DNA from: Promethearchaeota archaeon
GTDB lineage: Archaea > Asgardarchaeota > Lokiarchaeia > Sigyniarchaeales > SOKP01
DNA: 32,773 bases
NCBI GenBank assembly: GCA_016840545.1
Contig: JAEOSD010000011.1
Location: 1-32,773 of the forward strand
Reading direction: 5' to 3'
Made by a program: the position numbers and the translations under genes. Within the stretch, counting starts at the first letter, position 1, and each line of letters opens with the position of its first letter. This document shows, one piece after another, positions 1-32,773 of this stretch. The notes beneath the pieces were generated by a model. That model did not search any database, was not told the DNA's origin, and was given only the letters and a program-made list of their open reading frames with translations.

Positions 1-694
1 CAAGGACCCCTAATCGAAAAATATTTAAATTTACATTATTAACTAAACTTTGAAGTAGTAATTGCGGTTTAGTTTCTTTTGGATTAACAATCCAAGGGCC
101 AACTAATATGAAATTCTCTTTTGGAATACCCATTATAAATCCATTTAATTTGTCCTTTCGAATTAAAACATGACATAAATTTGGATGAAGAGAAAATCTT
201 CTTTTTAGAAGATATCCTCTATCTCCTCTAAAATGTTTTCGATCCAATTGAATTACTTTGCCAATATCTTTTAATGTCATTAAACGCACACTTTCAACTG
301 GTTTGGAAGTTAAAATCCCTTCTAATCTTAAAGAACGACAAATAGCTTGAAAACCTAACTTATTATATAAAGATATTATTTGGGGCACGGCATCAAGCAA
401 AATTGTTCTAGCACCTTTAGATTTTAAGTAATCAAATGCATATTTCATCAGATTTCTTCCAAATCCTTGCCTTCTAAATTTTTTTGCGACGATTAAATTT
501 CCTATGACTCCAAATGATCCATAAAATGCAGTAGAAACAATCCCATTAAGTATTCCCTTAGATTCAGAAATAAAAAAACCTTGCGGGGAAAATAGAAAGA
601 GATCTTCTAACTCTTCTTTAGAAGTCCCCCATTCTTCAATCTCAGTTAGTTTAAGGGCAAAATTTAATTCTTCTCTTGAAATTAGCCTTATCAT
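1..694 (-). CDS. GNAT-family N-acetyltransferase, C-terminus cut by window edge
   Basis: The reading frame starts at the ATG complementary to 692-694 and runs open off the left edge for about 231 residues, so the C-terminus is missing. The first ~125 residues look like a GNAT fold: a beta strand with VIGNLIVAKKFRRQGFGRNL carries the acetyl-CoA pyrophosphate loop (R/Q-x-x-G-x-G, here RRQGFG), followed by the strand ILLDAVP and the helix-turn SLYNKLGF typical of motif B. A second part beginning near VESVRLMTLKDIGKVIQLD resembles the second domain seen in two-domain YitH/HolE-like acetyltransferases. It probably transfers an acetyl group to an amine; the substrate cannot be read. It lies 64 nt downstream of the E1 gene on the same strand, so cotranscription is possible. 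The family call is fairly safe; the two-domain subtype is less certain. Confidence 0.8.
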   Translation of the reverse strand, partial: MIRLISREELNFALKLTEIEEWGTSKEELEDLFLFSPQGFFISESKGILNGIVSTAFYGSFGVIGNLIVAKKFRRQGFGRNLMKYAFDYLKSKGARTILLDAVPQIISLYNKLGFQAICRSLRLEGILTSKPVESVRLMTLKDIGKVIQLDRKHFRGDRGYLLKRRFSLHPNLCHVLIRKDKLNGFIMGIPKENFILVGPWIVNPKETKPQLLLQSLVNNVNLNIFRLGVL

Positions 695-758
695 TACTTA
701 AACTTAAAATTTTATTTGTATTTACACGGAAAAATGATAAAAAAATAACTTACGGAAC

Positions 759-2333
759 TTACATGTAGGTAATAATTATATTATATTTCTTAATTTCTGA
801 TTCTATCTTCGCTTGCCCTAATGGTGTCAACGTTATAATATCGTTATTCTTTATTTTTAAAGATGTTAATTTAATATTTGGGTCTTTCATAGAAGGGATA
901 TACGGATTCCAATATAATTCTTTGTTGACTGGATTTGTAATCATCCATAATATTGGTTCTAATTCATGACCAATTATTCTCATGGCTTTAAAAATATATC
1001 CGATATCAGCATCAAATGGAACAACTATCTGAATGTTCTCCTCACCTTCTATTTTACCACATGCTAAACAATCTTCTCTTTTAACAATGTCAAGGTGATC
1101 AAATTGACCATACACGCCGTTATAATTAACATAGGGAGGATCCATTGGAGGTCCGACATTTCTACCATGTAATCTTAATAATATTTTTAGTGCTTCTTGT
1201 GATTGTATACTTGCTATTACTGAACTAACCGATTGGATCGCAGCAATTTTATTTCCAAGTATATTCTCCATTTCTTCAAACTTAAAATCTGGACCGAATG
1301 TTTCTGTGATATTATTTTTCCAATCTTGGATTTCTCCAGGGCTAAGAGTTTCCAATTTTTCAGGGGGAATATTCTCATTAAACACACGCTGTCTTAATGC
1401 TTCCAATTCTTCCTGTGCAATTTCTTTTAACTTCATAACGTCATCATCAACATTCATATCCGGTTTAAATCCATATTGTTTTTCAAAATTTACTTCAGCT
1501 TTTATCACACAATGATTTCTATTCCTAGGTAATCCTTTTAATGTACATGCAGCAACTAATTTATCATCAGCGGGAGGAATTGGTACAAGACATCGGTAAC
1601 AGGGAGTTAAATTTAAAACTTTCTCGGCATAATCCTTATCAAAATCTATCTCAACTTGTTTTTTAATGTGGTCTCTTATGGGTTCAATTTTTTCTCTTTT
1701 GATTTTCTCGATTAATTCCTCCAAGATTTCAATTTCTTTCAAAGCATCTAGATAATCAGGGTTTTCCACTTCCCACATCTTACTCTCCACAATTTTTTCA
1801 ATTTCAATATCTCTATTTTTATATTCAATTTCAGAATCCTCTGGAATAACAATTTGAACATGCCCCTCAAAACCAACTGTTCCCCCTTCAATCATTGGTT
1901 TTTTCAACCTAAGACATATCTTATTTAAATCTAATCGTGCGTTAAAATTATCTAGTGCAGCAATAATTACATCTGATTCTTCATACACAGACATGGGCAA
2001 CTTTTGTAGCTTTTCAAAGTAAAAATCCACTTCTAAATATGGATTCATTTCTTTTAAACGTTCTGCGGCCACCTCTGCTTTAGGGCGACCTTCATCTCCA
2101 GGTCTAAATAACATCTGCCGGGATAAGTTTGAAGTTTCTATAGTATCTAAATCTATTAAGATTAATTTTCCTATTCCCATTAAAGCAAAATCTTTAGCTA
2201 TTTCACACCCAAGAGCTCCAACCCCAACAATCATTATACATGAACTTTCAAGAGTTTCTTGGTCCCAACCGTCAATTAGTTGTTGCCTTGCATACATTCG
2301 AGATTTTAAAACATCCTCTTTATGTTCCATCAT
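759..2333 (-). CDS. E1-like ubiquitin-activating enzyme (UBA2/UBA3-type)
   Basis: A 524-residue ThiF/E1 protein expected to adenylate the C-terminus of a ubiquitin-like protein with ATP and pass it to its own cysteine. Visible in order: Rossmann loop VGVGALG (36-42); DLDTIETSNLSRQ (61-73) with the Asp, Asn, Arg and Gln of the ATP site; a Lys at 85; ALDNFNAR (126-133). A first zinc pair CYRC (245-248) and CTLKGLPRNRNHC (263-275) follow, where Cys263 matches the thioester cysteine of UBA2/UBA3 (CTxxxxPxxxxHC). Then comes the IAAIQSVSSVIASIQSQEALKIL helix (363-385) and a second zinc pair CLAC (422-425). The last ~90 residues look like a beta-grasp ubiquitin-fold domain, which in eukaryotic E1s binds the E2. 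Bacterial MoeB/ThiF proteins lack this arrangement. Unlike UBA2/3, an acidic helical stretch (~170-240) separates the adenylation core from the first CxxC. No E2, E3, ubiquitin or Rpn11 gene is present here. Two Met codons begin the protein; either may be used. Confidence 0.9.
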   Translation of the reverse strand: MMEHKEDVLKSRMYARQQLIDGWDQETLESSCIMIVGVGALGCEIAKDFALMGIGKLILIDLDTIETSNLSRQMLFRPGDEGRPKAEVAAERLKEMNPYLEVDFYFEKLQKLPMSVYEESDVIIAALDNFNARLDLNKICLRLKKPMIEGGTVGFEGHVQIVIPEDSEIEYKNRDIEIEKIVESKMWEVENPDYLDALKEIEILEELIEKIKREKIEPIRDHIKKQVEIDFDKDYAEKVLNLTPCYRCLVPIPPADDKLVAACTLKGLPRNRNHCVIKAEVNFEKQYGFKPDMNVDDDVMKLKEIAQEELEALRQRVFNENIPPEKLETLSPGEIQDWKNNITETFGPDFKFEEMENILGNKIAAIQSVSSVIASIQSQEALKILLRLHGRNVGPPMDPPYVNYNGVYGQFDHLDIVKREDCLACGKIEGEENIQIVVPFDADIGYIFKAMRIIGHELEPILWMITNPVNKELYWNPYIPSMKDPNIKLTSLKIKNNDIITLTPLGQAKIESEIKKYNIIITYM

Positions 2334-2379
2334 TTTAAAATGGCAATGTTTAATTATAATATGAGTATATTAACATATC

Positions 2380-2399
2380 AAAAGAATATAAATTCTTTT
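2380..2399 (-). promoter_or_regulatory. TATA box inside a perfect 8-bp inverted repeat, upstream of E1
   Basis: On the minus strand the sequence reads AAAAGAATTTATATTCTTTT. The 8-nt arms are exact complements around a 4-nt centre, and the centre carries an archaeal TATA-like TTTATAT (2386-2392) 53 nt before the E1 ATG. It could be a promoter with a symmetric operator, or a weak hairpin 44 nt after the stop of the coiled-coil gene. The symmetry is seen; the function is inferred. Confidence 0.45.
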
Positions 2400-2442
2400 A
2401 GTGTTATATTGAAATAAAATATTAATAAGTAGAAAAGGATAA

Positions 2443-5400
2443 TTACTTCTTCTTCTTTTTAGTTAAATCCTTTAACATCTCTTTAATCTCATCAGCTTTT
2501 TCTTTATCCTTTGATAGCTGCATTTCTTCTCGTTTTTTAGCAGCATCCTCCTTAGAACTCTTAATTTCATTTATAAGTTCTTGCTTTAAATTGATTAATT
2601 CCTTCATATCTTTTCTAAATTTTTTTGCCGCTTTTTTCTCTATTTCTTTTTCTTCTTTTTGTATTAATTTCTGTTCTTTAATTTGTTTTTTGATTAAATG
2701 TGAAACTTCACCGGTCATATCGCTTAGTTCGCCAATAGTCTCTTGGATTTTTATCTCTTTTTCCTTTAATCGAATTTCTTCTAAGCGTTTTTTACTAACT
2801 AATTCTTCATAAATTTTTTGTATCCTTTTTTCTTCTTCTTTTACTTTTTCTTGGAGTAGTCTAGTATTTTCAATTTCTTTCTCAATGAATTTTGTTTGCT
2901 CATCCCAACCAATTTCGTTAAATTTTGCAATCGCTTGTTCAAAAAAATTATAAGCTTTTTCAAAATCGTGATGAATGGTTAACCGCTTTCCCTCATCTAT
3001 TAATTTTAACCCTTCATCCTTTAACTGATCGGCATATTGTTGTTGTTGTTTTAATTGGCTCCTCTTTTTCTGTTGTTCTCTTTTCCTTCTTAAATACTCT
3101 TCACGTCTCTGTCTAATTTCTTCTTGGAATTTCCCATATTCCCTTTGTCTTTGAATTCGTATTTCTTCTTCTCGTTTTTTCTTTTCTATTAAATTTTTCT
3201 TTTCTTGTTCTAAATCCTTTATTAAACTATTAATGCTATTTATTTCAGGTTCCCAACCAACTTTTTCAGCTAAAATGTTCCTTGCCTGATTATATAAAGA
3301 TATGGCATTATCATAATCTGGCATTTTCCTTATAAGGAAATTACCTGCTTTTTCTAAAAGAGAATAAGCAGCCTCTCTATTGCTTAATTGTTCTTGGGCC
3401 AACCTTTCTCGTTCTTGAAGTGCCATTTTTTGCGCTAATTGCTTTTCCTTTTCATATTTTCTTCTTTCTTCGATAAGAACTCTTAATTTCTTTTCTTCTT
3501 CAATTTTTGCTAGTTCTCTTTTCAATTTTGCTTGTTGTTGAACAAATTGCTGTTTTTTAAGATTTTCTACTTTAACGATCATCTCAGTGATAGAATCAGT
3601 TGGAAATTGTATTTCATTTAAAATTAACATGACTTGTCTATAAATATTTATTGCCTTATCATAATCCTTTGTTTTAATGAAATTTTCAGCGTCGTCTAAA
3701 ATTTTAAATGCTTCTTCTTTCTTTCCTTCCACTTTGGCTTTAACTTTTTCTATTTCTTGAATTTTAATTTTCTTTTCTTTTAGTCTTGCTTTTTCCCTAC
3801 TTATTTGCTCAGCTAACCTTTTATTAAATTTTTTCTGCTCATTCTCTTTTTGAATTTTGATCTCTAATTCCTTTTGTTTCTCTAATTCTTGCTCTCTTTT
3901 CTTATCAGTGACTTTTAAAATCATTTCTCGTACAGTTTCAGTTGGAAATTGAATTTCATTCAAAATTAATTCTGCACTATGATAAAAATCGAGTGCTTTA
4001 TCATATAGAGCTGCTTTTAAAAAGCTTTCAGCTTGGTCTAAAAGATCAAATGCATCTTCTTTTCTTTTGTCCATATATTCTTTAACAATTTCACGTTTTC
4101 TTAGCTCAATTTGTTTATTTTTTATTTTTTCTTTCTCAAAGTTCATATATTCTACAATTTTTTGCTGAAAAATTTTTTCCTCCTCCTCTTTCCTAATTTT
4201 TTGTTCTAGATCATAGTGTCTTGCTAAATCCTTTTCTCTTTTCTTCTCTTGGATATTTAAAATTAATTCTTTAATAGCATCCGTAGGGTACTGAATTTCA
4301 TTTAAAACTAATTCTGCTTGGTGATAAAGTTCAATTGCTTGCTCATACAATCCTATATTCACTAAATCCTCTGCTTTATCCATTAAATCAAACGCTTCGA
4401 TCTTAAGTGAATTTATTTGTTCCATTATTACTTCTTTCTTTTCAATTTCAATTTTCTTTGTTTTGAACCTTTCCCTTTCTCTCTTCATTTGTTCGGCAAG
4501 TTTCATTTCAAATTTTCTTTCTTCTTCAATTTGTTTTCTTGCTAGCTCTTTTTCTCTTAGCTTTGCTTTTTCCTTTTCTTCTTTTTTGAAATTAATTTCA
4601 TTAATTGTTTCTCGAATTAATTTTACATACCCGCCCTTCCAACCAATGCCGTCTAATAAATCTAGAGCTTGTTGGTATGTTGCCATAGCATCTTCAAAGC
4701 TTTCTTGATTCAGTAAAGAATCACCTTTATCAATTAACTTAAAGGCTTGTGCTTGTTTAATAAGCTGTTGAGCAGATAACTTTTTTTTTTTAACCAGTAT
4801 TTCTTGTTTTTGTTGCATTTTTTTAATTTCAATTTCTCTTTGGCGTTTTATTCGGTTAAAAAATTTAAAATCTTCCAATTCTTTTTTAACACCCTCCTCA
4901 ATGCGTTTTTGTTTCAGTAATTCCTTTTCCTTCTTTTTTATATCGATTTCCATGATAGCATTGTTTATAATTGGGATTTCCTCCTTCCATTGTATCTGTG
5001 CAAAAATATTAGCAACATTCCTATACGCCTCAATCGCTTCGTTAAATCTACCTAATGAAAGAAAATTTTGTGCCTTTTCAATCAGAATAAAAGCCTCACC
5101 TCTCTTTTGTTCACGATATTCTATTTCTTTATTTTTATCTCTTAATTTCAAAGCTTTTTGCTTAAACATTTCTTTTTGTAATTTTAGCTTATCTACAATA
5201 TTTATCTGAAATTCTTTTTCTCTTTTTTCTCTATCAAGCTTCTTTTGTAGCTCTCCTTGGTTCTTTAAAATTAGGTCCCTTTTTTGATTCTCGATTTCTA
5301 TTATAGCATTCCCTATAAATTCTACTTCATCATACCATTGAATTTCTGCAAAGATATTAGCTACAATATGATAATATTCAATTGCTTTATCAAAATTAGC

Positions 5401-7395
5401 TTCATTGATACATTTTTGAGCTTGATCTAGTATCTTGAAAGCATCTTCCTTCCTTTTCTGTCGATATTCTAACTCTTTATCTTTTTCTCTTATTTTTACT
5501 TCTTTTTTCCTCAGCTTCTCTCGTTCTGTTCTTAACTGAGTCGTAATTCTTTCATGAAAATCATATTCTTCTTTTTGTCTTTCAATTTCTCTTTGGATAT
5601 CTTTTTGTTTTTTTATTTCAATTTCGTTCTTCATATTTTCTAATTCTTTAATCGATGCTTCAATCAGAGGTACTTCTTCCTGCCATTGAATACTCGTAAA
5701 AATGTTAGCTGCATTTTGATAAGCTAAAATTGCATTATCTAAATTCCCCATTTTAATATACTTTTGGGCTTCATCTAGCGCTTTAAATGCGGAATCTTTA
5801 CGTTGCTCGATAAATCCTTGCTTATCCTTATCCAATTGGATTTCAATTTCTTTTTCTTTTAACTTTTTGCGTTCTCTTTCTAATAGAGTTGAAATTTGCT
5901 TCTGAAACTCTAATTCTTGTTTTGATTTTTCCTCTAATTTTTTCTGTGCTTCAAACTCCTTTTCATATTGTGTTTCTTTTAGTTTCTTCACACTATCGAT
6001 AGTGGTTTTAATTGTAGGAACATAAGATTCCCAACCTGATCCAAGATCAAGGAGTATTTCTAACGCATTTTGATATTCTTTAATTGCTCCATTAAAATCT
6101 TGATTTTGCTGGAGTTTATTATCAGCTTCATCTAAAAAGGTAAAAAATTGACTCTCTTTTTCCAATTGTGATTGTCTTTTTTGTACATATTCCCTATGTT
6201 GTACTTCAAAATCTTTTGCTGTCTGTATAACATGTTCTTTTTCTTTTAGAAACAACTGGTCTTGTATTTTTTCAAGATTATCTTCTCTCTTTTTTCTTAT
6301 ACCATCTAATTCTTCTTCATTATTTTGCTTTTCCTTTATATCATCTATAAAATTCACAACAGGTTGGATATATGAGTCCCATTCAATCGATTTAAATAAT
6401 TCTATAGCTCTTTGAAATTTCTCGATGGCTTTTGCGTATTGCTTTTCCCTTTCTAGTTTTTTAGCAAAATCGATCAAATTAAATGCTTCAATTTGTATAT
6501 CTTCCTCAGATTTTCTTTTATACTCAAATTCGACTACTTCAGAACTATCTGGTAACATTTGGGAATCAATTACAGAATCATGAATAGCATAAGATTCTTC
6601 AATTTGTTGTTTTGTTTCAAACCTTTCATGAATTTCTTTCTCTCTTATAAGCTTTTCAATTATAAATTGAAGATTTTGCGTCTGGTCCTTCCATCCGATT
6701 GAATTTAATAAATTAACTGCTTTTTTATAATTTTCAATTGCTGCATCAAATTTTTTATTTTTCTCATGAAATTTAGCATTATCAATAAATGCAAAAGCAT
6801 CATTTTGTACTTTCTCTTGTTTTGCTTTCATTTCTTGATATTTTCTAAGGTGTTCTGCCTTTTCAATACTCTTTATTTCACCAAAAGCATCCACTACCTG
6901 AGGTTTCCCTCCTATTTGCGAAGGTAGTTGTATAGAAATATCTTCATCACTCTTAGTAGTTTTTTGAGTTTCATTTTTATCTGTAAGAGCAGCAACTTTC
7001 ATTTTTAGATTTTGCAGTTGTGATTCAGACCACCCAGCTTGAGTTAATAATTTTATAGCAGAATTGTATCGCTCGATTGCATCCTGAAAACTTCCATCTG
7101 ATTCTAGTTCAGAAGCTCTGTCAATTATAACAAAAGCCTGATCCTGAAATTTTTCAATTTGAGCACTTAGTTGTTCATGCTGATATAATCTCTGTTCTTT
7201 TATGAAAGTCTTTAAACCCTCTATTCTATCATACAACTCACTAATTCTATGCATCATATAACCACTTTTTTTAAGATTATCGGCAGCTAATTGATAATTT
7301 TCAATAGCTTCCTGTGCCTTTCCTTCCGCTTCAAACCTCTGAGCTCTCTCTAAGTATTTGAGGGCTTCTTGAGCTAAATATTCATTATTCTGCAT
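2443..7395 (-). CDS. Giant coiled-coil protein with 14 TPR/MIT-like helical modules
   Basis: A 1650-residue, highly charged, cytosolic-looking protein with no signal peptide or membrane segment. Fourteen modules of ~50 residues follow a common pattern: a first helix like EAFKLLDQAE, a second like YDKAIELYHQAELIL, the tag (I/G)(Q/G)W or IQ(F/Y)PT, then a third amphipathic helix ending in I/V-x-x-I. The first two helices fit a TPR hairpin (small residues at the packing positions) and, with the third, also resemble the three-helix MIT domain. Modules start near residues 10, 86, 199, 303, 416, 535, 651, 767, 883, 1000, 1114, 1228, 1341 and 1460. Between them are Lys/Glu/Arg/Gln-rich coiled coils, and the C-terminus ends in a Lys tract. 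Most likely a scaffold or filament-like adaptor; no catalytic motif is seen. The E1 gene follows 109 nt downstream on the same strand. I do not recognise a named family for the whole protein. Confidence 0.85.
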   Translation of the reverse strand: MQNNEYLAQEALKYLERAQRFEAEGKAQEAIENYQLAADNLKKSGYMMHRISELYDRIEGLKTFIKEQRLYQHEQLSAQIEKFQDQAFVIIDRASELESDGSFQDAIERYNSAIKLLTQAGWSESQLQNLKMKVAALTDKNETQKTTKSDEDISIQLPSQIGGKPQVVDAFGEIKSIEKAEHLRKYQEMKAKQEKVQNDAFAFIDNAKFHEKNKKFDAAIENYKKAVNLLNSIGWKDQTQNLQFIIEKLIREKEIHERFETKQQIEESYAIHDSVIDSQMLPDSSEVVEFEYKRKSEEDIQIEAFNLIDFAKKLEREKQYAKAIEKFQRAIELFKSIEWDSYIQPVVNFIDDIKEKQNNEEELDGIRKKREDNLEKIQDQLFLKEKEHVIQTAKDFEVQHREYVQKRQSQLEKESQFFTFLDEADNKLQQNQDFNGAIKEYQNALEILLDLGSGWESYVPTIKTTIDSVKKLKETQYEKEFEAQKKLEEKSKQELEFQKQISTLLERERKKLKEKEIEIQLDKDKQGFIEQRKDSAFKALDEAQKYIKMGNLDNAILAYQNAANIFTSIQWQEEVPLIEASIKELENMKNEIEIKKQKDIQREIERQKEEYDFHERITTQLRTEREKLRKKEVKIREKDKELEYRQKRKEDAFKILDQAQKCINEANFDKAIEYYHIVANIFAEIQWYDEVEFIGNAIIEIENQKRDLILKNQGELQKKLDREKREKEFQINIVDKLKLQKEMFKQKALKLRDKNKEIEYREQKRGEAFILIEKAQNFLSLGRFNEAIEAYRNVANIFAQIQWKEEIPIINNAIMEIDIKKKEKELLKQKRIEEGVKKELEDFKFFNRIKRQREIEIKKMQQKQEILVKKKKLSAQQLIKQAQAFKLIDKGDSLLNQESFEDAMATYQQALDLLDGIGWKGGYVKLIRETINEINFKKEEKEKAKLREKELARKQIEEERKFEMKLAEQMKRERERFKTKKIEIEKKEVIMEQINSLKIEAFDLMDKAEDLVNIGLYEQAIELYHQAELVLNEIQYPTDAIKELILNIQEKKREKDLARHYDLEQKIRKEEEEKIFQQKIVEYMNFEKEKIKNKQIELRKREIVKEYMDKRKEDAFDLLDQAESFLKAALYDKALDFYHSAELILNEIQFPTETVREMILKVTDKKREQELEKQKELEIKIQKENEQKKFNKRLAEQISREKARLKEKKIKIQEIEKVKAKVEGKKEEAFKILDDAENFIKTKDYDKAINIYRQVMLILNEIQFPTDSITEMIVKVENLKKQQFVQQQAKLKRELAKIEEEKKLRVLIEERRKYEKEKQLAQKMALQERERLAQEQLSNREAAYSLLEKAGNFLIRKMPDYDNAISLYNQARNILAEKVGWEPEINSINSLIKDLEQEKKNLIEKKKREEEIRIQRQREYGKFQEEIRQRREEYLRRKREQQKKRSQLKQQQQYADQLKDEGLKLIDEGKRLTIHHDFEKAYNFFEQAIAKFNEIGWDEQTKFIEKEIENTRLLQEKVKEEEKRIQKIYEELVSKKRLEEIRLKEKEIKIQETIGELSDMTGEVSHLIKKQIKEQKLIQKEEKEIEKKAAKKFRKDMKELINLKQELINEIKSSKEDAAKKREEMQLSKDKEKADEIKEMLKDLTKKKKK
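2866..7368 (-). repeat. 14 in-frame helical-module repeats, about 345 nt period
   Basis: Protein-level tandem repeat inside the giant coiled-coil gene. Successive module starts are 76, 113, 104, 113, 119, 116, 116, 116, 117, 114, 114, 113 and 119 residues apart. Modules 6-8 share an ANIF-x-x-IQW core and modules 10-12 share LNEIQ(F/Y)PT, so two triplets look like later local duplications. The repeat is clear in protein but diverged in DNA. Confidence 0.85.
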
Positions 7396-7610
7396 TATAA
7401 TTACTTCTCTTGAAATTGTTTTTAATTTGGAATAAATTGATGGTTAAAAACATTTTGCCATTCTTACAATAAATTAAACCCTTTTATCAAATAAATTTTT
7501 TATATCTTGCCAATTAATTTATTTAAATTAAATAAGTTAAAAATTTTTTACCAAGATTATTATCTCTAATTTCTCATCAGAGTTTAAATATTATTTTATG
7601 AGATTTAGAT

Positions 7611-9578
7611 ATGGAAAATAATAGCAATAATATAATTTTGGACTTAGAGCCTATTTCTAGAAGACTTTATTTTCCAAAAGAAAAGACTATATATGATGTT
7701 TTAATAGACTCAGGTATTCAATTTAGAACCTTATGTGGAGGTGTAGGAACTTGTGGAAAATGTAAACTTCAGATTAATAAAGGAAAGGAAATCTTAAACT
7801 CTCCCACACAATCTGAAATAGAAATATTAAATAGAACTGAATTAGCAGAAGGTTGGAGATTGGCTTGTCAAACCAAGATCAATAAAACAAAAATAAAACA
7901 ATTAAAGTTGTCTAACCCCCCACAAGTTATTATATTCCTACCTGATGAGTTATTGATTGAAGATTTTAAAATATTAACTTCAGGTATCAAAAAAGAAATT
8001 AAAATCCTTCCTAATGTTAAAAAATTTTGCATAAGCGTTGAAAAAGCATCACTTGATAATCCCATCCCTGATTTAGAACGAATTCTTTCTGGTATTAATT
8101 CTATATCGAAAAATCGAAGAAAAAGTGGAGAATATGATGTTGAGCTCGAAGTATTAAAAAATATTTCAGAAGTTTTGAGAGAACATTCTAATGAGTTAAC
8201 AATTACAATATTAAATACTTCTAAGATAATACATTGTGAACCCAAAAACAAAGTAGAGGAAAATTATGGAGTAGCTTTTGATATTGGAACAACAACGGTA
8301 GTAGGATATTTAATTAACCTTACTGATGGGAAAACATATGCTGTTGCATCAATGTTAAATCCACAAATTGCTTATGGAGAAGATTTAATCACCAGGATTA
8401 CTTATGTTAAAGATAATAAAGGCGGTCTTCAGAAATTAAATTCTATAGTTGTTGATGCACTAAACAAATTAATTTTGAAGTTATGCGCCGAAGCAAAAAT
8501 TATTCCCTCACAAATATTTGAAATCTCAGTTGTTGGTAATTCCGTTATGCATCACCTCTTTTTGGGATTAAATCCTATAAGTATTGGATTAAGTCCTTAT
8601 GTTCCTGTAGTTCAACAATCATTAAATGTAACACCTAAAAATGTAAATTTAAATATATACCCTTATGGAAATGTATATATCTTACCATTAATAGCGGGAT
8701 TTGTTGGTGCAGATACTATTGGAGTAATACTTTCCTCAAAGATAGATGAAGAACTTGATTTAACCTTAGCAATAGACATTGGTACGAATGGTGAAATTAT
8801 TATAGGAAATAAGGATGTTTTAGCTACCGGGTCCTGTGCCGCAGGATCTGCTTTAGAAGGAGCCCATATTAAAGATGGAATGAGAGCTGCTGGAGGTGCG
8901 ATAGATACAATTGATATAGATCCTCAAACTTTAGAAGTATCATTTACTACCATAAAAAATAGAAAACCTATTGGAATCTGTGGTTCTGGATTAATAGATG
9001 CTGTAGCTGAATTATTAAAATCTAAAGTGATAACTCGTAGTGGTAACTTTAACAAGGAATTGATTGATAGCGATAGATTCTTACAGAGGGATAAAAAACT
9101 AGAATTTGTTATTGTAAAAAAAACTGAAACTGCTATTGGAAGAGAAATTACGCTTTCACAAAAAGATATTAGAGAACTTCAAATGGCAAAAGCAGCGTTT
9201 TTTTCAGGGACAAGAATACTACTTGATTATTTTAGAAAAAAGTATAAAACAAATTATAAGATTGAACAAATATTTTTAGCGGGAGCTTTTGGAAATTATA
9301 TAAACAAAGAGAGCGCAAAATTTATTGGAATGATTCCAGATATCCCATCTGAGAGAATTTTTCAAATAGGTAATGCGGCAGGAATTGGTGCGATAAATTG
9401 TTTATTAAATAAAAAGCTCAGAATGAAAGCTCATAATTTATTAGAAGATATTGATTATGTGGAAATCGCTTTAGAGAAGAAATTTCAACGAGAATATGCT
9501 GAAGCAATGTATTTTCCCCACTTAAATTTAGATTTTTTTCCAAATCTAGATATGTATAAGGATATTCCAAAAAGATAA
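7611..9578 (+). CDS. RACo-type corrinoid activation protein (2Fe-2S + ASKHA, DUF4445)
   Basis: A 655-residue protein of the family that reactivates corrinoid proteins by ATP-driven reduction of Co(II) to Co(I). The N-terminal plant-type ferredoxin domain has the 2Fe-2S cysteines at 42, 48, 51 and 86 (LCGGVGTCGKC, then LACQ). A linker (~100-215) leads to the ASKHA ATPase half, with phosphate-binding DIGTTT (224-229), DIGTNGE (389-395), GSCAAGSALEGA (407-418) and a C-terminal FLAGAFGNYI. The length is close to known members (~600-650). These activators serve corrinoid methyltransferases of acetogens and methylotrophs, so the host probably uses methyl-corrinoid chemistry. Here it is isolated: no corrinoid protein or methyltransferase is adjacent. 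It diverges from the coiled-coil gene across a 215-nt gap. An AT-rich TTTAAATATT at 7583-7592 could be a TATA box for a nearly leaderless message. Confidence 0.88.
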   Translation: MENNSNNIILDLEPISRRLYFPKEKTIYDVLIDSGIQFRTLCGGVGTCGKCKLQINKGKEILNSPTQSEIEILNRTELAEGWRLACQTKINKTKIKQLKLSNPPQVIIFLPDELLIEDFKILTSGIKKEIKILPNVKKFCISVEKASLDNPIPDLERILSGINSISKNRRKSGEYDVELEVLKNISEVLREHSNELTITILNTSKIIHCEPKNKVEENYGVAFDIGTTTVVGYLINLTDGKTYAVASMLNPQIAYGEDLITRITYVKDNKGGLQKLNSIVVDALNKLILKLCAEAKIIPSQIFEISVVGNSVMHHLFLGLNPISIGLSPYVPVVQQSLNVTPKNVNLNIYPYGNVYILPLIAGFVGADTIGVILSSKIDEELDLTLAIDIGTNGEIIIGNKDVLATGSCAAGSALEGAHIKDGMRAAGGAIDTIDIDPQTLEVSFTTIKNRKPIGICGSGLIDAVAELLKSKVITRSGNFNKELIDSDRFLQRDKKLEFVIVKKTETAIGREITLSQKDIRELQMAKAAFFSGTRILLDYFRKKYKTNYKIEQIFLAGAFGNYINKESAKFIGMIPDIPSERIFQIGNAAGIGAINCLLNKKLRMKAHNLLEDIDYVEIALEKKFQREYAEAMYFPHLNLDFFPNLDMYKDIPKR

Positions 9579-9871
9579 TATTGAATTCTAATTATAAAAT
9601 CTACTTAAATATCCATTGGTTTATAAAAATCTATTTATAAAAATGTATAGAAATCAAAATAAGTCCACTAAAATCAATTATTTAATAATTTACTGATTAA
9701 AAATTGTGTAAAAATATTTAAGAAATAAATACATTAAATCTTTAACAAGAATAATATAAATTTATAAAAAAGAATTAAATAAATTCTTAAATAACTATTA
9801 CGATAATAATTTATATACCATTAAATATTTTTTTAAATAATATAAGAATTATAGTCAAGAAAAGGTACATT
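9579..9871. other. AT-rich intergenic region, 293 nt
   Basis: This is the longest gap between genes in the window. It is almost entirely A and T, has stops in all frames, and has no recognisable RNA gene. Apart from the TATA box near its right end, I see no specific structure in it. Confidence 0.6.
9810..9817 (+). promoter_or_regulatory. TATA box of the Rab-like GTPase gene
   Basis: TTTATATA ends 55 nt before the ATG at 9872, the same spacing seen for other genes here. A short purine run AAAGGT (9861-9866) lies just before the start and could act as a weak ribosome binding site. Confidence 0.5.
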
Positions 9872-10399
9872 ATGTCAAGTTTTAAATTAAAAGTATTGCT
9901 TACCGGAGCCGCGGCCGTTGGAAAAACGAGTTTGGTCCAAAGGTTTATAAAGAATCGATTTGCGGCAAACTATAAATTAACTGTCGGAGTAGACATCTTG
10001 ACCAAAGACGTAGAATTCAGATCGGGAGAAATAGCTACCTTAAGTATTTGGGACATCGGAGGACAGCAGCGTTTTGAATTTATTAGATCAACATTTTATA
10101 AGGGAGCTGCTGGAGCGCTATTAGTTTTTGATTTAACAAGAGAACAAACATACACAGAAACAAGGAAATGGCTTACTGAAATACGCCAATTTGCTGGAGA
10201 AAATATCCCATTTGTATTAATTGGGAATAAGGCAGACTTACTTGAGGACGTTGGAATGGTGATTGATCGGAATGAAGCCAGTTCTTTTGCGGGAAAAGAA
10301 AAAAGCATGTACATTGAAACTTCAGCTAAAACGGGTATTAATGTTGATCAAGCGTTTACAGAATTAACTAGAAGAATTATTGATTCCCGAACGCAATAA
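9872..10399 (+). CDS. Rab/Ras-like small GTPase
   Basis: A single-domain GTPase of 175 residues. All G motifs are visible: G1 GAAAVGKT (12-19), a switch I Thr (37), G3 WDIGGQQRF (60-68) with the catalytic-type Gln65, G4 NKAD (119-122) and G5 ETSAK (149-153). DIGGQ plus ETSAK and RFIKNRF point to the Rab/Ras/Rag-like branch rather than Arf or MglA. There is no C-terminal cysteine, so lipid anchoring by prenylation is not expected; membrane binding, if any, needs a partner. Proteins of this kind are abundant in Asgard archaea. The gene stands alone between divergent or convergent neighbours. By eye it is richer in G+C than its surroundings, especially at the P-loop codons (gccgcggccgttgg). That may mean high expression or different ancestry. 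The family is certain; the cellular role is unknown. Confidence 0.93.
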   Translation: MSSFKLKVLLTGAAAVGKTSLVQRFIKNRFAANYKLTVGVDILTKDVEFRSGEIATLSIWDIGGQQRFEFIRSTFYKGAAGALLVFDLTREQTYTETRKWLTEIRQFAGENIPFVLIGNKADLLEDVGMVIDRNEASSFAGKEKSMYIETSAKTGINVDQAFTELTRRIIDSRTQ

Positions 10400-10475
10400 T
10401 TGTGTGTAACTTTTTTCTTAAATAAGATAGTTATAATGTATTAAATCTACTAAATTGTTTCTAAAGGATATATAA

Positions 10476-11885
10476 CTATTCAAAATCTTCATATAAATCA
10501 TTGTGAATAACATTAATAGCATCAATAAGATTTACTTTACTTATTACTAGCGAAAAATTTAATTCCTCAATACTTTGGGTTAATGCTTTTACTTTAATCT
10601 GCTTTTTTTCTAAAGCTTGGAATATTTTAACTTTTGTTAGGTTATCCAAAACTTTTAAACCCGTTATATTAATTATTGCCACCTCTTCATTTTTTATCTC
10701 AAAGAAGTCTGAAAAATATTCTGATTTATCTAACGCCATAAGTGCTTTTTCAGCATCTTCGTTCTTTACTATGAATGAAGTGCTAATTTCTGAGGCACTT
10801 TGAGCAACTAAGGAAACACTAATACTATTTTTACTCATAATTTTGAATATTTTTGCTAAGACTCCTGGAACATCAACTAAACTTCCAGAAGTTATAGAAA
10901 TTATTATCGCATCCTCAACAGCAGAAATTCCTTTTATAAAGCTTTTATCTGTATATCCTGAAATGGTTGTATAATCTATCTTCTCTAAAGGTTTGTCAAA
11001 ATTCCTAATTTCTAGCGGAATTCTTTTTTTTTCAATAGCTTCTAAACATTTGGGATGTAAGACTTTTGCTCCAAAATTTGCGATATGTTTTGCTTCTTCA
11101 TAATCTAAATTTCGAATTAGTGATGCTTTCGGGATATAATTAGGATCAATTGATAATAATCCATCAACATCCTTCCATAGTATTACTTTAATATCCTTAT
11201 CACTTCCCATTTCGTAAATAGAATGAGCTAATATTGTAGCTGTATAATCGGAACCTCCTCTTCCTAATGTTGTGGTATATCCTATTTTATTTCTTCCAAT
11301 AAATCCAGTAATACATACGATGGAATTTTTTTTAGGATTTTCCAAAAGAGGGATTAATAATCTCCCTACTCTGGCGTTTGTTAAATTATAAAGAGGGTAA
11401 GCATTATTAAATTCATCATTAGTTATCAATAACTTAGTTGCTGGAATAAAAATAGATTCAAAACCTCTACTCATAAGAAATTGATTTAATATATAAGTTG
11501 ATACCATTTCACCAAAACTTAGGATGTAATCCTTATAATATGGTTCTAAACCAAATTCTTTAATATCTGCAAAAACATCCTCAAGATCGCTTAATATTCT
11601 GTCTAACCAATCTTTAGTTTTGTTAAATTCTTCAGAATCTTCTTCGAATATTTTCTCAATAATATCAAAATGTTTTTTTTCAAAAATAGCCATAGTTTTA
11701 TCCAATTCTTTTTCACTATCAATATCCTGAATCATTTTTAGAAGAAGATCTGTTGCTCCTCGAAGTGCTGATACAACGTACACCTTTTTTACGTTTTCAT
11801 ATATTTTCGTTACTTCGGAAATTTTTTTAAAGGCATTTTTATTAATCAGACAACTGCCTCCAAATTTCATAATAATTATTGTCAT
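10476..11885 (-). CDS. lysC: Aspartokinase (monofunctional, two ACT domains)
   Basis: Phosphorylates L-aspartate to aspartyl-4-phosphate, the first step towards lysine, threonine and methionine. The 469-residue protein opens with KFGGS (7-11), has SALRGATDLL (39-48), an FGEMVS segment near 124, and the catalytic/ATP motif GYTTTLGRGGSDYTA (202-216). Two C-terminal ACT domains (about 327-395 and 402-469) are expected to bind effector amino acids; VPGVLAKIF (339-347) is the typical ACT turn. No homoserine dehydrogenase domain follows, so it is not the bifunctional ThrA type. The start is supported by a GTGGTG element at the right distance upstream. No other amino-acid biosynthesis gene is adjacent, so it appears to be a single transcription unit. 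The effector (Lys or Thr) cannot be told from sequence alone. Confidence 0.95.
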   Translation of the reverse strand: MTIIIMKFGGSCLINKNAFKKISEVTKIYENVKKVYVVSALRGATDLLLKMIQDIDSEKELDKTMAIFEKKHFDIIEKIFEEDSEEFNKTKDWLDRILSDLEDVFADIKEFGLEPYYKDYILSFGEMVSTYILNQFLMSRGFESIFIPATKLLITNDEFNNAYPLYNLTNARVGRLLIPLLENPKKNSIVCITGFIGRNKIGYTTTLGRGGSDYTATILAHSIYEMGSDKDIKVILWKDVDGLLSIDPNYIPKASLIRNLDYEEAKHIANFGAKVLHPKCLEAIEKKRIPLEIRNFDKPLEKIDYTTISGYTDKSFIKGISAVEDAIIISITSGSLVDVPGVLAKIFKIMSKNSISVSLVAQSASEISTSFIVKNEDAEKALMALDKSEYFSDFFEIKNEEVAIINITGLKVLDNLTKVKIFQALEKKQIKVKALTQSIEELNFSLVISKVNLIDAINVIHNDLYEDFE

Positions 11886-11891
11886 AACTTA

Positions 11892-11897
11892 CACCAC
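11892..11897 (-). promoter_or_regulatory. Shine-Dalgarno-like site of aspartokinase
   Basis: GTGGTG on the minus strand lies 6 nt before the ATG at 11883-11885. GGTG can pair with the CACC of the usual archaeal 16S rRNA 3' end. It supports the longer of two possible Met starts (residue 1 rather than residue 6). Confidence 0.5.
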
Positions 11898-12026
11898 TGA
11901 TTAAAAATTTTTTTTATAACTATTTATATCTATTCGTTATTTAAAGTAATGCAATAAAGAAATTTAAACACTAGATTTAAAAATTAGATTTTCTTAAAAA
12001 TTTTTAGCGCCCAAAACTCTTAAAAA

Positions 12027-13958
12027 TTAATCGAATTTTTTTACTAGTTCTTCTAATTCATGAATTTGGCTATTAATATTTTTCTCAATTTCTCTTAATT
12101 TATTTTTCTTATCCTCAAGTTCTTTAGTAGTAATCTCCCCTGTTAATTCTTTCATATCAAATTCTAATGACATTTTTGAAATATTTGCCCTCTTAATTTT
12201 TAAATCCATCAAGGATTTTTCAAGATCGCCCTTCTGTTGAATGTCTAATGTACTAGGTTTGACTTGTGCAGTTTTTTGTTGTATGGGTGTAATAGGTATA
12301 TCTGGAACTGGCTTTTTAGGAGGTGTTACTGGTTTTTTTTCTGGTTTAATTAACATTGTTGGAACGACTGGTACAGGAGTATGTGGTTGTTCAGTTGGTT
12401 GAATCTCAGGTGGTTTCTGAGTAACCGGAGTTGGTTTTAATTTTGGTGGGGTTACTTGTTTTATTGATTTTGGTTTGATTAATTTAGTTGGAGCAACAGC
12501 TTTAGGTTCCTTTTTTACTTGTTGATTTTCAACTTGAGCATATGGAGATATTGTTAACTTTTCCTTTGCATCCTTAGGAACTGTTGTTATAGTTTTAGGT
12601 CTTTCTTTTACCATAAAATCTTCCGGATTTAGATTTAAACCCACATCTAGGGGGGGTGATTCAGGTTTTTGGAGACTTTCTGGTTCAGCTATAGGTTCTT
12701 TTGGTGGAGGAGGGGGTGGGAAAGCTTTTTTTTCTGGAGTTTCAGGAACGCTCTCTTCTTCAATTATTTTAACAAGTTTCTTTTGTACTTTAGGTTCTAT
12801 GGGGTCTGCTGATTTTCCTGGAATTTTTGGTTTCTCAAGTGCTATAGGTTCCTCTGGAGGTTTTCGTAGATCAGGAGATGGCGGAGGTGGAATCTCTTCT
12901 GATTTAGCTTTTTTAGGCTCGGTAATCGCTGGAGAGGTTGGTTGTGGAGGTGACATTTGCTGAAGCATGTTTTTAATTTTTTGAGATTTTTCGAAAAATT
13001 CTCTTCCTAATGAATCATCACCTAATTCAATACATAAATCACTAATTTCCTCAAAAATTTTTGCTGCTTTTCCAAACTCAGCATTCTCTAATGCTTTTGT
13101 GGCTTCTTCTATATGAGTATCTCTTTTCAATAAAGGTTGCAATAATGGTGATACTTCTGCACTCATTTCTAAAATATCTGCAATAATTGTTATCATTTTA
13201 TCTCTGTTAACAGGATCTTTTGCAATCATTGAATAAGTCTTTAAACCTAAAATTTTTTCAATTTGATCAGGCTTCATTGCAGTCTGTAGATCTTGTTTAT
13301 TCCCTATTACAGCGGTATGAGCATGGGGTGCTTGTTCTTTTATTAATTCCAAGAAAAACTTACTTTTTTCTACATTTTCTAAACTAGAATCTGTAATTAA
13401 AAGGACAGCATCGCTACCTTTGATAAAATTATTCCAAAGATAACTAAATTGCTCTTGACCTGCAAAATCCCAGAGGTGAAAATGTAATTTTCCAATCTTA
13501 ATTGTAGCAATATCACCAGTAATTGTTGGAATATGCTGCATAGGAATTTCTTCTGCTTTTATAAGCCTTGTTATTGTTGTTTTACCAACTCCAGAAAATC
13601 CTACCAGTGATATTTTTGGTCTTAAATTTTTATGAATTGCATCAATGGTAGGATCAAAAACTTCAAAGGTTTTATCATCATATTTGTGTTTAATAATATC
13701 TTCAAATAAATTTAAAAACTGTTTTTTACATTTTATTAATTCTTTTTTAATATTATCAAAATTATCAGTTAATCCTGTAACAAACAAAAACATTACTTCT
13801 AATTTTGTTTCGGTGATATATGAAATTCTATATTTATAATAATCATGATAGTTTACTTTATCTGTATTTTTAACAAAAGCATCTTTCATCAAGTCAACAA
13901 CTAGTGCATTAAATACTTCTGTTTTTAGCGCTTTCCCAAAATGTCTATAATAGATCAA
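12027..13958 (-). CDS. Longin-like/Arf-like GTPase fusion with Pro-rich tether and coiled coil
   Basis: A 643-residue multidomain protein. Residues ~1-110 have the strand/helix order of a longin-like domain (IYYRHFGK, then KYRISYI, EVMFLFVTGLTD and a long helix pair). The GTPase domain (~113-265) has G1 GFSGVGKTT (120-128), a switch I Thr145, G3 WDFAGQEQF (163-171) with Gln168, and G4 NKQD (220-223); G5 is weak. A helical hairpin (~282-330, ATKALENAEFGKAAKIFEE) is TPR-like. Then comes a ~250-residue low-complexity Pro/Lys/Glu linker, and finally a coiled coil (~590-643). The start codon is TTG; a TATA box sits 53-62 nt upstream. It follows a roadblock-like gene by 76 nt on the same strand. 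Longin and roadblock folds are typical partners of eukaryotic trafficking GTPases, so a membrane-associated or signalling switch is likely. The GTPase call is certain; the longin call is by pattern only. Confidence 0.88.
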   Translation of the reverse strand: MIYYRHFGKALKTEVFNALVVDLMKDAFVKNTDKVNYHDYYKYRISYITETKLEVMFLFVTGLTDNFDNIKKELIKCKKQFLNLFEDIIKHKYDDKTFEVFDPTIDAIHKNLRPKISLVGFSGVGKTTITRLIKAEEIPMQHIPTITGDIATIKIGKLHFHLWDFAGQEQFSYLWNNFIKGSDAVLLITDSSLENVEKSKFFLELIKEQAPHAHTAVIGNKQDLQTAMKPDQIEKILGLKTYSMIAKDPVNRDKMITIIADILEMSAEVSPLLQPLLKRDTHIEEATKALENAEFGKAAKIFEEISDLCIELGDDSLGREFFEKSQKIKNMLQQMSPPQPTSPAITEPKKAKSEEIPPPPSPDLRKPPEEPIALEKPKIPGKSADPIEPKVQKKLVKIIEEESVPETPEKKAFPPPPPPKEPIAEPESLQKPESPPLDVGLNLNPEDFMVKERPKTITTVPKDAKEKLTISPYAQVENQQVKKEPKAVAPTKLIKPKSIKQVTPPKLKPTPVTQKPPEIQPTEQPHTPVPVVPTMLIKPEKKPVTPPKKPVPDIPITPIQQKTAQVKPSTLDIQQKGDLEKSLMDLKIKRANISKMSLEFDMKELTGEITTKELEDKKNKLREIEKNINSQIHELEELVKKFD

Positions 13959-14005
13959 ATCACTGCCCTTATAAATGTATACTTGTCTTAGAATCGTGAA
14001 TCACC

Positions 14006-14020
14006 ATAAAATTATATATA
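14006..14020 (-). promoter_or_regulatory. TATA-like element of the longin-GTPase gene
   Basis: On the minus strand TATATATAATTTTAT lies in the gap after the roadblock-like gene. Its nearest part is about 50 nt from the TTG start at 13958. It suggests the GTPase has its own promoter even if the two genes are also cotranscribed. Confidence 0.45.
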
Positions 14021-14034
14021 AGAACTCCAATTTT

Positions 14035-14526
14035 TTAACTTGAAATAAATTTAACAAGATCTTTTATAATTGAATATTTTTTTTCTTTAAATTTTTCATG
14101 TTTGATAGTATCTTCAATTTTTTTAATCTCCTTTGAAAAATCAAAAATTGAAAACTCATTTATCTCTTGTTTTTTAGAAGTTTCACCTAATTTTTTTAAA
14201 AACACACTAATACTTGGCATAAGTTTTGCTAAATTAACGTCTAAATCTAATTTTGAAATTAAGATTAACTCTTCATTGAATGTAAATAAATAGTTATAAT
14301 CTTGAGCTTCTAAAGCAAAAGAATTTATTTTTTTCAAATTCAAATCTTTAGCAATATCTTGAGAATTAGCTATAAGCGATAGAATTTTTTGGGGTATCAC
14401 TTTTCCCTTAGAAAATTCTTTAATTGCCGTTCCAAGTATTATACCATATCGATTTGCTATTGCACATTCTGAATTTAGTTCTGTTTTTAATTGTGAGATT
14501 ATATCATCGTAGTTAATTTGTTTCAT
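14035..14526 (-). CDS. Roadblock/LC7-like protein
   Basis: A 163-residue protein whose first ~115 residues follow the roadblock/LC7 pattern: a start helix (YDDIISQLKTEL), strand CAIANRYGIILGTAI with a mid-strand Gly, a long helix (VIPQKILSLIANSQDIAKDL), strands FALEAQDYNYLFTFNEELILISKL, and a closing helix. The remaining ~45 residues form a charged helical tail not usual in the ~110-120-residue family core. Roadblock proteins (MglB, LAMTOR/Ragulator subunits, dynein light chain LC7) act as GTPase regulators or platforms. The next gene on the same strand, 76 nt downstream, is the longin-GTPase fusion, making it the obvious candidate partner. The start is an ATG and the gene is divergent from the UPF0280 gene. 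Confidence in the fold is moderate because the match is by pattern, not by strict motif. Confidence 0.6.
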   Translation of the reverse strand: MKQINYDDIISQLKTELNSECAIANRYGIILGTAIKEFSKGKVIPQKILSLIANSQDIAKDLNLKKINSFALEAQDYNYLFTFNEELILISKLDLDVNLAKLMPSISVFLKKLGETSKKQEINEFSIFDFSKEIKKIEDTIKHEKFKEKKYSIIKDLVKFISS

Positions 14527-14570
14527 GATTCAATTATGTCCGTTTTGAATAAATAATAATCTATAATTTA

Positions 14571-14578
14571 TTTATATT
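14571..14578 (+). promoter_or_regulatory. TATA box of the UPF0280 gene, possibly bidirectional
   Basis: TTTATATT ends 57 nt before the GTG start at 14635. The surrounding TTTATTTATATTTATT is nearly symmetric and lies 45-52 nt before the divergent roadblock-like gene, so one element may serve both directions. Confidence 0.5.
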
Positions 14579-14634
14579 TATTTGAATTATAATCTTAAGA
14601 TTTGAGATTAAATTAAATTTATTAGAAAATAAAA

Positions 14635-15420
14635 GTGAAAATATATAAATTTCATTTTATTGAAAAAGAGTCAGATATTACTATTATTTCAGAATCTAAA
14701 AATGCTATTATAAGAGCAAAAAGTGAATTTCATCTTCATAGAAGAATTTTGGAAAAATATATAATTAATCATAAAGAATTTCTTACTTCATTTTCACCGA
14801 TTAAAGTCCAAACTGATTATGATATAATCAATCTAATGGTTAAAGCAGCACTCCTATGTGATGTTGGTCCAATGGCTACTGTAGCAGGAGCATTTGCAGA
14901 TTTGATGCTTAAAATAATGAAATCTAAAAATGATGATTTTGATACCGCAAAAATCGCATTGATAGAAAATGGTGGAGAAATAGCCAACGATTCTGAAAAG
15001 ACAATGAAAATTGCCCTTTTTGCTGGAAGTAATGAATTAAATCTGAATATTGGATTTTTAATTGAAAAAAAAGATTGTCCCATTGGTATTGCGACTAGTT
15101 CAGCAACAATAGGACATGCAGTTAGCCTTGGTCAAGCAGATGCAGTGACTATTTTTGCTGAAAATGCTACAATAGCAGATGGTGCTGCAACAAAAATTGG
15201 AAATATTGTAAAAGGGGAGGATATTGAGAAATCTATCAAAAATGGATTAGATTTTGTTGATGATTTAGAAGATATTAGAGGCGTTTTTATTTCTCGAAAA
15301 AACAAAATAGGAATTACTGGAGATATTCCTCAAATGGTAAAGATAGAAGGCACTAAAGAATTAATACTAAAGAATAAGATTGAATATTTCCTTCCAGGCA
15401 ATTTTGAGATTTTTAAATAA
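14635..15420 (+). CDS. UPF0280 family protein (ApbE-like fold)
   Basis: A 261-residue member of UPF0280, a family common in methanogens and other archaea and related in fold to the flavin transferase ApbE. Conserved stretches visible are DVGPMATVAGAFADLML, ALIENGGEIAND, PIGIATSSATIGHAVSLGQADAV and ATIADGAATKIGN. Its reaction is not established; flavin or cofactor chemistry is a family-level guess. The start is GTG, supported by a TATA box 57 nt upstream. Its 3' end overlaps the stop of the convergent membrane glycosyltransferase by 8 nt. It is divergent from the roadblock-like gene, with only 108 nt between them. Confidence 0.85.
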   Translation: MKIYKFHFIEKESDITIISESKNAIIRAKSEFHLHRRILEKYIINHKEFLTSFSPIKVQTDYDIINLMVKAALLCDVGPMATVAGAFADLMLKIMKSKNDDFDTAKIALIENGGEIANDSEKTMKIALFAGSNELNLNIGFLIEKKDCPIGIATSSATIGHAVSLGQADAVTIFAENATIADGAATKIGNIVKGEDIEKSIKNGLDFVDDLEDIRGVFISRKNKIGITGDIPQMVKIEGTKELILKNKIEYFLPGNFEIFK

Positions 15421-17692
15421 CCCAATAATAGGGAAATTCTATACCATTTTCACTTTTAGAAGAACAAATTTTATTCATGTAATCCATACTATAATATTCT
15501 TCCATTTCTTCTTCTGTTAATCGTTCGAAAACGTCAAATCCGGTAAATGCCATGTAATTATCGTCTAATATTAAATAAATATCTGAATTTAGATACTCCT
15601 TCATTTGTTGTAATTTATTAGTACCATTTGGGTAGAAATGATCTGTTGGTTTAAAATAACCTTTTGGTGCTTGCTTGAAATCAATTAGATCGGATATTAA
15701 AATACTTTTATTATGTTCTTCATAAGGATATTCAAAATACATAACTACATAGGGAATTCCAAATTCACAAATTATAAAATTTACATCAGAAGTATAGCGT
15801 GAATACCATTGAAGGGAATATACTTCACGTTTATGTAGACTATATTCTTTATCGTCGACATCAAATAATTGATTTGAAAATTGGGCAAAAAAAGTAAAAA
15901 CAACGACACTTAAAATAAAAATTTTGATTTTAATCATAGTAATTGACTTTAATTTGATTAATTTATATAAATAAGATATAAAACCAAAAATTAAAACGGG
16001 GGAGATTAATAATAATATTCTTCCGGACCAAAATTGATGCAGAACAAACACATCCAGAGAAAAAGCAGCTAAATATATTACTATCATACCAAATAACCAT
16101 AATATTAACGATTTACCTCTTGGATTTTTTTGGAATAAAATTAACCCCCATGTTCCGAAAAAGATCATAATGAAAAATTCAAGCGCAATTAATAATCTTG
16201 AAAAATATAAATCAAGAAAATTATAATTCACTACTAAAACTGAAATAAGAAATATTGCACCGAATGATAAGAAAATTGGAAATATGAGTTTATCTTCTAT
16301 TTTTTTATAATATCCATATTTCTGACCCGAAATAACTAATTTAAATATCTTCTTTTCAAATTTAATTCCGCTTCGCAATTTTAAAACTATTAGAAATGCA
16401 ATGACACCTCCAATAACTAGAAAATACCAAGGTAAACCTAAAATATCAACAATAATCCAATGTGCACTTATTCCACTAATATTAAATAAAGTGACAAATG
16501 CTCCAATACAGATACATAAGATTATAAAATCTATTCCTCGCTTATAACTTCGAGCAAAATAAATTAGAAAAATGAAGGTAAATGATACCAAATATATTGT
16601 TGCTATAAGAGAGTGAGTAAATAAGGCACTAATATAGATTAAAATAATAAAAATATATGTGAAAGTTAAATTTGAGAATATTTCTTTCTTCGTAGGAGGT
16701 TCTTCTTTGATAAAGTTTTCTAACCTTGCATAAAGTAAAAAGAAAATGTATAAAGATTGAATGGATGCTAAAGATGTTGGCCAAAATTGATACATTGTAT
16801 TGCTAAAACCCAAAGAAGTAAATTCTACTAAAAAAACTCCTAAAATGGCTAAGTTACGGTTTTTAAAAATCCGCTTCAAAATATTAAAAATTAAAAGCCC
16901 TGAAACTAAAAATGTATAAAAAGAGAAATATTGTGCTAAAAGTAAATGATCTATTCCGGTAAAAAAATGAATTAATGCTGCAAATAAATGTAAACCTAAA
17001 GCACCAAAATATTGATCAACTGGCAAATAATTAAGATTATTTATTACTTTAGCCATAAAGATATGATACATCGCATCAGTACCATAAAAATAGCTGAATC
17101 TTACACCATTCATTATTGCCATCAATATTAAAAAGATTACTACTAATATTCCAGATAAAGGTATTCTTCTTTTAAAATAATTCAAAATAGAAAAACTCTC
17201 ATAAAATGATTGTTTATCAACGTTAAATTCTTCAACTTTTAAGAAAAGGGAAGTTTTAGTCCTTTCTTCATAAATAATGATATATATTAACAATGAAAAA
17301 TATATGATTAAGGTTAAAAGAAAGAAGAAATAGCCTGTAATAGGAATTTCAAAAAAATTTCCAAGATACGCAGATAAGATATAAAGAGTTAAATTCGCAA
17401 CTATCGTTAAGCTAATTTTTTCTAAAAAATTGAAATTCTTATTTCTAAATATTATAAAAAATAAAGGATAAAACGGTAAAAAAATAACAATGAAAGCTGT
17501 GCTAAGTAAACATATCAGTTTAAAAAAAAATTGAAGTACATACATATCATTTATTTCAAGAAAAACTGATATACCAATTAGATTGAGAAAAACTATAATA
17601 AAAGATAATAAAGATAAACCAAGTACGGTAATTTGTTTTCTTGTATAAATGAATAATATTATTTTATTTATGGTAATCCTTAGTTTACTCAT
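15413..17692 (-). CDS. GT-C-like polytopic membrane glycosyltransferase
   Basis: A 759-residue integral membrane protein with more than ten hydrophobic segments from about residue 20 to 610, followed by a ~150-residue soluble C-terminal domain (611-759). FYGTDAMYHIFMAK (202-215) places an Asp206 and His210 just after a membrane segment. This is like the acidic motif in the first extracytoplasmic loop of GT-C enzymes that use polyprenyl-phosphate sugars (PMT, ArnT, AglB-like). Aromatic and acidic residues are plentiful in the C-terminal domain, which is expected to face outside. No WWDYG-type motif of AglB/STT3 is seen, so I do not call it the oligosaccharyltransferase. It lies at the left end of the glycan cluster, 96 nt downstream of a UDP-sugar epimerase on the same strand. 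It could also be an uncharacterised transporter-like protein. Moderate confidence in GT-C, low in substrate. Confidence 0.6.
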   Translation of the reverse strand: MSKLRITINKIILFIYTRKQITVLGLSLLSFIIVFLNLIGISVFLEINDMYVLQFFFKLICLLSTAFIVIFLPFYPLFFIIFRNKNFNFLEKISLTIVANLTLYILSAYLGNFFEIPITGYFFFLLTLIIYFSLLIYIIIYEERTKTSLFLKVEEFNVDKQSFYESFSILNYFKRRIPLSGILVVIFLILMAIMNGVRFSYFYGTDAMYHIFMAKVINNLNYLPVDQYFGALGLHLFAALIHFFTGIDHLLLAQYFSFYTFLVSGLLIFNILKRIFKNRNLAILGVFLVEFTSLGFSNTMYQFWPTSLASIQSLYIFFLLYARLENFIKEEPPTKKEIFSNLTFTYIFIILIYISALFTHSLIATIYLVSFTFIFLIYFARSYKRGIDFIILCICIGAFVTLFNISGISAHWIIVDILGLPWYFLVIGGVIAFLIVLKLRSGIKFEKKIFKLVISGQKYGYYKKIEDKLIFPIFLSFGAIFLISVLVVNYNFLDLYFSRLLIALEFFIMIFFGTWGLILFQKNPRGKSLILWLFGMIVIYLAAFSLDVFVLHQFWSGRILLLISPVLIFGFISYLYKLIKLKSITMIKIKIFILSVVVFTFFAQFSNQLFDVDDKEYSLHKREVYSLQWYSRYTSDVNFIICEFGIPYVVMYFEYPYEEHNKSILISDLIDFKQAPKGYFKPTDHFYPNGTNKLQQMKEYLNSDIYLILDDNYMAFTGFDVFERLTEEEMEEYYSMDYMNKICSSKSENGIEFPYYWVI

Positions 17693-17788
17693 AGGATCAA
17701 ATCAACTATTCTCTTTTTAAATGTGAAAAATATTATAATAAATTAATCTTTTTTCTAATCAAAATTTTCTTTTTATATTGGTTATTTG

Positions 17789-18751
17789 TTATATATTAAT
17801 AGCATTTTTTCTTTTATACCATTCTAAATAATCTTTTAATCCACTTTCCTGATCATATTTCGGTTTGAAATTTAATAATTCTTTAGCTTTAGAGATATCA
17901 GCATAACTATTATCAATATCACCCGGGCGTGGGTCTGTGTAATTGATTTTCAGATTCTGTTTTTTTGTAATTTTTAGCATCAAATTTGCCAATTCAGTTA
18001 AATTTATAGGGCAACCGGCACCAATATTAAACAATTGTCCTGAAAAATCTTTTTCTACCACTAATAGGTTAGCTTGAATAATATCTTTAACATAAGTGAA
18101 GTCTCTTGAATTTTTGCCATCTCCAAATATAATTAAATCCTCATCTCTTATAATCCTTCCTAACCAAATCGCAATAACTCCACTATAAGGAGAATCCCTC
18201 TGCCTAGGTCCGTACACATTAAAATATCTTAAAATATTTGTTCTTAATCCGTAAATAAGTCTAAAAACCTCCATATACGCTTCACATGTTAATTTACTGA
18301 TACCATATGGAGATATTGGCTTTAATTTCATGTCTTCATCAAGCGGTAAGGTTGAAATATTACCATATACCGAAGAACTGGATGCGAATATTATTTTATC
18401 AATATCATTTTTTCTTGCAATGTTTAATATATTTAAAGTACCATTTATATTGACATTATTACAAGAATCTGGCATTAATATTGATTGAGGTACACTAGTA
18501 AATGCTGCTTGATGATAAATTATATCAATCTCTTTAGAAATTTCCAATAAATAATTAAAATCTCTAATATCGGTTTTATAAAATCGAAAATTTTTATTTT
18601 TTAAAGCCCATTCTAAGTTATCTAATCTCCCATTATATAGGTTATCAATTCCAACTACATTTGCTCCCAATTTAAGTAATTCATCTGTTAGATTACTTCC
18701 TATAAATCCAGCGGCTCCGGTGACTAAAATATTCTTTCCTTCAACAAGCAT
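17789..18751 (-). CDS. NAD-dependent UDP-sugar 4-epimerase (GalE/WbpP-like extended SDR)
   Basis: A 320-residue extended short-chain dehydrogenase. The NAD-binding loop is TGAAGFIG (11-18), the active-site Ser region SSSSVYG (124-130), and the catalytic pair Y149-x3-K153 (YGISK). NVYGPRQRDSPYSGVIAIW is typical of enzymes that epimerise UDP-hexose or UDP-N-acetylhexosamine at C4. It should feed UDP-Gal, UDP-GalNAc or an acidic derivative to the transferases nearby. It is on the minus strand upstream of the membrane glycosyltransferase and divergent from a second epimerase of a different subtype. The SDR class is certain; the sugar is not. Confidence 0.88.
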   Translation of the reverse strand: MLVEGKNILVTGAAGFIGSNLTDELLKLGANVVGIDNLYNGRLDNLEWALKNKNFRFYKTDIRDFNYLLEISKEIDIIYHQAAFTSVPQSILMPDSCNNVNINGTLNILNIARKNDIDKIIFASSSSVYGNISTLPLDEDMKLKPISPYGISKLTCEAYMEVFRLIYGLRTNILRYFNVYGPRQRDSPYSGVIAIWLGRIIRDEDLIIFGDGKNSRDFTYVKDIIQANLLVVEKDFSGQLFNIGAGCPINLTELANLMLKITKKQNLKINYTDPRPGDIDNSYADISKAKELLNFKPKYDQESGLKDYLEWYKRKNAINI

Positions 18752-18952
18752 AATCGAACAATTAATATTATAGCATATAATTCAAAAACGCAAAAAAAAT
18801 TTTAGCAATGTTTTTTTAAATTTTTCATTATTATTTAACTTACGATTTTTCTCTTGTTTAAAATCAAATAAAGAAAAGAAAACAATCCTTATTATTCTTA
18901 AAATTAAAATTTATTTTATAAATCTAACTATAAATCATAAAACTGATTTTCT

Positions 18953-19939
18953 ATGATAACTGAAAGCAGAATTTTAATCACAGGAGCGGCAGGCTTTATT
19001 GGATCACATTTAACTGAAGTTTTATTAAAAAATAATAATTATTTGATACTTCTAGATAATTTTAACGAATACTATAAAGGAAAAGAAGAAAGATTAAGAG
19101 ACATAATTAAAAACTATAAAAGTGAAGAAAATTATAAGTTAATAAAAGGAAATCTTTTAGATACTTCAATTTATAAACAAATCGATAAAGATATTGATTA
19201 TATTTTTCATTTAGCTGCTCAAGCAGGCGTAAGATATTCTATCAATAATCCAATTGAAGTTATAAACAATAATGTAATTAGTACCATTAAAATATATGAA
19301 TTTGCTTTAAATACGGAAAAACTTAAAAAATTGATATATGCTTCATCATCATCCGTATATGGAAATCCAAGTTATACGCCTTGTGATGAGGGTCATCAAA
19401 AAAATCCAATATCTCCGTATGCTTTATCAAAATTGACGGGAGAGATATATGCAGATTATTATTATCGTGAATTTGGAATACCTATTACGTCTTTAAGGTT
19501 TTATACGGTGTATGGTCCAAGAGGAAGACCTGATATGGCGATATATACGTTCTATAATTTAATGTTCCAAAATAAAGAAATAAGCATTTATGGAAATGGT
19601 GAACAACTTAGAGATTTTACCTATGTATCTGATATTATAGATGGACTAATTTTAGCAGGAGAAAAAGATGAATCTAAAGGTGAAGTCTTCAATCTAGGAT
19701 ATTCTAATCCGATAAGCGTGAATCAGTTAGTTGATAAAATGTATAAAATAACAAATAAAACTAAGAAGATTAAATATTTACAAAAACAAAAAGGGGATGT
19801 TAATATAACTCATTCAAATATAAATAAAGCTAAGAGGATATTGAATTTTAGACCAAAAATAGATATAGATGAAGGTTTAACTTTACAATATCATTGGCAA
19901 CTGGCTTTTTTTAATGGATCAAAGAAATATAGCTTATAA
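18953..19939 (+). CDS. UDP-glucuronate 4-epimerase-like extended SDR
   Basis: A 328-residue NAD-dependent epimerase. Visible are GAAGFIGSH (11-19), LAAQAGVRYSINNP (87-100), SSSSVYGN (131-138), the catalytic Y156-x3-K160 (YALSK), and RFYTVYGPRGRPDMA (182-196). The last motif and AGVRYS are characteristic of UDP-glucuronate 4-epimerases (UDP-GlcA to UDP-GalA). That suggests an acidic sugar in the glycan made here. It is divergent from the other epimerase across 201 nt; TTTTATAAAT at 18913-18922 may be its TATA box, close enough for a short leader. Specificity for the acid sugar is inferred from these motifs. Confidence 0.85.
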   Translation: MITESRILITGAAGFIGSHLTEVLLKNNNYLILLDNFNEYYKGKEERLRDIIKNYKSEENYKLIKGNLLDTSIYKQIDKDIDYIFHLAAQAGVRYSINNPIEVINNNVISTIKIYEFALNTEKLKKLIYASSSSVYGNPSYTPCDEGHQKNPISPYALSKLTGEIYADYYYREFGIPITSLRFYTVYGPRGRPDMAIYTFYNLMFQNKEISIYGNGEQLRDFTYVSDIIDGLILAGEKDESKGEVFNLGYSNPISVNQLVDKMYKITNKTKKIKYLQKQKGDVNITHSNINKAKRILNFRPKIDIDEGLTLQYHWQLAFFNGSKKYSL

Positions 19940-20111
19940 GTCTAAATATTCAGTTTTATAGAAGATAGTTAGGAAAAAATTCTGAAATTTTTAATAATCA
20001 ATTCTATAGATAATAAAAATAATTATATTCATATGTGTCATATTAAAACATAGATATTTATTTCTTAAAAAACAATAAAATAACCCAAATTTAAAAAAAA
20101 GAGCTTATTTC

Positions 20112-21074
20112 TTGATTATTAGAAGTATAAAGGGAAACAAATATATACAAAAACCCTCTCAAAAGCCTACAATTGCAAACCTATTTCAAGAATTGTATAA
20201 ATACATTGAAAATTTTAAAAATTTTGAAGATCAGGTAATAATTTCCATAGTTATACCTTTATATAATGAGGAAAAGACAATTAGGAAAGTTCTAGATTGT
20301 CTCCCCAACCATAATTCAATTGAAATTATCGTGGTTAATGATGATTCTACTGATAATAGTTTACACGAAATTGAAATAGTTCAATCCTATAGAAATATCA
20401 AAGTAATAAATCACAAAATCAATAGGGGATATGGAGCAGCTATAATGACAGGAATTAAACAAGCTAAGGGAAGAGTCATTGTTTCAATGGATTCTGATGG
20501 ACAACATAGCCCTGATGACCTTTTCACATTGGTAAAACCTATATTGGATGAGAGGGCAGATTATACAATTGGATCTAGATATCTTGGAACTTATTTTTAT
20601 CAATTACCTTTATCAACGCGATTAGGAGAATTATTTGTTGAAAAATTAATTCGAATCTTTTTTGGAAAAAAGATTATGAATAATCAAAATGGTTTTCGAG
20701 CTTTTAATAGAAAAATCTTACCAATATTTAATGATCTTAAATATGATGGATATGCGTTTTGTACGGAACAAATACTTAAAACTTCATTAGAAGGATATAA
20801 AATTAAAGAATGTCCAATTAAAGTCTATGATCGGAAGTATGGAACTTCTCATATTATTTTATCAAAATTAGCTATAAACATTGTCACCTTATTTTTTAAT
20901 TATATTATTAAGAAGATTAGAATAACTGTTATAAAGCGAGATAAATCTGGAACATTAAAAATTTATGAAAAATCCCTCAAGAGAAAAAAAGAATTACTTA
21001 ATTTAAAATTCAAAAAAGAATACACTTATTTGAATTCAATTATTTTTCTTGAACGAGGATATACAATTGCTTAG
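20112..21074 (+). CDS. GT2 polyprenyl-phosphate glycosyltransferase (DPM1-like), first of tandem pair
   Basis: A 320-residue GT-A-fold enzyme expected to transfer a sugar from a nucleotide sugar to dolichyl phosphate at the inner membrane face. IVIPLYNEEKTI (46-57), VNDDSTD (75-81), GYGAAIMTG (106-114) and the metal-binding DSDGQH (127-132) are the dolichyl-phosphate mannosyl/glucosyltransferase motifs. NNQNGFRAFNRK and CTEQILK follow. A hydrophobic stretch near the C-terminus (INIVTLFFNYII) could dip into the membrane but there is no full transmembrane domain. The start is uncertain: an in-frame stop upstream and no ATG before the core leave TTG at 20112 as the likely start. Its last ~60 residues are longer and more basic than in its downstream paralogue. 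It probably supplies dolichol-linked monosaccharide to the GT-C enzyme or the glycan assembly line. Confidence 0.88.
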   Translation: MIIRSIKGNKYIQKPSQKPTIANLFQELYKYIENFKNFEDQVIISIVIPLYNEEKTIRKVLDCLPNHNSIEIIVVNDDSTDNSLHEIEIVQSYRNIKVINHKINRGYGAAIMTGIKQAKGRVIVSMDSDGQHSPDDLFTLVKPILDERADYTIGSRYLGTYFYQLPLSTRLGELFVEKLIRIFFGKKIMNNQNGFRAFNRKILPIFNDLKYDGYAFCTEQILKTSLEGYKIKECPIKVYDRKYGTSHIILSKLAINIVTLFFNYIIKKIRITVIKRDKSGTLKIYEKSLKRKKELLNLKFKKEYTYLNSIIFLERGYTIA

Positions 21075-21160
21075 TAAGATTTATAATCTTAAGCTTTCCT
21101 CTAAAATTGTTAAATTTTAACTATTTTTAGCTATTTAATTAAATTTTTATTAAATTACCA

Positions 21161-21168
21161 TTTATATT
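21161..21168 (+). promoter_or_regulatory. TATA box of the second GT2 gene
   Basis: TTTATATT ends 55 nt before the TTG start at 21223, matching the spacing found for other genes in the window. It supports this TTG as the true start and suggests the two GT2 paralogues can be transcribed separately. Confidence 0.5.
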
Positions 21169-21222
21169 ATTATAATACTTAATATTTCAATAGAATTGGA
21201 ATTTTAGAATTAAGGTTTTAAT

Positions 21223-22065
21223 TTGAAAACTGCATCTAGTACTAATGCTACAAATATTGCTACAGAAAGGAAAATAATTAAAACCCGAAACAATTTTCAT
21301 AAATTTAATGATTTAATTAATTATCTTGAGAATCATAAAACTAACAGCGACACTGTGCTTCTTTCAATAATTCTTCCAATGTATAATGAAGAAAAAACAA
21401 TTCGTGCTGTATTAGAAAGTTTACCTAAGTATGATTTAATTGAGATAATTGTTATCGATGATCATTCTACAGATAATAGTATTAAAGAAATTGGGAAAGT
21501 AAATTCCCCAGAAAGAATAAATATATTACAACATAAGGAAAACAAAGGTTATGGGGGCGCTATAACTACGGGAATGAAACATGCAAAAGGAAAAGTTGTT
21601 GTCTGTATGGATAGCGATGGCCAACACAGCGCTGATGATCTATTCGATTTAATAAAACCAATTATCGAAGGTAAATCTGATATAGTAATTGGTTCAAGAT
21701 ATTTAGGTGCTTATAATTATCGTTTACCTTTATTAAGACAATTTGGAGAAATTCTGGCAGAGAAAATAATCAGAATATTATTCAACTTAAAAATAAAAAA
21801 TAATCAAAATGGTTTCCGTGCCTACAATAGGAAAGTTCTTAAAGTATTAAAAAATGCGAGATACCTTGATTATACTTATTGTACAGAGCAAATTTTAAAA
21901 GCTTCGATTTATGGCTTTAAAATTAAAGAATCCCCCATAAAAGTCTATGGTCGTCAACATGGTGCCTCAAAAATGACTATTATACGACTTGCACTTAATA
22001 TCTTTTCATGTATGTTAATATATTACTTTAAAAAAATCAAAATTAATTCTACAAATAAGCAATAA
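21223..22065 (+). CDS. GT2 polyprenyl-phosphate glycosyltransferase (DPM1-like), second of tandem pair
   Basis: A 280-residue paralogue of the preceding gene, alignable without large gaps from IILPMYNEEKTI (49-60) to the C-terminal basic helix. It keeps IDDHSTD (78-84), GYGGAITTG (109-117), DSDGQH (130-135), NNQNGFRAYNRK and YCTEQILK. It starts with TTG (TATA box 55 nt upstream), and the first ~40 residues are polar, Thr/Asn-rich and unlike the paralogue. Tandem copies of this enzyme may make different dolichyl-phosphate sugars. The next gene begins 81 nt later on the same strand and may share the transcript. Confidence 0.88.
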   Translation: MKTASSTNATNIATERKIIKTRNNFHKFNDLINYLENHKTNSDTVLLSIILPMYNEEKTIRAVLESLPKYDLIEIIVIDDHSTDNSIKEIGKVNSPERINILQHKENKGYGGAITTGMKHAKGKVVVCMDSDGQHSADDLFDLIKPIIEGKSDIVIGSRYLGAYNYRLPLLRQFGEILAEKIIRILFNLKIKNNQNGFRAYNRKVLKVLKNARYLDYTYCTEQILKASIYGFKIKESPIKVYGRQHGASKMTIIRLALNIFSCMLIYYFKKIKINSTNKQ

Positions 22066-22146
22066 GAAATTTTTCTCAAATTTTTTGAGATTTTTAATGC
22101 TAATAGAATCATAAAATTTTTGATTTGCTACTCCTATAATAATCCC

Positions 22147-23217
22147 ATGAAAAAAATAATTACCTGTATTGGAATTCGTCCAGATATTATACGTTTATCT
22201 CAAATAATCATGAAATTAGATAAATATTTTGAAAATATTCTTGTCGATAGTGGTCAGCATTACGATTATAATTTAAATAAAATCTTCTATGATCAACTAG
22301 GTGTCCGGATACCCGAATATAACCTTGATATTAAAAGTGGGACCCATGCCACTCAAGTAGCAAGACTTATGATTGAATTTGAGAAGGTGGTAATGCATTT
22401 AAATCCTGAATTTGTTATTGTTTTAGGAGATAATAATAGCAGTCTAGGGTTTGCGATAGCCACTTCTAAATTGAATATTCCCCTAGTCCACATAGAAGCG
22501 GGTATGAGAAGTAAAAACTGGCTTATGCCAGAAGAAAAAAATCGTAAAATAATCGATCATTTGGCTGATATGAATCTCTGTTATTTACCTGAACATAAAG
22601 AAAATCTAATAAGGGAAGGATTAAATCCAAGAAGATGTTGGGTTATAGGTAATCCTATTTTAGAAGTTGTAAACGCAGTAGAAACGACATTTAAACAAGA
22701 TAAACCGTTTTACCTAGTCACATGTCATAGAGCTGAAAATACGGAGATGAAAGAAAACCTCGAAACTATATTAAAATTTTTAGGAGAGTTATATGAAAGA
22801 AAAAATGTAGAAATAAAATTCATTCTTATGCCAAAAACTAAGAATATGATGGAAAAATATGGCTTAAAGTTTCCAAAAGGTATTAATCCGATTCCTCCTC
22901 AAGGTTTTATAGAATTCCTTGGTATGGAAAAAGAAGCACAGTTAGTTTTAACTGATAGTGGGACCGTTGTTGAAGAGTGTGCCATTCTAGGAACCCCATG
23001 TATGACAATAAGAGAAAGTACTGAAAGGATTGATTTAATTGAACTTGGTGTAAACGTATTAACTGGTATAGATAATAATCAAATGCTTGATTCAGCAGAA
23101 TTAGCATTATCTCGTAAAGTTGAACCCGTATCTCATTATGGTAAAAATATATCTGATAAAATTTGTAATATATTGATAGGAAATTCTTTAAACTTCTATA
23201 AAAACTATGAAAGGTAG
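22147..23217 (+). CDS. UDP-GlcNAc 2-epimerase-like enzyme (WecB/MnaA/CapG family)
   Basis: A 356-residue protein of the non-hydrolysing UDP-N-acetylglucosamine 2-epimerase family, which makes UDP-ManNAc or a related 2-epimer. I chose the ATG at 22147, not the in-frame TTG at 22120, because MKKIITCIGIRPDII aligns with the family start (MKxLxxxGTRPE). Motifs: DSGQHYD (34-40), PLVHIEAGMRS (112-122), PEEKNRKIIDHLAD (128-141), TCHRAEN (192-198), LTDSGT (268-273) and RESTER (289-294). Two positions differ from the standard: IGIRPD instead of GTRPE, and GDNNSS (94-99) where GDT is common. That leans towards the subgroup acting on modified amino sugars (WbpI or CapG). It lies in a run with the reductase/epimerase genes that follow on the opposite strand. 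Confidence 0.88.
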   Translation: MKKIITCIGIRPDIIRLSQIIMKLDKYFENILVDSGQHYDYNLNKIFYDQLGVRIPEYNLDIKSGTHATQVARLMIEFEKVVMHLNPEFVIVLGDNNSSLGFAIATSKLNIPLVHIEAGMRSKNWLMPEEKNRKIIDHLADMNLCYLPEHKENLIREGLNPRRCWVIGNPILEVVNAVETTFKQDKPFYLVTCHRAENTEMKENLETILKFLGELYERKNVEIKFILMPKTKNMMEKYGLKFPKGINPIPPQGFIEFLGMEKEAQLVLTDSGTVVEECAILGTPCMTIRESTERIDLIELGVNVLTGIDNNQMLDSAELALSRKVEPVSHYGKNISDKICNILIGNSLNFYKNYER

Positions 23218-23240
23218 TTTTTAAAGAGATTTAATTCATT

Positions 23241-24140
23241 CTAGAATTTATCCCTATTTTTTAATATATAATCTTTAAGTTCTGAAATAGCGATTTTTAT
23301 ATCTTTTTTTTCAATAACTTTATCTAATTCTGTATATTTTGTAGCAAGTGATCGGTCTACTTTCTGTTCTGGTTTATTAACTCTATTAATTTTTAACTCT
23401 TTTTCAAAAATCTCATTGAATACTTGCATTAACTGATACTTATTGACTATATTATTAGGTATATAGTGATGGATATAGGATTCATGTAGTAATTCGTCAT
23501 AAATGTTAGTTGATATTATTTTTTCACACAATTTCGCAAATTGAAGAGTAGTTACACCGTTCCATGTATGATGCTCAAAACCTCCAATTGTGCCTCCATT
23601 AGGTTGACTTAAAAACCATTCGAGTAAAAAAGAAGTTTCCTTTTTGAATTCAGGTCCAATAATAGAGCATCTTATTATTAACATTGATCCATCAAACACT
23701 TCACCAAGACTTTTTGATTTACCATATACATCTAATGGGTCATGTGGATCTTCTTCGTTGTATTTACCTTTATTTCCAGAATATACACAATCTGTTCCAA
23801 TTTGAATTATATTAATATTATGTTTTTTAGTATAACTGGCTAATTTCCATGGAAAATCAGCATTTATTTGGATTGCCCGTTTAACTCCTTCAGGATCGTC
23901 ATCTTTAGAGAAAGGTTTAGTAATTCCTATACAATTAATAATATATTCAATTTCTAAATCAAGAAATTGTTTATTTTCCAATTGATTAATGTTATTAGCA
24001 TCAAAAAGATATATATTATCATTTAAAAATTTTGGATTTCTCACAGTACCATATACGGTAAAATCAGGATTTTTTGAAAGATAATCAAAAACCATCGAAC
24101 CTAACATTCCACTTATGCCAAGAACTAAAATATTTGTCAT
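23241..24140 (-). CDS. RmlD-like NAD(P)-dependent sugar reductase (SDR)
   Basis: A 299-residue SDR related to dTDP-4-dehydrorhamnose reductase (RmlD) and to the reductase domain of CapF-like enzymes. Visible: GISGMLGS (8-15), IGTDCVYSG (114-122) and the catalytic Y139-x3-K143 (YGKSK). It would reduce a 4-keto (deoxy) nucleotide sugar. An in-frame GTG at 24152 would add four residues, but the ATG at 24140 fits the Rossmann strand and has a GGAGAGTGA site just upstream, so I use the ATG. The gene starts 19 nt after the stop of the SDR-cupin fusion, so the two are almost surely one operon. It converges on the 2-epimerase gene with 23 nt between stops. Confidence 0.82.
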   Translation of the reverse strand: MTNILVLGISGMLGSMVFDYLSKNPDFTVYGTVRNPKFLNDNIYLFDANNINQLENKQFLDLEIEYIINCIGITKPFSKDDDPEGVKRAIQINADFPWKLASYTKKHNINIIQIGTDCVYSGNKGKYNEEDPHDPLDVYGKSKSLGEVFDGSMLIIRCSIIGPEFKKETSFLLEWFLSQPNGGTIGGFEHHTWNGVTTLQFAKLCEKIISTNIYDELLHESYIHHYIPNNIVNKYQLMQVFNEIFEKELKINRVNKPEQKVDRSLATKYTELDKVIEKKDIKIAISELKDYILKNRDKF

Positions 24141-24148
24141 CCTAATTC

Positions 24149-24157
24149 TCACTCTCC
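24149..24157 (-). promoter_or_regulatory. Shine-Dalgarno-like site deciding the RmlD-like start
   Basis: GGAGAGTGA on the minus strand lies between the stop of the SDR-cupin gene and the ATG at 24140, 8 nt before that ATG. It overlaps the alternative GTG start at 24152, which argues for translation from the ATG. Confidence 0.45.
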
Positions 24158-24159
24158 AT

Positions 24160-25548
24160 CTACCGATTTTCTACGTCCCATATTTCTCTTCCCCAGTAAT
24201 CTGCTGGAAAGCGATAATCATCTCCCTTACTTTCTTCAAGAGAACTCGTTGAAAAGAAAAGAATACGCGTATCTTCTTCTAATGGTCTAAAGCCATTTGC
24301 ATATCTAGGGGGAATAAATACTATTTGTGGATGTCTATCAGATAAAATAAAACGTTTAACTTCTTGGTTTTTTGAGGGAGACTTAAGATCATCTAATTTA
24401 ACAGCCGCTACAATAGCAGAACCTTTAGCAACATAAACATATTTCGCTTCATTCATATGTCCATGAAATGCACGAATCGTTGAGGTTGAAAAGTTTTGAA
24501 CTTGATAAAAGCGTTTAACACCATAAAAATTGAAATCATTAGCAAAATTTAAACTGCCTCTATCATCAACAGCGATTCCTCCTTCAATTAATTGTAAATC
24601 TCTTTTGCCAATAGTTTGTGATATTTTTATTCTTTCAGCTAATTTTAGATTAGAATAAATTCCCTTATGAAAATCTTGAACTGTAGGTGAGTCAATTATT
24701 TCCCTTACAGCATCTTCAATACCATACCTAAATTCAAAACCAGTATTCAATATTTTACTACTATCTACCATATAGCTTCTTTTATCTACAATATTTCTAT
24801 TGATTTGAATCTCGCAATTGGTAATCTCTTTTACAATTTCACCTAATCTTAATAAACTTAGATTTTCACCTCTCACGTTATAAATTCCATGTAAATTATT
24901 TTTAATAACATGTACTATCGCTCGAGAAATATCACGTATGTGTACAAATGGACGTTCTTGTTCTCCACCAAACACAGTTATTTTATTGAAATTTAATGCT
25001 CTTGCCACAAAAGTGTTTACGACTAAATCGTATCGCATTCTTGGACTCAATCCATATGCGGTTCCCAGCCTTAAGATACAATAGTTATCTTCACATATCT
25101 CTCTTATCAGGCGCTCTTGAGTATATTTTGTTTGACCATAAAAATCAATAGGAAATCCCTCATCTTCTTCTTTTACAATGATATTTGGTTCGCTTCCATA
25201 AATACTGCAAGTGCTAATGTGAACCACAAATTTTTTCATTTTCTTACAAATTTCAGCCACATTTCGTGCGCCTATGCAATTTATACCAATAGCTTGATTA
25301 GTATCTATTAAACATGCGGGATCACCCACAATTGCCGCTAGATTTACTATAATATCATAGCTTTTAACAATTTTCTCAATCTGATCTTTATTGCGTACAT
25401 CTGCTTCTATAAATGTGTTAGGAGGATGAAGATCTTTATAAAGATGATTATCTAAAATATCAACTTCCCATTCCTCTTGTTTCATAACATCATATAATAC
25501 GCTTCCAATATATCCAAGACCACCTAAGATTAAAATTTTATACGGCAT
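24160..25548 (-). CDS. Fused extended SDR epimerase + RmlC-like cupin
   Basis: A 462-residue fusion. The N-terminal SDR (~1-315) has GGLGYIG (9-15), STCSIYGSE (112-120), the catalytic Y137-x3-K141 and RLGTAYGLSPRMR (160-172). The C-terminal cupin (~320-462) is related to dTDP-4-dehydrorhamnose 3,5-epimerase (RmlC): VDDRGSL, RFYQVQNFSTSTIRAFHGH and FIPPRYANGF. The His of the RmlC motif RGLHY is kept (His362), but the conserved His of the FAHGF motif is Asn418 and the catalytic Tyr of LYKC is Phe431. It may therefore be an isomerase of another kind (FdtA-like ketoisomerases are also RmlC-like cupins), a CapF-like partner, or a non-catalytic domain. The downstream RmlD-like reductase in the same operon fits a path to a deoxy sugar or deoxy amino sugar, perhaps together with the 2-epimerase. 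No 4,6-dehydratase is seen in the window. Confidence 0.82.
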   Translation of the reverse strand: MPYKILILGGLGYIGSVLYDVMKQEEWEVDILDNHLYKDLHPPNTFIEADVRNKDQIEKIVKSYDIIVNLAAIVGDPACLIDTNQAIGINCIGARNVAEICKKMKKFVVHISTCSIYGSEPNIIVKEEDEGFPIDFYGQTKYTQERLIREICEDNYCILRLGTAYGLSPRMRYDLVVNTFVARALNFNKITVFGGEQERPFVHIRDISRAIVHVIKNNLHGIYNVRGENLSLLRLGEIVKEITNCEIQINRNIVDKRSYMVDSSKILNTGFEFRYGIEDAVREIIDSPTVQDFHKGIYSNLKLAERIKISQTIGKRDLQLIEGGIAVDDRGSLNFANDFNFYGVKRFYQVQNFSTSTIRAFHGHMNEAKYVYVAKGSAIVAAVKLDDLKSPSKNQEVKRFILSDRHPQIVFIPPRYANGFRPLEEDTRILFFSTSSLEESKGDDYRFPADYWGREIWDVENR

Positions 25549-25726
25549 AGTTCATTCTTTGGGTTTTTATTCAATAGGTTATTTGATTTTTATTATTAAA
25601 GTAAAATTTAGCTAATAATAAAAATTAATTCAATTTCTAACTTTTTTGAAAGTATTAGAATGGATTTATTTCAAAATGCTATTTTTTTTCATTAGCTATA
25701 TAAATTTTATATTTATTGCTAATTTT

Positions 25727-25734
25727 TTTATATT
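25727..25734 (+). promoter_or_regulatory. TATA box of the first GT4 gene
   Basis: TTTATATT lies 64 nt before the ATG at 25798 in a 249-nt divergent, very AT-rich gap. A second similar element (TTTTATATTTA, about 25706-25716) is just upstream, so either could be used. Confidence 0.4.
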
Positions 25735-25797
25735 TAAACATACAATTTTGATTATTTTTTAAGATTTTAAAATAAATGAATTGTTGAGAGTTGTTCA

Positions 25798-27012
25798 ATG
25801 AATATTCTTGTTCTCCAAGAAACAGATTGGCTTACTCGAGGGCCCCATACACAACATCATGTTTTTGAGAGAATTTCAAAGAATACCAATATTAAAATCT
25901 CGGTTTTAGATTATGATATTGATAAAAAAATGCATTCAAAATCAATTTTCATAAAGAAACAAATCTTTACTAACATTAATCGAGCCATAGATAATTCAAA
26001 TGTAAAAATAATTCGAACGGCTCATATTCAAATTCCATACCTTAGAAGATTTACTTCATTAATTACAAATTTTTTTGAAATGGTAAACATAATTAGAAAA
26101 AATAGACCTGATGTAATTGTAGGATTTTCTTTAACAAATGGAATAATTGGTTTAATATTATCTAAACTTTACAGAATTCCTTATGTTTTTTATTATATAG
26201 ACTTATTACATACATTAATACCGGTTCATTATACTCAGAAAATCGCTTCAATATTTTCAAGATTTTTATTTAAGAATTCAGATAAAGTTATTGTTGTCAC
26301 AAAATCTCTTCAAAAGTATATTTTAAATGAAAAAATTGAGCCAGAAAAGATTAAAGTTCTTCTAAATGGAATTTCTTTAGAAAATACAATAGTAGATGAA
26401 GAAAAGCTTAATCATTTAAAGCAAAAATATATGATTAGAGACGATGAGTTTGTTCTATTTTTCATGGGATATCTATATGAATTTGCTGGATTAAAGGAAA
26501 TTATTAAGTATTACAACCCTGATGTGAAAAAAGGAAAGTTAAAATTTAAGTTTTTAATAATTGGAGATGGAGGGATATATAACTCCCTGATTAGATATGT
26601 TGAAGAAATAAAAGCAGATTGGGTAATTCTTACTGGTAGAATTCCATTTTTTGATATCACAGAATACATTGAATTAGCTGATTTATGTCTAATGAGCTTT
26701 GATTTAAATGATATTACAAGAGAAATTACCCCAGTTAAAATTATGGAATATATGGCAATGAAAAAACCAGTTTTATCTAATAGTCTTCCTGGGGTACTAA
26801 CTGAGATTGGAAAGAATAATGGTGTAATTTTTGCTAGAAATCAGTCCGACCTTATAAAGAAAATTGAATCTTTAAGCGCTAATAAGGATAAATTAAAGCA
26901 AATTGGATTAAAAGGTTTTAAATTAATAAAAATGTATTATGTTTGGCCAAAAATTTTAAATAATTTTAAAAGAATTCTTTTCGAATTAATTAAAAATAAG
27001 AGATCAAATTAA
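25798..27012 (+). CDS. GT4-family glycosyltransferase
   Basis: A 404-residue GT-B-fold enzyme. The N-terminal half starts with the strand MNILVLQETDWLTRGPHTQHH and contains RPDVIVGFSLTNGIIG. The C-terminal donor-binding half begins near VLFFMGYLYEFAGLKEI and ends with TPVKIMEYMAMKKPVLSNSLPG, the E-x-x-x family signature that holds the nucleotide sugar. It is expected to add a sugar to a lipid-linked glycan at the cytoplasmic face. It leads a plus-strand run of four genes; the methyltransferase begins 3 nt after its stop, so the two are cotranscribed. The acceptor and donor are unknown. Confidence 0.85.
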   Translation: MNILVLQETDWLTRGPHTQHHVFERISKNTNIKISVLDYDIDKKMHSKSIFIKKQIFTNINRAIDNSNVKIIRTAHIQIPYLRRFTSLITNFFEMVNIIRKNRPDVIVGFSLTNGIIGLILSKLYRIPYVFYYIDLLHTLIPVHYTQKIASIFSRFLFKNSDKVIVVTKSLQKYILNEKIEPEKIKVLLNGISLENTIVDEEKLNHLKQKYMIRDDEFVLFFMGYLYEFAGLKEIIKYYNPDVKKGKLKFKFLIIGDGGIYNSLIRYVEEIKADWVILTGRIPFFDITEYIELADLCLMSFDLNDITREITPVKIMEYMAMKKPVLSNSLPGVLTEIGKNNGVIFARNQSDLIKKIESLSANKDKLKQIGLKGFKLIKMYYVWPKILNNFKRILFELIKNKRSN

Positions 27013-27015
27013 ATT

Positions 27016-27801
27016 ATGGATAAATCTAATTATAAGGAAAAACAAAAGAGAGAAAAATTTTGGTATGAACAACAAACTTTAGCTAAAAAGAAAGGCTTTT
27101 TTGGTAGTATCTTAACTTCTAATCTATTTATTTCTCCAAAGAGGAGGGCCTATACCTACTCTTCTGCTAAGAAACAGATGAATATTTTTGTTTATAATCA
27201 TCTTGATAAGAAAAAAGTTGCTAAACTATTGATAGCCCCCTGTGGTGTTGGAGACGATTTTAAATATTTAAAAGATTTTTCTAATGAGATTCATGGTATA
27301 GATCTCTCTTCTATCCCTTTAAAAGAATGTCCAAATTCCATGATAATAAAAGAAGCGGACATTTTAGATTCTGGTTATCCAGATCGTATGTTTGATTTTA
27401 TTGCCAGCCCATTATTCTTTCATCACTTATTAAAGGTAGGATTTGAACCTTTTTTAAAAGAATTTCATCGAATTTTAAAGCCTGGGGGAAAATTGGTAAT
27501 ACTCGAACCATCTGTATTTTACCCTTTAAATGCTTTTACTAGACCACTTAAAAAAATTACTAAAAATATATATGGGGAAGTTGAAGATGAAGCTCCTTTC
27601 AATCCTAAATTGCTAATAGATTCTTTAAAAAAAGTAGGCTTTATTAATTTAGATATAAAGGCTGCAACTTACAGCCATGTTAGCTTCTTAATTCCAATGG
27701 CTAAATTAGTAAATTTTGTATTTAAACCATTTTTGAAAACAGATAAATTTTGGAAATATTTCGCATTTTTAGTAATATTTTGGGGGGAAAAACCAAATTA
27801 A
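27016..27801 (+). CDS. Class I SAM-dependent methyltransferase
   Basis: A 261-residue methyltransferase of the Methyltransf_11 type. The SAM-binding loop is APCGVGDD (74-81), the acidic residue after strand 2 is in GIDLSS (94-99), motif III is FHRILKPGGKLVILEP (150-165), and FIASPLFFHHLL lies between. About 60 residues before the core are charged and helical. Placed between two GT4 genes (3 nt after the first, 31 nt before the second), it probably methylates a glycan or its lipid-linked precursor. Confidence 0.85.
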   Translation: MDKSNYKEKQKREKFWYEQQTLAKKKGFFGSILTSNLFISPKRRAYTYSSAKKQMNIFVYNHLDKKKVAKLLIAPCGVGDDFKYLKDFSNEIHGIDLSSIPLKECPNSMIIKEADILDSGYPDRMFDFIASPLFFHHLLKVGFEPFLKEFHRILKPGGKLVILEPSVFYPLNAFTRPLKKITKNIYGEVEDEAPFNPKLLIDSLKKVGFINLDIKAATYSHVSFLIPMAKLVNFVFKPFLKTDKFWKYFAFLVIFWGEKPN

Positions 27802-27815
27802 TAACAAATTTCATG

Positions 27816-27822
27816 CAGGAGA
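27816..27822 (+). promoter_or_regulatory. Shine-Dalgarno-like site supporting a TTG start
   Basis: CAGGAGA lies 10 nt before the TTG at 27833 and matches the archaeal anti-SD. It supports translation from TTG rather than from the in-frame ATG at 27848, which would lose the first beta strand. Confidence 0.55.
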
Positions 27823-27832
27823 TGTAGGTTCT

Positions 27833-29005
27833 TTGATTAATGTTGCGATGTTAACTCCCTTTTTTACAGGAGAGTTAGGAGGACCGTTTAATGTAATATC
27901 AGAGATCGTTCCATATCTAGAAAAGAAAGATGTATCAACAACTATTTTTACAACATCAGCTATTGGAAAATTTAGTAATAAACGTACTGAGTTCTATGAG
28001 CAGAAATCCAAAAATTTTAGAATATATCGGTTAGATTCTTTTTTAAAATTTAAAGAATATAGAATTTCATTTAATTTACTCCCTTTTCTTATCACGCATG
28101 AAAAAAAAATTGACATTATTCATTCTCATGCATTAAGAAGTTATCAAGAAGATATAGGTTCACTTTTTTCATTAATGAAAAAAAAACCAATGGTAATATC
28201 ACCTCACGGAGGAATTAGTATCAATTGGGATTATAGTGATAAAGTCCCAAAAATGATCTCAGATAAATCTATTGGATATTTAAAGAAAAAACTATTAAAT
28301 GTGCATTACATAGCAGTTACCAAAATGGAAATACCTTTAATTAAAAAATATGGTGGTGTTGATGATAATTACATTCATTATATCCCTCATGGGGTAAACA
28401 CTGATATTTTTAAACCGGTAGAATCATATGATTTGAAAAAGAAATTAGGTTTAGAAAATTTTGACGTAATTTTGTATGTGGGACGTATTGCTAAGGGTAA
28501 AGGAGTAGATAAACTTATCAAAATTTTTAATACCGTTCATCAAAAAAATAAAAGAGCTAAATTAGTACTTATTGGAGGAGATGCTGGATATCTTCCTATT
28601 GTTAAAATTCTTATTCAAAAATATAATTTATCTAAATATATCTTATATTTAGGTTACATCTCCAAAGAAAATTTACCAATTTATTATTCAATGGCTGATT
28701 TAGTAGTTTATCCATCAAGACAAGAAATATTCGGACTTGTGCTATGTGAAGCAATGGCTTGTGGCAAGACAGTCATAGGATCAAACATTATGGGTCCTAG
28801 TGAAATTATTGTTGATGGAAAAACAGGGTTTACCTCCGACTTTAGAGACCTCGATGAAATAAGTAATAAAATCCTAAATTTATTAGAAAATAAGAAAATA
28901 CTAAACCAAATGGGAAGAAATGGTCTTGAAAGAGTTAAAAAGAAATTTACGTGGGAAAAAGCAGCACAATTACATTTTGAACTTTATAGGAAGGTATTAC
29001 ATTAA
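27833..29005 (+). CDS. GT4-family glycosyltransferase
   Basis: A 390-residue GT-B enzyme with a classic GT4 layout: GELGGPFNVISEIVPYL (13-29) in the glycine-rich acceptor loop, SPHGGISINW in the middle, ILYVGRIAKGKGVDKLI starting the donor domain, and YPSRQEIFGLVLCEAMACG carrying the E-x7-E motif. It starts with TTG (strand INVAMLTPFF) preceded by a GGAG site. It follows the methyltransferase by 31 nt, in the same run. Expected to be cytoplasmic and to extend a lipid-linked oligosaccharide; sugar unknown. Confidence 0.9.
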   Translation: MINVAMLTPFFTGELGGPFNVISEIVPYLEKKDVSTTIFTTSAIGKFSNKRTEFYEQKSKNFRIYRLDSFLKFKEYRISFNLLPFLITHEKKIDIIHSHALRSYQEDIGSLFSLMKKKPMVISPHGGISINWDYSDKVPKMISDKSIGYLKKKLLNVHYIAVTKMEIPLIKKYGGVDDNYIHYIPHGVNTDIFKPVESYDLKKKLGLENFDVILYVGRIAKGKGVDKLIKIFNTVHQKNKRAKLVLIGGDAGYLPIVKILIQKYNLSKYILYLGYISKENLPIYYSMADLVVYPSRQEIFGLVLCEAMACGKTVIGSNIMGPSEIIVDGKTGFTSDFRDLDEISNKILNLLENKKILNQMGRNGLERVKKKFTWEKAAQLHFELYRKVLH

Positions 29006-29083
29006 AAATAAGATTTAATATCAATCATAATCTTATACTATTAAACAAGAATAAGTTTCAAAAAAATTGACTAATTTAAAACA

Positions 29084-30310
29084 ATGAATTATAAACCAAG
29101 TTTGAAATTTATATGGATTTCTGCATTTGGACCCCTCGTTGAGATTAGAATTAAAGAAATTTCAAAAAGATTAATGGCAAAAGGAATACACCCCATTATA
29201 TTTACCCACAAATTACAAAGGAAGGAAAGATTGAAACCTAAATCAGCAAAAAGAGATCTATTTTATTATCATTTTCGAAATCCTTTATTTTTCAACTTCA
29301 ATATAAGAATCTTTAAATACATAAGAGAAATAGTTACGAAATTTGCATTCATTTTGGGTGGAATACCTTTTTTGTATTCAGATATTAAATCTTTTTTAAA
29401 AAATAATGATGATATAAAATTTATTTATGCTACAGGACCTCCTTTTTTCACACATATCCTTGGGTCTCTATTAAAGAAAAAATGTAAGAAAAAACTTATA
29501 GTGGAATATACTGATCCTTGGTATAAAAATCCCTATTCAGAGGAGAAAAAAAATTTTTTTGAAAAATTACTTGATTATCATATTGAAAAAAGAATTTTGC
29601 AATCAGCAGATATTATTGTCTCCAATACTGAATTCTTAAATCCGATATTACAAAGAAATTTTCCTTTTATAAAGAATACACCAATATTTGCTATAGGAGA
29701 TGGTTTCAATTTACAAGAGTTCGAAGAAATACCTCAAAAAGATGAAAATGGTATAATAATTACCTACGGAGGTAAGATATATGGAAGAAGAAATATATAT
29801 CCCCTTTTCAAAATTATATCTGATTTAAATAAAGAACATCTTTTTGAAGATATAAAAGTATTAGTTAAAATTTATGGATTTTATCCAAAAAAATTATTTG
29901 AAAGAATAATTGATAGTTTAAACATAAGAGATTTATTTTATTTAGGGGGTTTTCTTTCAAGATCTCATTTTATAGAAGAAATTATGAAATCTGATATAGC
30001 GCTTCATATTGGGGAAAATCTAGACTATCCAACGATAGCTTTCAAAGTATGGGAGTACCTTAGTTGTAGAAAAAAAATATTATTCTTAGGTCTTGAAAGA
30101 TCTTATCGTTCAGACTTTATTAGAAACAACAATCTAGGAGTTGTAATTCCAATTGACAATTTAGAAAAAGCAAAAGAACTCTTAAAAGATTTATTTATAA
30201 ATATTAAAAATAAGAAAATAGACTTAACATTTGATGAGAATATATTAAAAAAATTCTCATGGGATAATAGAGCAGAAAAATTTATCAAAAATGTTATAAA
30301 TTCTTTATAA
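29084..30310 (+). CDS. GT4-like glycosyltransferase
   Basis: A 408-residue GT-B-fold protein, less canonical than its neighbours. The N-terminal half has FIWISAFGPLVEIRIKEISKRL and FIYATGPPFFTHILGSLL; VEYTDPWYKNPY follows. The donor half begins at IIITYGGKIYGRRNIYPLF, with DIALHIGENLDYPTIAFKVWEYLSCRK as the diverged E-containing motif. It ends the plus-strand run, with stops only 7 nt from those of the convergent methyltransferase. Assigned as a glycosyltransferase by fold-like pattern and context. Confidence 0.78.
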   Translation: MNYKPSLKFIWISAFGPLVEIRIKEISKRLMAKGIHPIIFTHKLQRKERLKPKSAKRDLFYYHFRNPLFFNFNIRIFKYIREIVTKFAFILGGIPFLYSDIKSFLKNNDDIKFIYATGPPFFTHILGSLLKKKCKKKLIVEYTDPWYKNPYSEEKKNFFEKLLDYHIEKRILQSADIIVSNTEFLNPILQRNFPFIKNTPIFAIGDGFNLQEFEEIPQKDENGIIITYGGKIYGRRNIYPLFKIISDLNKEHLFEDIKVLVKIYGFYPKKLFERIIDSLNIRDLFYLGGFLSRSHFIEEIMKSDIALHIGENLDYPTIAFKVWEYLSCRKKILFLGLERSYRSDFIRNNNLGVVIPIDNLEKAKELLKDLFINIKNKKIDLTFDENILKKFSWDNRAEKFIKNVINSL

Positions 30311-30317
30311 TTATTCT

Positions 30318-30974
30318 TTACTTTTCCTTAACACATAATATTTGAAATGCTTTAGCAGGATAATTTCTTACAAATAATTGTGTCAAATGAGCAATTCCAA
30401 ACCAAAAAAATCGGGGTTTAAATTTTAATAAGCCATATTCACCCTTTAAGAATTTCCATCCATTAATGCCTATAACCTTAAATCCTCTTTTTTTCATTTC
30501 ATTAACAGTCCATCCAGATTTATGCACGTCCCAGGGATTATTATCATATACTCCTTGAGGAACAAATCCATTTGTCGTGAAAATAATTATTTTCTTTTTA
30601 GCAATTTTTTCTATTCTCTTTAATAATAAATTTCCTTCTTCTTTTGTTAAATGTTCAATCAAGTCTAATGCAACCACACAATCAAATGAGTTTTCCTCAA
30701 ATTCTTGATTAATTTTTAATACATCTAATTGAATATATTTGTCATGAATTTTTTTGTTTTTACTACTTTTAAGCCATGGTTCGAATTTATCCACTCCTAT
30801 ACAATAAAATTGTTTTGGAAAATGTTTAAGGGGTGAATTTGAACCACAGCCTACATCAAGAATTGTTTTACAATTTCGGATTAAATTTTCTAATTCAGAA
30901 ATATATTCAAATTTTATAGGAAATTTTGAATATACTGTTTTATATAATTGTAGCAAGTGATTTTTTAATGTCAT
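30318..30974 (-). CDS. Class I SAM-dependent methyltransferase
   Basis: A 218-residue protein with SAM motif LDVGCGSNSP (39-48), acidic residue in GVDKFEPW (60-67), and CVVALDLIEHLTKEEG in motif II. The tail IKR-x-x-FTTNGFVPQGVYDNNPWDVHKSGW is like methyltransferases in polysaccharide clusters. C-terminal aromatic/basic residues could contact the membrane. It is 59 nt downstream of the flippase gene on the same strand, so cotranscription is likely. Probable modification of a sugar or lipid carrier; substrate unknown. Confidence 0.82.
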   Translation of the reverse strand: MTLKNHLLQLYKTVYSKFPIKFEYISELENLIRNCKTILDVGCGSNSPLKHFPKQFYCIGVDKFEPWLKSSKNKKIHDKYIQLDVLKINQEFEENSFDCVVALDLIEHLTKEEGNLLLKRIEKIAKKKIIIFTTNGFVPQGVYDNNPWDVHKSGWTVNEMKKRGFKVIGINGWKFLKGEYGLLKFKPRFFWFGIAHLTQLFVRNYPAKAFQILCVKEK

Positions 30975-31033
30975 ACTATTAAGGTTCTTAATTTATTTTT
31001 AATCATATTATTATCTATATTTATATTATGCGT

Positions 31034-32515
31034 CTACTCATTCTCTTTTAACTCTTCAGAAACCGTTCTATAAATATTTCTAATACTTATTATATTAAGA
31101 AAAAACTTAAAATCTTCTTTAGAGAAACCCTTAAGAATATAATTGATTATAAAATAAAGCAATATATCGATAATAACAAATAAGAGAAGAATTAAGGCAG
31201 AAAAATTGTATATACTATTAATCCATAATTGAATCAATAATATTCCAAACATAATAAAGAAATTTCTAAATGAACCCCAGTAAAATCTAAGATGGAACTT
31301 TTTATATATAATCGGTCTGTAAATTAATTGTATTATAATTTTTGAAAATAGAAATGATAGGGCTCCACCGTATACGCCTAAATTAAATATATTAGGAGAT
31401 ATAAATATGATCATAAAAAAGATCGTAAGAATATTTTCTATAATGGAAAATTTAGCCATAAAATTAACCTTTCCTAATGCCTGTAATTGAACTATATTTA
31501 CACAGTCAAGAGAAAGAGGAATTAAAAGTAATATAAAGATAAATAAAATCTGACCCGTTAAACGATACGCTTCACCAAAAATCAGCACAAAGAAATCTGG
31601 TACAAAAAGATAAGTCAAAAAAATAATAGGAAATATTAATAAATTCAATATTTTATGCGTATAATTAACAATAATAATATTTTCACTTTCTTTTCCATTA
31701 CTTATATTCTTTGAGAATGTTGTTATTAATATATTTGAAATACTAAGTGTAATGATTAGAAAGTATGAAAAAAATTGTTTCGCAGAAAAGTAATTTGCGA
31801 CATTGCTGATGCTAGACCAATTATTAAGTAAGAGGACGTCAATATTATTAACAATAAAAATAAGACTGTTTGTTATAAAAAAAGGAATACTATATCTAAA
31901 AAATTTTCTTATATACTCTTTATTTGGCTTCTTAAATCCTCTTTTTTTTGTAAGAAATAAACTTACTAAAAAATATGAAACGTTTGATATAAGTATAATA
32001 TTAGTTAATAACCAAATATCAGATTGGAAAAAATTTATTAACAAAATCAATAAAATAATTCTTAAAAAAATAATTGTTAATGAAGATATAGAATTCTTAA
32101 ATACTTCCTTTTTACTTAAAAATATTTGTTCAAAAAAACTAACTCTAAAGAATAGCATAGCAATAAAAAATATATACACAGCAAAAATTTCTCCGTTATA
32201 AATAGGAGCTAAAGGGATAAAACTTAACAAAATAATTGTATAAATTATGAATTGAATAATTCTAAAAGTTAAAAAGGTCCCATTACATATTGCTTCTTTC
32301 TCAGTATCCTTCGATTCAGCAAAAAATTTCAAATAGGCTAACTGTATACCTAAATCATTAATGAGACTAAATGTTGTAAAAAACGATAAAATCGCTCCAT
32401 AGTATCCGACAATCTCGATATCGAATATTATTCTAATTAAGTAAAAGAATATTAAACTTAATGCTATATTAACTATATTTCCAACAATTAATAAAAAAAT
32501 TTTCGTGGAATCCAT
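31034..32515 (-). CDS. Wzx/MATE-type polysaccharide flippase
   Basis: A 493-residue integral membrane protein with about 12-14 hydrophobic helices and short charged loops, as in the MVF/MATE superfamily of O-antigen and oligosaccharide flippases. Characteristic are the helix-1 pattern IFDIEIVGYYGAILSFFTTFSLINDLGIQ (in its central part) and KEYIRKFFRYSIPFFITNSL before helix 7. It would move the lipid-linked glycan made by this cluster to the outer face of the membrane. Family by topology and pattern; specificity unknown. It is the first gene of a minus-strand pair with the methyltransferase. Confidence 0.85.
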   Translation of the reverse strand: MDSTKIFLLIVGNIVNIALSLIFFYLIRIIFDIEIVGYYGAILSFFTTFSLINDLGIQLAYLKFFAESKDTEKEAICNGTFLTFRIIQFIIYTIILLSFIPLAPIYNGEIFAVYIFFIAMLFFRVSFFEQIFLSKKEVFKNSISSLTIIFLRIILLILLINFFQSDIWLLTNIILISNVSYFLVSLFLTKKRGFKKPNKEYIRKFFRYSIPFFITNSLIFIVNNIDVLLLNNWSSISNVANYFSAKQFFSYFLIITLSISNILITTFSKNISNGKESENIIIVNYTHKILNLLIFPIIFLTYLFVPDFFVLIFGEAYRLTGQILFIFILLLIPLSLDCVNIVQLQALGKVNFMAKFSIIENILTIFFMIIFISPNIFNLGVYGGALSFLFSKIIIQLIYRPIIYKKFHLRFYWGSFRNFFIMFGILLIQLWINSIYNFSALILLLFVIIDILLYFIINYILKGFSKEDFKFFLNIISIRNIYRTVSEELKENE

Positions 32516-32754
32516 TAACTTTCAAAAAGAAAAATTCACTATAAATTTTTTTAAATAATTTGGTTCTCCTCTTTGAATTAAATCTATATTCCCTTAGTAT
32601 ATCCTTAATTGAATATAGTTTAGCATTTCTGTAATATCTAAATTATAATTTATTATTCCGAAAAAAATATAATAAATATATAATTTTTATACCAATCTAC
32701 CCTCTGAATGAATAAAAAAATATTATAAAGTAAATTAGAAAAAATGTGTAAAAT
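32516..32754. other. AT-rich divergent intergenic region
   Basis: Separates the flippase gene (minus) from a probable plus-strand start at the window edge. No coding frame or RNA is visible; TATA-like stretches occur (for example around 32676-32690) but none is distinctive. Confidence 0.5.
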
Positions 32755-32773
32755 ATGAAGGCTATAATTATTG
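32755..32773 (+). CDS. Probable start of a sugar-phosphate nucleotidyltransferase, cut by edge
   Basis: The last bases read ATG AAG GCT ATA ATT ATT G, giving MKAII-I followed by a codon starting with G (Ala, Gly, Val, Asp or Glu). MKAIIIAAG/MKAIILAGG is the usual beginning of glucose-1-phosphate thymidylyl/uridylyltransferases, which would fit a glycan cluster. Only six codons are visible, so this is a lead and not a firm call. Confidence 0.35.

Follow-up and report, generated by a model that had tools for sequence, protein, structure and literature searches.

A conserved gene pair of a roadblock-fold protein and a longin–Arf-like GTPase with a putative near-cognate start codon in one order of Lokiarchaeia

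The window (the whole stretch of DNA analysed, 32,773 nucleotides) belongs to contig C212 of a metagenome-assembled genome of 2.88 Mb, and its nearest named relatives are Candidatus Lokiarchaeota records. Two adjoining open reading frames on the minus strand are considered here, a small roadblock gene and, downstream of it across a spacer of 40 nt, a gene for a multidomain GTPase. Their features, with the grounds for each assignment, are as follows.

14035–14526, minus strand: roadblock (RB/LC7-fold) protein of 163 aa, first gene of the pair (ORF, profile, AF2 model)
14001–14005, minus strand: GGTGA Shine-Dalgarno sequence, containing an in-frame TGA, at a fixed distance before the ATT start
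12027–13994, minus strand: longin–Arf-like GTPase of 655 aa with an ATT start (homologue comparison; the TTG at 13958 is internal)
13626–13994, minus strand: longin domain, residues 1–123 (AF2 element order, AP-2 sigma profile match, Pfam matches of relatives)
13155–13622, minus strand: Arf-like G domain, residues 125–280 (Pfam Arf, fold matches, motif table)
12957–13139, minus strand: three-helix segment 3' of the G domain, residues 286–346 (AF2 model; conserved in the homologue alignment)
12243–12956, minus strand: Pro-rich linker, predicted to be disordered, residues 347–584 (pLDDT about 30; length varies among homologues)
12525–12641, minus strand: linear motif GLxLNPEDFMVKxRPK...VPKDAKxKL within the linker, residues 452–490 (conserved in the homologue alignment)
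12033–12242, minus strand: C-terminal helical hairpin or coiled coil, residues 585–654 (pLDDT about 87–92)

The small upstream protein escapes the standard roadblock model. Pfam found no roadblock match and nothing reliable for the single 163-aa sequence, PF03259 matched none of 21 members of the family, and the window gene was missed in the genome search as well. Since a looser family profile of 21 relatives reached solved archaeal Roadblock/LC7 chains in the PDB (7yh1, E 0.0012; 9jue, E 0.026), the PF03259 miss is a matter of divergence in sequence and not in fold. With a mean pLDDT of 76.8 and about 90 in the core, the AF2 model shows the roadblock topology α-ββ-α-βββ-α, with two extra C-terminal helices, and its best structural match was the MK-D1 protein Roadblock3 (9jue; Z 13.9 over 115 residues, 2.5 Å), followed by MglB (Z 13.5), to which the protein is 12% identical in sequence. 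CodY GAF domains and profilins were also among the fold matches of the model, scoring lower than the best roadblock chains; a CodY GAF-like Pfam match of the protein (E 0.015) fell under the cut-off and was rejected. From the profile match, the order of elements and the Z-scores, the predicted fold of the 163-aa protein is that of a roadblock.

The GTPase opens with a domain that the AF2 model resolves into the element order β-β-α-β-β-β-α-α (residues 1–123, elements over 4–123, block pLDDT about 76–89), which is the order of the longin superfamily. The longin domain of the window GTPase itself gave no match to the Pfam models of this superfamily. A profile combining orthologues and paralogues with two more fusions of the genome aligned with AP-2 sigma over most of its length (E 0.04), and the longin domains of relatives matched Fuz_longin_1 (4.8e-5), Clat_adaptor_s (2e-4), Longin (0.017) and Sybindin (0.033); these sequence matches, individually weak, concur on the longin superfamily. 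The arrangement claimed in the earlier note, a roadblock-type protein directly upstream of a GTPase that itself carries a longin-like domain, was thus recovered in all its parts, with both frames in place on the same strand and both folds predicted.

The G domain is the only part of the GTPase gene detected by Pfam (Arf, 5.8e-22), and its bit scores place it closest to Arf (78.4, against 53.1 for Ras and 25.5 for Gtr1_RagA). Its structural matches were Arf, Arl and Rab proteins with Z of about 15–16, the Asgard protein GerdArfR1 (8oum) among them; they come from a fold search with the whole GTPase, in which the G domain dominated the matches, and the G-domain portion of the AF2 model is of low confidence. 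The motif table retains the catalytic Gln. Since the G1–G5 motifs (GFSGVGKTT, PTIT, WDFAGQE, NKQD and YSMIA) are unchanged in 12 inspected orthologues spanning two families, the protein should, judged by these motifs for GTP binding and hydrolysis, be a functional GTPase.

The remainder of the protein is a long tail, in which the disordered Pro-rich linker accounts for about 240 residues. The linear motif of the linker is absent from the shorter f2 proteins (L107, L108). No convincing family was found for the C-terminal coiled coil, and the assignments tried for it, SHOCT and CdvA, were dropped, their matches being too weak and inconsistent. In two loci, L080 (G018; 3867–6018) and L053 (G009), the tail forms a separate downstream ORF, with the split inside the Pro-rich linker, which reflects either gene fission or an assembly frameshift. 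The source genome also has a second, shorter longin–Arf-like fusion, without a tail, at L002 1351–2226 (G000:C51).

The ORF finder had called the GTPase gene from a TTG at 13958 (12027..13958). This start was ruled out, because conserved coding continues upstream of it towards an in-frame stop and includes longin strand 1, (I/M)LRQVYIYKG; the coding reaches an ATT at 13994–13992, three codons past the in-frame TGA. Certain homologues have ATG or GTG exactly at the position of this ATT, which also argues against the TTG. Among 38 distinct loci (at least 55% identity) the codon at this position was ATT in 20, ATA in 10, ATC in 5, ATG in 2 and ACG in 1; a GGTG or GGAG ended exactly 7 nt 5' of it in 33 of the 38, and an in-frame stop stood three codons 5' of it in 35 of the 38. 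In the wider set of homologues, ATT, ATA, ATC or ACG was found in 40/51 and ATG or GTG in 10/51, the codon of the last member not being given, and a Shine-Dalgarno-like motif preceded the gene in 44/51. The start codons listed are ATG or one base away from it.

Over codons 2–35 of the GTPase, the synonymous/nonsynonymous ratio was 0.95 in frame and fell to 0.12 and 0.08 when the frame was shifted, by which translation in another frame from the GTG within GGTGA was rejected. In the neighbouring families tested, no general use of non-AUG starts in these genomes was seen; the GTPase genes of family f1 begin with ATT, ATA, ATC or ACG, and neighbouring genes in the same loci with ATG, GTG or TTG. 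The roadblock gene of the window starts with ATG and has no Shine-Dalgarno sequence; its homologues have ATG in 37/39 cases and a Shine-Dalgarno-like motif in only 1/39 (absent in 38/39). At about position 10001 of L102 (G034) the roadblock gene apparently begins with ATT, and the first canonical start there is far inside the domain. The near-cognate start of the GTPase is independent of the roadblock partner, as G075 (L128), which lacks the roadblock gene, retains it. ATT is likewise the start codon of a close paralogue of the GTPase in g6 (L110).

In bacteria, infC has an AUU-type start behind a strong Shine-Dalgarno sequence, and the likeness to the present case is that a single gene keeps a near-cognate start of the AUU class in such a setting; here, in contrast, it is an archaeal GTPase gene, second in its putative operon, and ATT, ATA, ATC and ACG interchange. 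We know of no link between the near-cognate start of the GTPase and initiation-factor autoregulation. If real, this start would make the GTPase gene an unusual archaeal example of conserved initiation at a non-AUG codon, and no such near-cognate translational control of an archaeal gene family was reported in the literature searched. It also has a practical side: when a gene caller accepts only ATG, GTG and TTG, many of these GTPases lose 12 to about 40 residues, longin strand 1 among them, and N-termini clipped in this way would conceal the longin domain in annotated proteomes.

The distribution of the pair was followed with roadblock profile searches of 83 genomes of the class and 227 Asgard genomes of the phylum. 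The roadblock gene was found in 51 of the 83, and in these same 51 and no others among the 227, all of them in families f1, f2 and f3 of one Lokiarchaeia order; the pair is present in Prometheoarchaeum-related genomes too (L107, L108). In 50 of these 51 genomes the next gene downstream, on the same strand, is the GTPase gene, the case of G024 lying at a contig edge. In the remaining genome, G084 (L130), an N-terminal remnant of the GTPase (MLRQIYIYRKGQILYYRK) stands directly behind the roadblock stop and soon breaks off, and an intact, ATG-started GTPase is found on another contig; G084 was for that reason not taken as a separated pair. Because the two genes adjoin on the same strand in 50/51 genomes, with a remnant in the other, their conserved linkage exceeds chance, and the co-conservation implied by the earlier proposal holds. 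The GTPase gene is present in G075 with no roadblock gene nearby or elsewhere in that genome (81% complete). The apparent lack of the roadblock gene in G076 was unusable as a true loss, as a run of N passes through the GTPase in the scaffold.

In f1 the pair is embedded in a conserved block of genes for a membrane protein, a UPF0280-type protein, an aspartate kinase-type protein, a Rab-like GTPase and RACo; f2 and f3 have other genes at its flanks, and the pair alone is constant. The pairing is also specific, since a search found 48 GTPases in the source genome and none of its 13 other Pfam-detected roadblock genes has one of them within 2 kb. This agrees with the statement that MK-D1 GTPase genes are generally not in operons with RB genes (PMC10933270), and the same study called it difficult to match Lokiarchaeia GTPases to roadblock or longin proteins by genome layout. 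There are many tail-less longin–Arf paralogues without a roadblock neighbour, and on the tree of the 51 GTPases the label "paired" has to change three times; the simple reading is one early gain of pairing followed by loss in the paralogue groups and in G075. The protein distances of the roadblock proteins and GTPases correlate with r 0.87, a value that common descent alone could produce.

In our judgement the chances stand evenly for a reading in which the roadblock protein is a dedicated platform or regulator of the longin–Arf GTPase, the two genes are an operon encoding one switch, and the tail is its effector arm. The operon part is supported by the first gene lacking and the second having a Shine-Dalgarno sequence, since an archaeal operon would be expected to pair a leaderless first gene with a second gene dependent on such a sequence, and from this we infer co-transcription. 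The dedicated partnership is supported by the adjacency, which is kept in f2 and f3 though the flanking genes change. Against it were counted G075, the tail-less paralogues without a roadblock neighbour, and the low confidence of the G-domain model; since G075 keeps the GTPase without a roadblock gene, the partner may not always be needed.

Mechanistically, the roadblock protein would probably be a homodimer, like solved roadblock proteins, and the dimer would serve as the platform or regulator of the GTPase. The longin domain is a candidate contact module because it sits where the membrane-binding helix of Arf would be; it would probably bind the roadblock dimer or another longin domain and so position the G domain. 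The flexible tail, with its one conserved motif and coiled-coil end, is probably the effector arm. A near-cognate start after a strong GGTGA would plausibly hold the GTPase at a lower level than its platform. The fuller proposal, that this is a lineage-specific Lokiarchaeia switch in which the roadblock platform controls the longin–Arf GTPase in trans and the GTPase level is set by conserved AUU/AUA/AUC/ACG initiation behind the fixed-distance GGTGA, is offered tentatively, with more doubt than confidence.

Comparison with known systems defines what kind of partnership could be expected. As in MglB–MglA (and CvnB–CvnD), a roadblock gene is coupled to a small-GTPase gene, here in 50/51 genomes. 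It is possible, and in our view unlikely, that the roadblock dimer acts as MglB does, binding the switch regions of the G domain as a GAP and/or GEF, and that the longin domain serves just as a module for a membrane or a partner. In its favour, MglB ranks second among the structural matches (Z 13.5), coupling of MglA and MglB genes is common (PMC4316618), and the catalytic Gln is retained; set against this, the roadblock protein is only 12% identical to MglB, and MglA is a single-domain protein whose G3 is reported to have Thr in place of the conserved Asp (PMC3000849), whereas the GTPase here is multidomain, with a longin domain, a tail and a WDFAGQE motif that keeps the G3 Asp.

In Ragulator–Rag and EGO–Gtr a roadblock platform is likewise combined with small GTPases, but Rag and Gtr carry a roadblock domain C-terminal to the G domain, where the present protein has helices, a disordered linker and a coiled coil; furthermore, no second Rag-type GTPase gene adjoins the pair, and the Gtr1_RagA score is far below that of Arf (25.5 against 78.4 bits). 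The comparability with MglB–MglA and Ragulator–Rag asserted in the earlier note therefore stands as a functional analogy but does not extend to an Arf-like G domain that keeps its G3 Asp and is followed by no Rag-type C-terminal roadblock. The closest likeness of the G domain is to Asgard ArfR and eukaryotic Arf: it scores best with Arf, has GerdArfR1 (8oum) among its fold matches, and reads DFAGQ at G3. It differs from them in having the longin domain at residues 1–123 and no N-terminal amphipathic membrane-switch helix before the G domain.

A mixed platform, in which the GTPase's longin domain and the roadblock protein form a pair, or their dimers stack, to give a TRAPP- or Ragulator-like scaffold that tethers the GTPase and is not a GAP, seems to us slightly less probable still than an MglB-like action. 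Longin and roadblock domains have a common core fold and are known to form dimers in complexes (PMC10933270), and the additional module conserved in the GTPase partner is the longin domain, but paralogues that have no roadblock gene beside them carry longin domains of this type as well. That the two are mere neighbours, co-inherited under a shared promoter with no physical or regulatory partnership, is improbable, as their adjacency outlasts changes of the other neighbours (50/51 genomes, three families) and small GTPases are known to have roadblock proteins as partners, although one genome (G075) does have the GTPase without the roadblock gene. The evidence sets this last reading only moderately apart from the other three, and the dedicated platform or regulator, which we infer to bind the GTPase directly, remains our preferred one.

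Longin–Arf fusions as such are not new. By 2016, fusion of a longin domain to a lokiarchaeal Arf-like GTPase had been noted in five cases (PMC4917890, which cites an earlier re-analysis of the Lokiarchaeum genome), and among the MK-D1 GTPases that have been modelled, 26 occur in combination with roadblock or longin domains (PMC10933270). The window GTPase is of that kind, with the same N-terminal order of longin and then Arf-like G domain (PMC4917890, PMC10933270); its adjoining roadblock gene, its long Pro-rich tail, which bears the motif and the coiled coil, and its non-AUG start are not described for these fusions in the literature searched. A catalogue of MglA-type GTPase genes coupled to MglB/roadblock genes likewise exists (PMC4316618). 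The open literature searched held no account of a conserved operon of RB and longin–Arf genes, of its restriction to one order, or of the non-AUG start. Of the earlier suggestion that the switch was "not described as such", therefore, the part concerning the conserved operon stands and the part concerning longin–Arf fusions and MglB coupling does not; it is the conserved combination of these two known elements, with the non-AUG start, that appears new.

The "ancestral-type" label given to the switch in the earlier note is not supported: the partner occurs in only 51/227 Asgard genomes, and because these are confined to three families of one order, the pair is on present evidence not ancestral to Asgard archaea. 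Its interest is that it gives one assigned GTPase–roadblock couple among the tens of small GTPases and the many loose roadblock and longin proteins found in Lokiarchaeia. All of this, from folds and intact GTPase motifs to conserved adjacency and start-codon pattern, was read from sequences and predicted models.

Several other genes of the window deserve mention. MIT domains are ESCRT/Vps4-type modules, and one (Pfam 1.8e-25) is followed by TPR repeats in a 1650-aa protein encoded at 2443–7395 (minus strand), which is kept in the f1 block. At 759–2333 (minus strand) a 524-aa E1-like (ThiF) protein is encoded; a large insert is likely in it, because the Pfam match spans residues 19–422 and only 238 model positions. 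A single-domain Rab/Ras-like GTPase (Pfam Ras 6.6e-49) at 9872–10399 (plus strand), also in the f1 block, is convergent to the pair. Finally, nucleotide-sugar epimerase/dehydratase genes and two family-2 glycosyltransferase genes at 17789–23217 make up a probable surface-glycan cluster.
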